A stretch of DNA of 64,000 bases from NCBI GenBank assembly GCA_017882455.1, contig JADGPL010000002.1:1-64000 (forward strand), given 5' to 3'. Source of the DNA: Solirubrobacteraceae bacterium. Lineage in GTDB: Bacteria; Actinomycetota; Thermoleophilia; Solirubrobacterales; Solirubrobacteraceae. Shown piece after piece: positions 1-64,000 of the stretch; position 1 is the stretch's first letter; the number at the start of each line of letters is the position of its first letter. The translations under genes were made by a program, and so were the position numbers. The notes beneath the pieces are model-generated. The model searched no databases and was not told the origin of the DNA. It saw nothing but the letters and a program-made list of their open reading frames with translations.

Positions 1-94
1 AGCCCAAACGCCTGCGCTTTAGCTCGTCGTCACCGACGCCCACCAAGAACTGTTGCACGATCCCATGCAACGCGCTCCGTGATTTGACATTCAT
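1..94 (-). CDS. Possible partial CDS running off the left edge
   Basis: A reading frame starts at an ATG that overlaps the stop of the upstream gene (ATGA) and stays open to the window edge. It gives about 31 residues beginning MNVKSRSALHGIVQQF. The ATGA overlap is the same coupling seen in many gene pairs of this window, which is the main reason to believe it. I recognise no family. The fragment is too short to exclude chance. Confidence 0.35.
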   Translation of the reverse strand, partial: MNVKSRSALHGIVQQFLVGVGDDELKRRRLG

Positions 95-828
95 CCGTAC
101 CTCTTGGCGGCGCGTGTCTTCTTGGCGGGGCGCGTCTGGGCGGTGTGTGTGCGGTTGACAGCGGCCTGCACACGCTTGGTGAGCCTCGCGACCCGGGCGC
201 TCTCGCTCGCCTTGGGGAGCTTTCCGGCGCTCACGGCGGCTGCGATCCGCTTGCCGTTGGCCGCGACGATCGCTTCCACGAGCCCGGCTTCTGACTTGCC
301 GGGGGTCGCAGCGGCTATCTGGGCCAGTGTCTCACCGGAGCGCAGCTTGGCCCTGACCGTGGCCGCGGTGAGGCCGAGGTAGCGAAGCGCGGCGGCCGAG
401 GCGCCGCGAGCACGGCCGTGGCGGGCGCCGGGGCCGAGCAGCGGCCGGTTGACCTCGGCGTTCACACTCTGAGCCAGGTTCGCGTCCGCCTGAGCGAGCT
501 TCGCCTTGCGGGCCGCGAGGAGCGCCGCGATCAGCCCGGCTTCGGACCTGCCGGGTGTCGCGTCGGCTATCTGGGCAAGCGTCTTGCCCGAACGCAGGTC
601 GCTGCGCAACTGCGAGACCGCGATCCCGAGGTAGTCGGCCGCGCTCACCAGCACGCCGCCGGCACCTGCTGTCCGACGCGCAGCCCGATGGGCGCCCGCG
701 CGGTGAGCGCTCCTGGCCTTGCCTGCCGTGCCCTGGCCGGTGGCCGACACGGCCGCGATCGCCCCACCGCTCAGGACCGCTGTCACGGCCACGCCGATTG
801 CGAGCCTGTGTTTGAGCGCCTTGGTCAT
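91..828 (-). CDS. Exported protein with two copies of an LGxxxxxLRxxLRSGxTLAQIA repeat
   Basis: The product has 245 residues if it starts at the ATG before TKALKHRLAIGVAVTAVLSG. The ORF track extends upstream, but this inner start puts a positively charged end and a hydrophobic segment at the N-terminus, as in a signal peptide or signal anchor. An Ala/Arg/His-rich stretch follows. Two homologous repeats of about 50 residues then occur, each with LRSGxTLAQIAxATPGxSEAGL and separated by about 40 residues. A basic tail ends the protein. Repeats of this style occur in exported actinobacterial proteins without known function. It lies 44 bases after the DUF6463-like gene on the same strand and may be co-transcribed with it. 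Confidence 0.75.
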   Translation of the reverse strand: MTKALKHRLAIGVAVTAVLSGGAIAAVSATGQGTAGKARSAHRAGAHRAARRTAGAGGVLVSAADYLGIAVSQLRSDLRSGKTLAQIADATPGRSEAGLIAALLAARKAKLAQADANLAQSVNAEVNRPLLGPGARHGRARGASAAALRYLGLTAATVRAKLRSGETLAQIAAATPGKSEAGLVEAIVAANGKRIAAAVSAGKLPKASESARVARLTKRVQAAVNRTHTAQTRPAKKTRAAKRYG

Positions 829-872
829 GTCCAGATGGTGGCAGAGACGGCTAAAGACCACATGGGTATCGA

Positions 873-1304
873 CTAAAGCGTCCCGCAAGGGGCGGAGTCC
901 CGGGCGTGAAGCTCGCGAGCGCGGCGCAGCAGCCAGCAACCGGCGGGAAGCGCCGCCAGGAATCCCGATCTCGGCATCACCGTGGTCCCGACGACGCCGA
1001 TCCCGAGCACGGTCCTACCGCCAACCCTCACAGCACGAGCATCTCCTGAGCGCAGCGCAGACTCCAACAGATAGCCGCTGAGCGCCATGAACGGGGCGGC
1101 CAGCAGGAACCAGAAGCCCGCGGCGCGGGGGCCGCGGTCGTGGTCGGTATCGAATATGCCATCGCCGACCGAGCGGACAACGCGCTCTTGAACGATCTCC
1201 CGGAGCGGCTCGCGATAGACAACCAGGCCCCAGATGGCGTGCCCACAGCCGAGCAGCATGGTTGCGTAGCCGGGCGAGAGGAAGCGACTTCTCGGGATTC
1301 TCAC
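873..1304 (-). CDS. DUF6463-like small membrane protein
   Basis: The protein has hydrophobic segments and a conserved-looking start of the first helix (MLLGCGHAIWGLVVYREPL), a middle hydrophobic segment (AAGFWFLLAAPFMALSGYLL) and a third near the C-terminus. This pattern resembles the DUF6463 family of predicted membrane proteins, function unknown. I place the start at the GTG giving VRIPRSRF. A GGTGG stretch precedes it, and a promoter-like TTGACA with TATACG overlaps the longer ATG offered by the ORF track (1370), so transcription would begin inside that longer version. The family assignment is from memory of the pattern. Confidence 0.65.
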   Translation of the reverse strand: MRIPRSRFLSPGYATMLLGCGHAIWGLVVYREPLREIVQERVVRSVGDGIFDTDHDRGPRAAGFWFLLAAPFMALSGYLLESALRSGDARAVRVGGRTVLGIGVVGTTVMPRSGFLAALPAGCWLLRRARELHARDSAPCGTL

Positions 1305-1349
1305 GGCCGATCCACCATAACCGACTCTCCGCCGCGCGATTCCACTCCC

Positions 1350-1380
1350 CGTATACGCTCGATAATCCATGTTATGTCAA
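1350..1380 (-). promoter_or_regulatory. Candidate sigma-70 type promoter for the DUF6463-like gene
   Basis: On the minus strand TTGACA (1380-1375) is followed 19 bases later by TATACG (1355-1350), or 18 bases later by GTATAC. The -35 box is a perfect consensus match and the region is AT-richer than its surroundings. It lies about 46 bases before the chosen GTG start. Confidence 0.45.
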
Positions 1381-1567
1381 CTAGACGGTAATCGGGGCCT
1401 CTCCGTTGGGCAACCAACCCACCGCAGGCGAGCGGTCGAGGTATGTCCCACCTTGCAGTGGTAGGCCGCCGAGGTTAGGCCTCCGAGCGTCTCGGGTCTT
1501 GACGCTCTAGGCGGCGAGCAGCCGTGATCTAGCATGAGCTGAACTCGATCCCACGAGGAGGCAAGCG

Positions 1568-1999
1568 ATGGCGAACAAGCTCTACACGGCCAAGGCACAC
1601 GTCACCGGCGGTCGCGCCGAGGGCCACGGCGTAAGCAGCGACGGCGCGCTCGAGGTCGACCTGCGCGTGCCCCCCGAGATGGGCGGGCCGGGCGGCGGCA
1701 CCAACCCCGAGCAGCTGTTCGCCGTGGGATACGCATCCTGCTTCGAGAGCGCGCTCGGCGTGGTGGCGCGCCGCGCCAAGGCCGAGAGCGGCGACGTCGC
1801 CATCGACTCCGAGGTCTCGCTCTCACCCGACGGCAAGGGCGGGTTCGTGCTCTCGGTCGCGCTCGACGTCACGCTTCCGAGCGTCGCCGGCGACGCCGCC
1901 GTCGAGCTCGTGCGAGCCGCACACGAGGTCTGCCCCTACTCGAACGCCACCCGCGGCAACATCGAGGTCGCGCTCACCGCCAACGGCGCGCCCGTCTAG
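1568..1999 (+). CDS. ohr: Organic hydroperoxide resistance protein (Ohr, OsmC/Ohr family)
   Basis: The product is a 143-residue thiol peroxidase that reduces organic hydroperoxides in the cytoplasm, normally regenerated by lipoylated proteins. The two redox Cys of the family are present, in GYASCFESAL and in HEVCPYSNATRGN. The expected N-terminal LYTAKAHVTGGRAEG is also present and the length matches the family. A strong GAGGAGG ribosome-binding site stands seven bases before the ATG. It stands alone on the plus strand, and no OhrR-type regulator is seen next to it. Confidence 0.95.
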   Translation: MANKLYTAKAHVTGGRAEGHGVSSDGALEVDLRVPPEMGGPGGGTNPEQLFAVGYASCFESALGVVARRAKAESGDVAIDSEVSLSPDGKGGFVLSVALDVTLPSVAGDAAVELVRAAHEVCPYSNATRGNIEVALTANGAPV

Positions 2000-2023
2000 C
2001 GTCGGCGTCCTGCGCTCTCCCGC

Positions 2024-2482
2024 TTAGCGACCGAGCGTGCGCACGAGCTCGTGCGCACGCGTGCTCAGGTGTCCGAGCAGCTCGCGCACCTGCTCCAGGC
2101 CCGCCCGCAGCTCGGGGTCCCCCACCTCCACCGGGAGCATCGAGTCCTGCAGCGTGGCCAGCGCGTGATCGGCGGCGGCGATCGCCTGCACGGCTGCTTC
2201 CACGAAGCCCTTGGCGCCTTTCGAGGGGGCGCCGGGCACGGCCGGCTCGAATGCGCGCGACGGGAGCCCGTGGCGGGCCGCGAACTCCTCATGGGTGCGC
2301 TGCGCGCGACCGTAGGCCATCTGCACCGGGCGAAACAGCTCCCGCTCCAGGCGGTCGGCGTTGGCTTCGTCCAACAGCTCGTAGGCCTCGGTGAGCGACG
2401 CCAGCGCCGCTCCCAGCGAGTCCGCCGCCTCGGCAACCGTGTCGAGCAACTGTTGCCTGGCGTCGGCTGTCGTATAGGGCAC
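2024..2482 (-). CDS. Uncharacterised helical protein
   Basis: The product is a 152-residue, acidic, Ala/Leu-rich protein predicted to be almost wholly alpha-helical, with heptad-like spacing (LLDTVAEAADSLGAALASL, and LRAGLEQVRELLGHL near the end). There is no signal peptide, membrane segment or recognisable catalytic motif. Third-position GC matches neighbouring real genes. It ends facing ohr, and the udg gene lies 41 bases upstream on the same strand, so the two may share a transcript. I do not recognise the family. Confidence 0.75.
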   Translation of the reverse strand: MPYTTADARQQLLDTVAEAADSLGAALASLTEAYELLDEANADRLERELFRPVQMAYGRAQRTHEEFAARHGLPSRAFEPAVPGAPSKGAKGFVEAAVQAIAAADHALATLQDSMLPVEVGDPELRAGLEQVRELLGHLSTRAHELVRTLGR

Positions 2483-2523
2483 AGGGCAAGGTTAGACGCC
2501 CGATCGCCCTCTCCTCTCCGGTT

Positions 2524-3255
2524 CTAGCCACTCGAATCGTGCGGGGCTCGCGGGAGCTCGGCGAGCGCCAGGGCGCGTTGCAGCAGCCCGTCGATCATCG
2601 ACTCGGTCAGCCTGCCCGTGAAGGTGTTCTGCTGGCTCGGGTGGTAGCAGCCGATCAGCGCGTAGCGCCCGCCCTCGAGCACGGCCCCGTGCGCAAAGCG
2701 CGGTCGCGGTCGCGGCAGCGCGCTCTCCCCACCCCCCACGGCCGCGATCAGGCGCAGCGCCGCATCCCAGGCGAACGCCCCGAGGCAGACGATCACCCGC
2801 ACCTCGCTCAGCAGGCCCAGCTCGCGCACGCTCCACGGCAGGCAGCGGTCGCGCTCCTGCGGCGCCGGACGGTTGGCCGGGGGGGCGCAGCGGACGGCTG
2901 CGGTGACCCAGACGTCGGTGAGGGCGAGCCCGTCACCGCGTGCCCGCGAGTGAGGCTGGCTGGCCAGTCCCGCTCGCCACAGCGCTCCGTAGAGGAAGTC
3001 GCCCGAGCGGTCCCCGGTGAACATGCGCCCGGTCCGGTTCGCGCCGTGCGCCGCCGGCGCGAGGCCGAGCAGCAGCAGGCGGGCATCCGGGTCGCCGAAG
3101 CCCGGGACCGGACGACCCCAGTACTCCTCGGAGATGAACGCGGCGCGCCGCTCGCGCGCGACCTGCTCACGCCAGGCCACCAAGCGTGGACAGGCTCTGC
3201 AGCCCGCCACCTCGGAGGCCAGGAGCTCCAGCTGATTGCCTCTACCCGATTGCAC
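2524..3255 (-). CDS. Type 5 uracil-DNA glycosylase (UdgB-like)
   Basis: The product is a 243-residue base-excision repair enzyme that removes uracil and other deaminated bases from DNA. The N-terminal CRACPRLV supplies two iron-sulfur ligands, and two further Cys follow, one in VRCAPPANRP and one in ERDRC or VIVCLG. GLAPAAHGANRTGRMFTGD is the family 5 motif 1 region, where the Asp of families 1 and 4 is replaced. HPSQQNTFTGRLT is the C-terminal DNA-contact motif. It starts at GTG (MQSGRGN), just upstream of a divergent small gene. The family call is firm; the UdgB subtype rests on motif memory. Confidence 0.9.
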   Translation of the reverse strand: MQSGRGNQLELLASEVAGCRACPRLVAWREQVARERRAAFISEEYWGRPVPGFGDPDARLLLLGLAPAAHGANRTGRMFTGDRSGDFLYGALWRAGLASQPHSRARGDGLALTDVWVTAAVRCAPPANRPAPQERDRCLPWSVRELGLLSEVRVIVCLGAFAWDAALRLIAAVGGGESALPRPRPRFAHGAVLEGGRYALIGCYHPSQQNTFTGRLTESMIDGLLQRALALAELPRAPHDSSG

Positions 3256-3287
3256 GGTGCAGTAGTACCATCGCCGGGGAGATGCCG

Positions 3288-3578
3288 ATGTGGGTCTGGA
3301 TCGTCATGCTGGCTGCTCTCATCAAGCTGCCCATCGCGGCTTTGATGCTGTGGATCCCATTCCACAACGACGAGGCGATGCGCGACCCGGAAGCCTCGGA
3401 CTCCTCCGAAGAGGACGGCGGATCGCGCGCGCTGCCCGCCGGCCCGCTGGATCCCCATCCCCGCACGCCAAGGACACCGAAACCCAGGCGCGGCCCCCAC
3501 GGCTCCCCTTCGCCCTCATCGCCGCCCCGCGTGCGCACCAGACGCCCCGCAGCGCGTCCCACTCACGTCTCCGGCTGA
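3288..3578 (+). CDS. Small single-pass membrane protein with Pro/Arg-rich tail
   Basis: I place the start at the second ATG (MWVWIVMLAAL) because GGGGAG sits six bases before it; the ATG at 3282 touches that site. The product of about 96 residues has one N-terminal transmembrane helix ending LMLWIPFHND. An acidic stretch (SDSSEEDGGSRALP) and a Pro/Arg-rich tail with PRRGPHG follow. I recall similar short proteins in related actinobacteria but know no function. It is divergent from udg, and the intergenic space is only about 30 bases. Confidence 0.6.
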   Translation: MWVWIVMLAALIKLPIAALMLWIPFHNDEAMRDPEASDSSEEDGGSRALPAGPLDPHPRTPRTPKPRRGPHGSPSPSSPPRVRTRRPAARPTHVSG

Positions 3579-3637
3579 CGTCTCCGGCTGAGGAGCGAGG
3601 AGCGAGGAGCGGCGACCGAGGAGCGGCGACCGGCTAA
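3566..3637 (+). repeat. Short tandem repeats at convergent gene ends
   Basis: Two copies of CGTCTCCGGCTGA are followed by runs of GAGGAGCG and two copies of GAGGAGCGGCGACCG. The block begins inside the stop region of the plus-strand gene and ends at the stop of the minus-strand gene. It shares GCGACCGAGGA with the 105-nt element beside recA and may be a decayed relative, but no outer stem can be drawn. Confidence 0.5.
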
Positions 3638-4092
3638 CGGTTGCGCTTGCGCTGTCGCCGCGCAGCCTTGGCTTTGGCGCGTCGCTTGCGCAACGCCACG
3701 GCGGGGTCGCGCGCCGAGCTGCCTTCCGCCATTTCGGCGTCGGTGGCCGGAGCGACCCGTCGGACGTCCCGGATGATCACGAACGTGATGCCGCCGAGCA
3801 GAACGGCGGCGGCAACGAACGCGATGACCAGGATCGAGGTCGATTTCGTGTTCGACGTTTCTGTCGAGGTGCTGCTCGTCGTCGGCGTGGTCGGAGTGGT
3901 CGTTTCTGGTTCAGCGGCCCCTTCGGTCAAGGGGCTGCCTTCGTTCAGCGAGGCTGCCATGGCCAGCGGTGCCGCGGCGCCGGTGAACGCGAATAGAAGC
4001 ATCAGGCACAGGACACACGCCAGGACACGTGAGGTGAGACGGGGAGCGCTCGACACGCGGCGAGCATACCTGCTGGCTCGCCACGCGCCCAA
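3634..4092 (-). CDS. Membrane protein with signal peptide, Thr-rich linker and basic tail
   Basis: The product has up to 152 residues. A hydrophobic signal-like segment (VLACVLCLMLLFAFTGAAAPLAMA) is followed by an extracytoplasmic Thr/Ser/Pro-rich linker (TTTPTTPTTSSTSTETSN). One transmembrane helix (ILVIAFVAAAVLLGGITFVII) then leads to a cytoplasmic basic tail ending RAKAKAARRQRKRNR. The start is uncertain, since an inner GTG at 4056 (VSSAPRLTSR) would also give a good signal peptide. The topology is clear and the function unknown. It is divergent from the next gene across about 50 bases. Confidence 0.75.
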   Translation of the reverse strand: MGAWRASRYARRVSSAPRLTSRVLACVLCLMLLFAFTGAAAPLAMAASLNEGSPLTEGAAEPETTTPTTPTTSSTSTETSNTKSTSILVIAFVAAAVLLGGITFVIIRDVRRVAPATDAEMAEGSSARDPAVALRKRRAKAKAARRQRKRNR

Positions 4093-4128
4093 TCGCGAAG
4101 GCTCCCGCGTAGGCGGTTGCGCAAACCA

Positions 4129-4134
4129 TAGAAT
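4129..4134 (+). promoter_or_regulatory. Candidate -10 box (TAGAAT) for a leaderless start
   Basis: TAGAAT lies eight bases before the ATG at 4143, so transcription would begin at or next to the start codon. No ribosome-binding site is present. A clear -35 box is not visible. Confidence 0.4.
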
Positions 4135-4142
4135 GCGAGCTC

Positions 4143-4745
4143 ATGGCTCCCAAACAACGCCAGGTACGCATCGAGCAGCGCGGCGGCCTCGAGGCCATCC
4201 AGGCCCTCGAGAAGCGCTCCGACGAGGAGCTCGAAGCCGAGACCAAATACAAGGCCGCGGCGATGGCGATCCTCGGCGCGCGCGCATCCGAGCGATTCGA
4301 CGCAGAGGCTGCGCGCGGCTACTTCCAGCGCGCCATCGCCGCCGCGCGTCCGCAGGAGCGGATGCAGATACGGCGTATGGCCGACGCGTCGCTCGCCCTC
4401 GCCGAACGCCGCGCCGGAGATCTCAAGAGCGCCGTCGAGCGCCTCGGACAGACGCCGCCGAGTGGGCGCCAGCTCTTCGCCCTGCGGGCCATGGGCCTGC
4501 TCGTCCCCCCCGCTTCCGCGGGAATCCTCGCGCGCATGCGCGGCATCCTTCTGATCATTGCCTTGATCATCGTGTTCATCGCCGTCGGACTCGGCCTCGT
4601 CGAGCTCGTCTCACTCCCCTTTGGGGGTGTCGGCCTCGCGCCCGGCATCCTGCTCGGGCTGTTCGTGGTCATCGCCGCGCTGGCCATCGCCGCGGCGATC
4701 GGGCGACGACGACGCAACAGGGCGCAAAGCGCCCCTGCAGCCTGA
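4143..4745 (+). CDS. Uncharacterised protein with helical N-domain and two C-terminal membrane helices
   Basis: The product has 200 residues. The first 125 are charged and helical, with a TPR-like character (ARGYFQRAIAAARPQERMQIRRMADASLALAERR). Two transmembrane segments follow (GILLIIALIIVFIAVGLGLVELV and PGILLGLFVVIAALAIAAAIG) and a basic end. No motif identifies a function. The ATG has no ribosome-binding site but a TAGAAT box eight bases upstream, suggesting a leaderless message. The lipid kinase begins 44 bases downstream. Confidence 0.75.
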   Translation: MAPKQRQVRIEQRGGLEAIQALEKRSDEELEAETKYKAAAMAILGARASERFDAEAARGYFQRAIAAARPQERMQIRRMADASLALAERRAGDLKSAVERLGQTPPSGRQLFALRAMGLLVPPASAGILARMRGILLIIALIIVFIAVGLGLVELVSLPFGGVGLAPGILLGLFVVIAALAIAAAIGRRRRNRAQSAPAA

Positions 4746-4777
4746 GTCCCACACGAGCCACCTGCCACGTCGGCCAC

Positions 4778-4783
4778 TAGGCT
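4778..4783 (+). promoter_or_regulatory. Candidate -10 box (TAGGCT) for a leaderless GTG start
   Basis: TAGGCT lies six bases before the GTG of the lipid kinase gene, and no Shine-Dalgarno sequence is present. The arrangement matches the TANNNT-N6 spacing seen at other starts in this window. Confidence 0.35.
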
Positions 4784-4789
4784 TGCCTC

Positions 4790-5761
4790 GTGCCCGATCC
4801 CGTCTGCCTGATCGTCAATCCAGCTGCCGGCGGCGGCAAGGCCGGGCGCATTGCGCCCGCAGTCGAGCAGGCATTGCTCGGGCACGGCCTGCGCGTGCGC
4901 CGTTGCGAAACGCTCCATCTCGAGCACGCGCGCGAGCTCGGATGCGAGGCCGCGAGGGCCGGAGAGACGGTCGTCGCGCTCAGCGGCGACGGCATGATCG
5001 GGGTCCTCGCCGACGCGCTGCAGGCGGTCCCCGGGGCGATCCTCGGCGTGCTTCCCGGCGGGCGCGGCAACGACCTCGCACGCGTGCTCGGGATCTCCGA
5101 TGACGCTGTGGCCGCCTGCGAGACCATCGCCCACGGCGTCCCGCGTCCGGTCGACCTCGGCGTGGCGGTCGACCCGAGCACGGGCGTGGTGGGCCGAGCA
5201 TTCGTGGGGATCGCCTCGGTCGGATTCGACAGTGAGGCCAATCGCATCGCAAACGAGGCCCCAGCCTGGCTCGGTGGAGGTGTCTACGCCTACGGCGCCC
5301 TGCGCGCGCTGCTCTCCTGGCGCCCAGCCCGTTTCGAGATCGAGCTGGACCCGCCCGGCGAACGCCACGCGTTCACCGGCTACACGATCGCCGCGGCCAA
5401 CTCCAGGGCCTACGGCGGCGGGATGCTGATGGCGCCCGACGCGCTGCTCGACGACGGGCTGCTCGAGGTGATCGTCGTCGAGGACGTCAGCCGCGCACGG
5501 TTCCTGGCCAACCTGCCCAAGGTCTTCCGCGGCACCCACGTGCAGCTGCCCTCCGTGCACGTGTTCCGAGCGGCCGAGGTCGCGATCGCCGCCAACCGTC
5601 CCTTCACAATGTACGCCGACGGCGACCCGCTCGGAGAGCTCCCGCTGCGCATCCGCGCCGTCGCCGGCGCCGTGAACATACTCGTCCCCGCCGACCGCCC
5701 CGACTCTCCGTTCGCCAAGGCGTACCGCCCCACGGCCTCCGCCGAGATCGGCGCGGACTGA
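4790..5761 (+). CDS. Diacylglycerol/sphingosine kinase family lipid kinase
   Basis: The product is a 323-residue protein of the DAGK catalytic family (YegS/DgkB-like), which phosphorylates a membrane diacylglycerol-type lipid. VNPAAGGGKAG is the N-terminal nucleotide-binding segment and LPGGRGNDLARVLG is the family GGRGND motif. The usual GGDGT is here SGDGM (residues 65-69), an unusual last position. The C-terminal half has the expected beta-sandwich pattern with YADGDPLGELPLRIR. Its TGA overlaps the ATG of murT by one base, so the two are translationally coupled. Lipid recycling next to lipid II amidation makes sense, but the substrate is not shown. Confidence 0.88.
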   Translation: MPDPVCLIVNPAAGGGKAGRIAPAVEQALLGHGLRVRRCETLHLEHARELGCEAARAGETVVALSGDGMIGVLADALQAVPGAILGVLPGGRGNDLARVLGISDDAVAACETIAHGVPRPVDLGVAVDPSTGVVGRAFVGIASVGFDSEANRIANEAPAWLGGGVYAYGALRALLSWRPARFEIELDPPGERHAFTGYTIAAANSRAYGGGMLMAPDALLDDGLLEVIVVEDVSRARFLANLPKVFRGTHVQLPSVHVFRAAEVAIAANRPFTMYADGDPLGELPLRIRAVAGAVNILVPADRPDSPFAKAYRPTASAEIGAD

Positions 5762-7170
5762 TGAGCGCCACACTGCAGGTCAAGCTCGCGCTCGCGCGGG
5801 CCGTGGGCGCGCTCTCGCGCCTGCGCGGCGGAGGCGCCACGAGCGTGCCCGGGAAGGTCCTGATGCGCCTGCAGCCGGACGCCATCGGCGCCCTCGGGGC
5901 GCGGCTGCGCATGGGCAGCGTGCTCGTATCGGCGACCAACGGCAAGACCACCACCGCCACCATGACCGCCGCGGTCCTCCAGCGGGCCGGCATCGAGCTC
6001 GTGCACAACCAGGCCGGGGCCAACATGGCCGGCGGGATCGCCACCACGCTGATCGGCGCCTCCCGCCCCCACGGGTCGATGGCCGGTGAGCTCGGCCTGT
6101 TCGAGGTCGACGAGCTGTGGCTCGCCTCGCTCGCGGCCCAACTGCGCCCTCGCGTCGTCCTGCTCGGCAACCTGTTTCGCGACCAGCTCGATCGCTACGG
6201 CGAGCTCGAGACGATCGCCGAGAGCTGGAAGCGGGTGATCGAGGATGGCGCCGCGCAGCTCGTGCTCAACGCCGACGATCCGCTCGTGGCCGATCTCGGT
6301 CGCGGGCGCTCCGACGTCGTGTACTTCGGTCTCGAGGACGACACGCTCGCCCTCCCCGGGATGGCCCATGCGGCCGACGCCAAGCACTGCCGTCGCTGCG
6401 GCGCGCCCTACGTCTTCGACGCCGTATATCTCGGCCACCTCGGCCACTATCACTGTCCGAGCTGCGGCCAGAGCAGGCCGGCTCCGACGGTCAGCGCCGG
6501 CGAGGTACGCCTAGAAGGGGTCCGCGCGGCGCGCTTCACGCTGAGCACGCCCGCCGGGCAGGCCGAGGTATCACTCGCCCTCCCGGGCCTCTACAACGTC
6601 TACAACGCGCTCGCAGCCGCCGCGCTCGCAACCGCCCTCGAGGTTCCGCTCGAGACGATCGCGGCGGGGCTCTCGAGCGCCAGAGCCGCATTCGGCCGCG
6701 CCGAGAGCGTCGGCCTCGCGATCCCCGCAACCGCAGGCGGCGCCGCGGCCGCCAGGCGCGAGTTGCGAATCATGCTCATCAAGAACCCCGCCGGCGCCAA
6801 CGAGGTCCTGCGCACGCTCGCCCTCGAGCCCGGCGAGCACGACCTGCTCGGGGTGCTCAACGACCAGATCGCGGACGGCCGCGACGTCTCCTGGATCTGG
6901 GACGCCGACTTCGAGCTGCTCGCCGACCGCGTCCGCCTCGCAACCTGCAGCGGCACTCGCGCCGCCGACCTCGCCGCCCGCTTGAAGTACGCCGGCCTCG
7001 ACCCCTCGCGGATCCACATCCAGAGCGATCTCGGCGCGGCGCTGCGCGAAGCCGCCGCGGAGCGCCCCGACGCCGATGCTCCGCTGTATGCGCTGCCAAC
7101 CTATACGGCAATGCTCTCGCTGAGGGAGCTGCTCGTCGCCCGCGGCGAGGCCAGCAGCGCATGGTCGTGA
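5761..7170 (+). CDS. murT: Lipid II isoglutaminyl synthase subunit MurT
   Basis: The product is a 469-residue Mur-ligase-fold subunit which, with GatD, amidates the D-glutamate of lipid II. VSATNGKTTT is the P-loop. HCRRCGAPYVF with HCPSCG forms the four-Cys zinc ribbon inserted in MurT proteins. The C-terminal part (MLIKNPAGANEVLRTL onward) is the DUF1727 region that contacts GatD. It is coupled to the lipid kinase upstream and overlaps the methyltransferase gene downstream by ten bases. Confidence 0.93.
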   Translation: MSATLQVKLALARAVGALSRLRGGGATSVPGKVLMRLQPDAIGALGARLRMGSVLVSATNGKTTTATMTAAVLQRAGIELVHNQAGANMAGGIATTLIGASRPHGSMAGELGLFEVDELWLASLAAQLRPRVVLLGNLFRDQLDRYGELETIAESWKRVIEDGAAQLVLNADDPLVADLGRGRSDVVYFGLEDDTLALPGMAHAADAKHCRRCGAPYVFDAVYLGHLGHYHCPSCGQSRPAPTVSAGEVRLEGVRAARFTLSTPAGQAEVSLALPGLYNVYNALAAAALATALEVPLETIAAGLSSARAAFGRAESVGLAIPATAGGAAAARRELRIMLIKNPAGANEVLRTLALEPGEHDLLGVLNDQIADGRDVSWIWDADFELLADRVRLATCSGTRAADLAARLKYAGLDPSRIHIQSDLGAALREAAAERPDADAPLYALPTYTAMLSLRELLVARGEASSAWS

Positions 7171-7949
7171 CCCCGAGCCGCGCCGGCGCGCACCACACGC
7201 TCCCGCCAGAGGTGGTCTGGCACGACCTCGAGTGCGGCGCCTACCGCGCAGACCTGCCGCTGTGGCGCGAGCTGGCCGAAGAGGCGCGTCTGGCGGACCC
7301 CGCGGCGAGGATCCTCGACATCGGCGCCGGAAGCGGGCGCGTGGCGCTCGAGCTCGCCCGGGCCGGGCACCACGTAACCGCGCTCGACAGCGCCGGCGCG
7401 CTGCTGGAAGCGCTGCGCCTGCGCGCGAGCGGGACACCGGTGGAGACCGTCGAAGCCGACGCTCGCAGCTTCGAGCTCCCCCATCGCGACTACGCCCTGT
7501 GCCTGGTGCCCATGCAGACGGTCCAGCTCCTCGGCGGCCCGGCCGGGCGCAGGGAGATGCTTCGCGCCGTGCGCGCCCACCTGCGTCCCGGAGGCCTGCT
7601 GGCCTGCGCAATCGTGACCGAGCTCGAGCCATTCGACGCCGAGCTCGAGGGTCACCGGCCATCCCCCGAGCGTGCCCACATTGAAGCGGCGCTCTACGAG
7701 AGCCGTGCGCTGAGTGTGCGGGTGGGCCGGCGCAGCATCCGCATCGAGCGCGAGCGCACCGCCACGCCGGACTCGGGCGGACAGGCTCCGGCGCCCACGC
7801 GTGAGCGCAATGTCATCGAGCTCGACCGCCTGAGCGCAGCCCGCCTGCATCGCGAGGGAGGCGAAGCGGGACTGCACGATGCCGGCACGCGCTCGGTGTC
7901 CTCGACCGAGGAGCACGTCGGCAGCACGGTGGTGATGCTCCGTGGCTGA
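7161..7949 (+). CDS. Class I SAM-dependent methyltransferase inserted between murT and gatD
   Basis: The product has about 262 residues from the ATG giving MVVTPSRAG, which overlaps the end of murT by ten bases. ILDIGAGSGRVALELARAGH is motif I, with the SAM-binding glycine loop. An acidic residue follows at the end of strand 2 (VTALDSAGALL), then VEADARSF and the post-motif LRPGGLLACAIV. The substrate is unknown. Its end overlaps gatD by eight bases, so all three are translated as a unit. A role in modifying a cell-wall precursor is an inference from position only. The ORF track merges it with an out-of-frame extension. Confidence 0.85.
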   Translation: MVVTPSRAGAHHTLPPEVVWHDLECGAYRADLPLWRELAEEARLADPAARILDIGAGSGRVALELARAGHHVTALDSAGALLEALRLRASGTPVETVEADARSFELPHRDYALCLVPMQTVQLLGGPAGRREMLRAVRAHLRPGGLLACAIVTELEPFDAELEGHRPSPERAHIEAALYESRALSVRVGRRSIRIERERTATPDSGGQAPAPTRERNVIELDRLSAARLHREGGEAGLHDAGTRSVSSTEEHVGSTVVMLRG

Positions 7950-8712
7950 CAGCGCTCCCGCGACCCCGGGCTCCACCCTGCGCGTCTGCGCGCTGTATCC
8001 CGACCTCATGAACATCTATGCCGACCGCGGCAACCTGATCGTGCTCGAGCGCCGCTGCGCCTGGCGCGGGATCGGCTTCCAGCTGTTCTCCAGCAGCCTG
8101 GGCGAGCCCCTCGACGGGGGCGAGCACGACCTCTTCTACATCGGCGGCGGCCAGGACCGCGACCAGCGCCTCTGCGCAGAGGACCTGATCGAGAACAAGC
8201 GCGAGGGACTGCGGGCCGCCGCCGCGCGCGGAGCCATCGTGCTCGGGGTCTGCGGCGGCTACCAGCTGCTCGGGCACTCCTACGCCCTCGGCGAGGAGGA
8301 GATCCCCGGCGTGGGGCTGCTCGACGTGCGCACCGTGCGCGAGGACGGCCCCCGTCTGATCGGCAACGTCGCCATCGAGGCCTCGCTCGACGAGATGGAC
8401 GCCAACGCCGAGGAGCGGGTGCTCGCGGGCTTCGAGAACCACGGCGGACGCACCTACCTAGCCGAGGGCCAGGCCCCGCTCGGGCGGGTCCTCAAGGGCT
8501 ATGGCAACGACGGCCGCAGCGGCGTCGAGGGCGCCCGCACCGCCAACACGATCGGCACCTACCTCCACGGACCGCTGTTGCCCAAGAACGTGTGGTTCGC
8601 CGACTGGCTGATCTCGCGGGCGCTGGGGCTGGGCCCCGGGGAGCTCGCCCCGCTGGAGGACGGGATCGAGCGCCAGACCCACCGGAGCGCGCGCCAGGCC
8701 GCGGGCGTCTGA
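7942..8712 (+). CDS. gatD: Lipid II isoglutaminyl synthase glutaminase subunit GatD
   Basis: The product is a 256-residue class I (triad) glutamine amidotransferase that supplies ammonia to MurT. RVCALYPDLMNIYADRGN is the typical GatD/CobQ-like start. GVCGGYQLLGHSY carries the nucleophilic Cys. FYIGGGQDRDQ is the GatD loop, and TYLHGPLLPKN supplies the catalytic His. It starts at a GTG overlapping the methyltransferase stop. The cluster order lipid kinase, murT, methyltransferase, gatD is fully overlapping and surely an operon. Confidence 0.93.
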   Translation: MADSAPATPGSTLRVCALYPDLMNIYADRGNLIVLERRCAWRGIGFQLFSSSLGEPLDGGEHDLFYIGGGQDRDQRLCAEDLIENKREGLRAAAARGAIVLGVCGGYQLLGHSYALGEEEIPGVGLLDVRTVREDGPRLIGNVAIEASLDEMDANAEERVLAGFENHGGRTYLAEGQAPLGRVLKGYGNDGRSGVEGARTANTIGTYLHGPLLPKNVWFADWLISRALGLGPGELAPLEDGIERQTHRSARQAAGV

Positions 8713-8786
8713 GCGAGCGACGCGGGCCCACCGCTCGGCCGGCTCGGCGGCTTGACTCGACGCGATCCTCCGAGGACAATCGCTCC

Positions 8787-9170
8787 GTGGAGAACGAGAG
8801 CTCAGCCGCAGTCGAGCTCGCCCGAGCGCTCGCCGCCCGGGACGCCGATCGACTGCTCGAGCTGATGCATCCCGAGATCGAGTTTCGGGCATTGACCCCC
8901 CGCCGCGGCTGGGAGGCCGACGACGCCGAGGGCACGGTCGAGGTGATGCTCGGGAGCTGGTTCAAGGAGACCGACCACATCGACGCGCTCGAGCGACTCG
9001 ACAGCGACGCCTTCGCCGACCGCCAGCGCGTCGGCTATCGCTTCCGCATCACCAATCCGGAAGGCCGCTTCCTGGTCGAGCAGCAGGCCTACATAGAGGA
9101 GCGCGACGGGCAGATCGGATGGCTGCGCGTGCTCTGCTCGGGATACCGCCCGTTGGCAGCGAGCGAGTGA
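8787..9170 (+). CDS. NTF2-like/SnoaL-like protein
   Basis: The product has 127 residues from the GTG giving VENESSAAVELARAL. It shows the NTF2-like opening helix ARALAARDADRLLELMHPEIEFRAL, then alternating strands (VGYRFRITNPEGRFLVEQQAYIEERDGQIGWLRVLCSGYRP). Such folds include hydrolases, isomerases and non-enzymatic ligand-binding proteins. No catalytic set is obvious. The ORF track begins further upstream, but that extension is low-complexity Arg/Gly and overlaps no start signal. Confidence 0.75.
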   Translation: MENESSAAVELARALAARDADRLLELMHPEIEFRALTPRRGWEADDAEGTVEVMLGSWFKETDHIDALERLDSDAFADRQRVGYRFRITNPEGRFLVEQQAYIEERDGQIGWLRVLCSGYRPLAASE

Positions 9171-9513
9171 GGCCGCCGCCGGGCGATCGCCGGCGGCGGT
9201 GCAGTGGCCACAGCGGTCGAGCCGGTCCGGCTCGTATTCCACGGCCGTGGACTCGACATCCGCCGGATACGCGGCGCGCCGACCCGGGCCGAAGCGACCC
9301 GCCGCGGCGCGCCCGCGAACGCCCGGCGCTCCGAGAGCGCCGCGCGGCGACAGGCTCGACGGCCAGGCGCCGCTGGACGCCCAGCAGCCGGGTGCCGAGC
9401 GCCGATATCCCCAGCAGCAGGACGACCACCAGCGGCCAGCCGACCGCACGAGCGACCTCGAAGAAGGCGAGAACCTCGATCGCGGCCACTCCGAGCAGGG
9501 CAGCTAGGAACAT
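9171..9513 (-). pseudogene. Truncated or frameshifted FxsA-like membrane protein
   Basis: The first 52 residues (MFLAALLGVAAIEVLAFFEV to RLLGVQRRLAVE) match the start of FxsA family proteins, with the usual first two membrane helices. The expected third helix and GFVTD-type segment are missing. After residue 55 all three frames give Arg/Ser/Gly-rich sequence typical of noncoding translation, and the first frame runs antisense across the NTF2-like gene. I read this as an FxsA gene that lost its second half. It could instead be a genuinely short variant. Confidence 0.5.
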
Positions 9514-9592
9514 CTCACCCTCAGCCTAGGAACCCCGCCCGATTCCACCCAAACTCCGGCTTACAGCCACACGGCCCCGGCCCCCGTGCGCA

Positions 9593-9598
9593 TACGAT
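9593..9598 (+). promoter_or_regulatory. Candidate -10 box (TACGAT) for a leaderless start
   Basis: TACGAT stands six bases before the ATG of the MazG-like gene. No ribosome-binding site is present, and no convincing -35 box. Confidence 0.4.
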
Positions 9599-9604
9599 CG
9601 CCCG

Positions 9605-9931
9605 ATGGAGCTCTCCGAGTACCAGCGCCTCTCGCGGCGCACCGCCGAGTACCCCCGCGAGGCGTGGCTGGCCTATCCCGCGCTTGGCCTCGCCGGTGAG
9701 GCCGGCGAGGTGGCAGAGCACGCCAAGAAGGCCATCCGCGACGACGGCGGCGAGATCACCGAGGAGCGCCGCGCGGCGATGTCCAAGGAGCTCGGCGACG
9801 TGCTCTGGTACGTCGCCCAGCTCGCCAGCGAGCTCGACCTCGAGCTAGAGGAGATCGCGCAGACGAACCTCGACAAGCTCCTCTCCCGCCAGCGCCGGGG
9901 CGTCCTCTCGGGCAGCGGCGACGAGCGCTGA
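9605..9931 (+). CDS. MazG-like nucleotide pyrophosphohydrolase
   Basis: The product is a 108-residue all-alpha NTP pyrophosphohydrolase. GLAGEAGEVAEHAKKA supplies the first EExxE-like metal-binding helix and KELGDVLWYVAQLA the second metal-binding helix (ExxD). The length fits single-domain MazG-like proteins that hydrolyse non-canonical or excess NTPs. Its ATG appears leaderless. A perfect nine-base inverted repeat follows its stop. Confidence 0.9.
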   Translation: MELSEYQRLSRRTAEYPREAWLAYPALGLAGEAGEVAEHAKKAIRDDGGEITEERRAAMSKELGDVLWYVAQLASELDLELEEIAQTNLDKLLSRQRRGVLSGSGDER

Positions 9932-9938
9932 GGCGCCC

Positions 9939-10160
9939 TTATGGTGACTGGTCGCTACCAGTCACCTCAACCGCATCACTCCTAGATTGCAGCTGCGGAA
10001 TACGAGAACGACGCAATTTGCGGTCAGCCACCAAAGTGATCTCCGTGCGTGGTTTGACTTTGCGGCCCTCGTAGTCGATGAGACCGTCGTCGCGCATAGC
10101 TCGCCAGATGTAGGACTGTTTTTCTCTGTGCATGGGGCGAAGAGTCGTCTCGACTCGCTG
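9939..10160 (-). pseudogene. AT-richer small ORF or gene remnant downstream of hflX
   Basis: The minus strand encodes a peptide with a natural residue mix, including MHREKQSYIWRAMRDDG and YEGRKVKPRTEITLVADRKL. The frame is open upstream of the only ATG (10133), and no ribosome-binding site is seen. Base composition is clearly lower in GC than the neighbours, which suggests transfer or decay. I do not recognise the family. The residues look winged-helix-like, but that is only an impression. Confidence 0.3.
9943..9966. terminator. Inverted repeat after the MazG-like gene
   Basis: GGTGACTGG and CCAGTCACC pair perfectly around a six-base loop (TCGCTA). It lies between two converging reading frames and could act on both strands. 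No U-run follows on either side. Confidence 0.5.
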
Positions 10161-10192
10161 CGAAGCACAAGGGGTCAGACCAGCGCTTTCGA

Positions 10193-10213
10193 GCGCTGAG
10201 CCGGCTGCAGCGC
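10193..10213 (-). terminator. Hairpin after hflX
   Basis: GCGCTG and CAGCGC pair across a nine-base loop about five bases after the hflX stop. No U-run follows, so it would be a weak or factor-assisted terminator. Confidence 0.4.
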
Positions 10214-10217
10214 CCGC

Positions 10218-11531
10218 TCAGGAGGCGACCGCGAAGCGCGCGAAGCGCTCCGCCAGGCGGATCGGGACGAGCGCGCGCACGCGCACGCCCTCCGCGGTGT
10301 CCTCGCGGGTGACCTGGCCCGCCAGCTCGTGCAGCTCCGCCAGACTGCCGCCGTCCGCGTAGGGCACGAGCAGCTCCACACGACGCAGCGTGTGACGCAG
10401 CTCGCGCTCGATCCGCCTGCCCAGCTCCTCGAGGCCCTCTCCGCTCTCCCCGCTCACCAGCACCGCCTCCGGGTGGTGCAGGCGCAGCTCGTCGCGAGCC
10501 TCATCGTCGAGCAGGTCCACCTTGTTGAGCACCAGCAGGCGCGGGCGATCCCCCGCGCCGATCTCCTCGAGTGTCTGCTCCACCGAATGTTTCATCAGCT
10601 CCAGCTGGGCGTCAGGCGCTGAGGCGTCGAGCACGTGCGCGAGCAGCTCCGCCCGGCGCGTCTCCTCGAGCGTCGCCCCGAAGGCGTCCACCAGCTGGTG
10701 GGGGAGCTTTGAGATGAAACCCACCGTGTCCGTCAGCAGGTGGGGGCGCCCGTCCAGGCGCAGCGTGCGTGTGGTCGGGTCCAGGGTGTGAAAGAGGCGG
10801 TCCCGCACGCCCACCTCCGAGCCCGTGAGCGCGTTCAGGATCGTCGACTTGCCCGCGTTGGTGTAGCCCACCAGGGCGATCGTCGGCAGCGCAGCACGCT
10901 CGCGCTCCGCGCGCTGCACAGCCCGCGTGCCCTTCACATGCTCCAGCCGGCGGCGCAGCGCCGCGATCCTGTCGCGCGCCAGGCGGCGATCCGTCTCGAT
11001 CTGCGTCTCCCCCGGGCCCCTCGTGCCGATGCCCCCGCCGAGGCGCTCGAGGTGGCTCCACAGGCCACGCATGCGCGCCAGGTTGTACTCCAGCTGCGCC
11101 AGCTCCACCTGGAGCTTTCCCTCCGCGCTGCCCGCGTGGGAGGCGAAGATGTCGAGGATCACCGTCGTGCGGTCCACCACAGGCAGGCCCAGCGCCTCCT
11201 CCAGGTTTCGCTCCTGGCGGGCGCTCAGCTCATCGTCGCAGGCGATCAGGTTCGCGTCGCACGCCTTCGCGGCCGCCTTCGCCTCGGCCACCTTGCCCGG
11301 GCCGAGGTACGTGTTGGGGTGGGGCGCCTCGCGGTGCTGGATCATCTCCCCCGCCACCGCCACGCCCGCCGTGCGCAGCAGCTCGCCGAGCTCTGAGAGG
11401 TCATCCCCCTCTCCCAGCGCCGCTATGCAGAAGGCGCGCTGCGCCGCTCGGGCGGTCGACTCCGTCCCGTTGCGGGTCCCATGAAGCTGGTGAAAGGTGC
11501 GCTCCGCGCGCCCGTTGCGGCGTGAATCCAT
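10218..11531 (-). CDS. hflX: GTPase HflX
   Basis: The product is a 437-residue ribosome-associated GTPase that splits stalled or heat-damaged 70S ribosomes. The N-terminal HflX domain carries NTYLGPGKVAEAKA and a Gly-rich linker (LGGGIGTRGPGETQIETDRR). G1 is GYTNAGKST, G3 DTVGF and G4 NKVD. The C-terminal domain ends ERFARFAVAS. It starts at the ATG giving MDSRRNGRAER and follows dapL on the minus strand after about 100 bases. Confidence 0.95.
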   Translation of the reverse strand: MDSRRNGRAERTFHQLHGTRNGTESTARAAQRAFCIAALGEGDDLSELGELLRTAGVAVAGEMIQHREAPHPNTYLGPGKVAEAKAAAKACDANLIACDDELSARQERNLEEALGLPVVDRTTVILDIFASHAGSAEGKLQVELAQLEYNLARMRGLWSHLERLGGGIGTRGPGETQIETDRRLARDRIAALRRRLEHVKGTRAVQRAERERAALPTIALVGYTNAGKSTILNALTGSEVGVRDRLFHTLDPTTRTLRLDGRPHLLTDTVGFISKLPHQLVDAFGATLEETRRAELLAHVLDASAPDAQLELMKHSVEQTLEEIGAGDRPRLLVLNKVDLLDDEARDELRLHHPEAVLVSGESGEGLEELGRRIERELRHTLRRVELLVPYADGGSLAELHELAGQVTREDTAEGVRVRALVPIRLAERFARFAVAS

Positions 11532-11628
11532 CCACCCATCAGTCTAGGAGGTCTCGCAGCACCAACATGTGAAGTGACCGGTGCCGCTGCGGCTGTAGGG
11601 GCACGGCGCGATCTTGTCTCCCCAAATG

Positions 11629-12795
11629 TCAACCCGCGAGCGTGCCCAGCCGTGTCATGGCCTCCAGCAGGCGATCGTCTGGAGTCGTCAGCGAGATCCG
11701 AAACCAGCCCTCGCCCGCGGGACCGTAGACGGCGCCCGGGGTGAGCACCACGCCCGTGCGCTCGATCACGTGCTCGCAGTACTCCTCCGAGCTGCCGAAG
11801 CCCTCAGGCACGGGCGCCCACACGTAGATCGTGCTCCGCGGCGGCGTCACGTCCACGCCGATCGAGCGCAGCCCCTCGCACACCAGATCGCGCCGGCGCA
11901 GGTACAGCTCGTTCATCGAGGCCACCTCCGCGTCCGCCTCCGGCGAGAGCGCCGCGATCCCAGCCAGCTGCACCGCCTCGAACAGCCCCGAGTCGATGTT
12001 TGTCTTCAACCGCCAGTACGTCTGCACCGCCTCCGCGTTTCCCACCACCACCGCGCAGCGCCAGCCCGTCATGTTGTAGCCCTTCGACAGCGAGAACACC
12101 TCGATCCCCACCTCCTTGGCGCCCGGCGTCGCCAGGAACGAAGGCGCCCGGTAGCCGTCGAAGGTGATCTCCGAATAGGCGTTGTCGTGCACCACCAGGA
12201 TCTCGTGCTCGCGCGCGAACTCCACCACGCGCTCGAAGAAGCCCTCCGGCACCACCGCTCCCGTCGGGTTGTTGGGGTAGTTGAGGTACATCAGCTTCGT
12301 GCGGCCGAGGACCTCCTCGTCGATCGCCTCCAGGTCCGGGGTGAAGCCGCGCTCGGGCTCAAGCGCCATCAGCACCGGCTCCCCGCCCGCCAGCCACGGC
12401 CCGCCCGTGTACACCGGGTAGCCCGGGTCCGCCGCCAGCGCGTAGTCCCCCGGGTCCAGGAAGGCCAGGTTGAGGTTGAAGATCGCCTCCTTGGCCCCGA
12501 TCGCCGGGATGACCTCCCGCTCCTTGTCCAGGTCCACGTCGAAGCGGCGCTCGTAGAAGTCGCTGACCGCTTCCCGGAAGTCCTCGCGGCCGCGGTTCGA
12601 GGGGTAGCGGTGGGTCTCCGGCTCGCTCACCGCCTCCTGCATCGCCTCCACCACCAGCGCCGGCGTCGGGCGGTCCGGGTCGCCGATCCCGAGGCTGATC
12701 ACGTCCACTCCCGCTGCCCGCTTCTCCTCGATCGTCCGCTCCAGGCGGGCGAACGCGTACGGCGGGATGCGCTCCAGGCGCTTACTCGGTCTCAT
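11629..12795 (-). CDS. dapL: LL-diaminopimelate aminotransferase-like enzyme (class I/II aminotransferase)
   Basis: The product is a 388-residue PLP enzyme. SLSKGYNMTGWR contains the Schiff-base Lys and the following Arg, and YLNYPNNPTGAV and HDNAYSEITFDGY are the fold-type I cofactor-binding segments. The similarity is to LL-DAP aminotransferases, which convert tetrahydrodipicolinate directly to LL-diaminopimelate. Its start overlaps the 3' end of dapF by 14 bases, and dapA and dapB are in the same window, which supports the DAP role. A general aspartate/alanine aminotransferase cannot be excluded. Confidence 0.85.
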   Translation of the reverse strand: MRPSKRLERIPPYAFARLERTIEEKRAAGVDVISLGIGDPDRPTPALVVEAMQEAVSEPETHRYPSNRGREDFREAVSDFYERRFDVDLDKEREVIPAIGAKEAIFNLNLAFLDPGDYALAADPGYPVYTGGPWLAGGEPVLMALEPERGFTPDLEAIDEEVLGRTKLMYLNYPNNPTGAVVPEGFFERVVEFAREHEILVVHDNAYSEITFDGYRAPSFLATPGAKEVGIEVFSLSKGYNMTGWRCAVVVGNAEAVQTYWRLKTNIDSGLFEAVQLAGIAALSPEADAEVASMNELYLRRRDLVCEGLRSIGVDVTPPRSTIYVWAPVPEGFGSSEEYCEHVIERTGVVLTPGAVYGPAGEGWFRISLTTPDDRLLEAMTRLGTLAG

Positions 12796-13684
12796 GCAGC
12801 TCCTTTTCGAAGTCCTCGCTGATGTGGCCCTCGAACACGGGCCGCGCCCAGCCTGTCAGGTTCACGCGCAGATCCTCCCCCACCTCCACCTCCAGCTCAC
12901 CTCCGTCCAGCTCCACCTTCACGTGCGCCCCCGCAACCCGGTGCAGGCCGCGCGTCACCACGTAGGCCACCGCCGCCCCCGTCGCGCCCGTGCCCGAGGA
13001 GAGCGTCTCCCCCACCCCGCGCTCGAAGATGCGCGCGCGGATGCTCGCCGGCGAGTGCGCCGAAGCCTCCTCGCCCGCCTCCAGCTCCGTGTACCAGGAG
13101 ACGTTCGTGCGGTTGGGGAACTGCCCGTCGCCTTCGATATGCGGACCGATCGCCGGCAGGTCCAGTTCCATCAGCTCTCTCAGCGAGCCCACCTCGATCG
13201 CGCACTGAGGATTGCCGATCGACACATGGCGAAACGGCCACAGGTGATGCTCGGTCGCAACCGAGCCCAGGCCGTCCTTGAGGCCATCCGGGAAGTCGCT
13301 CGATGTGAGGCTCGCGCGGCCCATGTCCACCCTGCACGTATCCGGCCCCGTGATCGTGGGCCTGATCTCGCCGGCGGCCGTGTTGATCGCGAAGCTGTCC
13401 TGCTCCGTCCAGCCGCGGCGGCGCAGGTACAGGATCGCCTCGCGCGCACCGTTGCCCGACAGCTCCGCCTCCGAGCCATCCGGGTTGAAGATGCGCAGGT
13501 CCGCCACGTGCGCCGGGTCGGCCGGCTGGGAGAGCAGCAGCACACCGTCCGCGAACAGCCCGAAGTGGCCCTCGCACAGCCTGCGAATGCGCGCCCGGGT
13601 CAACTCGAACGGGAGCTCGTCGCGCTCCACGATCAGGTAGTCGTTGCCCAGCGCCTGCCACTTCTCGAATCTCAGCGTTCCCAT
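12782..13684 (-). CDS. dapF: Diaminopimelate epimerase family protein lacking both catalytic Cys
   Basis: The product has 300 residues with the DapF two-domain layout: KWQALGNDYLIVE at the start, NPDGSEAELSGNGAR in the first half and ERGVGETLSSGTGATG in the second. In characterised DapF the residues before GNG and GTG are the two catalytic Cys (CGNG and CGTG). Here both are Ser, and the codons read TCG in each case. The three remaining Cys are elsewhere. It overlaps miaA (ATGA) and dapL. It may be an altered epimerase or another isomerase of the fold. The ORF track merges it with an upstream extension; I start at MGTLRFEKW. Confidence 0.88.
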   Translation of the reverse strand: MGTLRFEKWQALGNDYLIVERDELPFELTRARIRRLCEGHFGLFADGVLLLSQPADPAHVADLRIFNPDGSEAELSGNGAREAILYLRRRGWTEQDSFAINTAAGEIRPTITGPDTCRVDMGRASLTSSDFPDGLKDGLGSVATEHHLWPFRHVSIGNPQCAIEVGSLRELMELDLPAIGPHIEGDGQFPNRTNVSWYTELEAGEEASAHSPASIRARIFERGVGETLSSGTGATGAAVAYVVTRGLHRVAGAHVKVELDGGELEVEVGEDLRVNLTGWARPVFEGHISEDFEKELHETE

Positions 13685-14580
13685 CAGGCGCCGGAGTCTA
13701 GGATCTCGCGCGCCACGAGCGCCGGGTCGCGTCCCGTCACCTCGATGACCCGCACGCCCGCGAGCTTCCGCATCCACGTCAGCTGGCGCTTGGCATAGTT
13801 GCGCGTGCGCTGCTTCATCCGCTCGCGCTCGTCCGCCAAGAGCTCCTCGAACCCGAGCGCCTTGCGCGCCGTCAACGAGGCGCCCGCCGCATGCGCACGG
13901 CGAACCTCCTCGACGGCGCCCGCCGCGATCATCGCCTCCACGCGCGCGTCGATCGCCGCGTAGAGCGCCTCCCGCTCCATCGTCAGGCCGGCCAGCAGCG
14001 TCGGATGACGCAGCTCCCCACTCCACAGCTGCGAGGGGCCCTCCGGCGCCTCCAGCTCGCCCAGGTCCAGGAGCTCGAGCGCACGCACGACCCGCCGGCG
14101 GTCGTTCGGGTCGATCTCCGCCGCGGCCCACCCCGCCCGCTCGGCCAGGAGGGCGTGCAGCGCCGGCGCCCCCTCACGTTCCAGCGCCCCCAGCCAGCGC
14201 GCCCGCACGCCCTCCGGTGGCGGCGGTCGCAGGTCGAGCTCGCACAGCGCCGCACGCAGATACAGCCCCGTTCCACCCACCACGATCGGCCGCCGGCCCT
14301 GCGCCAGCAGCGCATCGATCTCCGCGTGGGCCAGCTGCGAGTACTCGCCCACGCTGAACCTGGCGTCCACCGGCACGAACGACACCAGGCGATGCTCCAG
14401 CAGCGATCGCTCCGCCGGCGAGGCCACGCCCGTCAGCGTCTCCAGGCCCTCGTACACCTGCAGCGCGTCCGCCGACACCGCAACCGGGTCCTCCCCCCGC
14501 TCGCGCAGTTGCCCGGCGAGGGCCACCGCCACGGCGGTCTTGCCAACGCCCGTCGGGCCGAACAGCGCGATGATCCGCAT
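13684..14580 (-). CDS. miaA: tRNA dimethylallyltransferase MiaA
   Basis: The product is a 298-residue enzyme that adds the dimethylallyl group to A37 of tRNAs reading UNN codons. The P-loop is ALFGPTGVGKTAVA. SADALQVYEGLETLTG supplies the catalytic Asp, and VVGGTGLYLRA and the C-terminal RNYAKRQLTWMRKL contact tRNA. The start is the ATG giving MRIIALFGPTG; the longer ORF upstream is antisense to the SDR gene. Its stop overlaps the dapF start by one base. MiaB, the next enzyme on the same base, is encoded in this window. Confidence 0.95.
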   Translation of the reverse strand: MRIIALFGPTGVGKTAVAVALAGQLRERGEDPVAVSADALQVYEGLETLTGVASPAERSLLEHRLVSFVPVDARFSVGEYSQLAHAEIDALLAQGRRPIVVGGTGLYLRAALCELDLRPPPPEGVRARWLGALEREGAPALHALLAERAGWAAAEIDPNDRRRVVRALELLDLGELEAPEGPSQLWSGELRHPTLLAGLTMEREALYAAIDARVEAMIAAGAVEEVRRAHAAGASLTARKALGFEELLADERERMKQRTRNYAKRQLTWMRKLAGVRVIEVTGRDPALVAREILDSGA

Positions 14581-14599
14581 GCGGGTAGGGTCACAGCTC

Positions 14600-15391
14600 G
14601 TGCAGATCTCCGGCTCCACCGTGCTGCTCACGGGCGCCACCGGCGGCATCGGGCACGCCATCGCCCGAGCTCTGCGGGCACGCGGCGCCACGCTGATCCT
14701 CACCGGCCGGCGCAGCGAGGTGCTCGAGCCGCTCGCCGCCGAGCTCGGCGCGCGCGCCCTCTCCGTGGACCTCGCCAGCGCCGAGGAGCTCGACCGTCTC
14801 GTCGCCGAGGCCGGCACAGTGGACATCCTCGTGGCCAACGCCGCCCTGCCCGCCACCGGCACGCTCGACACGTTCTCCATGGAGGAGATCGATCGCGCCA
14901 TCGCCGTCAACCTGCGCGCCCCCATCGCCCTCGCCCACGCTCTCTCGCCTTCCATGATCGCGCGCCGCAGCGGCCACCTCTGCTTCATGTCCTCGCTCAA
15001 CGGCAAGGCCGCAACGCCACAGACCTCCATCTACAACGCAACCAAGTTCGGCCTCAGGGGTTTCGCCACAGCCCTGCGCGCCGACATGCGCCCCCATGGC
15101 GTCGAGGTCTCCGCGATCTTCCCAGGCTTCGTCAGCGACGCCGGCATGTTCGCCGACGCCGGCGTCAAGCTGCCTCCAGGCGTCGGCACGCGCTCGCCCG
15201 AGGACGTCGCCCGCGCGACCATCAGCGCGATCGAGCACAACCGTGGCGAGGTCGACGTGGCGCCGCTGGCCCTGCGCCTCGGCTCAGCCTTCGCTGGGCT
15301 CGCCCCCGAGCTGTCCGCCACCGTCACCCGCAAGCTCGGCGGGGACAAGATCGCCGGCGAGCTGGCCATCGCCAACAACAGCAAGCGCTGA
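14600..15391 (+). CDS. Short-chain dehydrogenase/reductase
   Basis: The product is a 263-residue classical SDR from the GTG giving VQISGSTVLLTG. TGATGGIG is the cofactor-binding glycine motif, followed by TGRRSEVLE, which suggests NADP(H) preference. NAALPATG is the NNAG-like segment. The catalytic Ser is in FMSSLNG and Tyr/Lys in SIYNATKFG. The substrate is unknown. It is divergent from miaA with almost no space between the starts. The upstream extension in the ORF track lies inside miaA on the other strand. Confidence 0.9.
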   Translation: MQISGSTVLLTGATGGIGHAIARALRARGATLILTGRRSEVLEPLAAELGARALSVDLASAEELDRLVAEAGTVDILVANAALPATGTLDTFSMEEIDRAIAVNLRAPIALAHALSPSMIARRSGHLCFMSSLNGKAATPQTSIYNATKFGLRGFATALRADMRPHGVEVSAIFPGFVSDAGMFADAGVKLPPGVGTRSPEDVARATISAIEHNRGEVDVAPLALRLGSAFAGLAPELSATVTRKLGGDKIAGELAIANNSKR

Positions 15392-15412
15392 GCCAGGGCG
15401 ACCCCCGCCCAC

Positions 15413-15432
15413 GCGGCGCGAAGCAGCGCCGC
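15413..15432 (+). terminator. GC-rich hairpin after the SDR gene
   Basis: GCGGCGC and GCGCCGC pair around GAAGCA, 22 bases after the stop. No U-run is present. The GC-rich stretch that follows, with GCGAGCGGAGTGACCACCG, weakly resembles the core of the recA/rpoZ element. Confidence 0.4.
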
Positions 15433-15543
15433 GCGGCGCGGCGCGAGCGGAGTGACCACCGCCCACTCCCGCAAACAGCGGAGAAACCCTGTGTTGCCCT
15501 GCGGTCAACGTCCGTCCAGCTCCCAGCCGGCGTGTAATCGAAG

Positions 15544-16659
15544 GTGCCCCGACGGCCGAGCGAATGGGTACTCATGCGCGCAGATCGTCCTGTCCCCGCC
15601 GAGCACACGCCGTCCAAGGCTTCCTGGCTCTGCCGCGACGAGTTCGACCGTGAACGCATGCTCGACATGGAGGAGCGCGTGCGGCCGTATCGGCAGGGCA
15701 CGCTGCTGATCCTCGCGATCGCACTCGTCGGCCTTGCACCCTCGCTCGGATGGTGGCCGCTGCTGTTCCTGATCCCCGCCGGCCTCTTCTTCGGCCTCGC
15801 CGACGGGCTGATGCCCAAAGTCGCCCGACCCGAGAACGTCATGTTCGCAGCCTGGGTCGGCAGTGAGCTGACGATCGCAGGCGCGGTGTCGCTCGAGGGC
15901 GGACCGCGCGTGGTGGCGCTGTCGTGGCTCGCCATCCCCGTGATGACGCTCAGCTCGCGCTTTGGGGTGCGCGGCGTCGTGGCCGGCGTGGCGATCGCCT
16001 GCGCGCTGATGCTCGCCGTCGCCTTCGGCTTCGACGCAAGCGCCGTGGTGTCGAGCCCCGAGCTCGTCGTGGCGCCATTGGCGGTGGTCCTGTCCGTGGC
16101 CCTTCTCTCGACGCCGCTGATGCGCTCAGACATCCAGCACCGCAGCGACGCCGTGATCGATCCGCTCACGGGGATGCTCAACCGCAAGGCGCTCAGCGCT
16201 CGCGTTCATGAGCTCGGCCAGCAGTCCGAGATCACAGGCGAGCCCGTCGGCGTGATCGTGGCCGATCTCGACCACTTCAAGAACGTCAACGACACGCGCG
16301 GGCACACCGTCGGCGACGTCGTGCTCAGAGAGGTCGCCTATCTGCTGCGCAAGCACCTGCGCGCCTTCGACCTCGCCTACCGCCTCGGCGGCGAGGAGTT
16401 CCTGATCCTGGTCCCCGGCTCCGATCTGGAGAGCACCGCCGATCTCGCACACCGGCTGCGCGAGGGGGTCTGCGCAGAGGAGCTGACCGGGGGTGTCCGC
16501 GTCACGATGAGCATCGGCGTGGCCGCCTCAGCTCACCACGAGCGCTTCCACTACACCGAGGTCTTCGCCGAGGCCGACGCAGCCCTCTACCGCGCAAAGC
16601 GGGCGGGACGCAACCGCGTCTGCCTGGCCGGCGGCGGCGAACTCCCGGCCGCCGCCTGA
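15544..16659 (+). CDS. Membrane-bound diguanylate cyclase (GGDEF domain)
   Basis: The product has up to 371 residues. An N-terminal region of about six hydrophobic segments (residues about 55-195) is followed by a GGDEF domain starting near DPLTGMLNRKAL. The active site is GGEEF, with VADLDHFKNVNDTRGH upstream. RAFD lies five residues before GGEEF, giving the RxxD inhibitory site for product feedback. It should make cyclic di-GMP at the membrane. The start is uncertain: GTG at 15544, or ATG at 15574 (MRADRPVPAEH). Confidence 0.93.
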   Translation: MPRRPSEWVLMRADRPVPAEHTPSKASWLCRDEFDRERMLDMEERVRPYRQGTLLILAIALVGLAPSLGWWPLLFLIPAGLFFGLADGLMPKVARPENVMFAAWVGSELTIAGAVSLEGGPRVVALSWLAIPVMTLSSRFGVRGVVAGVAIACALMLAVAFGFDASAVVSSPELVVAPLAVVLSVALLSTPLMRSDIQHRSDAVIDPLTGMLNRKALSARVHELGQQSEITGEPVGVIVADLDHFKNVNDTRGHTVGDVVLREVAYLLRKHLRAFDLAYRLGGEEFLILVPGSDLESTADLAHRLREGVCAEELTGGVRVTMSIGVAASAHHERFHYTEVFAEADAALYRAKRAGRNRVCLAGGGELPAAA

Positions 16660-16675
16660 GGCTGGGCCGGAGGCC

Positions 16676-17779
16676 TCACAGCTCGATCACGCTGCGGATC
16701 CCGTCCTGGGCCTCCATCAGCTCGAAGCCGCGGTTGACCTCATCGAGAGAGATGCGATGCGAGATGAATGGATCGACGTCGATCTGGCCCTCCAGGTAGC
16801 GGCTCACCAGCGCCGGCACGTCCTCGCGGCCCTTCAGCCCACCGAAGGAGGAGCCGCATACGCGCCTGCCGGTGATCAGCAGGCGCGGAATCACCTCGAG
16901 CATCTCTCCGCGTCCCGCCACCCCGCAGACCGTGCACAGGCCCCAGCCCATGCGCGCCGCCTCCACCGCCTGGCGCATCACAGCCACGTTGCCGGTCGCC
17001 TCGAAGGTGTAGTCAGCGCCGAAGCCATCCGTCATCTCGAGGATCCGCTGCACCGCGTCCTCGCCGCCGATCATCGTCTCGGTGGCGCCCTGGCCGCGCG
17101 CCAGCTCCAGGCGCTCGCCCGACATGTCCACGCACACGATTCGCTCGGCGCCCCGCAGGCGCGCCCCCGCCACCGCGCCGAGGCCGACCATGCCCGCGCC
17201 GAACACCACGCACGTCGAGCCCTCGCGCACCGCCGCCGTCTTCATCGCCGCCCCCAGGCCCGTCGAGAGGCCGCACGCGAACAGGCACGCGCGATCCAGC
17301 GGTGCCTCACGGTCGATCCTTGCCAGCGCGATCTCAGGCATGACCGTGTACTCGGCGAACGTGGAGGTCCCCATGAAGTGGCGCACCGGCTCCCCGCCCC
17401 GCGACAGGCGCGTGGTCCCATCCGGCAGGTAGCCCAGGTTCTGCTGCTCGCGGATCGCCAGGCACAGGTTGGTCAGCGGGCTCACGCAGTGAACGCACTC
17501 CCCGCATTGGGGCGAGAACAGCGTCACTACGTGATCGCCCTCGCCGACCAGCCTCACGCCTTCCCCACAGCGCTCCACCACGCCCGCGCCCTCGTGCCCG
17601 AGCACCGTCGGCGCATAGCCCGAGGGGTCCACCCCTGAAGCCGTGTACATGTCGGTGTGGCACACGCCGCAGGCCACCAGCCGAACGAGCACCTCCCCCG
17701 GCCCGGGATCCGCCAGCTCCACCTCCTGCACCACCAGCGGCCTGGCGAACTCCTCCAGCACCGCCGCGCGCATCCGCAT
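16676..17779 (-). CDS. Zinc-dependent alcohol dehydrogenase, class III-like
   Basis: The product is a 367-residue medium-chain dehydrogenase. The catalytic zinc ligands are CGVCHTD, GHEGAGVVE and the later Cys in FACGLSTG. CGECVHCVSPLTNLC gives the four structural-zinc Cys. VFGAGMVGLGAVAG is the NAD-binding glycine motif. GTSTFAEYTVMPEIALARI is typical of class III and related enzymes, so formaldehyde adduct or alcohol oxidation is plausible, but the substrate is not fixed by sequence. It begins four bases after the miaB stop, so the two are probably co-translated. Confidence 0.92.
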   Translation of the reverse strand: MRMRAAVLEEFARPLVVQEVELADPGPGEVLVRLVACGVCHTDMYTASGVDPSGYAPTVLGHEGAGVVERCGEGVRLVGEGDHVVTLFSPQCGECVHCVSPLTNLCLAIREQQNLGYLPDGTTRLSRGGEPVRHFMGTSTFAEYTVMPEIALARIDREAPLDRACLFACGLSTGLGAAMKTAAVREGSTCVVFGAGMVGLGAVAGARLRGAERIVCVDMSGERLELARGQGATETMIGGEDAVQRILEMTDGFGADYTFEATGNVAVMRQAVEAARMGWGLCTVCGVAGRGEMLEVIPRLLITGRRVCGSSFGGLKGREDVPALVSRYLEGQIDVDPFISHRISLDEVNRGFELMEAQDGIRSVIEL

Positions 17780-17783
17780 CGGC

Positions 17784-19103
17784 TCAGCTCACCGCCCTGG
17801 CCAGCAACCGCTCCTCACCCAGAAGCGTCTGGCTGGTCGCCTTCATGATCTCCACGTCTGCCATCTCGCCCGGCTGGGCCAGCCCGGCGAAGTTCACGAC
17901 CTTGTTGTGGCGCGTGCGCCCACGCTGGCGCTCTGGGTCCGTACGCGAGGCCCCTTCCACGAGCACCTCCACCGTGCGGCCCACGAAGCGCTGCGCCCGC
18001 TCGCGCGCCCCGCGCTGGACCAGCTCCACCAAGCGCTCCATCCGCTCGACCTTGACCGGGTGCGGAACCACGCCCTCGGTTATCTCAGCCGCCTCGGTGC
18101 CCCGCCGCGGCGAGAAGATGAACGTGAACGCGCTGTCATAGCCCACCTCCGCCACCACCTCCAGCGTCTCCGCGAAGTCCGCCTCGGTCTCCCCCGGGAA
18201 GCCCACGATGATGTCTGTGCTCAGCGCCGCATCGGGCACGTGCTCGCGGATCAGCGCCACGCGGTCCATGTAGCGGGCGCGGTCATACGTGCGGCGCATC
18301 GCCTTCAGGATCCTGCTGGAGCCCGACTGCAGCGGCAGGTGGATGTGCTCGCACACACTCTCCAGCTCCGCATGCGCGCGGATCACGTCCTCGCGCATGT
18401 CCTTCGGGTGCGGGCTCGTGTAGCGGATGCGATCGATCCCCTCGATCCCATCCAGGAGCCTCAGGAGCTCAGCAAAGCTCGCGCGCTCGCGCAGGTCGCG
18501 ACCGTAGGAGTTCACGTTCTGCCCCAGCAGCGTCACCTCGCGCACGCCCTCCGCGGCCATCGTCTCCACCTCCCCCACGAGCTCCTGCAGCCGACGGCTC
18601 ACCTCCCGCCCGCGCGTGGAGGGCACGATGCAGTAGGAGCACGCGCAGTTGCAGCCCACGCTGATCTGCAGCCAGCCCTGAAACGGGCGCTCGCGCCGCG
18701 CAGGGAGATGCCCGGTGAAGCCCTCGAACTCGAAGTAGCCCTGCGCCGTCAGCGAGTCGCTCGTCAGGAACTCCGCCAGCTTGTGGACCTGGCCCGGCCC
18801 AAACGCCACGTCCACGAAGGGGAAGCGCTCGAAGACCTCGTCCTTGAGCGACTGCGCCCAGCACCCACCCACGCCGATCACGCGCTCCGGGTTCTCGCCC
18901 TTCAGTCTTTTGGCCTCTCCCAGGTGGGCGATGAAGCGACTGTCCGCCGTCTCGCGGATCGAGCACGTGTTGAAGAGGATCAGGTCCGCCTCGCTGCGCT
19001 CCGCAGCCTCGCCGTAGCCGAGGGACTCGAGCATCCCCTTCATCCGCTCCGAGTCGTGCTCGTTCATCTGACAGCCGAACGTCGTCAGGTGGTAGCGCTT
19101 CAT
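17784..19103 (-). CDS. miaB: tRNA-2-methylthio-N6-dimethylallyladenosine synthase MiaB
   Basis: The product is a 439-residue radical-SAM methylthiotransferase acting on the i6A37 made by MiaA. The N-terminal cluster Cys are in TFGCQMNEHD, NTCSIRE and GVGGCWAQ. The radical-SAM CxxxCxxC is in GCNCACSYCIVPSTRG, and the C-terminal TRAM domain ends the protein. I start at MKRYHLTTFGCQ. It precedes the alcohol dehydrogenase and follows recA after about 310 bases. Confidence 0.95.
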   Translation of the reverse strand: MKRYHLTTFGCQMNEHDSERMKGMLESLGYGEAAERSEADLILFNTCSIRETADSRFIAHLGEAKRLKGENPERVIGVGGCWAQSLKDEVFERFPFVDVAFGPGQVHKLAEFLTSDSLTAQGYFEFEGFTGHLPARRERPFQGWLQISVGCNCACSYCIVPSTRGREVSRRLQELVGEVETMAAEGVREVTLLGQNVNSYGRDLRERASFAELLRLLDGIEGIDRIRYTSPHPKDMREDVIRAHAELESVCEHIHLPLQSGSSRILKAMRRTYDRARYMDRVALIREHVPDAALSTDIIVGFPGETEADFAETLEVVAEVGYDSAFTFIFSPRRGTEAAEITEGVVPHPVKVERMERLVELVQRGARERAQRFVGRTVEVLVEGASRTDPERQRGRTRHNKVVNFAGLAQPGEMADVEIMKATSQTLLGEERLLARAVS

Positions 19104-19414
19104 CGGCACAGGGTATCCGGCAGGTTGCAACGACCGAGGAGCAGGGCATCCGTGCCCTGTCCACGATCCGCCAAGCGGCGGCGCTGAACGCCCTCTCCCC
19201 AGTTCGGTCAGCGCCTCATGCCGCGTGGCTAGCGGCCAGTCATCCCCTCACATGATGACCGTCGCAGTTTTTAGGCTGGTCCGCCTCTTTATTCCATCCT
19301 CGAGGATCGGCTCCTTAGGGGATCGTGGACCAAGCGGAGCGCGGACGCAGAGAGCGTGGCGTGCTTTGCACGCGAGCGACCGAGGACAAAGCTCCGCGCC
19401 GCATCCACGGTTCC
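19104..19414. other. Intergenic region between recA and miaB
   Basis: I see no gene in these 311 bases. The right third is the 105-nt structured element described separately, which overlaps the recA stop. The rest contains a T-rich patch (GCAGTTTTTAGG and CTCTTTATTCC, about 19265-19296), possibly part of a promoter or terminator for either neighbour. Confidence 0.6.

Positions 19415-19419
<5 letters not shown>
19314..19419 (+). repeat. 105-nt structured element, copy 1, overlapping the recA stop codon
   Basis: The ends CTTAGGGGATCGTGGA and TCCACGGTTCCCTAAG form a 16-pair stem with two G-U pairs if read as plus-strand RNA. Inside, GCGGAGC pairs with GCTCCGC and GCGTGC with GCACGC. The interior (CAAGCG, GGACGCAGAGAGCG, GAGCGACCGAGGAC) is close to copy 2 beside rpoZ, but the stem sequences differ. 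The right arm contains the recA stop codon. It may be a structured RNA, a mobile hairpin element or an elaborate terminator. Confidence 0.7.
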
Positions 19420-20509
<1,090 letters not shown>

Positions 20510-20564
20510 CGTCTTACTCCTCCGGTTCGCAGTTGGAGAGAGGAAGGTAGAGCCCGCTTCGGAC

Positions 20565-20578
20565 GGAACAGTTGTTCG
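20565..20578 (-). promoter_or_regulatory. SOS box (LexA operator) for recA
   Basis: GGAACAGTTGTTCG contains the palindrome GAAC-N4-GTTC, which is the LexA site of Gram-positive bacteria and actinobacteria. It is placed in the recA upstream region where DNA-damage control is expected. It also lies about 110 bases before the divergent secreted-protein gene. Confidence 0.8.
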
Positions 20579-20690
20579 TATTGCGCGACCTTCGTCCACG
20601 GAGTCCCGGTGCGCTCGCCCCCGTGGACGCCCGCGACGATGACTCACATGCAGCCCTCCCCTCGATCCACACCCGGAGATCCAGTTGTCG

Positions 20691-21227
20691 ATGAGCCACT
20701 CCACCCGTCCCGTCCTGCGCTTCGCGCTCGCGTTGGCGGCGCTTGGGCTCCTCTCGGCGCTGCTGCTGCTCCCGTCGCCGATCCCGGCGCAGGCCAAGAG
20801 CTCGAACTGCTCCTCGGGCTCCCACGCCGGCCATGCCGGCAGCGCGTGCCCCAAGCCGACCCATGGGGGCGCCACCCACAGCCGCACGGGCAAGCGCCAC
20901 CATCACGCCAAGCACCCGGCACACAAGCCGAAGCACGCCAGCAAGCCGCCGGCCTCGGCACTGTGCGAAGACGGCAGCAGGGCGCTCGCCGTGGCCGGCT
21001 CGTTCGTCTGCGCAGACGGCTCCGAACCGGCCTGCGAAGACGGCGCCACCCCCCTGATCCATGGCGCGGCGCTCCTCTGCCCGGCGGCCGCCGAAGAGAG
21101 CTCGAGCTCCGGCGCACAGGAATGCGAAGCCGAAGGCGGCTGCGGCCTCGACTTCGAAGGCCCCTCCGGCGAAGAAGCGCCCTGCACGAGCTGCCAAGCG
21201 CCCGCGAGCGCCGTACCAGAAGGCTGA
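20691..21227 (+). CDS. Secreted Cys-rich protein with His/Lys-rich segment
   Basis: The product has 178 residues from the ATG giving [15 protein letters not shown] two codons upstream has a better-spaced GGAG and could be the start. A signal peptide ([26 protein letters not shown]) is followed by a His/Lys-rich stretch ([16 protein letters not shown]). The mature part has ten Cys with repeating CEDGS/CADGS units ([27 protein letters not shown]). The Cys pattern suggests disulfide-bonded or metal-binding modules. No family is recognised. It separates recA from thpR, which normally sit together with cinA. Confidence 0.7.
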
Positions 21228-21242
21228 GCACCCCGCCGCCCC

Positions 21243-21854
21243 TCAGTCTCCCGGTGCGAGATCGCAGCTCGCCACGGTCTCATAGCTGGCCCCCGCGGGC
21301 GCGAGCCAGGAGCGGTAGAGGGCGAGCCTCTGCGGCCTGAAGCGCAGCCGCGGCGTGGGCGGCAGCGGCTGATCCGCAGCCGGCCAGCGTGTCTCGGCGC
21401 GCATCCGCGCCACGGTCACGTGCGCGCGGAAGCCGCGCCGCTCGGCGGGCTCCCACCCGCTCGCCTCGGAGAGGATGCGGACGGTTTGCGCCTGCAGGCG
21501 TGCGAGCGCGCCGCTGGGATCGCGGATCTCGACGGCGAGCGCGCGCGGGCGGCGCGGCGGCAGCAGCAGCGGAGCCCCCACCGACAGCTCACCCACAGGC
21601 GCGGCGCACTCCGCCAGCGCGGCCGCGAGACCCTCGATCTCGCCCACCGGGCGGGCGCCCAGGAAGCACACGGTCAGATGCAGCGAGTCGGCTTCCAGCG
21701 GGCGGATCCCCGAGTGCGAGGAGTCATCCCGACGACCACCGCGCGCCGATCGCACGACGCCGGCCACGAGACGGGCCCAGGAGGCAAGCTCCGCGCACAC
21801 CTGGAGCGGCGGATCGACCGCCACGAACAACCGCGCTGTGGCACCGTGTGGCAC
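21243..21854 (-). CDS. thpR: RNA 2',3'-cyclic phosphodiesterase (ThpR, 2H family)
   Basis: The product has 203 residues with the two HxTx motifs of the 2H phosphoesterase fold, LHLTVCFLG and FRAHVTVAR, spaced as in ThpR/LigT. These enzymes open 2',3'-cyclic phosphates on RNA ends. It starts at a GTG six bases after the cinA stop on the same strand. The cinA-thpR-recA neighbourhood is known in many bacteria. Confidence 0.92.
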   Translation of the reverse strand: MPHGATARLFVAVDPPLQVCAELASWARLVAGVVRSARGGRRDDSSHSGIRPLEADSLHLTVCFLGARPVGEIEGLAAALAECAAPVGELSVGAPLLLPPRRPRALAVEIRDPSGALARLQAQTVRILSEASGWEPAERRGFRAHVTVARMRAETRWPAADQPLPPTPRLRFRPQRLALYRSWLAPAGASYETVASCDLAPGD

Positions 21855-21860
21855 AGCCGC

Positions 21861-23147
21861 TCATGCGTCGGCGAGCGCGCGGCGCACGAGGTGCATGGCG
21901 ACGGTCGTCGAGCGATCGCGCACGTCGGCGCGTCCGCCCGGCAGGTTGACCGAGCGCGTGATCGGCTCCTGCTCCTCCAGCACGACGCTGATCCAGACCA
22001 GGCCCACGGGCTTCTCCTCGCTGCCGCCGCCCGGCCCCGCCACACCCGTGATCCCGACGCCGACGTCTGCGCCCGCGCGCGCGCGGGCGCCACGGGCGAG
22101 CGCCTCGGCCACCTGCGAGGAGACCGCACCGTGGGTCTCGATCAGCTCGAGGGACACGTCGGCCAGCGCGACCTTGACCTCGTTGGCGTAGGCGACGATC
22201 GCGCCCCTGACGTAGTCGGATGAGCCGGGGAGCTCCGTCAGCCGGGCGGCCAGCAGCCCCCCGGTACACGACTCGGCGGTCGCGATCGTCCAGCTGCGTT
22301 CACGCAGGAGCGCGGCCACCTGCTGATCGACTGTGCTCCCGTCCTCGGAGAAGAGCGTGTCGGCGTGGCGGGACTCGACCACCGCCGCAAAGGCCGCATA
22401 CACCTCGGCCGCGTCGGGCTCGTAGCGCGCCACGATCTCGACCTCGCCCCGTTTCAGGCAGGTCGTGACCTCGATCCGACCGAGCTCCACGCCCTCGCGT
22501 TCGGCCACGCGCAGCGTCTCGGCGATCTCGGACTCGGGGATGCCGAACAGGCGCATCGTGCGTTGCTCATAGACGGTCGCGTCACGCAGTGCCGCGCGCA
22601 GTGCGTCCGTCTGGGCGGCCGTCTGCCACATCGGCTGCAGCTCGCGCGGTGGCCCGGGCAGGACGACGATCGTGGGGCCACGGCGCGACTGCGGCGGCCC
22701 CACGACCAGGCCGGGGGCGGTGCCGACGGGCTCGAGCACGGTTGCGCCGCGGGGAACCGTGGCCTGCTTGCGGTTGGCCCGCGCGATCGCCTCGGGGTCG
22801 ATGTTGGGCCAGCGTTTCATCAATGGCGCCACGATCGCGGCGATCCGCCCGGATAGCGCCTCGTCGAGCTCCATCGGACGTTCCTGGAAGCCCCCGACCA
22901 CCTCCGCGGTCAGGTCGTCGGCGGTGGGGCCGAGACCGCCGCTCGTCACGACCACGTCCAAGCCCTGCTCGGCCATGAACGCCAGCGCGGCGCGCATGTC
23001 CTCGGGACGGTCGCCCACAATCGCCGTGTAGGCGAGATCGACGCCCAGCTCGCGGAGCCGTTCGGCCAGCCACGGACCGTTGCGGTCGCTGACCCTGCCG
23101 GTCAGCACCTCGGTGCCGGTGACGACGATGCCTGCGCGGGTGCTCAC
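21861..23147 (-). CDS. cinA: CinA family competence/damage-inducible protein
   Basis: The product is a 428-residue two-domain protein. The N-terminal MoaB/COG1058 domain carries [18 protein letters not shown] and [13 protein letters not shown]. The C-terminal domain has the deamidase signature [22 protein letters not shown] and [13 protein letters not shown], as in NMN deamidase (PncC). It would recycle NMN released by ligase and hydrolyse ADP-ribose. It starts at GTG, seven bases after the RodZ-like gene stop. Confidence 0.94.
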
Positions 23148-23154
23148 GGCCGGC

Positions 23155-23937
23155 TCACTTGCAGGTCGGCAGCTGGGCGGCGGCGAGCGGCTGGCGGCCG
23201 TGCGCCTTGGTGATCGAGTAGCCGATCGCCTGGCTCGAGGGCGCCACGGTACGGGGCGTGCCGTCGATGAACATCGTCACGGAGCTGTTGCCGAGCGTGA
23301 TCTCGAAGCGCCTTGCGTGGTACGTGGGCGTGCTTTCACCGGCCGGCAGGTCGGTGCCCGGGATCAGCTTGCGTCCGTTGTCGCCGATCAGGCACACGTA
23401 CACGAGCGCGCTGGGCTTCAGCGACAGGGCGACGAGCGAGGACGAGGAGGAGCTCGTGCGCGGCTTGGTGGCGCCCGGATGCCGTTTGACTGTGTGCTTG
23501 GGCTTGCTGGTACCGGCAGCGGTGCTCGTCGTGTGGTTGGACGAGGAGCCTCCGCCGCTGACGAGCGCGATCACCAGCGCGACGATGATCAGGCCGATCA
23601 CGCCCACCGCCACCATGTACCCACGCGACGGGCCACTCGGCTTCGTGCGCCTGCGCTGGCGCTGGGGCGTGGAGACGATCGGCTCGAGCATCGCGTCGCT
23701 GGGACGCTCGTGGTGCAGGCGGTACTCCTCGACCATGGACTTGCCGTCGAGCCCGAGCGCCTCCGCATAGGTGCGCAGGAAGCTCTTGACGAAGGTCGGC
23801 CCGGGGAGCAGCCCCCACTCTTCGTTCTCCAGCGCGCGCAGGTACTTCGCACGGATCTTCGTCGTCGCCTCGATCTCCGAGACGTCTATGCGCGCGCGCA
23901 TACGCGCCTCGCGTAGCGTTGCTCCGATCTCGGGCAT
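23155..23937 (-). CDS. RodZ-like protein: HTH domain, membrane helix, DUF4115 domain
   Basis: The product has 260 residues. The N-terminal cytoplasmic HTH resembles RodZ/Xre ([34 protein letters not shown]). One transmembrane helix ([22 protein letters not shown]) and a Ser/Thr/Lys linker lead to an extracytoplasmic beta-rich domain ([19 protein letters not shown]) of the DUF4115 kind. RodZ links MreB to the cell-elongation machinery; in actinobacteria the role is less clear. It lies 12 bases after ftsK. Confidence 0.85.
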
Positions 23938-23949
23938 CTGTGCCAGAGG

Positions 23950-26478
23950 CTAGTCGCTGATGGTCGAAGCGGACTTGGCGGGTGATTCCAGGGCCGCCAG
24001 CACCCTCGGGAGGTCAGCCTCGGTGACCAGCACCTGCCTCGGCTTGGACCCCTCGTAGCCCGAGATCACCCCTCTGCGCTCGAGCATGTCGATCATCCGG
24101 CCGGCCCGTGTGTAGCCGAGTCGCAGGCGGCGCTGGAGCATCGAGGTGGAGGCGGTCTGCATTTCGGCGACCAGGCGGATCGCGTCCGTCAGCAGCGGAT
24201 CCTCGTCCGGATCGAACTCGTCGGGGCCGCTCTCCGGCGTCTCGGGCTCGACCTGCTCGAGCAGCTCCTCGCGCAGCTCGGGCTCGCCCTGGCGACGCCA
24301 CAGATCGGTCAGCTTGGCGATCTGGGCCTCGTCGATGTAGGCGCCCTGGATGCGCTGCAGGCGCGAGCTGCCGACCGGGCTGAAGAGCATGTCGCCCTGG
24401 CCGAGCAGCGACTCGGCGCCGTTGTGGTCGAGGATCACGCGCGAGTCCGTCTGGGATGAGACCGCAAAGGCGATCCGTGAGGGGACGTTGGCCTTGATCA
24501 TGCCGGTGATCACGTCCACGCGCGGGCTCTGGGTGGCTAGCACGAGGTGGATGCCGACCGCCCTGGCCTTCTGGGCGAGGCGGATGATCGAGTCCTCCAC
24601 GTCGGCCGGGGCGACCATCATCAGGTCGGCGAGCTCGTCGATCACGCAGAGGATGTAGGGCAATGGCGCTTCGCCGCGCTTGGCGCGGGATTTGTTGAGC
24701 TCGATCAGGCTGCGGGTGCGCGCGAGCGACATGATCCCGTAGCGCTGCTCCATCTCCTTGACGAGGTTCTGCAGCGCGTTGGCGGCCATCCGTGGGCTCG
24801 TGATGACGGGTGTGAGCAGGTGCGGGATCGACTCATAGTGGTTGAGCTCCACCTGCTTGGGGTCCACGAGCACGAGCCTCACGTCGTGCGGGGTGGCTCG
24901 CAGCAGGACGCTCGCGAGCATCGCGTTGATCGCACCGGACTTGCCGGCGCCGGTGGTGCCGGCCACGAGCAGGTGGGGCATCTTGGCGAGATCGGCGCCG
25001 ATCGCCTTGCCGGCGACGTCCTTGCCGAGCCAGACCGTCAGCGGCGACCAGTCCTTGGGCGGCTCCTGGAAGACGTCGCCGAGGCGGACCATGCGCCGGT
25101 GGGCGTTCGGCACCTCCACTCCGACCGCCTGCTTGCCGGGTATCGGCGCGAGGATGCGAATGTCGGTGGCCGCGAGCGCGTAGGCGAGATCGTCCTTGAG
25201 CTGGGCCACCTTGCCGACCTTGATCCCGGGCGCCAGCCGCAGCTCATAGCGGGTGATGTGCGGGCCGGCGACAGTGCCGATGACCTTCGCCTGCACGCCG
25301 AAGTGCCCGAGGGCCTCGACCAGGCTCGTTGCCGTGCGCTCCTGCCCGGCGGTGTCGGGGCGCGTCTGCTCGGTGGTCGAGCGCGTCAGCAGCTTGGACG
25401 CGTCCGGACGCTCCCAGACGAAGTCCGGGTCGTCGGTGACCGCACCGCGCAGCCTGCCCTGGGGCGTGAGGTCGGCCGGATCGGCGTGGGCCACGCCGGC
25501 GATCTGCTCCTCTTCCTCCTCGCCGGCCTCCTCACCCGCGCCGGAATCGCCCTCGGCGCTCGGCTCTGCGGCGTCGTGGTCCTCGGCACCCCAGGCGGGT
25601 CGCGCCTCGGGTGTCTCCTCGGCTGCCTCCTCGGCCTCGGCATCGCGCCAGTCGTGTGCGGGCGCCTCCACGTGGGTGGCGCGGACGATCAGCTCGCTGT
25701 CGGGCTCGGGTGGACGCAGCGGGAAGGAGCCCTCGTCCTCGGGAATGCGGGGCGCCGCGGGCATGCTCTCCGGACGCTGGCCGAGGCTGCGCATCATCTT
25801 GGTGGTGTCAATCAGGCCGGTGCCGGTGGCGCGCAGGACGCCCGCAAGCGAGGCGCCGGTCACGAGGATCACGCCGGTGATCAGCAGGAAGACCACGAGG
25901 ATGTTCACCCCCACGCTCTGGATCAGGCGGTGGGCGAGCTCGTACAGCGCCTGGCCCACCACGCCGCCGTGGCTCTGCAGGTGCGAGGAGAGCCACGCGT
26001 GGGTGTCGCGCCCGGGGCTCGAGCTGAGGCCGAGCGTGCCGGCCGCGAGCGCCAGCGTGACCGAGGCGAACAGGCAGATCGATCCGGTGCGCAGCGGCCG
26101 CACGGCCGGGAGCACGAGGCGCAGCAGCAGCACCCCACCTCCGATCACGAGCGCGACAGGCGCGAGCACGCGCGCGCGTCCGAGCGTCCATCCGAGCGCA
26201 AGCGCAACGCCATGGCCGGCGCGGCCGCCGTTCCAGCCGCCGTAGAGGACGAAGCCCATGAAGATTCCGACCGCCACGAGCGCAAGGCCGAGGACGTCGC
26301 GCTGGCGCTGGTCGAGGACGGGCAGCCTGAAGGGCACTGGCAGACCCGGCGCACCAGCGGAGAAGATCGATCCGGATCCGCGTCCGCGGCGCTTGGCGTT
26401 GCGGCGCGCGCGCGCGCGCGACGCGGGCTTGCGGGCGGCGGGTTTCCGGGCAGGGGCGCGTTTGCGCGTGGCAGCCAT
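23950..26478 (-). CDS. ftsK: DNA translocase FtsK/SpoIIIE
   Basis: The product has 842 residues from the ATG giving MAATRKRAPARK; the TTG three codons upstream is less likely. A very basic N-terminus encoded by a GC-alternating tract is followed by four or five membrane helices (residues about 55-215) and an acidic linker. The motor has Walker A AGTTGAGKS and Walker B VIDELADLMM. The C-terminal gamma winged helix (ASTSMLQRRLRLGYTRAGRMIDMLERRGVISG) reads KOPS-type sites. It pumps chromosome DNA at the division septum. It is divergent from a response regulator. Confidence 0.96.
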   Translation of the reverse strand: MAATRKRAPARKPAARKPASRARARRNAKRRGRGSGSIFSAGAPGLPVPFRLPVLDQRQRDVLGLALVAVGIFMGFVLYGGWNGGRAGHGVALALGWTLGRARVLAPVALVIGGGVLLLRLVLPAVRPLRTGSICLFASVTLALAAGTLGLSSSPGRDTHAWLSSHLQSHGGVVGQALYELAHRLIQSVGVNILVVFLLITGVILVTGASLAGVLRATGTGLIDTTKMMRSLGQRPESMPAAPRIPEDEGSFPLRPPEPDSELIVRATHVEAPAHDWRDAEAEEAAEETPEARPAWGAEDHDAAEPSAEGDSGAGEEAGEEEEEQIAGVAHADPADLTPQGRLRGAVTDDPDFVWERPDASKLLTRSTTEQTRPDTAGQERTATSLVEALGHFGVQAKVIGTVAGPHITRYELRLAPGIKVGKVAQLKDDLAYALAATDIRILAPIPGKQAVGVEVPNAHRRMVRLGDVFQEPPKDWSPLTVWLGKDVAGKAIGADLAKMPHLLVAGTTGAGKSGAINAMLASVLLRATPHDVRLVLVDPKQVELNHYESIPHLLTPVITSPRMAANALQNLVKEMEQRYGIMSLARTRSLIELNKSRAKRGEAPLPYILCVIDELADLMMVAPADVEDSIIRLAQKARAVGIHLVLATQSPRVDVITGMIKANVPSRIAFAVSSQTDSRVILDHNGAESLLGQGDMLFSPVGSSRLQRIQGAYIDEAQIAKLTDLWRRQGEPELREELLEQVEPETPESGPDEFDPDEDPLLTDAIRLVAEMQTASTSMLQRRLRLGYTRAGRMIDMLERRGVISGYEGSKPRQVLVTEADLPRVLAALESPAKSASTISD

Positions 26479-26560
26479 CCCGCGCAACTTCGACGCCGGG
26501 GCCCCGGAACCTGCCTGGGAGCCTTACCATCGCTTTACACCCGGCAGTTACATAAAGACC

Positions 26561-27247
26561 ATGAATGACTTCTCCCGCGCCCCGCGCGTCCTCGTGGTCG
26601 AGGACGACGAGGACATCGCCCAGGCCCTTCAGCGCTCACTGCGCATGGAGGGGTATGACGTGCGCACGGCCGCCGACGGTCAGGAGGCGCTCGAGCAGGG
26701 CCGCGGGTTCGCCCCGGATCTGGTGATCCTCGATCTCGGCCTACCCAAGCTCGACGGCGTCGAGGTCGCGCGGGCGTTGCGCGCGGATGACGACGTTCCG
26801 ATCCTGATCTTGACCGCGCGCGACGCGCTCGAGTCGCGCGTCGAGGGCCTGGACGCCGGCGCCGACGATTACCTGGTGAAGCCCTTCGAGCGCCAGGAGC
26901 TGCTGGCGCGGATGCGGGCACTGCTGCGCCGGCGCCCGCCGCGCGGCTCGGCCCCGCTGCGCGTGGGCGACCTGACGCTCAACGCCGACACCCACGAGGT
27001 GGCGCGCGGCGTGCGCGCGATCGAGCTCACCCAACGCGAGTTCGAGCTGCTCGAGTACCTGATGCGGAACGAGCGCATCGTGATCTCGCGCCAGCGTCTG
27101 CTCGACGAGGTCTGGGGCTATGACCCGTTCTCGACGACCAACACGATCGAGGTGTTCGTCTCCAACCTGCGCCGCAAGCTGGAGGCCGACGGCGACGAGC
27201 GGCTGCTGCACACGATCCGGGGAGCCGGCTACGTCCTTCGCGCGTAG
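26561..27247 (+). CDS. OmpR/PhoB-family response regulator
   Basis: The product has 228 residues. The receiver has the acidic pair in VVEDDEDIAQA, the phospho-acceptor Asp in LVILDLGLPKLDG, the Thr/Ser in LILTARDA and the Lys in DYLVKPF. The C-terminal winged helix has LTQREFELLEYLMRNERIVISR and TIEVFVSNLRRKLEADGDERLLHTIRGAGYVLR. It is followed at once by its histidine kinase. The long ORF upstream in the track is antisense to ftsK. I start at MNDFSRAPRVLVV. Confidence 0.95.
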   Translation: MNDFSRAPRVLVVEDDEDIAQALQRSLRMEGYDVRTAADGQEALEQGRGFAPDLVILDLGLPKLDGVEVARALRADDDVPILILTARDALESRVEGLDAGADDYLVKPFERQELLARMRALLRRRPPRGSAPLRVGDLTLNADTHEVARGVRAIELTQREFELLEYLMRNERIVISRQRLLDEVWGYDPFSTTNTIEVFVSNLRRKLEADGDERLLHTIRGAGYVLRA

Positions 27248-27269
27248 CCTGACCGAGCCCCTCCAGCGC

Positions 27270-28709
27270 ATGAGCGCGCGGCTGTCGGCGAGCTTCGACA
27301 GGCTTCCGATCCGCGTGCGCCTGGCGAGCGTCTCGGCCCTTTTGACGTTTGTGATCCTGTGCGCCTTCGCCGTCGCGATCGGCTCGCTGACGGTGCACCG
27401 CATCCGCAACGACTTCAACCGCCAGGTGCAGGACACCGCGATCCAGCTGCCCTCCGAGCTGCACATCACCTGGGTTCCCTTCACGATCGAACCGCAGCTG
27501 AGCGACTTCGCCTCCGACGGGAACCACGCGGTCATCAAGATCCTGACGCTCGGCGGCAGGATCGTGGCGCAGTCGCCCGCTGGCACTCCCCCGCTCGGCG
27601 CACCGCAGCTGAGCGCGCACACGATCCATGGCTACCGGGTGGTCAGCCGCCCGGTGGTGGTCTTCGAGGACGGCTCGCGCGAGGGCGAGCTGATCATCCA
27701 GTACGGGCGCCGGGTCTCCGACACCGAGGCGACGGTCAAGCGCGTGGAGCTCTTGCTGCTGCTGGGCGTGCTCATCGGCACGGGCTTCGCGCTGCTGGCC
27801 GGAATGGCGATCGCGCGGCGCGCGATGAGACCGATCGCCCAGCTCACCTCGACCGCAGCCGAGATCGCCCGCACCCGCGACCCCTCGCGACGGGTGCCCC
27901 AGTCCGAGGCCGACGACGAGGTCTCAGAGCTCGCGCGCACGCTGGAGGGAATGCTGCGCGAGCTCGACGCCGCGCGTAGCGAGACCGAGTCGATGCTGGC
28001 CCGCCAGCGCCGGTTCGTGGCCGATGCCTCGCACGAGCTGCGCACGCCGCTGACGAGCGTGCTCGCCAACCTCGAGCTGCTCGCCGAGTCCCTGCATGGC
28101 GACCAGGGCGAGGCGGCGCGCTCGGCGCTGCGCTCATCCCAGCGCATGCGCCGCCTGGTGGCCGACCTGCTGCTGCTGGCGCGCACCGACGCCGCCCGCG
28201 TGGTCGCGCGCGAGCCGTGCGACCTGGCCAAGATCGTGGTCGAGGCGGCGGGCGAGCTCGGGCCGGTGAGTGGCGCCCACGAGATCTCGCTGGACGTCCA
28301 GCCTGCGATCGTGGAGGGCGCGCGCGATGAGCTGCACCGTCTCGTGATCAACCTGATCGAGAACGCCCTGCGCCACACCCCACCGGGCACCGAGATCCGC
28401 ATCTCCACGACGACGAGCCCCGACGGACAGGTGCAGCTGGTGGTCGAGGACGACGGCCCCGGGGTTCCGCAGGAGCTCCAGTCGACGCTGTTCGAGCGCT
28501 TCGTGCGCGGAGCGGGCGACCGCGGCGGCTCCTTCGGCCTGGGCCTGGCGATCGTGTACGCGGTCGCCGTCTCGCATGGCGGCGGCGTCACACTCGAGCC
28601 CCGCCCCGATCACAGCGGCGCCCGTTTCGTCGTGCGCCTGCCCGCCTACTCAGACCTCGACGACGACCGGCAGGACCATCGGCCGGCGCTTGAGACGGTC
28701 ATAGACTAG
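27270..28709 (+). CDS. Sensor histidine kinase (HAMP, HisKA, HATPase)
   Basis: The product has 479 residues from the ATG giving MSARLSASFDRLPIRVRL. It has two membrane helices flanking an extracytoplasmic sensor of about 120 residues, then HAMP. The H-box is FVADASHELRTPLTSVLANL, N-box LVINLIENALRHTPP, and G-boxes are VEDDGPGVP and FGLGLAIV. It pairs with the response regulator upstream, in an MprAB-like arrangement. The last 20 codons run antisense through the end of rnj (60 bases of convergent overlap). The signal sensed is unknown. Confidence 0.93.
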   Translation: MSARLSASFDRLPIRVRLASVSALLTFVILCAFAVAIGSLTVHRIRNDFNRQVQDTAIQLPSELHITWVPFTIEPQLSDFASDGNHAVIKILTLGGRIVAQSPAGTPPLGAPQLSAHTIHGYRVVSRPVVVFEDGSREGELIIQYGRRVSDTEATVKRVELLLLLGVLIGTGFALLAGMAIARRAMRPIAQLTSTAAEIARTRDPSRRVPQSEADDEVSELARTLEGMLRELDAARSETESMLARQRRFVADASHELRTPLTSVLANLELLAESLHGDQGEAARSALRSSQRMRRLVADLLLLARTDAARVVAREPCDLAKIVVEAAGELGPVSGAHEISLDVQPAIVEGARDELHRLVINLIENALRHTPPGTEIRISTTTSPDGQVQLVVEDDGPGVPQELQSTLFERFVRGAGDRGGSFGLGLAIVYAVAVSHGGGVTLEPRPDHSGARFVVRLPAYSDLDDDRQDHRPALETVID

Positions 28710-30317
28710 CTTCGCGAGATCGTCGTGCAGGACCTGTTGGAGCAGGTCCACCTCGCGGATCTCCTCACGCGCGGCCCGCCGCAGCGAGGTGTCGACGGTC
28801 GAGCGGATCTCCTCGAGCAGCTCGTCGGCCTCGTCGAGAAACGGCACTCCGCGGAAGATCACCTCGGGGTCTGCCACCTGGCTGCCGTCCTGCTCGGCGA
28901 TCGTGACCACGACGATGAAGATCCCGTCGGCCGAGAGCATGCGCCGGTCGCGCAGGGCGACGTCGGCCATGTCGCCGATCTCGACGCCGTCCACGAAGAT
29001 CATGCCCGACTCCTCGTGCTCGCCGAAGCCGGCGCCGCGTTCGGTGATGTCCAGCGGCAGCCCGTTCTCGCCCTGGAAGATGTCCTCGGGCGCCACCCCA
29101 ACCGCTTCGGCGAGCTGAGCATGCAGGCGCAGGCGCTTGAAGTCCCCGTGGAAGGGCATCACGTAGCGGGGCTTGACGAGGTTCAGCATCAGCTTGACCT
29201 CCTCGGCGTAGCCGTGGCCGGAAGCGTGCACCGGCGCCTCGCGCGGGGTGATCACGTCACATCCGATGTGGTAGAGCCGATCGATCGTCTCGTTGACGGC
29301 GCGCTCGTTGCCGGGGATCGGAGTCGCGGAGAAGACGACCGTGTCACCGCTCTTGAGCTGCACCTGGGGGTGGTCGCGGTAGGCCATCCGCCGCAGGGCC
29401 GAGAGCGGCTCGCCCTGGGAGCCGGTGGAGATGATCACGACGCGCTCGTCGGGGAAGTCGCCGATCTCCCGGGGCCCCACGAGCAGGCCGTCGGGGACCT
29501 CGATGTGTCCGAGGTTGCGTCCGATGCCGACGTTCTTGCGCATCGAGCGTCCCACCAGCGCAACCTTGCGCCCGAGTGCGTGGGCGGCGTCGACGACCTG
29601 CTGGACGCGATGGATGTTGGAGGCGAAGCTGGTGACGACGATCCGCCCCTCGCAGCGCGCGAAGACCTCCTCGAGGTGCGGGCCCACGACGGACTCCGAC
29701 GGGGAGAAGCCGGGACGGTCGACGTTGGTGGAGTCGCCGCACAGCAGCAGCACGCCTTCGCGCCCGAGCTCGGCCAAGCGCGAGACGTCCGCGGGCGGCC
29801 CGTCGACGGGCGTCTGGTCGAACTTGTAATCGCCGGTGATGAGCACCGTGCCGAGATCGGTGCCGAGGGCCACGGCGCTGGCGTCGGGGATCGAGTGGGT
29901 CATGTGCACCAGCTCGAGCGAGAAGGGACCGAGCTCGAGGGTTTCGCCGGGATCGATCTCGTTGAGCTCGACGTCGCGCAGCTTGTGCTCGTCGAGCTTG
30001 GAGCGTGCCATCGCGATCGTGAGCGCGCCGCCGTAGACGGGCGCGCCCAGGCGGTCGCCGAGGTCGCGCAGGACCCATGGCAGGGCGCCGAGGTGGTCCT
30101 CGTGGCCGTGCGTGATCACGATCGCCTCGATGTCCTCGGCGCGTTCGCGCAGATAGGAGAAGTCGGGTAGGACGAGGTCGATGCCGACCATCTCGGGAGT
30201 CGGGAAGCGCAGCCCGACGTCGACGACGACGATCCGTCCGTCCTGCTCGACGACGGTCATGTTCTTGCCGATCTCTCCCAGCCCTCCGAGGGGCAGGACG
30301 CGCAGGGACGAGCTCAC
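28650..30317 (-). CDS. rnj: Ribonuclease J
   Basis: The product is a 555-residue metallo-beta-lactamase/beta-CASP nuclease with 5'-3' exo- and endoribonuclease activity. LPLGGLGEIGKNMTVVE is the typical start, THGHEDHLGALPW the metal-binding HxHxDH, GDYKFDQTPVDG the next metal Asp, and ASGHGYAEEVKLML a beta-CASP motif. The GTG start (VSSSLRVLP) overlaps the dapA stop (GTGA). The dapA-rnj pair is conserved in actinobacteria. Confidence 0.95.
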   Translation of the reverse strand: MSSSLRVLPLGGLGEIGKNMTVVEQDGRIVVVDVGLRFPTPEMVGIDLVLPDFSYLRERAEDIEAIVITHGHEDHLGALPWVLRDLGDRLGAPVYGGALTIAMARSKLDEHKLRDVELNEIDPGETLELGPFSLELVHMTHSIPDASAVALGTDLGTVLITGDYKFDQTPVDGPPADVSRLAELGREGVLLLCGDSTNVDRPGFSPSESVVGPHLEEVFARCEGRIVVTSFASNIHRVQQVVDAAHALGRKVALVGRSMRKNVGIGRNLGHIEVPDGLLVGPREIGDFPDERVVIISTGSQGEPLSALRRMAYRDHPQVQLKSGDTVVFSATPIPGNERAVNETIDRLYHIGCDVITPREAPVHASGHGYAEEVKLMLNLVKPRYVMPFHGDFKRLRLHAQLAEAVGVAPEDIFQGENGLPLDITERGAGFGEHEESGMIFVDGVEIGDMADVALRDRRMLSADGIFIVVVTIAEQDGSQVADPEVIFRGVPFLDEADELLEEIRSTVDTSLRRAAREEIREVDLLQQVLHDDLAKLVYDRLKRRPMVLPVVVEV

Positions 30318-31189
30318 GCGGTGGCGCTCGCTGGCCGATCTTCGATCGGTAGGCCGTGGCGTTCGAGCATCGCGCGCACGGCAGCCGTCTCGTCCTCGGT
30401 GGCCGCGACGAGCGGCAGGCGCAGGCCGCCGACATCGTGGCCCAGCAGATTCAGGGCGGCCTTGGTGCACGTCGGGTTGGAGGTCAGGAAGAGCGTCTCG
30501 TAGACGTCGCGCAGCGAGGCGTCGATCTCGGCTCGCCGCTCGGGTTCCTCGACCATCTGGCGCATCTCGTTTCCAACGATGTGGCTGGCCACGGAGATCA
30601 CGCCGGCACCCCCCAGCTCCAGGGCGCGCAGGAAGGTCGCGTCGTCGCCCGCATAGAGATCGAGGCCATCGATCGGCTGGAGCTCCTGGGCGTTTGCCTG
30701 CTTGACCCCCGTCACACCCTCGATCTGGGCGAGCTCAGCGAGCAGGTCGGGGCCGATGTTGGTGCCGGTGCGGGCAGGGATGTTGTAGAGCAGGATCGGC
30801 TTGTCCGTGGCGGCCGCCACGGCTTCATAGTGGCGCTTGAGCCCCAGGCGGCTCGGCTTGTTGTAGTAGGGCGTCACCGACAGCATCGCGTCGGCTCCGA
30901 GCTCGCTCGCGCGTTCGGTCAGGTGAACGGCCTGGCGGGTGTCGTTGGTGCCGGTTCCGGCGATGATCGTCTTGCCCGCGGGGCGCTCGGCCACGGCCAG
31001 CTCGATCAGGCCGAGCTGCTCGGCCTCGGTGAGCGTCGAGGCCTCGCCGGTGGTGCCGGCCACGACGAACCCGTCCGAGCCGTTCTCGGCGAGGTGGCGC
31101 ATCAGCGCCACGAAGGACTCCTCGTTGACGGCCCCGCTCTCGTCGAAGGGCGTGACCATCGCCGTCAGGATCGTTCCGAGGGGGCTCAT
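30314..31189 (-). CDS. dapA: 4-hydroxy-tetrahydrodipicolinate synthase DapA
   Basis: The product is a 291-residue Schiff-base aldolase joining pyruvate and aspartate semialdehyde, the first dedicated step to diaminopimelate. VAGTTGEASTLTEAEQ is the substrate-binding segment. The catalytic Tyr is in LLYNIPARTG and the Lys in TGVKQAN. It is followed in-operon by rnj and preceded by dapB after 29 bases. Confidence 0.96.
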   Translation of the reverse strand: MSPLGTILTAMVTPFDESGAVNEESFVALMRHLAENGSDGFVVAGTTGEASTLTEAEQLGLIELAVAERPAGKTIIAGTGTNDTRQAVHLTERASELGADAMLSVTPYYNKPSRLGLKRHYEAVAAATDKPILLYNIPARTGTNIGPDLLAELAQIEGVTGVKQANAQELQPIDGLDLYAGDDATFLRALELGGAGVISVASHIVGNEMRQMVEEPERRAEIDASLRDVYETLFLTSNPTCTKAALNLLGHDVGGLRLPLVAATEDETAAVRAMLERHGLPIEDRPASATA

Positions 31190-31218
31190 CGGCTGCAGTA
31201 TCTCACGCGCATGCCGAT

Positions 31219-31896
31219 TCAGAAGAGCACATTCTCGAGCCCCACCACGGGCGATTCCGTGAGAGTGGGGACCGCCCGCACGGCCAACAGGACGCCCGGC
31301 ATGAACGACTCGCGGCTGATCGTGTCATGGCGAATCGTGAGCGTCTGGCCGAGATCGCCGAGGATGACCTCCTGGCTCGCGACGAAGCCGGGCAGGCGCA
31401 CAGAGTGGATCGGCGGCGCAGCGCGGCCGTTGGCCGCGGCCATCAGCTCGGCTGTGCGCGCGGCGGTGCCGCTGGGAGCATCGAGCTTGGCGTCGTGGTG
31501 CAGCTCGATGATCTCGGCCTTCTCCATGTGCTTGGCGGCCTCGGCGGCGAAGCGCATCATCAGCACGGCGCCGATGGCGAAGTTGGGCGCGATCAGGACA
31601 TTCGCCTGTGGCCGTCCCTCGGCCGTGTGCGCCTGCTTCAGCGGCGCGGGATCGAAGCCGGTGGTGCCAATCACGACGTGCACACCGGCACGGACGCACG
31701 CGAGCGCGTTGCCGAGCGCGGTATCGGGACGCGTGAAGTCAACGACCACCTCGGCGTCGGGCAGGACGTCCTCGAGGCTCCTCTGGAGCACTGGATCGGC
31801 ACGCCCCACGAGCTCCATGTCGGCGGCCCGTTCCACCGCCTCGCAGACGGTCTGTCCCATGCGCCCGGCCGCGCCGGCGACCGCCACCCTGATCAT
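31219..31896 (-). CDS. dapB: 4-hydroxy-tetrahydrodipicolinate reductase DapB
   Basis: The product is a 225-residue NAD(P)H reductase giving tetrahydrodipicolinate, the substrate of DapL. VAVAGAAGRMGQ is the cofactor loop, VIGTTG the second, and ELHHDAKLDAPSGTA the catalytic and substrate-binding motif. It is somewhat shorter than the usual 245-270 residues. The start (MIRVAVAG) overlaps the M16 peptidase stop (ATGA). The ORF track runs on through M16 in another frame. Confidence 0.95.
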   Translation of the reverse strand: MIRVAVAGAAGRMGQTVCEAVERAADMELVGRADPVLQRSLEDVLPDAEVVVDFTRPDTALGNALACVRAGVHVVIGTTGFDPAPLKQAHTAEGRPQANVLIAPNFAIGAVLMMRFAAEAAKHMEKAEIIELHHDAKLDAPSGTAARTAELMAAANGRAAPPIHSVRLPGFVASQEVILGDLGQTLTIRHDTISRESFMPGVLLAVRAVPTLTESPVVGLENVLF

Positions 31897-33224
31897 CGCG
31901 CCGCCCCGCCCACGCCCGCATGCGCCTCCGTAGGCGTCCCGAGCGGCTCGATCGCCTCGCGGAAGCGCTCCTCGTCGGGACCCACGCCCGCGACCGAGAG
32001 GGCGCTGGGCGCGAACAGCTCGACCGCCAGCTCGCGAACCTGCTCGATGCTCACGGAGTCGATCCGCTCGATCATCTCGTCGACCGAGAGGATCGGCAGC
32101 TCGTTGAGCACAGAGGTGCCGAGCCGCCCCATGCGCGCGCCGGTGGACTCCAGGCCGAGGACCACGCGGCCCTTGAGGTTCTCGCGCGAGCGCACGAGCT
32201 CCTCCTCGCTGGCGGGATCCTCGACGCAGCGCTCGAGCTCGGCCGTGACGACGGCGAGCGCCTCGGCGAGGTTCTCGGGACGCGTGCCGAGGTACAGCCC
32301 GACCTCGCCCGTGTGGGCGTAGAGGTTCGAGTAGGAGAAGACCGAGTAGGCAAGGCCCCTGCGCTCCCTGACCTCCTGGAAGAGGCGTGAGGAGGAGGTC
32401 CCGCCGAGCACCCCTTCGAGGACCCGCAACGCGAAGCGCCGCTCGTCCTCGCGCGCGATCCCGGCGCCGCCAAGGCACACGTGGTACTGCTCGGTGTCTT
32501 TCTGCAGGAAGCGCACACGGGGAGCGAAGTCCGGCCTCGCCGAGAAGCCACCCAGGCTGCTCGCCGGCGCATCGGGGCTCACGCCGTTGCCCGCCGCGCG
32601 TGCGGCCTCGACCGCGCGGGCCATCTCCACGAGGGCGTCGTGCTCGATCGAGCCGGCGGCTGCGATCACGATGCTCGCCGGCCGGTAGCGCTCGGCGTGG
32701 AAGGAGGCTAGCTGCTCGCGCGTGACGGCCCCCACGACCTCGGCCGTGCCGATGATCGCGCGCCCCAGCGGGTGCGATCCGAAGATGGCCTTGCCGAGCA
32801 CGTCGAAGACCCGGTCCTGAGGATCGTCTTCGTACATCGCGATCTCCTCGAGCACGACCTCGCGCTCGGCCTCGAGCTCGCCGAAGCGCGGGTGCCACAC
32901 CATGTCGCTCATCACGTCGAAGGCATGGTCGAGATGGCGGTCGAGCACGCGCGTGTAGAGCGAGGTCGCTTCCTTGTCGGTGCCCGCGTTGACCTCGGCG
33001 CCCATGGCGTCGAAGATCTGGTCGATCTCCTCCGAGCCGTAGCGGGCGGTCCCGCGGAAGAGCATGTGCTCGAGCAGGTGCGAGATCCCCGCCTGGCCGG
33101 GCAGCTCGGAGGTGGAGCCGGTGGCGATCCAGAATCCGAGCGCCACCGAGCGCACGCTTGGCACGCGCTCGGTGACGACCCGGACGCCAGAGTCCAGGGT
33201 GCTTATGCGGTGCTCGTCCGTCAA
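31893..33224 (-). CDS. M16 family zinc metallopeptidase
   Basis: The product has about 443 residues and is an insulinase-like peptidase. GISHLLEHMLFRGT is the inverted zinc motif HxxEH, with the third ligand Glu in EVNAGTDKEATSLY or the following helix. The second half (RFLQKDTEQYHVCLGG onward) is the inactive M16_C-type domain. The best start is a TTG (TDEHRISTLDSGVRVV) 19 bases after the pnp stop; no ATG or GTG fits, so the exact start is uncertain. The gene sits between pnp and dapB, as in other actinobacteria. Confidence 0.9.
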   Translation of the reverse strand: MTDEHRISTLDSGVRVVTERVPSVRSVALGFWIATGSTSELPGQAGISHLLEHMLFRGTARYGSEEIDQIFDAMGAEVNAGTDKEATSLYTRVLDRHLDHAFDVMSDMVWHPRFGELEAEREVVLEEIAMYEDDPQDRVFDVLGKAIFGSHPLGRAIIGTAEVVGAVTREQLASFHAERYRPASIVIAAAGSIEHDALVEMARAVEAARAAGNGVSPDAPASSLGGFSARPDFAPRVRFLQKDTEQYHVCLGGAGIAREDERRFALRVLEGVLGGTSSSRLFQEVRERRGLAYSVFSYSNLYAHTGEVGLYLGTRPENLAEALAVVTAELERCVEDPASEEELVRSRENLKGRVVLGLESTGARMGRLGTSVLNELPILSVDEMIERIDSVSIEQVRELAVELFAPSALSVAGVGPDEERFREAIEPLGTPTEAHAGVGGAAR

Positions 33225-33243
33225 GACGGCACGATGCTCAGCT

Positions 33244-35571
33244 TCAATCGCGGTCACGCCCGTGGCGGGGGCGGCCCGAGCCGCGCTCGCCGCTGCGGCG
33301 CGGTCCACGCTCGGAGCGCTCGCGCCCGTTGCGTGCGCCACCATCGCGCGGTCCACGGCTGCCACCGCCTCCGCCGCCGCCGGTGCCGACGCCTGCGAGC
33401 TCCTCGACGGACTTGCCGGCGATGTCGGGATCCTCTGCGAGGCGCAGGCCGATGCGCCCACGCTCGCGGTCGACCTCGACCACGCGGACGTTGATCTCAT
33501 CGCCCTTGTTGAGGACGTCCTCGACGCTCTCGACGCGCTCGCCGGGGGAGACGTTGGAGATGTGCAGCAGGCCGTCGGTGCCCTTGGCGAGCTCGATGAA
33601 CGCGCCGAAGGTCGTCGTCTTCACGACCTTGCCGACGTATTCGTCGCCGACCTCGACCTCCTTCATCATCATCCGCACGCGCTCAACGAGCGCGTCGCCC
33701 TGCTCGCCGTTGGCCGAGTAGATCAGCACCTGGCCGTCGTCGTTGACGTCGATCTGGGAGTCGAACTCCTCGGAGAGACCCCTGATCGTTTCGCCGCCCT
33801 TGCCGATCAAGAGGCCGATCTGGGACGGGTCGATCTGGATCGTCTGTATGCGAGGCGCGAACTGGCTGAGCTGCTCGCGCGGCGTGCCGATGACGTCGGC
33901 CATCTTGCCGAGGATGAACGTGCGGGCCTCTTTGGCCTGGGCGAGCGCGTCGCGCAGGATGTCGAACGTGACGCCCGTGATCTTGATGTCCATCTGCAGC
34001 GCCGTGATCCCGCGCTCGGTGCCCGCGACCTTGAAGTCCATGTCTCCGAGGTGATCCTCGACGCCGGCGATGTCGGTCAGGACGATGTAGTCCTCGCCCT
34101 CCTTGATCAGGCCCATCGCGATACCGGCCACGGGGCGCTTGATCGGCACCCCGGCGTCCATCAGCGACAGCGAGGAGCCACACACGGAGGCCATCGAGGA
34201 GGAGCCGTTGGACTCGAGGATGTCCGAGACCACGCGGATCGAGTAGGGGAACTCCTCGATCGAGGGCACCATCGGCGCGAGCGCCCGCTCGGCGAGCGCG
34301 CCGTGGCCGATGTCACGGCGCTTGACGCCACCCATGCGACCGGCCTCCCCGACCGAGAAGGGCGGGAAGTTGTAGTGGTGCCAGTAGTACTTTTTCGTTT
34401 CCAGCCCGAGCGTGTCGATGCGCATCTCCTCCTTGAGGGTGCCCATCGCGACGACGCTCAGCGCCTGGGTCTGCCCACGCGTGAACAGCGCCGAGCCGTG
34501 GGTCCTGGGAGTGACGCCGACCTCGATCGAGATGTCGCGGATCTCGTCCTCGGCGCGGCCGTCTGGGCGCTTCTTGTGCACGGCGATGCGCTCGCGGATG
34601 ATCGACTTCTCGAGCTTGTCGAATGCGAGCTGAACGGCCGCGCGGCGCTCCTTGGCGGCGAGCAGTTCGTGTTCAGAGGCTGCCTCGGGCGGCGCCGGGG
34701 CGTAGTGCTCGAGGATCGCCGCCTCCGCCTCCTTGGTCGCGTCCTGGCGCTCGAGCTTGTCCTCCACCTGGGTGGCGGCGTCGAGGGCCGCGCCGTGCGA
34801 GGAGCGGATCTCCTGCAGGAGCTGCTCGTCGACCGCGATCGTCTCGAAGACTTTCTTCTCCTTGCCGACTTTGGCGGCCAGGTCGCGCTGCAGCGCGCAC
34901 AGCTTCTTGATCGCCGCGTGGGCGATGTCGAGAGCGTCGAGGATCTCGGCCTCGGGGATCTCGTTGGCGCCCGCCTCGACCATCAGGATGGCCTCCTCGG
35001 TGCCCGCGACGATCAGGTCGAGGTCCGAGCCGCCGTCCTCATTATCGACTGGGGCTCCAAGCAAGTCCTCCTCGGAGGGGTTGACGACGAAGTTGCCGTC
35101 GATCTTGCCGATCCGCACGGCGCCGACGGGCGTCGGCAGCGGGATGTCGGAGATCATCAGCGCAGCCGAGGCGCCGTTCATCGCGAGGATGTCGTAGGGG
35201 TGGACGTGGTCGATCGAGAGCGGGATCGCCACGAGCTGGGTGTCGTAGCGCCATTCCTTGGGGAACAGCGGACGGATCGGGCGATCGATCATGCGCGCGG
35301 TGAGCGTGCCCTTCTCGCCGGGGCGACCCTCGCGCTTGAAGAACGAGCCGGGGATTTTCCCGGCGGCGTACATGCGCTCCTCGACATCCACCGTCAGCGG
35401 GAGGAAGTCGACGTCGCGAAGGCTCCCCGCGACGGCTGTAGCCAGAACCATCGTGTCGCCCTGGCGGACGACGACTGCGCCGGAGGCCTGCTTGGCCATC
35501 CTGCCGGTCTCGAAGGAGATCTCGCTGCCTGCAATCTCCACGGAAACCCGCGTAACAGCATCACTACTCAT
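33244..35571 (-). CDS. pnp: Polyribonucleotide nucleotidyltransferase (PNPase)
   Basis: The product has 775 residues from the ATG giving [12 protein letters not shown], with AGGAAGG at eight bases. It has two RNase PH-like domains, an all-alpha linker, a KH domain ([15 protein letters not shown]) and an S1 domain ([20 protein letters not shown]). A Gly/Arg/Asp-rich tail ([26 protein letters not shown]) ends it. The phosphorolytic site lies in the second PH domain ([20 protein letters not shown]). It degrades RNA 3'-5'. It follows rpsO, the classic pairing. Confidence 0.97.
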
Positions 35572-35714
35572 ATTCACTGCCTTCCTGTACCGCCCGTCGG
35601 TCGGCGGCCCGTTTCTTTTTTATTCTCCGAACGCACGGAGCTTAGCGGACACGTGCCCATCGGCAAGGGTCGCGGTGAGGGGTGCCTCGCAGCGCCGCTC
35701 AGGTGCTCGGCGCG

Positions 35715-35741
35715 GGCGTCCCTGCGGGCAGGACGGACGCC
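35715..35741 (-). terminator. Hairpin after rpsO
   Basis: GGCGTCC and GGACGCC pair across 13 bases, immediately after the rpsO stop. No U-run follows directly. It could attenuate readthrough into pnp or protect the rpsO 3' end. Confidence 0.45.
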
Positions 35742-35745
35742 TCGG

Positions 35746-36018
35746 CTACTTGCGCAGGCCGAGCTCTTTGATCAGCGCGCGGTAGCCCTCGAGGTCGCGG
35801 CGCTGCAGGTAGTCCAGGAAGCGGCGCCGTTTACCGACGAGCATCAACAGGCCGCGGCGCGAGTGGTGGTCTTTGCCCTGCTCGCGCAGGTGCTCTGTGA
35901 GGTGGTTGATGCGCTCCGTCAGCAGCGCGATCTGGACCTTGGTGGAGCCCATGTCCTGCTCGTTCGCGCCGAACTTCGCCGCGATCTCGCGCTTGCGCTC
36001 AGTGGTGATGGCTGCCAT
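35746..36018 (-). CDS. rpsO: 30S ribosomal protein S15
   Basis: The product has 90 residues and binds 16S rRNA early in small-subunit assembly. [47 protein letters not shown] is the S15 signature region. The length is standard. It lies upstream of pnp and downstream of ribF. Confidence 0.98.
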
Positions 36019-36075
36019 GGCCTCGGCACGGTAGCAGACGTCCGCGCTCCGGTCGGGGCGAGCCGATCGGCTCCG

Positions 36076-36963
36076 CTAGCCGCGACGGGCGTGCTCGGCG
36101 ACCAGCTCGCGCGTGCGGGCCACGTCGCGGCGGATCTGCTCGATCAGCGACTCGGGGTCCTTGAAACGGCGCTCGCCGCGCAGGCGCGCGAGGAACTCGA
36201 GGCGCAGATCGCGCCCGTAGAGGTCGCCGTCGAAGTCGAGGACGTAGGCCTCGATCAGCTCGCCGCGGCCGGTCTCGAAGGTCGGACGCACGCCGATGCT
36301 GACAGCTGCCGGGCGCCCGTCGGCCAGGCAGGCGTAGACGCCGTGCCCGGGGCACACGAGCGTCTCGTCGGGCACGAGGTTGGCCGTGGGGAAGCCCAGC
36401 TCGCGGCCGCGGGCGTCTCCGCGGACGACCTCCCCCCGCAGTTGGAAGGTGCTGCCGAGCAGCCGGTTCGCCTCGGCCATCTCTCCGGACAGCACGAGGC
36501 CGCGGATATGGCTCGAGGAGACGATCTCGCCGTCGACCTCGAGCAGCGGATGCACGACGGTGGTGAAGCGCGCGTCGGCCGCCAGCAGCCCCGAGTCACC
36601 CTGAGCCTTGTGGCCGAAGCGAAAGTTCTCGCCGATCGACACCCGGCTGGCGCCGAGCGCACCTACGAGTACGTCGTCGACGAACTCGGCGGCCGAGCGC
36701 TGCGCGAACTCGGCGTCGAAGGGGATCACGATCAGCTCCCCCACCCCGAGCTCGGCCAGCAGCTCGGCCTTGCGCGCGAGCGTGGTCAGCAGCTTGGGAG
36801 TGTGCTGGGGCGCAACGACCGACACGGGGTGCGGCTCGAAGGTGAGCACGCTGTCAGAGCCGTCGATGACCTCGCGATGGCCGAGGTGCACGCCGTCGAA
36901 GGTCCCCACTGCGACGCTGCGCGCTGCGCTGCGCTCGACGTCGGGCAGGCGGGTGACGATCAT
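36076..36963 (-). CDS. ribF: Bifunctional riboflavin kinase/FAD synthetase
   Basis: The product has 295 residues and makes FMN and FAD. The N-terminal nucleotidyltransferase has VAVGTFDGVHLGHREVI and SSSHIRGLVLSG. The C-terminal kinase has GELGFPTANL-like GRELGFPTANLVPD and GELIEAYVLDFDGDLYGRDLRLEFLARLR. I start at MIVTRLPDVERSAAR; the ORF extension upstream lies inside truB. It is 11 bases after the truB stop. Confidence 0.96.
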   Translation of the reverse strand: MIVTRLPDVERSAARSVAVGTFDGVHLGHREVIDGSDSVLTFEPHPVSVVAPQHTPKLLTTLARKAELLAELGVGELIVIPFDAEFAQRSAAEFVDDVLVGALGASRVSIGENFRFGHKAQGDSGLLAADARFTTVVHPLLEVDGEIVSSSHIRGLVLSGEMAEANRLLGSTFQLRGEVVRGDARGRELGFPTANLVPDETLVCPGHGVYACLADGRPAAVSIGVRPTFETGRGELIEAYVLDFDGDLYGRDLRLEFLARLRGERRFKDPESLIEQIRRDVARTRELVAEHARRG

Positions 36964-36974
36964 CCTCGCAAAGC

Positions 36975-37667
36975 CTATTGGTCGGAGTCCCGCGCCAGCT
37001 CCAGCGCCCGCTCCAACCCGATCAACGGCGGCTCGTTCCACGGCGCTCCCCGCGGCGGGGGCGGCGAGGCGTCGCCCACCTGAAACGGCCCGATCGCGGT
37101 GCGCCTGAGCTCCAGGCAGTAGGCGTCGCCGAGATCGGCTATCAGCGAGCGCACATAGGTGCCCGAGCCGCATTCGATCTCGAAGCCCGCCCGGGGCCCG
37201 TCTTCGCCGGCCGGCGGATCGGGCTCGCGCCAGATCTGCTCGAAGCGGCGCACCGTCACGATCCGCTCGGGCATCTCGAAGCTCTCGCCGCGGCGGGCGC
37301 GGCGGTAGGCGCGCTCCCCGCCGATCTTCACAGCCGAGTGCATCGGCGGACGCTGACGGATCTCGCCGGTGGGCAGCGGCGGCGGGTCGGGCGGCACCAG
37401 GCCGGTGTGGGTGATCTCGCCCTCGGTGTCACCGGTGCTCGAACGCGCGCCAAGACGCGCCACGGTCTCATAGCGCTTGGGCAGCTCCATCATCACCTGC
37501 TGCGCTTTCGTCGCCCGGCCGACGAGCACGAGCAGCAGCCCCGTGGCGAACGGGTCGAGCGTGCCCGCGTGTCCGGTCTTGACCCCGCCGAGCGAGCGGC
37601 GGACGGCGGCCACCACGTCATGGGACGTCATCCCGGCGGGCTTGTCGATCAACAGCACTCCGTCCAT
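36975..37667 (-). CDS. truB: tRNA pseudouridine(55) synthase TruB, short form
   Basis: The product has 230 residues from MDGVLLIDKPAGMTSHDVV. GHAGTLDPFATGLLLVLVG carries the catalytic Asp, and RYETVARLGARSSTGDTEGEI and MHSAVKIGGERAYRRAR are family motifs. It is shorter than the usual 290-310 residues. The segment before GEIRQRPP is Pro-rich and reduced, and there is no C-terminal PUA-like domain after DSDQ. It should still modify U55 of tRNAs. Confidence 0.93.
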   Translation of the reverse strand: MDGVLLIDKPAGMTSHDVVAAVRRSLGGVKTGHAGTLDPFATGLLLVLVGRATKAQQVMMELPKRYETVARLGARSSTGDTEGEITHTGLVPPDPPPLPTGEIRQRPPMHSAVKIGGERAYRRARRGESFEMPERIVTVRRFEQIWREPDPPAGEDGPRAGFEIECGSGTYVRSLIADLGDAYCLELRRTAIGPFQVGDASPPPPRGAPWNEPPLIGLERALELARDSDQ

Positions 37668-37698
37668 CGGGCGTCCGGGCGCGTGTCCGCCGGCGCGC

Positions 37699-38733
37699 TC
37701 AGGCGGCCGTGACGGCCGTGTGCCCGTCGGAGGCCGGATGCAGCTGGGCGTTGATCGCGCCACGCAGGAACCCGATCAACTCGTCCTCTGCGAGCGTCGT
37801 TGAGAAGCCCGCGGCGCGGCGGTGTCCGCCGCCACCCTGGGCGCGGGCGATGACCGATACGTCGACGTCGTCGTCGGTGGCGCGCAGCGAGACTTTGTGC
37901 TGGCCCTTGCGCTCGCCGCTCGCGAGCTCGCGCACGAGCCCCGCGACCTTGGTGCCCTGCAGCGCGCGCAGCTGGTCGATGATGCCCTCTGAGTGGCTCT
38001 CCTCCGCCCCGGTCCGCTCGAAGTCCGCGGCGCTCAGGGCCACGAGCGTGAGCTCGCCGGAGTCGAAGCGCTTGACCTTCCCGAGCGCGACCGCGAGCAG
38101 GGCGAGCTTGGCCTGCGGCATGTCCTCGTAAAGGCGCCGGTTGATCGCCGGGACCTCGACCCCCGCTTCGATCAGCTCCGCCGCCATCAGGTGCGCCCGC
38201 GGGCCGGTGTTCTCGTACATGAAGCGCCCCGTGTCTGTGATCAGCCCGATGTAGAGCGCCTCGGCGATCTCACGGGTGAGGTGCAGGTCGAGGCCGTGCA
38301 GCAGGTCCCAGACGATCTCGGCCGTGCAGGAGGCGTCGGCGACGACGTGGTTGAGGGTGCCGAAGCGGGTGTTGTCGTGGTGGTGATCGACGTTGAGCAG
38401 GTGCGCGCCGTCACGCAGGACGCTGGCCGAGTTGCGGTCGATGTTGCCGCAGTCGAGGAACACCACGGTGCGCTGCCCGATGTCGCCCGGCGGCTCCTGG
38501 ATCAGGCCGTCGAGGTGGAACAGGCTGTACTCGTGCGGGAGCGGCAGGTCATCGGGTGAGATGAACATGACGGTGTCCTTGCCGAGCGCGCTCAACAGGC
38601 CCTGCATCGCCACGAGCGAGCCGAGCGCGTCGCCGTCGGGGTTCTCGTGGGTGGCGAGCACGAAGCGCTCGTCCTCGCGGATGCGCGCGAGCACGAGATC
38701 CCGGGTCTTCTGAAGCGTGGCCGCGTCGCTCAC
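37699..38733 (-). CDS. nrnA: DHH/DHHA1 phosphoesterase (NrnA-like oligoribonuclease/pAp phosphatase)
   Basis: The product has 344 residues. The DHH domain has THENPDGDALGS and VDHHHDNTRFG metal-binding motifs and LITDTGRFMYENT. The DHHA1 domain has ARAQGGGGHRRAAGF. NrnA-type proteins degrade short RNA oligomers and dephosphorylate 3',5'-ADP, which suits the RNA-decay neighbours. The GTG start overlaps the rbfA stop (GTGA). Confidence 0.93.
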   Translation of the reverse strand: MSDAATLQKTRDLVLARIREDERFVLATHENPDGDALGSLVAMQGLLSALGKDTVMFISPDDLPLPHEYSLFHLDGLIQEPPGDIGQRTVVFLDCGNIDRNSASVLRDGAHLLNVDHHHDNTRFGTLNHVVADASCTAEIVWDLLHGLDLHLTREIAEALYIGLITDTGRFMYENTGPRAHLMAAELIEAGVEVPAINRRLYEDMPQAKLALLAVALGKVKRFDSGELTLVALSAADFERTGAEESHSEGIIDQLRALQGTKVAGLVRELASGERKGQHKVSLRATDDDVDVSVIARAQGGGGHRRAAGFSTTLAEDELIGFLRGAINAQLHPASDGHTAVTAA

Positions 38734-39092
38734 GAGAGCTCCAGCTCGTCGATCAGGGCGTCCACTCGCATCGCCCGGTCGGTGGTCTCGTCGTAGATGA
38801 ACTCGAGCGTGGGCGTGCGCTTGAGCCGCAGCTCGCCGGCGAGACGGCCCTGGAGGAAGCCGTGCGCGCTGCGCAGGCCCTCGAGGCTCGCCTCGCGCTC
38901 CTGCGGCTCGGAGACGCCGCCGTCGGCCCCGAGCACGCTCACGTACACACGCGCCTGGCGCAGATCTGGGCTGGTTCTGACATCGGTCACGGTTACGAAT
39001 CCCACTCGAGGGTCCTTCAGATCACCTGCAACGGCATCGCCGATCACCTGACGAATCGCCTCATCAACGCGACGCATACGTCCTGTGCTCAT
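38730..39092 (-). CDS. rbfA: Ribosome-binding factor A
   Basis: The product has 120 residues from MSTGRMRRVDEAIRQV, with GGAGGA at eight bases. It has the KH-like RbfA fold, with KDPRVGFVTVTDVRTSPDLRQARVYVSVLG and a C-terminal LRLKRTPTLEFIYDETTDRAMRVDALI. It acts in 16S rRNA 5'-end maturation. It lies 68 bases after infB in the usual order. Confidence 0.96.
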   Translation of the reverse strand: MSTGRMRRVDEAIRQVIGDAVAGDLKDPRVGFVTVTDVRTSPDLRQARVYVSVLGADGGVSEPQEREASLEGLRSAHGFLQGRLAGELRLKRTPTLEFIYDETTDRAMRVDALIDELELS

Positions 39093-39160
39093 CCTATTCC
39101 TCCAATTCCCTGCCGAACCGCTGGTCCCTGCCGAGCTGCATCGAGCGCCGGGGGCGCCGC

Positions 39161-41533
39161 TCAGGAGGACAGCTCGCGCTCCACCTGCCGTGTCTCGTAG
39201 GTCTCGAGCACATCGCCCTCGCGGAGATCCTGGAAGTTCGTGAGCACGATCCCGCACTCGAAGCCGCCTGCCACCTCGCGCACATCCTCGTTGAAGCGGC
39301 GCAGGCTGTCGATCGTCGTGTCGATGATGACGGTCCCCTCGCGCACCACGCGCACGCGGGCTCCGCGCGTGACTTTGCCCTCGGTGACGAACGAGCCGGC
39401 GATCGTGCCGATCCGGGAGGCTTTGAACAGCTGGCGAACCTCGGCCTGTCCGAGCGGGGTCTCGACCTCGGCGGGCTCGAGCATGCCCTGCATCGCCGCG
39501 CGCAGCTCCTCGATAGCGCGGTAGATGACCGCGTAGGAGCGGATCTCCACGCCCTCGCGGTCGGCGATCTGACGCGCGTCGCCGACCGGGCGCACGTTGA
39601 AGGCGAGGATCACGCCGTCGGAGGCCGCCGCGAGCATCACGTCGGACTCGTTGATGCCGCCAACGCCGCGATGGATGATGTTGACCTTGACCTCCTGCTG
39701 GGGGAGCTTGGCGATCTCGTCCTCGATCGCCTCGAGCGAGCCGGCGACGTCGGCCTTGACGACGAGGCCGAGCTCCTTGACGGTGCCCTCCTGGGCGAGC
39801 TTGAAGACGTCCTCGAGCGAGACCTTGCGCCCCGAGCGCCGCGCGAGGGCCTCGGTCTTGAGACGGTTGGCGCGCTCACCCGCGAGCTGGCGTGCGCGGC
39901 GCTCGTTCTCCACGACGCGCACCAGCTCGCCCGCCTCGGGTACGCCGTCGAAGCCGAGCACCTCGACCGGCTGGCCGGGCATGGCTCGTTTCATCTTCGT
40001 CCCGGTGAAGTCGTGCATGGCCCGCACGCGGCCGAAGTGCGCGCCGGCGACGAGCGCGTCGCCGACCTTCAGCGTGCCGCGCTGGATCAGGACGGTGACC
40101 ACCGGTCCACGACCGGGATCGAGCTTGGACTCGATCACCGTGCCCGATGCCTCCGTCCCCGCGTTCGCCTTCAGCTCCTCGAGGTCGGTGACGACCTGGA
40201 TCGTCTCCAGCAGCGTGTCGAGGCCGTCGTGGGTCTTGGCGCTGACGTCCACGAACTCGATCTCTCCGCCCCACTCGGCCGGCTGCAGGCCGTGCTGGGT
40301 CATCTCGGTGCGCACCCGCTCGGGCTGTGCGCCCTCCTTGTCGATCTTGTTGACGGCGACGATGATCGGCACTTCGGCGGCCTTGGCGTGGTCGATCGCC
40401 TCCTCGGTCTGGGGCTTGACGCCATCGTCGGCGGCGACCACGATCACCGCGAGGTCGGTCACTTTGGCGCCGCGCGCTCGCATCGCCGTGAAGGCCTCGT
40501 GGCCGGGGGTGTCAAGGAAGGTGATCTCCTTGCCGGCGTGTTTGACCTGGTAGGCGCCGATGTGCTGGGTGATCCCGCCGGCCTCCCCCGCCACGACCTC
40601 GGTCTGGCGGATGGCGTCCAGCAGCGAGGTCTTGCCGTGATCGACGTGGCCCATGATCGTGACCACGGGCGGACGTTCGATCAGGTCCTCCTCGGCATCC
40701 TCGAAGACCTGCTCGACCTCGACGTCGTCGGCGGCGTGGACGACCTCGATCTGCTTGTCGAACTCGTCGGCCAGGACCTGGATCGCATCGTCGGAGAGCG
40801 TCTGGGTCAGCGTCGCCATCTCGCCCAGGGACATCAGCTTCTTGATGACCTCGGGGACCGCCACGCCGAGGTACTCGGCGATGTCCTTGACGGTGGAGCC
40901 CGAGTTGACGCGGATGACGTCCGTGGCCTCCATCGCGGCGGTGTCGATCGGGGCGATCGTGTCGTCGTAGGTGCCGCGGCGGCGGCGCCCGCGCCGGGGA
41001 CGGCGCTGGGGCTGGTTGGAGGGGCCGCCCTGCTGGCGGCGCGAGGCCTGGGAGTCGATCACCACGCGCCTGCGACCGCCGGGACCGACGTCACCGGGGG
41101 TGCGCTCGCCGGTGCGCGAGTCGCGGGTGGGTCGCACGCGGTCGCGCTCGGCCGCGGCGGCGCTGGCCGCAGTGGTCGACGGTGGGGCGACAGGGGGAGC
41201 CTGGACGCTCGGCGCAGAAGCAGCGGCCAGGGGTGCAGCGGACGGTGCCGCGGCTGGTTTCGGCTGGGCGGGCACAGCGGCGGGAGCGGGCGGCGCGGCG
41301 ACGGCGGGCGCGGCAGCGGCGGTCTTCTGGGGAGCGGGAACGGTGGCGGTCGCGGCGGGTGCGCCGTTGGAGCTCGCGGATGCGCCTGCGCCCAGGGCCT
41401 TCAGCGCAGCGGACTCCTCGACGGAGGATGCAGCCGCCTTGGCCTCGACGCCGGCGGCCTTCAGCCTCTCGAGCAGCTCTTTGCTCGAGAGCCCGTGCTC
41501 CTTGGCGATTTCGTGTACCCGCTTCTTGCTCAT
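39161..41533 (-). CDS. infB: Translation initiation factor IF-2
   Basis: The product has 790 residues from MSKKRVHEIAKEHGLSSKEL. The IF2 N-domain is followed by an Ala/Pro-rich and Arg-rich linker of about 180 residues. The G domain has G1 GHVDHGKTS, G3 DTPGHEAF and G4 NKID. Domains II to IV end in EGDVLETYETRQVERELSS. It delivers initiator tRNA to the 30S subunit. Its start overlaps the ylxR stop (ATGA). Confidence 0.98.
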   Translation of the reverse strand: MSKKRVHEIAKEHGLSSKELLERLKAAGVEAKAAASSVEESAALKALGAGASASSNGAPAATATVPAPQKTAAAAPAVAAPPAPAAVPAQPKPAAAPSAAPLAAASAPSVQAPPVAPPSTTAASAAAAERDRVRPTRDSRTGERTPGDVGPGGRRRVVIDSQASRRQQGGPSNQPQRRPRRGRRRRGTYDDTIAPIDTAAMEATDVIRVNSGSTVKDIAEYLGVAVPEVIKKLMSLGEMATLTQTLSDDAIQVLADEFDKQIEVVHAADDVEVEQVFEDAEEDLIERPPVVTIMGHVDHGKTSLLDAIRQTEVVAGEAGGITQHIGAYQVKHAGKEITFLDTPGHEAFTAMRARGAKVTDLAVIVVAADDGVKPQTEEAIDHAKAAEVPIIVAVNKIDKEGAQPERVRTEMTQHGLQPAEWGGEIEFVDVSAKTHDGLDTLLETIQVVTDLEELKANAGTEASGTVIESKLDPGRGPVVTVLIQRGTLKVGDALVAGAHFGRVRAMHDFTGTKMKRAMPGQPVEVLGFDGVPEAGELVRVVENERRARQLAGERANRLKTEALARRSGRKVSLEDVFKLAQEGTVKELGLVVKADVAGSLEAIEDEIAKLPQQEVKVNIIHRGVGGINESDVMLAAASDGVILAFNVRPVGDARQIADREGVEIRSYAVIYRAIEELRAAMQGMLEPAEVETPLGQAEVRQLFKASRIGTIAGSFVTEGKVTRGARVRVVREGTVIIDTTIDSLRRFNEDVREVAGGFECGIVLTNFQDLREGDVLETYETRQVERELSS

Positions 41534-41808
41534 GCAAGCACCGATTCTACGAGCTTGGGGTCGAGCGTCGCGCCCGAGCGCAGCGCACGCGCGATCCCGC
41601 CGCGACGCATCGCCGCGGCAAGACACTCGGCGGCCGGCTTGCCGGGCTCATCGCCGCGGCAGATGTAGGCGCCGCGGCCACCCATCGTGCCGTCGCGGTC
41701 GCATACGGCTCGGCCCCGTGGCTCGGCGGCTTCGCGGGCGACGGCGATGCGAACGAGCTCGGACTTCGATGCGATCAGCCCGCAGCCGACACAGCGGCGC
41801 TGGGGCAC
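41530..41808 (-). CDS. ylxR: YlxR family RNA-binding protein
   Basis: The product has 92 residues from a GTG (MPQRRCVGCGLIASKSELVRI). RCVGCG and the central GRGAYICR, with the downstream helix ECLAAAMRRGGIARALR, are the DUF448/YlxR signature. YlxR homologues bind RNA, and one has been described as an RNase P modulator (RnpM). It sits between nusA and infB, the standard place. Confidence 0.94.
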   Translation of the reverse strand: MPQRRCVGCGLIASKSELVRIAVAREAAEPRGRAVCDRDGTMGGRGAYICRGDEPGKPAAECLAAAMRRGGIARALRSGATLDPKLVESVLA

Positions 41809-41816
41809 GTGCGCGG

Positions 41817-43223
41817 CTATGTCGCCTGCTCCTCGGCCCGCGCCGGCGGTGTCTCCTGGGTGAGGATCTCGGCGGGCGGAGCCTCGGGGTCAGCGGGCTG
41901 AGCCTCAACCTCGGCCAGCGCCCTCTCGGTCGTCTCGACCGCGGGCTCGCCGCCGCCCTCGGAGGCGAGATCGGCGACGTTGTCGGTGGCGATCGCGGCG
42001 AGCGCCTGGTGACCCTCGATGCCGCAGTAGCGAGATCCCGGCAGCGCCGCGTTGGGACAGCGCCTGCCGTTGGAGAGGACGGCGGCGCAGCGGCCCTGGA
42101 CCTCCTCCTCCTCGTATCCGTGCTCGGCCTCCTCGGCGGCGAACTCGGTCTCCGAGCGGATGTCCACGCGCCAACCCGTCAGGCGCGCGGCGAGGCGCGC
42201 GTTCTGGCCCTCGCGTCCGATCGCCAGCGAGAGCTGGTCGTCGGGCACGATCACGGTGGCCTGCTTGGCCTCGTCGTCCACGAGCACCTCGCGCACGCGG
42301 GCCGGCGAGAGCGCCTTGGCGACGAAGCGGGCGGGCTCCTCGTTGAAGGGGATGATGTCGATCTTCTCGCCGCGCAGCTCGGAGACGACCATGCGCACAC
42401 GCGAGCCGCGCGGGCCCACGCAGGCGCCGACCGGGTCGACGCCGTCGGTGTGGGAGATGACCGCGATCTTCGAGCGGTAGCCGGGCTCGCGGGCGACGTT
42501 GGCGATCTCGACCAGTCCGTCGGCGATCTCGGGAACCTCGAGCTCGAACAGCTTCTTGATCAGCTCTGGGTCGCGCCGGGAGACGATGATCGCCGGTCCC
42601 TTGGTCGAGGGCGAGACCTCCTTGATCACGGCCTTGATGCGCTGCGAGTGGTCGTAGCGCTCGCCCTCCACCTGCTCGGACTTGGGCAGCAGCGCCTCGA
42701 CGCGTTCGCGCAGCTGCACGAGCGTGTAGCGGGAGTCCGACTGCTGCACGATGCCCGTGATCAGCTCGCCCACGCGGTCGCGGTACTCCTCGTACATCAT
42801 GTCGCGCTCGGCCTCGCGGATCCGCTGCAGGATCACCTGCTTGGCGGTCTGGGCGGCGATCCGGCCGAAGTCATCGGGCGTGACGTCGCGTTCGTCGATC
42901 TGGTCGCGATATTCGGCGAACTTCTTCGGGTCGATTTCCGGTTCCTCGGGTTCGCGCATCTCGCCCGTCTCGGGATCGACGGTCGTTTCCTCGTCGATCG
43001 TCTCGACGATCAGGTGCGCCTCCAGGCGCTCGGGGATGATCAGTTCGATGACCCTGAAGTCGGCGGTCTCGCGGTCCATTTCGACTCGTGCGTACTTGGC
43101 CGAGCCGGGCTGCTTCTTGTAGGCCGAGAGCAGCGCGTCCTCGAGCGCGATCATCAGCTTCTCGGGCTCGATGCCCTTCTCGCGCGCAAGCGCATGCATG
43201 GCCTCAAGGATTTCGCGTGACAT
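41817..43223 (-). CDS. nusA: Transcription termination/antitermination factor NusA with C-terminal Cys cluster
   Basis: The product has 468 residues. The N-domain is MSREILEAMHALAREKGIEPEKL, S1 spans the region up to KGPAIIVSRRDPELIKKLFELEVPEI, and the KH domains carry VGACVGPRGSRVRMVVSELRGEKIDII and LSLAIGREGQNARLAARLTGWRVDI. After the last KH it adds a tail with GRCAAVLSNGRRCPNAALPGSRYC, three Cys and a following Cys/His, which looks like a small zinc-binding unit. An acidic Ala/Pro tail follows. This extension is absent from typical NusA. Confidence 0.96.
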   Translation of the reverse strand: MSREILEAMHALAREKGIEPEKLMIALEDALLSAYKKQPGSAKYARVEMDRETADFRVIELIIPERLEAHLIVETIDEETTVDPETGEMREPEEPEIDPKKFAEYRDQIDERDVTPDDFGRIAAQTAKQVILQRIREAERDMMYEEYRDRVGELITGIVQQSDSRYTLVQLRERVEALLPKSEQVEGERYDHSQRIKAVIKEVSPSTKGPAIIVSRRDPELIKKLFELEVPEIADGLVEIANVAREPGYRSKIAVISHTDGVDPVGACVGPRGSRVRMVVSELRGEKIDIIPFNEEPARFVAKALSPARVREVLVDDEAKQATVIVPDDQLSLAIGREGQNARLAARLTGWRVDIRSETEFAAEEAEHGYEEEEVQGRCAAVLSNGRRCPNAALPGSRYCGIEGHQALAAIATDNVADLASEGGGEPAVETTERALAEVEAQPADPEAPPAEILTQETPPARAEEQAT

Positions 43224-43230
43224 AACTCCT

Positions 43231-43659
43231 CTACTCCTCGATCAGGGTCGAACGACGAATCTCCGAGTAGGGGATCGCGATGACGCCCCCGTCGGCGGCC
43301 AGGGTGACCTCCTCCTCGGAGGCCCCCACCAGCTCTCCGGTAAAGCTCTGCGTCGGCCTCTCCCCCACCGGCAGCGGATGGCGCGCGCGCACCCTCGCGC
43401 GGCGCCCGACGAAACGGCGGAAGTGCGCCGGCTTGGTCAACGGGCGCTCGCTGCCGGGCGAGGAGACCTCGAGCGAGTAGCGCTCGCGGAGGTCGCCCAG
43501 CTCGGCGGTCACGCGCTCGCACATTGCGAGCGTGACGCCATCGGGATGGTCGATGAACACGCGCAGGCAACGCCCGCCGAGAACCTCGGCGAGGAGCACC
43601 TCGATATCGGGCTGGCTGACAGCCAAACGCCTCTCTATGTCGGTCTGCAGCGGGGTCAT
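43231..43659 (-). CDS. rimP: Ribosome maturation factor RimP
   Basis: The product has 142 residues from the ATG giving MTPLQTDIERRL, with AAGGAG at eight bases; the TTG one codon upstream is less likely. It has a short N-domain and an SH3-like C-domain. Conserved parts include LRVFIDHPDGVTLAMCERVT and YSLEVSSPGSERPLTKPAHFRRFVGRR. It helps 30S assembly. It heads the nusA-infB operon and lies just after a terminator-like hairpin with a seven-base U-run. Confidence 0.95.
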   Translation of the reverse strand: MTPLQTDIERRLAVSQPDIEVLLAEVLGGRCLRVFIDHPDGVTLAMCERVTAELGDLRERYSLEVSSPGSERPLTKPAHFRRFVGRRARVRARHPLPVGERPTQSFTGELVGASEEEVTLAADGGVIAIPYSEIRRSTLIEE

Positions 43660-43676
43660 CAACTCACTCCTTACGC

Positions 43677-43699
43677 AAAAAAAGCGGGCGGGCGCCCAC
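43677..43699 (-). terminator. Intrinsic terminator or attenuator before rimP
   Basis: On the minus strand GTGGGCG and CGCCCGC pair (one G-U pair) and are followed directly by seven Ts. The last T is 17 bases before the rimP ATG. It may terminate transcripts from the TPR gene or act as an attenuator for the rimP-nusA-infB operon. Confidence 0.65.
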
Positions 43700-43779
43700 T
43701 CTCGGTACTGCTACTGCGCCTGCTGGCCGATCTCCGATCGGTCGGCACGAAAGCTGTCAATCGAGCATAGCATCGGCAC

Positions 43780-43796
43780 GGCGGGCCATACCCGCC
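43780..43796 (-). terminator. Hairpin directly after the TPR gene
   Basis: GGCGGG and CCCGCC pair around a five-base loop, touching the TPR gene stop codon. No U-run follows. Confidence 0.4.
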
Positions 43797-44165
43797 TCAG
43801 GCCCGTTCGGCGTCGCGACGCGCGCGATCGCGGTACAGCCGGTAATCGGCCCGCTCGGGTCGCAGAGAGCAGGCCAGAGCCAGTGGCTTGCATGCCTCCC
43901 GGTGGCGGCCGAGCAGCTGCATCGAGCGCCCCAGGCAGAACAGCGCGTAGTCGTTTGTGGGTGCCCTGGAGGCAACCGCCTGGAACTCCTTGGCCGCGCC
44001 TTCGTAGCGCTGCGCGTGGAACAGCGCGCGGCCCAGCGCCTCGCGGATCGAGGCCTTGTCCGGCTCGAGGTCGCGGGCTTTGCTGAGCGGGACTATCGCG
44101 GCCTGGTGATCGCCGTGGTCGAGCAGGTCGCAGCCACGCTGGTAGAGGTCGTAGACACTCTCCAT
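43797..44165 (-). CDS. TPR-repeat protein
   Basis: The product has 122 residues with about three tetratricopeptide-like helical pairs: YDLYQRGCDLLDHGDHQAAIVPLSKARDLEP, REALGRALFHAQRYEGAAKEFQAVASRAPT and LFCLGRSMQLLGRHREACKPLALACSLRP. No signal peptide. It lies nine bases after coaBC and is presumably co-transcribed with it. The binding partner is unknown. Confidence 0.88.
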   Translation of the reverse strand: MESVYDLYQRGCDLLDHGDHQAAIVPLSKARDLEPDKASIREALGRALFHAQRYEGAAKEFQAVASRAPTNDYALFCLGRSMQLLGRHREACKPLALACSLRPERADYRLYRDRARRDAERA

Positions 44166-44174
44166 CCGGTCATT

Positions 44175-45455
44175 TTAACCGCTCCCCCGGAGCCCCTCGA
44201 CGGTGTCGAGGATGGCGGCGGCGACCTCGGCCTTGCTCGCGCGGGGAACGTGGTGGCGCTCGATCTGCGAGCGATCCCCGGGCGCGCTGAGGATCGTGAC
44301 CTCGTTGGCGTCGGAGTCGAAGCCGATGTCCTCGCGGGAGATGTCGTTGACGACGAGCGCGTCGAGGTCCTTGGCGAGGAGCTTGCCGGAGGCGCCCTGC
44401 ACCGCATCGGCTCCGTGCTCGGCGGCGAAGCCGACGAGCGTCTGGCCGGCGTGGCGGTGGGCGGAGAGCCCGCGCAGCACGTCTGCCGTCGGCTCGAGCA
44501 CGATCTCCAGGCGCTCCCGCTGCTCCTTCTTGATCTTCCCGTTCTCGACCTGCGCGGGCGTGAAGTCGGCGACGGCCGCGGCCATCAACAGCACGTCGCA
44601 GTCGGCGAAGGCCTCCTCGCAGGCGCGCTCGAGCTCGGCCGCGCTGGTCACGTCGCGACGCTCGACGCCGGCTGGCGTGGCGAGCGCGACGTTGGCGGCC
44701 ACGAGCGTCACCTGTGCCCCGCGTTCGTGGGCCACCTCGGCGAGTGCGAAGCCCATCCGCCCGGAGGAGCTGTTGCCGATGTAGCGCACGCTGTCGATCG
44801 CCTCGCGGGTGCCTCCGGCGGTGACGAGCACCCTCACCCCCTCCAGGCTCTGCGCGGCGGCGGGCGCGGGGAGCCTGCCGCCGGCGGTGATCGCCTCCAC
44901 GCAGGCCTCGAGCAGCCGCTCGGGCTCGGCCAGGCGCCCGACCCCCTGCTCGCCCTTGGAGGCGAGCCTCCCCACTCCTGGCTCCACGATCTGAACGCCG
45001 CGCCCGGCCAGCGTGCGCAGGTTGGCGGCGGTGGCGGGATGCTCGTACATGCGGTTGTTCATCGCCGGAGCGATGACCAGCGGACACGAGGCAGCCAGCG
45101 CGCAGCTGGTGAGCAGGTTGTCGGCGAGTCCTGCGGCGAGCTTCGCGATCGTGTTGGCCGAGGCGGGGGCGATCAGGAAGACGTCCGCGTTGGCCACCAG
45201 CTCGAGGTGGCTGAGCGGCTCGTGCGTGGGCGGCTCCTGGTCGGGGAAGGCCCCACGCGCGGGGTCGCGCTCGAACTCGCTCACGAGCACCGGCGCGCCG
45301 CTGAGCGCGGCGAAGGATGCCTCGCCGACGAAGCGTCGGCTCGCCGGCGTCTGCACGACGCGCACGGAGTGCCCGGCGCCCGTGGCCAGCCGCACGAGCT
45401 CGAGCGCCTTGTACGCGGCGATGCCGCCGCTGACGCCGAGCAGGATCCGGGACAT
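44175..45455 (-). CDS. coaBC: Bifunctional phosphopantothenoylcysteine decarboxylase/phosphopantothenate-cysteine ligase
   Basis: The product has 426 residues from MSRILLGVSGGIAAYKALEL. The N-terminal CoaC flavodecarboxylase has APASANTIAKLAAGLADNLL and the PAMN segment (IAPAMNNRMYEHPA). The C-terminal CoaB ligase has VTAGGTREAIDSVRYIGNSSSGRMG. It carries out two steps from phosphopantothenate toward coenzyme A. In related genomes metK and priA often follow; here a TPR gene and the rimP operon do. Confidence 0.96.
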   Translation of the reverse strand: MSRILLGVSGGIAAYKALELVRLATGAGHSVRVVQTPASRRFVGEASFAALSGAPVLVSEFERDPARGAFPDQEPPTHEPLSHLELVANADVFLIAPASANTIAKLAAGLADNLLTSCALAASCPLVIAPAMNNRMYEHPATAANLRTLAGRGVQIVEPGVGRLASKGEQGVGRLAEPERLLEACVEAITAGGRLPAPAAAQSLEGVRVLVTAGGTREAIDSVRYIGNSSSGRMGFALAEVAHERGAQVTLVAANVALATPAGVERRDVTSAAELERACEEAFADCDVLLMAAAVADFTPAQVENGKIKKEQRERLEIVLEPTADVLRGLSAHRHAGQTLVGFAAEHGADAVQGASGKLLAKDLDALVVNDISREDIGFDSDANEVTILSAPGDRSQIERHHVPRASKAEVAAAILDTVEGLRGSG

Positions 45456-45548
45456 GACTAGAGGTTGTAGAGCGGGACGCACCCGCTGGCAAGCCGTGGC
45501 CGCGACGTTGCGGTGCGGGCGAGGGTCGTGGGCGCCCCCACTGCGCCC

Positions 45549-45653
45549 CTGAGCCGGTCGCTGGTCAAGCGAGGCAAGGACGCAGTGAGCGAAATGTGCT
45601 CAGCACATGAGTGATCGAGGACGCAGCATCGCGCCGGCCAGCGACCGGCTCAG
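45549..45653 (+). repeat. 105-nt structured element, copy 2, overlapping the rpoZ stop codon
   Basis: CTGAGCCGGTCGCTGG and CCAGCGACCGGCTCAG form a perfect 16-pair outer stem. GCGAGGC and GCATCGC pair with one mismatch inside, and ATGTGCT and AGCACAT form the apical hairpin. Interior segments GGACGCAGTGAGCG and GAGTGATCGAGGAC match copy 1 closely, whereas stem sequences differ but still pair. The right arm includes the rpoZ stop. Length is 105 against 106 bases for copy 1. Confidence 0.72.
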
Positions 45654-45877
45654 CGGTAGTGGTACTTCATCTTTCCTTGAGCTACCTCCTCGAGGGCGAT
45701 CGTGAGGTAGTTTTTCGACGCCGTTTCGATCATCGGCGGGGGGAACTCGTCGAAGGTGCCCTCGCCGAGGTTGTGGTAGTAGCTGTTGATCTGGCGGGCG
45801 CGCTTGGCGGCGACGATCACGCCGGCGTAGTTTGAGTCGACCTGCTCGAGCAGGCGGTCGATGCGGGGAGAGATCAC
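45650..45877 (-). CDS. rpoZ: RNA polymerase omega subunit
   Basis: The product has 75 residues from a GTG (MISPRIDRLLEQVDSNYAG). VIVAAKRARQINSYYH is the omega signature helix and NYLTIALEEVAQGKMKY the C-terminal conserved part. It promotes polymerase assembly. It lies between coaBC and gmk, the usual actinobacterial order. Its stop lies in the outer stem of the 105-nt element. Confidence 0.96.
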   Translation of the reverse strand: MISPRIDRLLEQVDSNYAGVIVAAKRARQINSYYHNLGEGTFDEFPPPMIETASKNYLTIALEEVAQGKMKYHYR

Positions 45878-45978
45878 AGGGGGCTTGCCTTTCCTTGTTG
45901 GCCTCCAAGTGTAGTGGCCCGGACCGGCGCTCCACTGCCGCGGGCGCCCGGCGATGGCGGCCCGCGGGCGCTTGGGCC

Positions 45979-46533
45979 TCAGTCGAGATTCGCGTCGACG
46001 ATCTCGACGAGGCGCTCGAGGGCTTCGTCGAGGCGGTCGTTGACGACCACGTGGGCGAACTCGGGCTGGGCCTGGAGCTCCTCCTCGGCGACCCGCAGCC
46101 TGCGCTCGACCTCGGCGGGGTCGTCGGTGCCGCGTCCCACCAGGCGGGTGCGCAGCGCGGGCAGGGACGGAGGGGCGATGAACACCTGTACGGCCTCGGG
46201 CATCGCGGCGCGGACCTGCCGGGCGCCCTGGACCTCGATCTCGAGCACGACGGGCACTCCGGCGTGGACGCGCTGCTCGAGCTCGGAGCGCAGCGTGCCG
46301 TAGCTGCGCCCGGCGTAGTCGGCGTGCTCGACGAAGTCGCCCTCGGCGACCTTGCGGTCGAACTGCTCGCGGGTGAGGAAGTGGTAGTCGACCCCGTCGG
46401 CCTCTCCGGGACGCGGCCCGCGGGTGGTGGCGGAGACGGACAGCTCGAGCTGGGGCAGGCGCTCCATCAGCCCGCGGATCAGCGTTCCCTTGCCCACCCC
46501 CGAGGGGCCCGTGATGACGAACACGCGCGCCAC
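45979..46533 (-). CDS. gmk: Guanylate kinase
   Basis: The product has 184 residues from a GTG (MARVFVITGPSGVGKGTLI). ITGPSGVGKGT is the P-loop. SVSATTRGPRPGEADGVDYHFL binds GMP and FVEHADYAGRSYGT follows. It phosphorylates GMP to GDP. The rpoZ gene follows after about 100 bases. Confidence 0.96.
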   Translation of the reverse strand: MARVFVITGPSGVGKGTLIRGLMERLPQLELSVSATTRGPRPGEADGVDYHFLTREQFDRKVAEGDFVEHADYAGRSYGTLRSELEQRVHAGVPVVLEIEVQGARQVRAAMPEAVQVFIAPPSLPALRTRLVGRGTDDPAEVERRLRVAEEELQAQPEFAHVVVNDRLDEALERLVEIVDANLD

Positions 46534-46578
46534 GCCCGGGACCCTATTGAGCGTGCCGGTGGGAACCGCCGAGGGGCC

Positions 46579-47487
46579 TCAAGCGACGGGCTGCAGGCCG
46601 GCGGGCGAGGCAGTGTGCTCGATGATCGCCTCGCAGATCGCCGGCCACAGCGGAGCGGGTCGATCGTGGCCCATGTCCTCGAGCAGGAGCAGGCGGGCGC
46701 CGGGGACCAGCGCGGCGGTGCGTTCTCCGCCGCTCGGCGCGATCAGCGTGTCGTCGAGCCCGTGGATCACCAGCGTGGGCACGGTCAGGCCGCGTAGGCC
46801 CTCGGCGCGTGGTCCGCTGGCGATCATCGCGGCGAGCTGGCGGGCCACGCCCGCGGGGTCGTGGCCGCGGTCGTAGCTCTGCCCGGCAAGCTCGCGCGCG
46901 GCGGCCAGTTCCGGATAGCGCTTGGAGCGCCAGATCACGGCCCTCTCGGCGGCGTCGACGTACCCCTCGCGGTCGGCCGGCGCGGGGGTGAGCAGCGCGG
47001 CGCTCGCCTCGGGCGTCGACTGCCCGTACTCGGGCTCGCCGGTGTTGGACATCATCGAGGTGAGGCTCGCCACCCGCTGCGGATGCTCGATTGCCATCGT
47101 CTGGGCGATCATCCCGCCCATCGAGGATCCGACGAGGTGGGCGCGCTCGATCCCAAGCGCTGTGAGCAGGGCGAAGCCGTCGCCGGCCATCGCGTTGAGC
47201 GTGTAGGGAGCGAGCGCCCGGGCGCGGTCGAAGTCGCCGGCGGAGGTAGCGGCAAGGATCGCCTCCACGTCGGCGAGCCGTCCGTCGAGCTTCGAGGATA
47301 GCCCGCAGTCACGGTTGTCGAAACGGATCACGAAGCGTCCGGCGGAGGCGAGGCGCTCGCACAGCGGGACCGGCCAGGCGATCATCTGGGCGCCGAACCC
47401 CATCACGAGCAGCAGCGCGGGATCGGTGGCCGAGCCGAAGGTGTCGTACTCGAGCGTGATGCCCTCGGGCGTGGTGATCTGCGCCAT
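46579..47487 (-). CDS. Alpha/beta hydrolase
   Basis: The product has 302 residues. The nucleophile elbow is VGSSMGGMIAQTMA (Ser), the oxyanion region LLVMGFGAQMIAWP, the acid Asp in HGLDDTLIAPSG and the His in EDMGHDRPAPLW. RFDNRDCGLSSK is typical of the heroin-esterase/aclacinomycin-methylesterase-like group. The substrate is unknown. It is inserted between mihF and gmk, which are normally adjacent in actinobacteria. Confidence 0.9.
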   Translation of the reverse strand: MAQITTPEGITLEYDTFGSATDPALLLVMGFGAQMIAWPVPLCERLASAGRFVIRFDNRDCGLSSKLDGRLADVEAILAATSAGDFDRARALAPYTLNAMAGDGFALLTALGIERAHLVGSSMGGMIAQTMAIEHPQRVASLTSMMSNTGEPEYGQSTPEASAALLTPAPADREGYVDAAERAVIWRSKRYPELAAARELAGQSYDRGHDPAGVARQLAAMIASGPRAEGLRGLTVPTLVIHGLDDTLIAPSGGERTAALVPGARLLLLEDMGHDRPAPLWPAICEAIIEHTASPAGLQPVA

Positions 47488-47551
47488 CCTCAGAGTCTCT
47501 CAGGGGCGCGTACGGCGAGGCTCAGCCACGAGCTCCAAGCCGGCGGCGGGC

Positions 47552-47896
47552 CTAGTGGTGCAGCAGCGAGATCAGCTCTGAGCGCTGACGCTCTGAGAGC
47601 CCGCCGATGGTCTTGCTCGGCGCGATGCGACAGTGGGCGAGGATCTTGTTGACCTTGACGCGCCCGTACTTGGGAACGGCGAGCAGCATGTCGAAGACCT
47701 TGGCCGTCTCGACGTACTCGGGCGGTTCGAGCAGCAGCGAGTGGATCGAGCGACGCCCGGACTTCAGATCGCGCTTGAGCTGCGCCCGCTGGATGCGGAT
47801 CTGGTTGGCTCGAGCGAGCGCATCCATCCTCTGGTTGAGCGACCGCTCAGGGGCGGTTGACGTGTTCGAGGACGTCGTTCCGGGGGCCGGCGCCAT
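47552..47896 (-). CDS. mihF: Actinobacterial integration host factor (mIHF)
   Basis: The product has 114 residues from MAPAPGTTSSNTSTAPERSL. The core RAQLKRDLKSGRRSIHSLLLEPPEYVETAKVFDMLLAVPKYGRVKVNKILAHCRIAPSKTIGGLSERQR is the mIHF helix-two-turn-helix region, unrelated in fold to HU/IHF of other bacteria. It bends DNA and is an essential nucleoid protein in actinomycetes. A TAGACT box eight bases before the ATG suggests a leaderless message. Confidence 0.95.
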   Translation of the reverse strand: MAPAPGTTSSNTSTAPERSLNQRMDALARANQIRIQRAQLKRDLKSGRRSIHSLLLEPPEYVETAKVFDMLLAVPKYGRVKVNKILAHCRIAPSKTIGGLSERQRSELISLLHH

Positions 47897-47904
47897 GGGC
47901 GGCG

Positions 47905-47932
47905 AGTCTACACACCAGGGGCGGGCGATCAA
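47905..47932 (-). promoter_or_regulatory. Candidate mihF promoter
   Basis: On the minus strand TTGATC and TAGACT are separated by 16 bases, and the -10 box ends eight bases before the mihF ATG. This is the best-formed leaderless promoter in the window. Confidence 0.5.
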
Positions 47933-47955
47933 GGAAAAGTCCCGAATTCACCTGA

Positions 47956-48005
47956 ACCTCAACCTGAGGTGTAGATGAATCGAGGCTGGTGGATGGTCCC
48001 ACCAG
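47956..48005. other. Two inverted repeats in the mihF-pyrD spacer
   Basis: ACCTCA-acc-TGAGGT (47956-47970) and CTGGTGG-N6-CCACCAG (47986-48005) lie in the 224-base spacer where pyrF would be expected. The first could be an operator; the second, near a T-run at 48019, could be a terminator on the plus strand. I see no convincing gene in the spacer. Confidence 0.4.
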
Positions 48006-48120
48006 CGTTTGCAGGGCTTTTTAGATGCTGTTGATCCGGAGTGTCACCCCGGCCGTGTGGCCTATACGGAGATGGCGCGTAGCCTGCGGATCCCGCTCCA
48101 GCTCGACGATTGCAGCACGC

Positions 48121-49017
48121 TCAGGCCGCCCCCATGGCCCGCAGCCCCTCGGCGATCCTCGCCGCGGCCACGGGATCGCGAAAGCTCTCGGTCCCGACAG
48201 CCACGAGGGTTGCGCCCACGTCCATCAGATCACATGCGTCAGCGGCGCTCTGCACACCGCCCATTCCGACAACCGGGACCTCCACGCGAGCGGCCACTGC
48301 GGCGACCTGGGCGAGCGCCACGACGCGGATGGCGGGACCGGAGAGCCCGCCCGTACCGCCGCCGAGCCAGCGCCCGGCGGGAAGCGTCGGATCGCGCGGC
48401 GCGAGCGCGGTGGCGCGCAGCGTGTTGATCAGCGACACGGCGTCTGCGCCCGCCTCCTGAGCGGCGAGCGCGCACAGGGCGACGTCGGCGGTGTTGGGCG
48501 TGAGCTTGACGATCAGGGGCTTGCGCGTGCGCGGGCGCACGGCGCGCACCACCTCTTCGAGCTGGCGGGGATCGGAGCCGATGTCAAGGCCGGTCTTGAC
48601 GTTGGGGCATGAGACGTTGAGCTCGATCGCCGCGATCTGCTCGTGCGCGTCGCAGGCCTCGAGCAGCCGCGAGATCTCCTCGGCGGTGGAGCCCATCACG
48701 TTGGTGATCAGCGGCACCTCGGCAGCGCCCGCGCCGGTGATCTCGACGATCTGGGGCAGGTCCTCCGCGAGGTAGCCCTCCAGGCCCTTGTTGGGCAGGC
48801 CGATCGAGTTGATCAGCCCAGCCGAGGCCTCCCACAGGCGCGGGGGCGGGTTGCCCTGGCGGGGCTCGAGCGTGATCGTCTTGGAGACGTAGGCGGAGAA
48901 CGGGAAGTCGCGCAGGAGCTGATCGCCGAAGGCCCTGCGCGCGGCGATCACGTCGAAGGTGCCCGAGCCGTTGAGGACGGGATGGGCGAGCTGCAGGCCG
49001 CAGAACTCGACGCTCAT
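48121..49017 (-). CDS. pyrD: Dihydroorotate dehydrogenase, class 1B catalytic subunit
   Basis: The product has 298 residues from [22 protein letters not shown]. The catalytic base is Cys in ELNVSCPNVKTG, as in class 1 enzymes. GLPNKGLEGYL and the C-terminal GMGGVQSAADACDLMDVGATLVAVGT bind FMN. Pairing with PyrK next to it indicates the NAD-linked class 1B enzyme. The start overlaps the pyrK stop (ATGA). The long ORF in the track runs on antisense to pyrK's frame. Confidence 0.96.
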   Translation of the reverse strand: MSVEFCGLQLAHPVLNGSGTFDVIAARRAFGDQLLRDFPFSAYVSKTITLEPRQGNPPPRLWEASAGLINSIGLPNKGLEGYLAEDLPQIVEITGAGAAEVPLITNVMGSTAEEISRLLEACDAHEQIAAIELNVSCPNVKTGLDIGSDPRQLEEVVRAVRPRTRKPLIVKLTPNTADVALCALAAQEAGADAVSLINTLRATALAPRDPTLPAGRWLGGGTGGLSGPAIRVVALAQVAAVAARVEVPVVGMGGVQSAADACDLMDVGATLVAVGTESFRDPVAAARIAEGLRAMGAA

Positions 49018-49825
49018 GCTGGCGGATCCCCGATCGGCGCCGCCGCGTGTGCATCGACTCGCTCGAGCTCGGCGGCGTCGATCACGGGCCCGTCGACGCA
49101 CACGCGCAGGTAGCCGCCGCCGCGCTTGGGCACGACGCATCCGAAGCAGGCGCCGAACCCACAGGCCATCCCCGCCTCGAGGGCCAGCTGCGCGGGAACC
49201 CCGCCGCGCTCGCAGATCGCGCGCACCCCCTCGAGCATCCCGGCGGGGCCGCAGGCATAGACGACGGCTTCGGGGTCGCGCTGAAGCTCGGCGACGAGCA
49301 GGTCTGTGACGAGCCCGTGATGGCCGACCGAGCCGTCGTCGCTGGCCACACGCGCGCCGTCGAGCAGGGCGGCGCCCTGCGCGCGGGAGCGCTCGCGAAA
49401 GCCGAGCAGAACGCTCGTGGGCCCCTCGAGCTGATCCTGGAGGATCGCGAGCGGTGCGATGCCGACGCCCCCGCCGACGAGGATCGCGCGGCGTCCACCC
49501 TCGGGAGCGGCGAACCCGCGCCCGAGCGGACCGAGCGCCCACAGGCCATCCCCGGCGCGCAGCTCGCACAGGCGCTGCGTGCCCGGCCCGACGTCCTCGA
49601 GCAGGAAGTGCGACTCGCCGCCGCTGCGCCGCGCGATCGAGAAGGCGCGCGCCAGCAGCGGACGCTCGTGCTCCCCCCCGCCCCAGCCTTCGAGGGCGCT
49701 CAGCATCGCGAACTGTCCGGGCTCGGGCTCGGGGCCATCGGGGTCGGCCACGCGCAGGACGCGGTAGGCGCCGAGCTCGTCCAAGCCGGTGACGGTCAAC
49801 AGGCGCCGGGCGAAGGGCGCCTGGC

Positions 49826-49829
<4 letters not shown>
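49014..49829 (-). CDS. pyrK: Dihydroorotate dehydrogenase electron-transfer subunit PyrK
   Basis: The product has 271 residues. [12 protein letters not shown] binds [23 protein letters not shown] binds NAD, and [11 protein letters not shown] follows. The 2Fe-2S ligands are in [14 protein letters not shown] and a later Cys (LRVCVDGP). It passes electrons from dihydroorotate via PyrD to NAD. The start overlaps the carB stop (ATGA). Confidence 0.95.
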
Positions 49830-52987
<3,158 letters not shown>

Positions 52988-53094
52988 CTAGCGCCCCTTT
53001 CCTGCGCCCGCAGCGCCCGCGGCTGTGGTGGCCGGCGCCGCTACGGCTGGATGAGGGACCCGCGAGCGTGCCTCCCGGAGAAGCGCGCGCGCGA

Positions 53095-54225
53095 TCATGC
53101 AGCCTCCTCTATGCGGCTGAGAAACCGGTCGAACAGGTAGAGGCTGTCATGGGGACCGGGACCGGCCTCGGGGTGGTACTGGACGGTGCCGCCGGGCACG
53201 TCGAGCAGCTCGAGGCCCTCGACGGTGCGGTCGTAGAGGTTCACGTGGGAAAGGGCGGCGGCGCCGAAGTCGGTCTCCCAGCGCACGGGCTCGTCGCTGT
53301 CGATCGTGCGGGAGCCGCCGGGGCCGAGCGCGGCGAAGCCGTGGTTCTGGGAGGTGATCTCGACGCGCCCTGTCTGCAGGTCGCGCACGGGATGGTTGGC
53401 GCCGCGGTGGCCGAAGGGGAGCTTGAACGTCTCGAGGCCGACGGCGCGGCAGAGGAGCTGGTGGCCGAGGCAGATGCCCCACACGGGCTTCTTGCCGACG
53501 ATCTCGCGGACGGTCTGGACGATGTGGTCGAGGGCGGCGGGATCGCCCGGTCCGTTCGCCAGGAAGACGGCGTCGGGGTCCTCGGCGAGCAGCTCCTGCG
53601 CGCTGGCGGCGCAGGGGTGAAGCGTGACGCGGGCGCCGCGGGCGACGAGCTCGCGGACCATCGAGGCCTTGATGCCGGTGTCGATGACGGAGATGCGGGG
53701 GCCGTCGCCGGAGCCGTGACGAGAGACCTCGGTGGGGCTCACGACGCTCGCGAGGTCGAGCCCGTCCATCGGGGGCTCGGCGGCGATCAGATCGCGGGCT
53801 TCCTGCTCGGACATCTCGGCGGGGAAGACGCCTCCGCGCATGGCGCCGGCGTCGCGGATGTGCATCACCAGGGCGCGGGTGTCGACGCCGCTGATGCCCT
53901 GGACTCCGCAGTCGGCGAGCCAGTCGAGCCAGCCGCGCTCGGCCGTGGGCGCGTCTTCGCGGTTGCAGGCCTCGCGCATGATCGCCGCGCGCGCCCACGC
54001 CCGCTCGGACTCCATCGCGGCGCTGCTCGCCCCGTAGTTGCCGATGTGGGGGTAGGTGAAGGCGATCAGCTGCCCGGCGAAGGACGGATCGGTCATCGAT
54101 TCCTGGTAGCCGGACATGCCGGTCGTGAAGACGACCTCGCCGACGGCGTGGCCGGGAGCGGCGCAGGCCTCCCCGTCGAAGCGGGTGCCGTCCTCGAGCA
54201 GGACATAGGCGGTCGGGGGAGCCAT
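53095..54225 (-). CDS. carA: Carbamoyl-phosphate synthase small subunit
   Basis: The product has 376 residues from MAPPTAYVLLEDGTRFDGE. The N-domain has GEVVFTTGMSGYQESMTDPSFAGQLIAFTYPHIGNYG. The class I glutaminase has the Cys in WGICLGHQLLCRA, with the His/Glu pair in QYHPEAGPGPHD. It feeds ammonia to CarB. About 107 bases separate it from carB, the only sizeable gap in the operon, and its ATG overlaps the isochorismatase stop (ATGA). Confidence 0.97.
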   Translation of the reverse strand: MAPPTAYVLLEDGTRFDGEACAAPGHAVGEVVFTTGMSGYQESMTDPSFAGQLIAFTYPHIGNYGASSAAMESERAWARAAIMREACNREDAPTAERGWLDWLADCGVQGISGVDTRALVMHIRDAGAMRGGVFPAEMSEQEARDLIAAEPPMDGLDLASVVSPTEVSRHGSGDGPRISVIDTGIKASMVRELVARGARVTLHPCAASAQELLAEDPDAVFLANGPGDPAALDHIVQTVREIVGKKPVWGICLGHQLLCRAVGLETFKLPFGHRGANHPVRDLQTGRVEITSQNHGFAALGPGGSRTIDSDEPVRWETDFGAAALSHVNLYDRTVEGLELLDVPGGTVQYHPEAGPGPHDSLYLFDRFLSRIEEAA

Positions 54226-54749
54226 CAGAGAATGAGCTTCTGGACGGCTTTGAACTCGGGGGTGCCGGCGCGCTCGAGCAGCTCGAACAGCGACGCCTCG
54301 ACGGTGCCGACGACGGCGCCGGCGCGCTCCATGCGCTCGAGGCCGCGCTCGTAGTCGATCTGGTGGCGCGAGCCGACGGCGTCGGCGGGGACGTGCACTT
54401 CGACCCCGGCGGCGAGCAGGTCGTGGACGGTCTGGCTGACGCACACATGGGCCTCGATCCCGCAGACGAGCGCCTGGCTGCGCCCACCGAGGTCGAAGCC
54501 CTCCGCACGGGCGGCCGAGAACACGGTCTTCTCGATCCGCGGCTCGTCCTGCAGACCGACCTCGGGTGCGGTGTGGCCGAGCCCTTTGGGGTACTGCTCG
54601 CTGACGAGGGCGGGCAGCTCGAGGATGCGCGCCCCCTCGACGAGCTTGGCGCAGGCGGCGGCGACGCCGGCGAAGGCCTCGTATGGACGAAAGCCCTCCT
54701 GCACGTCGATCACGACGAGGGCGGCGCGCTCGCGCTCGAGCAGGGCCAT
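54225..54749 (-). CDS. Isochorismatase-family cysteine hydrolase inside the pyr operon
   Basis: The product has 174 residues. The catalytic triad of the family is visible: Asp in LVVIDVQEGFRP, Lys in RIEKTVFSA and Cys in GIEAHVCVSQTVHDLL. Related enzymes cleave amide or ester bonds (nicotinamide, ureidoacrylate, N-carbamoyl compounds). It is fused by ATGA overlaps to carA downstream and shares its first bases with the end of pyrC, so it is translated with the pyrimidine genes. A role in handling a carbamoylated by-product is an inference. Confidence 0.92.
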   Translation of the reverse strand: MALLERERAALVVIDVQEGFRPYEAFAGVAAACAKLVEGARILELPALVSEQYPKGLGHTAPEVGLQDEPRIEKTVFSAARAEGFDLGGRSQALVCGIEAHVCVSQTVHDLLAAGVEVHVPADAVGSRHQIDYERGLERMERAGAVVGTVEASLFELLERAGTPEFKAVQKLIL

Positions 54750-56098
54750 CAGGCGCCCACCAGCGTCAGGGCGCGGTCGCGGTGGACGACGCCACCGGCG
54801 GCGAGCGTCATCAGCACACGGCCCTGCAGCCGGCGCCCGGCGAAGCAGCAGTTCTCAGAGCGGCTCTCCCAGCCGTGCTCGCCGGCGACCCACACGGCGT
54901 CGAGGTCGATCAGCGCGAGGTTGGCGGGCTCGCCGGCGGCGATCAGCGCGGTCGGCAGCTCGAACAGCGCGGCCCCGGCGGTCATGCGCTCGATCAGGAG
55001 GGGCAGCTCGATGATCCCGCTGAGGACGAGGCCGGTGTGGAGCGCGGCGAAGGCGGTCTCGAGGCCCGTGGTGCCCATCGGCGCCTGCTCGAAGGGAACC
55101 TCCTTCTCGTCGCGGGCGTGGGGCGCGTGGTCGGTGGCGACGCAGTCGATCGTGCCGCTGCGCAACCCCGCGATCAGCGCCTGGCGGTCATCCTCGCTGG
55201 TGAGCGGCGGGTGCATCTTCATGCGCGTGTCCATCGAGCGGACGTCCTCGTCGGTGAGCAGCAGGTGGTGCGGGGAGACCTCTCCGCTGAGACGCCAGCC
55301 GTGCGCCTTGCCGTGCTCGAGCGCTTCGACGGATGCGGCGCAGCTGAGGTGCTGGAAGTGCACACGCGCGTCCTCGTAGCCGGCGAGGGCGGCGTCGCGG
55401 GCGACCATCGTGGACTCGGCGACAGTGGGGATGCCGGCGATCCCGAGCGCGGCGCTGACGGCGCCCTCGTTCATGGCGCCTTTGCGCGAGAGCGTGGGGT
55501 CCTCCTCGTGCAGCGCGAGAACGCCTCCGCACAGGCGCTGGTACTGCAGGGCCTTGCGCAGCATGCCGGCGCTGGTGACAGGCTTGCCGTCGTCGCTGAA
55601 GCCGAGGGCGCCCTCCTGCCTGAGCTCGGCCATCTCGGTGAGCTGCTCGCCTGCCAGGCCGCGCGTGATCGCCGGCAGGAAGCCGACGGGGATGCGGGCT
55701 TGGTGTATGGCAGCGTCGCGCAGCGAGCGCAGCAGCGGCGCGGAGTCGAGCACGGGGTCGGTGTTGGGCATCGCGATCACCCCGGCAAAGCCGCCCGCCG
55801 CCGCGGCGCGGGTTCCGGACTCGATGTCCTCCTTGTGCTCCTGCCCGGGCGTGCGCAGGTGCACGTGGGGGTCGAAGAAGGCGGGCGTGAGCGTGAGGCG
55901 TCCGTTTCCGGCGATCGTCTCCTCGTCCTCGCGTGCCTGCAGCGTCCCGGGCTCGGCAAACTCTGCGATCGCGCCACCGGTGATGCGGACGTCGCGGCGG
56001 GCATCGACCTCGGCGCGGGGGTCGAGCACGCGAACGTCGCTGAGCAGCAGCTCGGCGCTCGGCGTGCTCGCGCCGAACAGGCGATCGGGGCCGCTCAT
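54749..56098 (-). CDS. pyrC: Dihydroorotase
   Basis: The product has 449 residues from [41 protein letters not shown] supplies the first metal His pair and substrate Arg, and FSDDG and CVATDHAPHARDEKEVPFEQAPMGTTGLET are the later metal and substrate segments, as in class I dihydroorotases. It cyclises carbamoyl aspartate. The start overlaps the pyrB stop (ATGA), and the end overlaps the isochorismatase start. Confidence 0.96.
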   Translation of the reverse strand: MSGPDRLFGASTPSAELLLSDVRVLDPRAEVDARRDVRITGGAIAEFAEPGTLQAREDEETIAGNGRLTLTPAFFDPHVHLRTPGQEHKEDIESGTRAAAAGGFAGVIAMPNTDPVLDSAPLLRSLRDAAIHQARIPVGFLPAITRGLAGEQLTEMAELRQEGALGFSDDGKPVTSAGMLRKALQYQRLCGGVLALHEEDPTLSRKGAMNEGAVSAALGIAGIPTVAESTMVARDAALAGYEDARVHFQHLSCAASVEALEHGKAHGWRLSGEVSPHHLLLTDEDVRSMDTRMKMHPPLTSEDDRQALIAGLRSGTIDCVATDHAPHARDEKEVPFEQAPMGTTGLETAFAALHTGLVLSGIIELPLLIERMTAGAALFELPTALIAAGEPANLALIDLDAVWVAGEHGWESRSENCCFAGRRLQGRVLMTLAAGGVVHRDRALTLVGA

Positions 56099-57075
56099 CG
56101 TGACGGGCTTCCGCCGAGGACGCTCGTCTCGGCCATGGTCGAGCGATCGGCGGGGCGATCGGCTGCCGGCCGTGGCTCGCGGGCGCCGGCGAGCAGCTCG
56201 TAGAGGACGGCCATGCGCACGACCACGCCGGCCTCGACCTGGGCTGTGATGACGGCCTGGGGCGAGTCGACGACCTCCCCGGAGAGCTCCACGCCACGGT
56301 TGACCGGGCCGGGGTGCATCAGGATCTGCCTGGCGGTCAGGCGGCGAGCGTTGATCTGATACCAGGCGGCGTACTCGCGCATCGAGGGCACCCAGGTCTC
56401 GCTCATGCGCTCGTGCTGCATCCGCAGCGCGTAGACGATGTCGGCGGAGGGAAGCTCGTCGAGCGTGTAGCGCACCTCGCAGCCGAGCTGCTCGATCCCG
56501 CGCGGGATCAGCGTGGGCGGCCCGGCGATCGTGACCTTGGCGCCCATGCGCTGGAAGGCCAGCACGTTGGAGCGCGCCACGCGCGAGTGGGCGACGTCGC
56601 CGACGATCCAGATCGAGGCGCCGTCGATCTGGCCGAGACGCCTGCGCAGGGTGTAGACGTCGAGCAGCGCCTGGGTGGGGTGCTCGTGCTTGCCGTCGCC
56701 GGCGTTGACGATCGCGGCGCTGCACCATTTCGAGACGAGCTCGGCGGCCCCCGCCCACGGGGTCCGCAGGACGATCGCATCGGGCTTGTGGGCGCTGAGA
56801 GTGAGCACGGTGTCCTTCAGGGACTCCCCCTTCTCGACGCTCGAGCCGCTGGCGGCGAAGTTGACGACGTCGGCCGAGAGGCGCTTGGCGGCGAGCTCGA
56901 AGGAGCTGCGCGTGCGCGTGGAGGCCTCGTAGAAGAGGTTCAGCACCATCCGCCCACGCAGGGCGGGCACCTTCTTGATCTCGCGGTCGGAAACCTCGGA
57001 GAAGCGCTCGGCCTGGGCGATGATGCGTTCGATCGCCTCGCGGTCGAGGTCCTCGATCGAGAGCAGGTGGTTCAT
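56095..57075 (-). CDS. pyrB: Aspartate carbamoyltransferase catalytic subunit
   Basis: The product has 326 residues. [17 protein letters not shown] binds carbamoyl phosphate, [20 protein letters not shown] follows, and [13 protein letters not shown] is the C-terminal signature. No regulatory subunit (PyrI) is present. It is coupled by ATGA overlaps to pyrR upstream and pyrC downstream. The last 25 residues are a non-conserved tail. Confidence 0.97.
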
Positions 57076-57641
57076 GCGGAGGCCTCCATGATCGGTGCCC
57101 GCCCGCCCGTGGAGATGGCCACCTCGTCGACGCCGTCGAGCTCGCGCAGGCGCACGTGGACGTGCTCGGAGCGCGAGGTGGGCAGGTTCTTGCCGACGTA
57201 GTCGGGGCGAATCGGCAGCTCGCGGTGGCCGCGGTCGGCGAGCACGGCCAGCTGCACGCGCTCGGGGCGACCGTAGGCGAACAGCGCCTCGATCGCGGCG
57301 CGGACGGTGCGACCGGTGAAGAGGACGTCGTCGACGATCACGACGGTGAGGCCGGTGAGGTCGAAGTCGATGTGGGAGGCGTGCAGGACGGGGGCATCCG
57401 GCCGCGTGGCGACGTCATCGCGGTAGAAGCCGATGTCGAGGTCTCCGAGGGGAACGTCGGCGTCGAGCAGCTCCTCGAGCAGGACGTGCAGACGCTGGGC
57501 GAGGAAGGCTCCGCGGCGGTGGATCCCCACCAGTGCGGGGACGGGATCACGGGGATTGCGCTCGAGGATCTCGTGCGCGATGCGCGTCAGCGCCCGCCCG
57601 ACCTCCTCCTCGCGGAGGACGACCTTCTCATTGCCCTGCAT
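57072..57641 (-). CDS. pyrR: Bifunctional pyr operon regulator/uracil phosphoribosyltransferase
   Basis: The product has 189 residues. [21 protein letters not shown] is the PRPP-binding motif, and [15 protein letters not shown] and [19 protein letters not shown] are PyrR motifs. PyrR senses UMP/PRPP and binds the pyr mRNA leader. Only 51 bases lie between it and rnz, so a full attenuator is not visible and regulation may act at pyrR translation. GGAAGG precedes the ATG. Confidence 0.96.
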
Positions 57642-57692
57642 CGTTTCCTTCCTGGCCTCGCGGGACCGGGTTAAAGGAGCAAGCGGAATGTA

Positions 57693-58709
57693 TCAGGGGG
57701 ACGCGACGGGCTCGGGCGATGTGGACGCCTGTCCCTGCCCCTGCTGGTCCATGTCCGAGCGCTCGCGCTCGCGCGCCTGGCGCTCGGACCAGCGCAGGAG
57801 CGTGGCCGGGCCGCGCTCGGAGAAGGGCACCTCGATCGTGTCGAAGTCCCGCGGGGCCTCGGTGGCGGCGAACACGGCCCGCGCCTCCTCGCGAAGCTCG
57901 CCACCGGGATAGCGGGCGGAGACGTGGGTGAGGGCGAGCAGCCGCACCTCGGCGTCGCGGGCGAGCGTGGCGGCCTGGACTGCGGTGCTGTGGAGGGTGA
58001 GGCGCGCCCGCTCCCTCTCCTCCTCGGCGAAGGTCGCCTCGTGGACCAGCACGTCGGCCTGGTGTGCCGCGAGGGCAAGCGCCTCGCAGGGCGCGGTGTC
58101 GCCGGAGATGACCACCTTGCGCCCCTCCCTGGTCGGCCCCATCACCTGCTCGGGCTTCACCCCATCCACGGTCTCCCCGCGCTGCAGGCGCCCGAAGTCT
58201 GGACCGGGGGTCACCCCCAGCTCGGCTGCGAGGCGGGCGTCGAGATGCCCGGGACGCGGCTCCTCGACGAGCGCGTAGCCGAAGGCGCCCTCGGACTTGT
58301 GTCGCACGGGAACGGCGGCGATCAGATAGCCGTCGCGGGTCACCGTCTCGGCGGGCTCGAGCTCCTCGATGTCGAGCGCGTAGGGCAGTCGGCCGTAGAT
58401 GACGCGCATGACTCCCATCAGCTCGCCGAGGCCGCGCGGCCCGTACACCGTGAGCGGCTCGCTGCGCTCGCGCAGCGCGAAGGACTTGAGCATCCCGGGC
58501 AGCCCCAGCCAGTGATCGGCGTGGAAGTGGGTGATGAAGATCGTGTCCAGATCGAGCAGGCCCACCGAGCGCAGAAGCTGGCGCTGCGTGCCTTCCCCGC
58601 AGTCGAACAGCAGACGGTCCCCCCCACGCCTGACCAGCACGGCAGGCAGCCCCCGCCGGGCGCTGGGAACCGAGCCGGCGGTGCCGAGGAAGAACAGCGA
58701 AAGATCCAT
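57693..58709 (-). CDS. rnz: Ribonuclease Z
   Basis: The product has 338 residues and matures tRNA 3' ends. TIFITHFHADHWLGLPGML is the metal-binding HxHxDH motif, FDCGEGTQRQLL and FLGTAGSVPSARRGLPAVLV the N-terminal signatures, VISGDTAPCEALALAA a metal Asp, and LTHVSARYP the C-terminal His. The last 25 residues are a Gln/Pro/Ser tail. It lies just downstream of the tRNA-Arg gene on the other strand and upstream of pyrR. Confidence 0.95.
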   Translation of the reverse strand: MDLSLFFLGTAGSVPSARRGLPAVLVRRGGDRLLFDCGEGTQRQLLRSVGLLDLDTIFITHFHADHWLGLPGMLKSFALRERSEPLTVYGPRGLGELMGVMRVIYGRLPYALDIEELEPAETVTRDGYLIAAVPVRHKSEGAFGYALVEEPRPGHLDARLAAELGVTPGPDFGRLQRGETVDGVKPEQVMGPTREGRKVVISGDTAPCEALALAAHQADVLVHEATFAEEERERARLTLHSTAVQAATLARDAEVRLLALTHVSARYPGGELREEARAVFAATEAPRDFDTIEVPFSERGPATLLRWSERQARERERSDMDQQGQGQASTSPEPVASP

Positions 58710-58818
58710 TGGCGCAACGGTAGCGGCGCAGAACGGGCAGCGGCGGGCCGGGACCCAGGCAGGCGGGTGCGGCGGCGCTAAGCTCCGAGCCCGGGATGCC
58801 GTTCCTCGGACGTCATCT

Positions 58819-58891
<73 letters not shown>

Positions 58892-59073
58892 TACGAGAAA
58901 GCCCTGCTAAAGCTAAAGTGGGGTTCCCGTTCCAAGCCTCTCTCGCGCCGGGCGGGTCGGTGGCGCAATCCGGCTGGCGGTTCCTCATCGACGCACCCTG
59001 GGGACTCTGAGGCAGGCTGTTCCGGCCATCTGCGTCGCGGTGTCGAGCGCCGACGTCGCCGCCCTTGCGGGGT
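58892..59073. other. Spacer after tRNA-Arg
   Basis: These 182 bases hold no recognisable gene. The first part (GAAAGCCCTGCTAAAGC) has the look of sequence that follows tRNA genes at integration sites, but I found no second copy of the tRNA 3' end in the window. Confidence 0.4.
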
Positions 59074-59505
59074 TCACGTATCGCTGATGAATTCCCAGCC
59101 ATGGCTGACGGCGGACGCGAGCGCCGCGCCGAGGTCGATATCGCTGTCGGCCGCGGGGACACCGGCCTCTTGGAAGAAACGCTCCATCCCGGCCGGGCTG
59201 AAGAGGACGACGCGCCGGCCGGGGTGCTCCCCGACGTTGGCTCCAGAATGGATCACACCCCGCGGCACATGGATGCTCTCTCCGGCCGACAGGCGTGATC
59301 GCTCTCCGTCGAGCTCCATCACAAAGTCGCCCTCGACGATATGGATCGTCTCGGCCTCAGTCAGGTGCCGATGAGCCGGCAAGGACCAGCCAACGGGCGG
59401 GTAGTCAACGAGCAGACAGAACGCGCCGCTGGTGTCCTCACTGGTGAGGTGGATTTCGGTGCGAACGCCGCCAGGCATCCACACAACGGGAGTCTCGCGT
59501 GCCAT
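59074..59505 (-). CDS. Cupin domain protein
   Basis: The product has 143 residues. Cupin motif 1 is SLPAHRHLTEAETIHIVEGDFVMELDG (His, His, Glu ligands in altered spacing). Motif 2 is VPRGVIHSGANVGEHPGRRVVLFSPAG. A metal-bound single-domain beta-barrel is likely, and the function is unknown. It is divergent from the alpha/beta hydrolase with about 70 bases between starts, so the two may share control. Confidence 0.88.
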   Translation of the reverse strand: MARETPVVWMPGGVRTEIHLTSEDTSGAFCLLVDYPPVGWSLPAHRHLTEAETIHIVEGDFVMELDGERSRLSAGESIHVPRGVIHSGANVGEHPGRRVVLFSPAGMERFFQEAGVPAADSDIDLGAALASAVSHGWEFISDT

Positions 59506-59577
59506 GCACAGACCGTACAGCGGCAGAGGTCAAAGAGCGCGGAAGAGCGCGTGTCGTCTTCCGGCATACTGACCGCG

Positions 59578-60441
59578 GTGAACAGCATCGAGGAGTGGTG
59601 GACCTCCGGCGAGCGAGTCCCGATTCGCCTCGGCGGCATCGCGCGTGCCATCTTCGTGCGCCGGATGGGTTCGGGACCCACAATGACGATGCTGCACGGC
59701 TATCCGAGCTCGTCGCTCGACTGGGCAAGAGTCGCGTCGCCGCTCGCCCAGGACTACTCCCTGCTGCTTCCTGACTTCCTGGGGTTCGGAGCCTCGGAAA
59801 AGCCCGCCGACCATGTCTACTCGCTGCACGAGCAGGCCGACCTCATCGAGGCGCTGTGGGCGCTGGAGGGGACCACCTCAACGGTCATCGTCGCCTACGA
59901 CTACGGGCTCTCCGTCACACAGGAGCTGCTCGCCCGCCGCGCGCAAGGCGCTCTGACCGTTGACATCGTGACCGTCCACCTGCTCAACGGCGGGCTCTAC
60001 CCTGACCTTGCTCGTCCCAGCCGGGGCCAGTTGGCGCTGCTCGACTCTGAACGGGGTCCACAGATCAGCGCAGGCATCACCGAGGAACGGTTCGTGACGG
60101 CGCTCAAGCCAACATTCGCCGCAGACTTTGACGCCGCTGCCGACAGCACGGACATATGGCGGGCCACCTCTCGCGAGCATGGTCAGGCAATCACCCACCT
60201 TCTCACGCGCTACATCGCCGACCGAGCGCTCCACGGCGAGCGTTGGGTCACCGCGCTGGAGCAAACGGATGTGCCGGTCGCCTTTGTATGGGGCATGCTC
60301 GACCCGGTGTCGGGCGCCCACATGGCGAAGCGGATACGCGAACGCCTACCCACCGCGCCATTCCTGGAACTACCGGACGTCGGTCACTGGCCGCCGCTCG
60401 AAACACCGGAGCGCGTCGCCGCGGCGTTGCTCGGCACTTAA
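59578..60441 (+). CDS. Alpha/beta hydrolase with Asp nucleophile (haloalkane dehalogenase/epoxide hydrolase-like)
   Basis: The product has 287 residues from the GTG giving NSIEEWWTSGERVPIRLGG. The elbow is VAYDYGLSVTQE, so the nucleophile is Asp as in dehalogenases and epoxide hydrolases. HGYPSSSLDWARV is the oxyanion-hole segment, VWGMLDPVSGAHM supplies the acid and DVGHWPPLETPE the His. The cap domain is helical (residues about 140-220). The substrate is unknown. The longer ORF upstream overlaps the cupin gene on the other strand. Confidence 0.9.
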   Translation: MNSIEEWWTSGERVPIRLGGIARAIFVRRMGSGPTMTMLHGYPSSSLDWARVASPLAQDYSLLLPDFLGFGASEKPADHVYSLHEQADLIEALWALEGTTSTVIVAYDYGLSVTQELLARRAQGALTVDIVTVHLLNGGLYPDLARPSRGQLALLDSERGPQISAGITEERFVTALKPTFAADFDAAADSTDIWRATSREHGQAITHLLTRYIADRALHGERWVTALEQTDVPVAFVWGMLDPVSGAHMAKRIRERLPTAPFLELPDVGHWPPLETPERVAAALLGT

Positions 60442-60744
60442 GGAAGTCCGAAGAGAGTGAACGACAATCGCGGATATTGGTGCCGAGTCAGGCGGTGATC
60501 ACGACAGCGTTGACCGTGTTCACTCGCGGCGGCAGCACGGCCGGGACTCTCCCAGACGGAGCGTTTTCAGAGGGGCACCTGGGAGCACTTGAGGGCCTTG
60601 AAACCAGCTTAGATAAGCCAATGCCCGCCGTTTCGGGCGCCCTGCAAAGCCGTGGACACCGGTAGTGAAGGCGGCGATGTTTAGGCCCGACGCGATCGGC
60701 CGACTGGCGCGTCCCGCCTCCGGGCTATGAGTAGCTGACACCCA
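60442..60744. other. Spacer without a convincing gene
   Basis: About 300 bases separate two real genes. Two ORFs of 73 and 169 residues cover parts of it on opposite strands, but neither has a start signal or recognisable sequence. It may hold remnants of a mobile element. Confidence 0.4.
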
Positions 60745-60990
60745 TCAAGCGTAAACGAGCTCGGCGCCAGCGCTCATCGCGACGGGCTCCAGGTGCAACG
60801 CTCCCAACGTCACCGCCGGCGGCTCCTCGCCCGGGTGCGCGAGCATGAGGGCGATTCCTTCCTGGAGGCTCTCGCGCAGCTCGTCGAGGTCATCGCCCGT
60901 AGCGAGAACACCGGGGAACTCGTCCACGGTCGCCCAGAACGCGTCGTCCTCATGGCGGACGCTGACATGCAGTTTCTGAGGCTCGGGCAT
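60745..60990 (-). CDS. HicB-like protein without an adjacent HicA
   Basis: The product has about 81 residues from MPEPQKLHVSVRHEDD; ATGs at 60999 and 61002 are alternatives. LHVSVRHEDDAFWATVDEFPGVLATGDDLDELRESLQEGIALML is the HicB partial RNase-H-like fold that binds HicA toxins. No HicA-like ORF is seen on either side, and no C-terminal DNA-binding domain is present. TATGAT seven bases before the ATG suggests a leaderless start. Confidence 0.8.
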   Translation of the reverse strand: MPEPQKLHVSVRHEDDAFWATVDEFPGVLATGDDLDELRESLQEGIALMLAHPGEEPPAVTLGALHLEPVAMSAGAELVYA

Positions 60991-60997
60991 CGTCTTC

Positions 60998-61003
60998 ATC
61001 ATA
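60998..61003 (-). promoter_or_regulatory. Candidate -10 box (TATGAT) of the HicB-like gene
   Basis: TATGAT on the minus strand ends seven bases before the ATG at 60990 and matches the consensus at five of six positions. It overlaps the two alternative ATGs, which favours the downstream start. Confidence 0.4.
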
Positions 61004-61134
61004 GATATCGGGTCAAGGCTGCTTGTCTGCCGCCTCAACAACCGTGAGCATGCATCGATCCTATGCCGCGACCGACGCAACAGCCCGCGCAACCCGCCGG
61101 ACAACCGCACGCGGCCGACGGACCCGGGCCGGTC

Positions 61135-61383
61135 CTACGCGGGCAGCATCTCGTCGAGCGACTTCGGCTCGAAGTAGCTGGAGTGCGTGAGCTTGATCGT
61201 CTCCAGCGAGTCGGCGCTGAGCAGCACCACGTCGAGGTCTTGACGACCACGCGCCTTCTGCTCAGCCTCCTGGTAGCCGTGTTGCGCAGCCTCGTAGTCC
61301 GTACCGAACTCGACGACGGTCGTCCTGCGCCGCGCCACGTCGCGCGTCACGAGGAAATGCTTGATGTCGTCGTCTGGGCTCAT
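61135..61383 (-). CDS. 82-residue partner of the RelA/SpoT-domain gene, candidate antitoxin
   Basis: The product has 82 residues. KHFLVTRDVARRRTTVVEFGTDYEAAQHGYQEAEQ and LDVVLLSADSLETIKLTHSSYF look like one compact alpha/beta fold. There is no known family that I can name. Its ATG overlaps the stop of the RelA/SpoT-domain gene (ATGA), so they are translated together. Small proteins coupled to single-domain alarmone-synthetase-like genes are often their antitoxins; that role here is an inference. Confidence 0.75.
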   Translation of the reverse strand: MSPDDDIKHFLVTRDVARRRTTVVEFGTDYEAAQHGYQEAEQKARGRQDLDVVLLSADSLETIKLTHSSYFEPKSLDEMLPA

Positions 61384-62150
61384 TTGGATTGTCGTTGCGC
61401 GCGTGTGCGTATCGTCAATGATGGCAGGCGCCTCAAGCCCTCGAGCAGATCATCACGCGAAAGTTCGTCTCGGTCGAAGCTGGCGATCAGCTCGGCCATA
61501 GCGAGGAAGATGCTGTCCGAACGCTCGTCCCCGGCACCAAACTTGAGGTCCACGCCAACCTGCCTGCTGGTCTCCTCCACCGTGTTGGCCCATGCGTCCT
61601 GCCCGACAGTTCGGAGCTGAACCTCGATCGGGTAGCCCATGCGCCTGACGATCAGGTGCAGCGCCCGGTAGCCGCTGCTCTTGGGCTCGGCGATGTAGTC
61701 CCGCTCCCTGACAATCCCCCAGGACTTCAGCAGCCGGCGTCTGACGACATACACATGCCGCAGGCTCGGGAGCACCGCGCGAACGCCACCGATGTCCTGC
61801 ATCTGCGTCACGTTGCCCCGCTCGCGCGCGAGCTTTCCGACCAGAGTGTCGAGGCGCTTCAAGCGCTGCGTGACCTCGATACGCTCGCCCACGCGGCCGG
61901 CGGCGCGATCGACGTGATAGCGAAGGTTCGCGGCAACCCTTGATAGCGGCCGCGCGTACAGGCTGCGCCACCACGTCAGGGCCTCCCATGCCTCGTCGAG
62001 CTTCTGCTCGTCGGAGTCTGCGACGGCGCGCTCCGCACCGTCCCGCTGCATTCGTTCGCGGAGGTCGAGCAGCAGCACGCCCGCGCGGTTGACCTCGCCC
62101 TTCGTGAACCGCGGCGCTGTCGGGGAAGAGGCTGAGCGATGCGCGGCCAC
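61380..62150 (-). CDS. Single-domain RelA/SpoT family protein, candidate toxSAS toxin
   Basis: The product has 256 residues from a GTG (MAAHRSASSPTAPRF). The nucleotidyltransferase core is MQDIGGVRAVLPSL (residues 117-130), RERDYIAEPKSSGYRALHLIV (148-168) and IEVQLRTVGQDAWANTVEE (175-193), carrying the Asp, Tyr, Glu/Gln and Arg positions of the ppGpp-synthetase fold. The N-terminal helix has LTWWRSLYARPLSRVAANLR. There is no hydrolase, TGS or ACT domain. Stand-alone members of this type either make alarmones or, as toxSAS, pyrophosphorylate tRNA CCA ends. Flanking genes favour a toxin-antitoxin unit. Confidence 0.85.
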   Translation of the reverse strand: MAAHRSASSPTAPRFTKGEVNRAGVLLLDLRERMQRDGAERAVADSDEQKLDEAWEALTWWRSLYARPLSRVAANLRYHVDRAAGRVGERIEVTQRLKRLDTLVGKLARERGNVTQMQDIGGVRAVLPSLRHVYVVRRRLLKSWGIVRERDYIAEPKSSGYRALHLIVRRMGYPIEVQLRTVGQDAWANTVEETSRQVGVDLKFGAGDERSDSIFLAMAELIASFDRDELSRDDLLEGLRRLPSLTIRTRAQRQSK

Positions 62151-62168
62151 GGCAGGGTGGCAGCCGAT

Positions 62169-62420
62169 TCAACGCCCGAGCCGCGAGAGCGCAACGGCCG
62201 CGACCCAGTTCGGCGCGGGGGTCCCATCCTTGAGCACCTGCCACTCTGGCGGCAGCGGCAGCATCGGGTACATCTCGTCGCGCACCTCGTTCATAGCACC
62301 GGCATCGACTATGTGTTGGCCGTGCGCCGTCTCCGCCCGCAGCCGGCCCTCACGAATCCAGCGACGCACGGTGCCTGGGCTTCTTCCCACGCGCTGCGCG
62401 GCCTCTACAACACTGATCAT
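62169..62420 (-). CDS. MerR/excisionase-like helix-turn-helix protein
   Basis: The product has 83 residues. ISVVEAAQRVGRSPGTVRRWIREGRLRAE is an HTH_17-type DNA-binding motif. The C-terminal half has YPMLPLPPEWQVLKDGTPAPNWVAA, a pattern I associate with actinobacterial antitoxin-like proteins. It is the first gene of a minus-strand operon with the RelA/SpoT-domain gene 18 bases downstream. It probably autoregulates the operon. TAGCAT six bases before the ATG suggests a leaderless start. Confidence 0.82.
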   Translation of the reverse strand: MISVVEAAQRVGRSPGTVRRWIREGRLRAETAHGQHIVDAGAMNEVRDEMYPMLPLPPEWQVLKDGTPAPNWVAAVALSRLGR

Positions 62421-62426
62421 CGGGCC

Positions 62427-62432
62427 ATGCTA
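62427..62432 (-). promoter_or_regulatory. Candidate -10 box (TAGCAT) of the HTH-RelA/SpoT operon
   Basis: TAGCAT on the minus strand ends six bases before the ATG at 62420. No Shine-Dalgarno sequence is present. Confidence 0.4.
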
Positions 62433-62480
62433 CGCCCGTCGCCCGACGTAGCCGTCTACTCGCGGACCCAGGCCCTCCGT

Positions 62481-62759
62481 CTACTGGCGCCGGTCAGCCC
62501 GAGTCTCACGCCGACGGACCCTCGCTCTGAGGAAGGGCGAGATCGGCACGGCCATCGCGAGCAGACCGACAACCAGCAGTGCGATGCCAACGCCGTGCGC
62601 AGCACCACTGCCCATGATGAGCAGCACGACCCCGACGGGTGCGAGCAAGCTGGCGAGAACCGTGTAGCTCCAAGCGAAGACACGCTCCCCCCTGGTCAGC
62701 ACCCGCCGGCATTCCTCTCGACCGCGGCTGAGGCCGCTCCTGATGTTGCCGAGGCGCAT
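62481..62759 (-). CDS. Small membrane protein with two transmembrane helices
   Basis: The product has about 92 residues from MRLGNIRSGLSRGREECRR; GTG starts at 62762 and 62768 are possible. A charged cytoplasmic start is followed by VFAWSYTVLASLLAPVGVVLLIMG and GVGIALLVVGLLAMAVPISPFL, then a basic tail (RARVRRRETRADRR). The function is unknown. It lies between the 3' end of the group II intron and the HTH operon, in the same direction. Confidence 0.65.
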   Translation of the reverse strand: MRLGNIRSGLSRGREECRRVLTRGERVFAWSYTVLASLLAPVGVVLLIMGSGAAHGVGIALLVVGLLAMAVPISPFLRARVRRRETRADRRQ

Positions 62760-62872
62760 CACACGCACATCGTAATCTCGTCGCTGTCAACTGTTGACGC
62801 TCGATCGAAATTGGCAGTCATGCCACTATCGCGTCGCGGTAGGGACCGCCGTTGCTGGCGGCCCCCCGCGCA

Positions 62873-62905
62873 GATCCCAGCGTGCGGGACTACCGCACTG
62901 GGCTC
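62873..62905 (-). ncRNA. Group II intron domain V-like hairpin
   Basis: The sequence GAGCCCAGTGCGG, loop, CCGCACGCTGGGATC folds into a lower stem, a two-base CG bulge and a five-pair upper stem, as in domain V, the catalytic core. The lower stem has one G-A mismatch, and the loop is not the usual GNRA. The reverse-transcriptase stop codon lies in the loop. Confidence 0.7.
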
Positions 62906-64000
62906 TTGCCTTGGATTTTGGCGTCAAAGCGGGCGTCGGGCCAGGGGTGCAGGATGCGCACGGTGGGTAGCCATCGGGCAGCGAGGCGCGTCATCCGCTC
63001 CCAGGTCATCCTGGAGCGCTGGCTGCGACGCCGAAGCACTCCGAGCCAGCGCCGGATGATCTGCTGGCGGAAGGCGTTTAGCGCCTCGCTGTTGTCGGGC
63101 ACCGCGTAGTAGTTGCAGTGCCCCCGCAGGACGCTGGCGAGCCAGCGTCCCTGCTCAGGGATGGGCAGGTGCCGCCGCCGTATGAGCTCGGTCTTGACCT
63201 CGCGCAGCTTGGCTCGCACCCGCTTGGAGTCGGTGATGCGCTTAAGCTTGAAGCGCCCTTTCTTGGTCTTCGCGCAGATGTGCGTGAAGCCGAGGAAGGA
63301 GAACGTCTCAGGCTTGCCAAGGCCCCGCGTCTGCCGGTCCTGGGCGGCGAACCGTCCGAACTCGATCAGCCGCGTCTTCTCGGCATTCAGCTCCAGGGAG
63401 AACTCCGCCAGTCTTCGGCGAAGCTCCGCCTGGAACCGTTCGGCGTCATCCCGATGCTCAAAGCCCACCACGCAGTCGTCCGCGAAACGCGTGATGACCA
63501 CGTCACCATGCGCGTGCCGAGACCTCCACTGGTGAGCCCACAGGTCGAAGACATAGTGCAGGTAGACGTTCGCCAGGAGCGTCGAAACCGATGCCCCCTG
63601 CGGAGTACCCTGCCCAGTCTGCGACCAGTTCCCATCCTCGATGACCCCCGCCCTCAACCATTTCTGGATCAGGCGAAGGACCCGTTTGTCCGCGATCCGG
63701 TGCCCGAGCAACCTTTCCAGCCACGAGTGATCGAGGCTGGAAAAGTAGTCGCGGATATCCACATCGAGCACCCAGTTCACCCTCCTGCGCGTGATCCCGA
63801 CCGCGAGCGCGTCCAGCGCATCATGCTGGCTGCGACCAGGCCGAAACCCGTAGGAGAAACCAAGGAAGTCGCACTCGTAGATCGCGTTCAGCACCTCGAC
63901 CAGCGCCCGTTGGACAATCTTGTCCTCCAACGCGGCGACCCCAAGCGCACGCTGGCGCCCATCGGCCTTCGGTATGAACGTCCTGCGAGACGGCTTCGCC
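62890..64000 (-). CDS. Group II intron-encoded reverse transcriptase/maturase (5' end outside window)
   Basis: The product is open to the right edge. RTFIPKADGRQRALGVAALEDKIVQ upstream of the track's ATG is the RT-0/1 region, so the gene continues past 64000. SYGFRPGRSQHDAL, VNWVLDVDIRDYFSSLDH, GTPQGASVSTLLANVYLHY and the active-site RFADDCVVGF (FADD for YADD) are RT motifs. FSFLGFTHICAKTKKGRFKLKR leads into the maturase X domain. No HNH endonuclease follows; the protein ends QGKSPVR in domain V. Confidence 0.93.
   Translation of the reverse strand, partial: AKPSRRTFIPKADGRQRALGVAALEDKIVQRALVEVLNAIYECDFLGFSYGFRPGRSQHDALDALAVGITRRRVNWVLDVDIRDYFSSLDHSWLERLLGHRIADKRVLRLIQKWLRAGVIEDGNWSQTGQGTPQGASVSTLLANVYLHYVFDLWAHQWRSRHAHGDVVITRFADDCVVGFEHRDDAERFQAELRRRLAEFSLELNAEKTRLIEFGRFAAQDRQTRGLGKPETFSFLGFTHICAKTKKGRFKLKRITDSKRVRAKLREVKTELIRRRHLPIPEQGRWLASVLRGHCNYYAVPDNSEALNAFRQQIIRRWLGVLRRRSQRSRMTWERMTRLAARWLPTVRILHPWPDARFDAKIQGKSPVR

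What the first reader, a model, noticed from the sequence alone, without database searches (positions are those of the whole stretch)
5761..8712. Methyltransferase embedded between murT and gatD
MurT and GatD form one enzyme and are normally adjacent. Here a SAM methyltransferase gene overlaps both (10 and 8 bases), so the three are translated as a unit with a lipid kinase in front. A methylated lipid II or a methylated cell-wall amide would be new, though the target is unknown.
Basis: partly seen in the sequence, partly recalled or inferred. Interest (0 to 1): 0.55.

Follow-up and report, generated by a model that had tools for sequence, protein, structure and literature searches.

The report
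Methyltransferase gene inside murT-gatD operon
In soil actinobacteria of the order Solirubrobacterales and one further order of their class, a methyltransferase gene sits between, and usually overlaps, the two genes that amidate the cell-wall precursor; the enzyme's target is unknown, it is not needed for amidation, and it hints at an undescribed methylation of the cell envelope.

Summary
In detail: lipid kinase 4790-5761, MurT 5761-7170, SAM methyltransferase 7161-7949, GatD 7942-8712, all + strand, each overlapping the next. It is not a local accident. Among 150 good genomes of the class, 64 carry the methyltransferase; in all 62 that also have MurT it lies directly behind murT. In about 40 other actinobacterial loci checked, murT and gatD are adjacent or fused, with nothing between. 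So it is a real, lineage-specific variant of the murT-gatD operon (Solirubrobacterales and one further order). The methyltransferase has been lost several times while MurT-GatD stayed, including in the same genus, so amidation does not need it. In two genomes MurT and GatD are gone but the methyltransferase remains behind the lipid kinase with 47/47 and 44/47 conserved residues intact, so its substrate is not the MurT-GatD amide. By profile and fold it belongs to the TylM1/CypM/CorZ group, mostly amine N-methyltransferases. Best guess (0.35): it methylates the peptidoglycan precursor stem (amine more likely than carboxyl) independently of amidation; a wholly unrelated substrate is about as likely. 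Methylated peptidoglycan as such is already reported in mycobacteria.

The parts
4790..5761 (+). YegS/BmrU-type lipid (diacylglycerol) kinase, first gene of the overlapping set; stop overlaps the murT start by one base (TGATG)
   Evidence: next to murT in most Solirubrobacterales loci, not in the f5 order
5761..7170 (+). MurT, ligase subunit of lipid II isoglutaminyl synthase; ATP-binding, GAN, DE, Cys4 and KNP motifs present
   Evidence: PF08353 8e-34
7161..7949 (+). Class I SAM-dependent methyltransferase (262 aa from ATG 7161; alternative GTG start at 7167), motif WHDLECGxYxADLPLW and loop VPMQTVQLL
   Evidence: AlphaFold2 mean pLDDT 93.8; fold of TylM1/CypM/CcbJ class
7161..7170 (+). murT stop / methyltransferase start overlap (10 bases from ATG, 4 bases from GTG 7167)
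7942..7949 (+). methyltransferase stop / gatD start overlap, GTGGCTGA
   Evidence: 8-base overlap in 38 of 87 related loci
7942..8712 (+). GatD, glutamine amidotransferase subunit of lipid II isoglutaminyl synthase; Cys104, His209, Asp28, Arg138 present
   Evidence: PF07685 5e-38

Best explanation
The gene encodes a small-molecule/peptide-type SAM methyltransferase of the TylM1-CypM-CorZ fold group. It is made together with MurT and GatD, probably by coupled translation, and most likely methylates the peptidoglycan precursor (UDP- or lipid-linked muropeptide), probably a free amine of the stem such as that of meso-diaminopimelate, less likely a free carboxyl. The reaction is a parallel decoration of the same precursor and does not need MurT-GatD or its amide. 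Shown: gene content, overlaps, conserved order, fold class, separability from MurT-GatD in both directions. Inferred: amine chemistry (from relatives) and the precursor as substrate (from linkage alone).
For: Linkage: 64 of 150 class genomes have the gene, and in 62 of 62 that also have MurT it lies directly behind murT on the same strand (61 within 160 bases between profile edges). Coupling: overlapping starts and stops in most of 87 loci. Fold and profile: nearest solved relatives include CorZ (9sot), CypM, CcbJ, MtfA and TylM1, all amine N-methyltransferases; CorZ methylates the free N-terminal amine of a short peptide (PMC12951456); the best NCBIfam hit is the daptide methyltransferase, which dimethylates a primary amine on a peptide. 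The loop that lines the acceptor in CorZ aligns with the nearly invariant Met118-Gln119, and CorZ Tyr12 with His21 (numbering offset of 20 inferred by me). Solirubrobacter contains meso-DAP, so an acceptor amine exists. Methylated muropeptides exist in mycobacteria.
Against: No sequence feature points to a muropeptide as substrate. The gene is kept where MurT and GatD are lost (G027, G106) and lost where they are kept (about six changes of presence on the MurT+GatD tree). The whole neighbourhood (hflX, dapL) is conserved in many genomes, so part of the linkage may be inertia. More distant relatives in other phyla are coupled to unrelated housekeeping genes such as pcnB, plsX and an lpxB-like gene, so this superfamily's context is a poor guide to its substrate. 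A few structural neighbours (PsmD, SeMT) are C-methyltransferases.
Confidence: 0.35

Rival explanations
1. The methyltransferase acts on a substrate unrelated to peptidoglycan (a soluble metabolite, nucleotide or other housekeeping target) and sits in the operon as a passenger kept by coupled translation and genomic inertia.
For: Retained with 47/47 and 44/47 conserved residues after loss of MurT and GatD; lost repeatedly while MurT-GatD persist; extra stand-alone copies in G035, Solirubrobacter taibaiensis and G050; distant relatives coupled to pcnB, plsX and lpxB-like genes; flanking hflX and dapL are also conserved.
Against: In all 62 class genomes with both genes the methyltransferase is behind murT, including an order where the lipid kinase is not next to the operon; pure inertia would be expected to leave some relocated copies.
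Confidence: 0.35
2. It methylates a membrane lipid or lipid headgroup and works with the lipid kinase in front, not with MurT-GatD.
For: In the two MurT/GatD-less genomes the kinase and the methyltransferase remain next to each other, overlapping by four bases in G027. An unidentified aminophospholipid is reported in a Solirubrobacter strain.
Against: The kinase is not next to the operon in the other order (f5) and in several Solirubrobacterales loci that keep the methyltransferase (L098, L114, L121, G053); the closest solved relatives act on amines of peptides or amino sugars, not on lipids.
Confidence: 0.12
3. It methylates the alpha-carboxyl of D-isoglutamate (or a DAP carboxyl) to a methyl ester, a charge-neutralising alternative to amidation, which would explain its survival when MurT-GatD is lost.
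For: Retention without MurT-GatD; methylated D-Glu/DAP carboxyls are reported in mycobacterial muropeptides.
Against: Nearest characterised relatives are mostly N-methyltransferases; the same carboxyl is used by MurT-GatD in most carriers, so the two would compete.
Confidence: 0.1
4. It is a third subunit or regulator of the MurT-GatD complex.
For: Overlapping genes in the order murT, methyltransferase, gatD; invariable linkage.
Against: MurT-GatD without it in congeners and sister families, and it without MurT-GatD in two genomes; SAM-binding motif and putative active site conserved.
Confidence: 0.06

Closest known systems
murT-gatD operon / lipid II isoglutaminyl synthase (Staphylococcus aureus, Streptococcus pneumoniae, mycobacteria)
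   Same: Same two subunits with the motifs required for activity, in the same gene order
   Different: In the known operon the two genes are adjacent (4 bp apart in S. aureus); here a methyltransferase gene lies between them
CorZ/BytZ myxarylin N-methyltransferase (PDB 9SOT)
   Same: Best profile match among solved structures (1e-21); shared N-terminal motif region and SAM domain; the f5-order version matches it over its full length (8.6e-25)
   Different: The window family's profile matches only about the N-terminal two thirds; acceptor-lining residues differ (CorZ Tyr12, Phe109, Arg110 correspond to His21, Met118, Gln119, inferred from the alignment); no RiPP precursor or P450 was seen around the gene
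Daptide methyltransferase MpaM (NCBIfam NF041820)
   Same: Best NCBIfam hit over residues 37-253 (91.6 bits)
   Different: Far below the curated cut-off of 175 bits; no daptide biosynthesis genes identified nearby
TylM1/DesVI amino-sugar N,N-dimethyltransferases
   Same: Closest global fold (TM 0.70-0.78)
   Different: About 18% identity; no sugar nucleotide pathway at the locus
Methylated peptidoglycan of mycobacteria
   Same: Would be the same kind of product: methyl groups on muropeptides (PMC4995902)
   Different: There the methyl is assigned to carboxyl groups of D-Glu or DAP; the murT-gatD loci sampled in other actinobacterial families have no methyltransferase between the genes

Membership tests
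MurT/GatD lipid II isoglutaminyl synthase | MurT: Mur ligase middle domain, MurT_C domain, GAN and DE motifs, four-cysteine insertion | tested here: met
   residues as in PMC6085368
MurT/GatD lipid II isoglutaminyl synthase | GatD: GATase_3 domain with catalytic Cys, His and Asp | tested here: met
   Cys104, His209, Asp28, Arg138 present and conserved in alignment A2
MurT/GatD lipid II isoglutaminyl synthase | murT and gatD directly adjacent | tested here: not met
   methyltransferase gene 7161-7949 between them; adjacency is usual but not universal for the family
Class I SAM-dependent methyltransferase (Methyltransf_25) | Rossmann fold and GxGxG SAM motif | tested here: met
   (G55, G57, G59 invariant)
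Daptide methyltransferase NF041820 | Score above curated cut-off | tested here: not met
   91.6 of 175 bits
CorZ/TylM1-type amine N-methyltransferase | Overall fold, including the beta-sheet insertion after the SAM domain | tested here: met
   (TM to TylM1 0.70-0.78)
CorZ/TylM1-type amine N-methyltransferase | Same residues around the acceptor amine | tested here: inconclusive
   aligned positions are conserved within this family but differ from CorZ
CorZ/TylM1-type amine N-methyltransferase | Methylates a free amine | not testable with these tools
   needs an enzyme assay

The most novel reading that the evidence does not exclude
An operon-coupled methyltransferase installs an undescribed N-methylation on the peptidoglycan stem (for example on meso-DAP) across Solirubrobacterales and a further order of the class, in parallel with D-isoglutamine amidation and surviving its loss.
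Probability: 0.22. Interest if true: 0.75.

Novelty: new variant of a known kind. Interest (0 to 1): 0.42.

Why it matters
Stem-peptide modifications govern cross-linking, hydrolase and immune recognition and antibiotic binding. If this enzyme acts on the precursor, it would give a genetic handle on peptidoglycan methylation in a large, poorly studied soil group; I know of no enzyme assigned to the methylation reported in mycobacteria (own knowledge). The natural losses in both directions make the question directly testable by comparing near relatives with and without the gene.

Tried and rejected
Chance ORF or assembly artefact: rejected, up to 63% protein identity in congeners and conserved overlaps. 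Two independent insertions: a first tree put the f5-order methyltransferases with Myxococcota relatives, but adding ten f5 sequences placed them next to the Solirubrobacterales copies (support 93); a single origin is simpler and not rejected, and the formal AU test on the first set did not finish. Independence of the two MurT-GatD losses (G027, G106): they are not sisters in the methyltransferase tree, but support is weak. Daptide or RiPP cluster: rejected on score and surroundings. DNA/RNA methyltransferase: only weak Erm/KsgA-type hits confined to the SAM motif region. Literature search for a murT-gatD methyltransferase gave no relevant paper; the Mahapatra 2005 paper on mycobacterial lipid II is not held.

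Full report
Observation. The window carries, on the + strand, a YegS/DAGK lipid kinase (4790-5761), MurT (5761-7170), a class I SAM methyltransferase (7161-7949) and GatD (7942-8712), each overlapping the next. MurT and GatD keep the motifs known to matter.

Conservation. The window lies in a Solirubrobacterales genome (nearest named relatives). In 61 close genomes the order murT-methyltransferase-gatD is found in the same genus, family and order. In an even draw of 150 good genomes of the class, 64 have the gene and 62 of these have MurT; in all 62 it is directly behind murT. The arrangement also occurs in a family of the class outside the order (f5), where the lipid kinase is not next to it. 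In families f4, f7, f8, f9, f10 and f11 of the class, and in some thirty loci from other families of the phylum, murT and gatD are adjacent or fused with no gene between.

Separability. Congeners G005, G007, G009, G013 and G017 keep kinase, MurT and GatD without the methyltransferase and show no orthologue elsewhere; G037 and family f4 likewise lack it. On a MurT+GatD tree this needs about six changes. Conversely G027 and G106 (the same genome as L096) have no MurT or GatD detected anywhere, yet the methyltransferase follows the kinase with 44/47 and 47/47 family-conserved positions intact. Hence it neither serves nor needs amidation. Its product, if on the precursor, is a parallel modification.

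What kind of enzyme. A model of high confidence (pLDDT 93.8) is closest in fold to TylM1/DesVI, CalS10, CypM and CcbJ and to some C-methyltransferases. The profile's best solved match is CorZ (9sot), which methylates the free N-terminal amine of a short cyclic peptide (PMC12951456). The best curated family is the daptide dimethyltransferase, below its cut-off (PMC10036551). Amine N-methylation is therefore the likeliest chemistry. Family-specific residues His21, Tyr28, Met118, Gln119 and Gln122 are nearly invariant. Met118 and Gln119 align with the CorZ residues Phe109 and Arg110 that line the acceptor site (inferred numbering).

Substrate. Only linkage speaks for the peptidoglycan precursor. 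Against over-reading it: the neighbourhood with hflX and dapL is broadly conserved, and distant relatives are coupled to pcnB, plsX or lpxB-like genes. I therefore give 0.35 to a precursor substrate and about the same to an unrelated one. Methylated muropeptides as such are not new: methylation of D-Glu or DAP carboxyls is reported in mycobacteria (PMC4995902).

Origin. Trees do not settle whether the f5 and Solirubrobacterales copies share one insertion; the fuller tree favours one origin (support 93) over the earlier, sparser one.

Verdict. A real lineage-specific variant of the murT-gatD operon, not described in the papers held, with an uncharacterised, probably amine-directed methyltransferase.

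Noticed in passing
L203, L217, L223, L227 (family f29), L215 (f23), L228 (f6): MurT and GatD are encoded as one fused open reading frame (MurT C-terminal domain, linker, GatD) in several other actinobacterial families.
   Followed up: partly
L061/L101 (G027) and L096/L182 (G106): Two genomes of the window's family lack detectable MurT and GatD although 94-96% complete; lipid II amidation by this route is presumably absent there.
   Followed up: partly
L062:5790-6866 (G035) and L099 (Solirubrobacter taibaiensis): A second, stand-alone copy of the methyltransferase; in G035 the open frame runs on from an antitoxin-like sequence.
   Followed up: no
L105 and L162 (G063): Kinase-methyltransferase-gatD without murT; murT lies on another contig of the same genome.
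   Followed up: no
L130, L154, L125, L127: Distant CorZ-like methyltransferases are next to pcnB (Myxococcota), plsX (Chloroflexota) or an lpxB-like gene (Deinococcota), often overlapping or nearly so; the reason is unknown.
   Followed up: partly
L111, L112: Public MAGs labelled Bifidobacterium breve carry Solirubrobacterales-type loci and look mislabelled.
   Followed up: no
window 11629-12795 (-): LL-diaminopimelate aminotransferase (dapL) lies about 3 kb downstream of gatD on the other strand and stays near in most relatives.
   Followed up: partly

What the first reader, a model, noticed from the sequence alone, without database searches (positions are those of the whole stretch)
12782..13684. 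DapF homologue with both catalytic cysteines replaced by serine
Characterised diaminopimelate epimerases use two Cys as acid and base, in CGNG and CGTG contexts. Here the codons give SGNG and SSGTG, confirmed directly from the DNA (TCG in both places). The rest of the fold is intact, and the gene sits between miaA and an LL-DAP aminotransferase, where an epimerase is needed to make meso-DAP. Either Ser supports catalysis, or the protein has another isomerase function and the epimerase is elsewhere, or the wall uses LL-DAP.
Basis: partly seen in the sequence, partly recalled or inferred. Interest (0 to 1): 0.75.

Follow-up and report, generated by a model that had tools for sequence, protein, structure and literature searches.

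The report
Diaminopimelate epimerase lacking both catalytic cysteines
An essential cell-wall and lysine enzyme that textbooks say needs two cysteines has serine at both places throughout an entire order of soil bacteria, and independently in other bacterial groups, so either serine can do this chemistry in nature or these bacteria make the wall building block in an unknown way.

Summary
The gene (minus strand, 13684 to 12782) is a full-length DapF with Ser76 and Ser230 (both TCG) in place of the two catalytic cysteines. It is the only DAP_epimerase gene found in the genome. All 106 distinct DapF sequences read from the window's order (Solirubrobacterales by inference) are Ser/Ser, with varied Ser codons, so this is no sequencing error. 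Other families of the class keep Cys/Cys in the same miaA-dapF-dapL slot, so the switch happened in place. The residues C. glutamicum DapF needs to bind DAP are kept. The meso-DAP dehydrogenase bypass is absent in 59 of 61 genomes of the order; lysA is present in 60 of 61; the literature gives meso-DAP as the order's wall diamino acid. Best reading: a working, thiol-free DAP epimerase, although engineered single Cys-to-Ser mutants of related enzymes keep under 0.1% activity. Ser/Ser is also the sole DapF in Nitrospira (32 of 32 read), and Ser/Cys or Cys/Ser variants occur in other Actinomycetota. One clade of all Ser/Ser proteins is rejected (AU p = 2.9e-5). I found no description of a natural Ser/Ser DapF. 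No activity has been measured.

The parts
12782..13684 (-). dapF orthologue, 300 aa, Ser76/Ser230 in place of the two catalytic Cys
   Evidence: TIGR00652 172.1 bits, cut-off 114.65; PF01678 125.9 bits; AlphaFold2 model pLDDT 95.7, VIA Z 35.6 to DapF 9mro and 34.5 to CgDapF 5m47
13457..13459 (-). codon TCG for Ser76 (SGNG), first catalytic position, N-terminus of helix 77-89
   Evidence: sequence, codon check, model
12995..12997 (-). codon TCG for Ser230 (SSGTG), second catalytic position, N-terminus of helix 231-244
   Evidence: sequence, codon check, model
11629..12795 (-). dapL, LL-diaminopimelate aminotransferase; start overlaps the end of dapF by 14 bases
   Evidence: NF006756 548.8 bits, cut-off 507; below the cut-off of the narrower TIGR03540 model, 526.2 against 593.25
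13684..15030 (-). miaA, ORF as listed; its stop shares one base with the dapF start (TGATG). The match to miaA begins at residue 153, so the true start is probably further in
   Evidence: TIGR00174 158.7 bits, cut-off 148.65

Best explanation
This is the cell's working diaminopimelate epimerase, a dapF orthologue in which both catalytic cysteines were replaced in place by serine. It still binds LL-DAP made by the neighbouring aminotransferase and inverts one end to meso-DAP for MurE and LysA. [quoted passage not shown] The closed, desolvated pocket and second-shell changes would make this fast enough for slow-growing cells. Shown here: the Ser/Ser pair, its fixation in the order, the single gene, the conserved slot and substrate site, the missing dehydrogenase bypass. 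Inferred: that the protein is active, and that Ser itself carries the proton.
For: One PF01678 gene in the genome, one match per genome in the near relatives apart from one split by a frame break. Ser/Ser in 106/106 own-order sequences, 29/29 of f7, 4/4 of f11. Residues needed by CgDapF (N15, N74, N85, N159, N194, E212, R213, T223; PMC5296763) map to N14, N67, N78, N158, N194, E221, R222, T232: kept in 28/28 Ser/Ser representatives, T232 as T or S. Same miaA-dapF-dapL order in Cys/Cys and most Ser/Ser Thermoleophilia. DAP dehydrogenase over cut-off in 2 of 61 genomes of the order and not in the window's genome; in 0 of 41 other genomes, mostly Ser/Ser or Ser/Cys. lysA in 60/61; MurE-like ligase with DNPR motif in the genome. 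meso-DAP wall in the order (PMC3035278; Solirubrobacter, PMC10722151). No other cysteine is kept through all Ser/Ser proteins. A natural Ser/Cys dyad in a 4-hydroxyproline epimerase of the related superfamily is an active epimerase (PMC4113996).
Against: Cys-to-Ser mutants of PddB keep under 0.1% activity, as reported for M. tuberculosis DapF (PMC8225329); HisR C67S and C209S are greatly reduced (PMC11602996). A serine hydroxyl is a far poorer acid than a thiol. In the related proline racemase superfamily a Ser/Thr dyad is a dehydratase, not an epimerase. No Ser/Ser protein has been assayed. The genome is 95% complete in 51 contigs, and an unrelated epimerase would be missed by these searches.
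Confidence: 0.74

Rival explanations
1. The protein has lost epimerase activity but still binds DAP (a regulator, scaffold or partner of DapL), and meso-DAP is made by an unrelated epimerase or racemase not recognised by family searches.
For: Engineered Cys-to-Ser enzymes are nearly dead. An unrelated epimerase cannot be excluded by homology searches.
Against: Ser is kept at both places in all own-order sequences read, never Ala, Gly or Thr, while the binding residues are all kept. The same pattern occurs as the sole DapF in Nitrospira, a Chloroflexota MAG and an Acidobacteriota MAG, so a replacement epimerase would have to be gained in each.
Confidence: 0.13
2. The enzyme is active but does something altered: strongly one-way LL to meso conversion, elimination on a modified substrate, or inversion of a different diamino acid.
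For: Cys/Thr Asp/Glu racemase EcL-DER is one-way, and Cys-to-Thr turns a hydroxyproline epimerase into a dehydratase (PMC8142540); Ser/Thr is a dehydratase. O-ureidoserine racemase 7vdy is among the nearest structures.
Against: Ser/Ser is symmetric, so one-way behaviour is not expected from a pKa difference alone. All distal-carboxylate residues for DAP are kept, whereas the Dab racemase PddB has lost them. DapL is adjacent.
Confidence: 0.08
3. These bacteria use LL-DAP in the wall and need little or no epimerase.
For: LL-DAP walls are known in other Actinomycetota (own knowledge).
Against: meso-DAP is reported as diagnostic for the order and for Solirubrobacter; lysA, which decarboxylates meso-DAP, is present in 60/61 genomes.
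Confidence: 0.03
4. Sequencing, assembly or annotation artefact.
For: None found.
Against: 106/106 own-order sequences, several Ser codons including a TCN/AGY difference at site 2, several single-contig genomes and the isolate Patulibacter americanus DSM 16676 agree.
Confidence: 0.005

Closest known systems
Canonical diaminopimelate epimerase DapF (e.g. Anabaena 9mro, C. glutamicum 5m47, H. influenzae 1gqz)
   Same: Fold (Z 32.6-35.6, 30-36% identity), DapF profile, DAP-binding residues, place in the lysine/DAP operon
   Different: Both catalytic Cys are Ser
H. influenzae DapF C73S (2q9h) and C217S (2q9j)
   Same: Ser at one of the same two positions; fold (Z 32.5 and 32.0)
   Different: Engineered single mutants made to study catalysis or aid crystallisation, not a natural double change
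Ser/Cys 4-hydroxyproline epimerase, orange cluster (PMC4113996)
   Same: Natural Ser in place of one catalytic Cys in a related two-domain racemase that still epimerises
   Different: Another family and substrate; only one Cys replaced
Cys/Thr Asp/Glu racemases EcL-DER and MMP0739 (PMC8142540)
   Same: Natural hydroxyl residue in place of one catalytic Cys in a cofactor-independent racemase
   Different: Different family and substrate; Thr at one position; the former one-way, the latter predicted to be

Membership tests
DapF by descent (TIGR00652 / PF01678) | Score above curated family cut-off | tested here: met
   172.1 against 114.65 bits; 125.9 against 34.7
DapF by descent (TIGR00652 / PF01678) | Orthologous gene slot next to other DAP genes | tested here: met
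   miaA-dapF-dapL order shared by Cys/Cys and most Ser/Ser Thermoleophilia read
DapF by descent (TIGR00652 / PF01678) | DapF two-domain fold | tested here: met
   AlphaFold2 pLDDT 95.7; VIA Z 35.6, rmsd 2.0 over 269 residues to 9mro
DAP epimerase as a biochemical family (two-cysteine, thiol/thiolate) | First catalytic Cys, PROSITE N-x-[DN]-[GS]-[SENGFT]-x(4)-C-[GI]-N-[GA]-x-R as quoted in PMC8225329 | tested here: not met
   NPDGSEAELSGNGAR: all positions fit except C, which is S76
DAP epimerase as a biochemical family (two-cysteine, thiol/thiolate) | Second catalytic Cys | tested here: not met
   Ser230 in SSGTG
DAP epimerase as a biochemical family (two-cysteine, thiol/thiolate) | Residues binding both ends of DAP (CgDapF N15 N74 N85 N159 N194 E212 R213 T223) | tested here: met
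   All kept in 28/28 Ser/Ser representatives, the last as T or S
DAP epimerase as a biochemical family (two-cysteine, thiol/thiolate) | Converts LL-DAP to meso-DAP without cofactor | not testable with these tools
   Needs an assay
meso-DAP dehydrogenase (Ddh) bypass, TIGR01921 | Ddh gene over the curated cut-off in the genome | tested here: not met
   Not in the window's genome; 2 of 61 in the order; 0 of 41 other genomes

The most novel reading that the evidence does not exclude
DAP epimerisation does not need a thiol: a serine/serine pair in the DapF fold performs the two-base proton transfer at a physiologically sufficient rate, and this thiol-free form arose more than once and is the only DapF of Solirubrobacterales, of Nitrospira and of other lineages, with Ser/Cys and Cys/Ser forms elsewhere. 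Such enzymes should resist thiol-directed inhibitors and the oxidation that affects Cys/Cys DapF.
Probability: 0.6. Interest if true: 0.85.

Novelty: new variant of a known kind. Interest (0 to 1): 0.72.

Why it matters
DapF is a textbook case for cofactor-independent racemases: a cysteine thiolate removes a very weakly acidic proton and a paired thiol returns one. Whole clades that carry serine at both places, in a single essential-pathway gene, make it directly testable whether the thiol pair is necessary. If the serine enzyme works, models of how the proton is removed must change, annotation rules that require the two cysteines are wrong for many bacteria, and inhibitors that alkylate the cysteines (aziridino-DAP) would miss these organisms. 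If it does not work, these bacteria hold an unknown route to meso-DAP.

Tried and rejected
A second DapF in the genome: none by Pfam search. Dehydrogenase bypass: none over the cut-off in the window's genome. Another conserved cysteine taking over: Cys37 and Cys161 are also in Cys/Cys enzymes, and neither is kept through f7. Horizontal replacement by a foreign paralogue: not supported, since the gene keeps its slot and falls inside the Thermoleophilia DapF clade. One origin of all Ser/Ser: rejected (AU p = 2.9e-5), but for the three Thermoleophilia groups alone it is not (p = 0.149). A shared second-shell switch: positions 63, 75, 82 and 83 differ strongly between Ser/Ser and Cys/Cys, but this was not corrected for relatedness, so I draw no mechanism from it. 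Gln in place of His160 (NPH to NPQ) is limited to the window's order. Literature searches for a natural Ser/Ser DapF found none; the library holds open-licence papers only. A pattern read of ten Nitrospirota loci failed and was redone with a profile.

Full report
WHAT IS THERE. The finding's coordinates are right; the gene lies on the minus strand, from ATG at 13684 to the stop at 12782. It gives a 300-residue protein that passes the curated DapF cut-off (TIGR00652, 172.1 against 114.65 bits) and the Pfam DAP_epimerase cut-off. At the first catalytic position it reads E-L-S76-G-N-G, at the second E-T-L-S229-S230-G-T-G; both codons are TCG. miaA ends one base into the dapF start (TGATG), and the LL-diaminopimelate aminotransferase gene starts 14 bases before the dapF end, so the three genes look translationally coupled (inference).

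IT IS NOT AN ERROR AND NOT A ONE-OFF. I read the DapF of 31 close genomes, of part of a class-wide set of 299 genomes, and of 40 further own-order genomes. All 106 distinct own-order sequences are Ser/Ser. The serines are written with four codons at site 1 and six at site 2, including both codon blocks at site 2, so the amino acid is what is held constant. The group contains Patulibacter americanus DSM 16676 (locus L132 on a contig of 279,502 bases; the same length is given for G183 contig C5), hence the order is Solirubrobacterales by inference. Within the class, families f7 (29 of 29 readable at both sites, one more cut short) and f11 (4 of 4) are also Ser/Ser, while f5, f6, f8, f9 and f10 (25 sequences) are Cys/Cys; none read in the class is mixed.

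THE GENE IS THE ORTHOLOGUE. The order miaA-dapF-dapL is the same around Cys/Cys and Ser/Ser genes of the class; in a few own-order genomes a close dapL next to dapF is missing. In trees built without the two catalytic columns the own-order Ser/Ser proteins form one supported group inside the Thermoleophilia DapF clade, which also holds the Cys/Cys members. So the cysteines were most likely changed in place.

THE PATHWAY STILL NEEDS AN EPIMERASE. The genome has one PF01678 gene. meso-DAP dehydrogenase, which would bypass DapF, passes its cut-off in 2 of 61 fairly complete genomes of the order and not in the window's. lysA, which uses meso-DAP, is in 60 of 61. A MurE-like ligase with the DNPR motif of DAP-adding MurE is present (the motif's meaning is own knowledge). 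Published chemotaxonomy gives meso-DAP for all Solirubrobacterales (PMC3035278) and for Solirubrobacter (PMC10722151). These wall data come from relatives, not from the window's organism.

THE SUBSTRATE SITE IS INTACT. Eight residues whose alanine mutants nearly abolish C. glutamicum DapF activity (PMC5296763) correspond to N14, N67, N78, N158, N194, E221, R222 and T232 here, and all are kept in 28 of 28 Ser/Ser representatives (the last as Thr or Ser). By contrast the diaminobutyrate racemase PddB has lost the distal-carboxylate residues (PMC8225329). The AlphaFold2 model is confident (mean pLDDT 95.7), puts Ser76 and Ser230 at the N-termini of the two central helices as in known DapF, and matches DapF structures best (9mro, Z 35.6, rmsd 2.0 over 269 residues; 5m47, Z 34.5, rmsd 2.1 over 266).

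BEYOND THE CLASS. Ser-substituted DapF is widespread. Ser/Ser is the sole DapF found in Nitrospira and close kin (32 of 32 loci read), in a Chloroflexota MAG and in an Acidobacteriota MAG, and occurs as a second copy in Lacrimispora, 20 kb from a Cys/Cys copy. In Actinomycetota, 22 sequences, most of them the only TIGR00652 match in their genome, carry Ser at site 1 and Cys at site 2, and a few (a Rubrobacter MAG, L300, L306) the reverse. Holding all Ser/Ser proteins together as one clade is rejected (AU p = 2.9e-5); for the three Thermoleophilia groups alone one origin is not rejected (p = 0.149). Of 41 genomes, mostly with these forms, none has a dehydrogenase over the cut-off.

HOW IT MOST LIKELY WORKS. 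Shown: the Ser pair, its fixation, the single gene, the conserved substrate site. Inferred: the protein epimerises LL-DAP, with the serine hydroxyls taking the roles of the thiolate and thiol. The main objection is chemical. Single Cys-to-Ser mutants of PddB, and by report of M. tuberculosis DapF, keep under 0.1%, and HisR mutants are greatly reduced. Two points soften it. A natural Ser/Cys 4-hydroxyproline epimerase of the related superfamily is active (PMC4113996), so Ser can act in this kind of pocket. And the need may be small: the M. tuberculosis enzyme is listed with a turnover number of about 0.15 (PMC8142540), and a slow-growing cell with about a thousand copies would need on the order of 0.1 per second (own rough estimate, not a measurement). 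Against this, a Ser/Thr pair in the same superfamily is a dehydratase, so an altered reaction stays possible.

WHAT IS NOT SHOWN. No activity, no kinetics, no wall analysis of this organism. A non-homologous epimerase is not excluded. The literature search covers open-licence papers only. Why the cysteines were lost is unknown; C. glutamicum DapF is redox-sensitive (title and abstract of PMC5296763), so freedom from oxidation is one idea, untested.

VERDICT. A dapF orthologue that fails the two-cysteine criterion of the biochemical family and most likely works as a DAP epimerase with serines: a new variant of a known kind, with a sharp and cheap experimental test.

Noticed in passing
L252-L274 in part (Actinomycetota families f27, f33, f42, f48, f55, f59, f62, f66, f71, f72, f76, f78, f80, f83, f84); L344, L351 (Nitrospirota): DapF with Ser at the first and Cys at the second catalytic position, one TIGR00652 match per genome in the Actinomycetota; two further Ser/Cys cases in Nitrospirota.
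   Followed up: partly
L190, L313-L342, L353, L354 (Nitrospira and kin): All DapF read are Ser/Ser (AEKSGNG ... ASGSS), one per genome, in a group with cultured strains.
   Followed up: partly
L176/L280 (Rubrobacter MAG), L300, L306: Mirror-image DapF with Cys at site 1 and Ser at site 2.
   Followed up: partly
L149 and L275 (Lacrimispora xylanisolvens): Two DapF homologues 20 kb apart, one Cys/Cys and one Ser/Ser; the latter may have a different substrate.
   Followed up: no
L207 (G269) and L208 (G319): Two own-order genomes of genus g9 carry a full meso-DAP dehydrogenase besides DapF.
   Followed up: no
window 5761-7170 and 7942-8712, + strand: Mur-ligase-like gene followed by a glutamine-amidotransferase-like gene, resembling the MurT/GatD pair that amidates lipid II (name from own knowledge; only a Mur_ligase_M hit was run).
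   Followed up: no
own-order DapF, position 160 of the window protein: The GNPH motif of other DapF is GNPQ in every own-order sequence of the first set (66 of 66), limited to this order.
   Followed up: no
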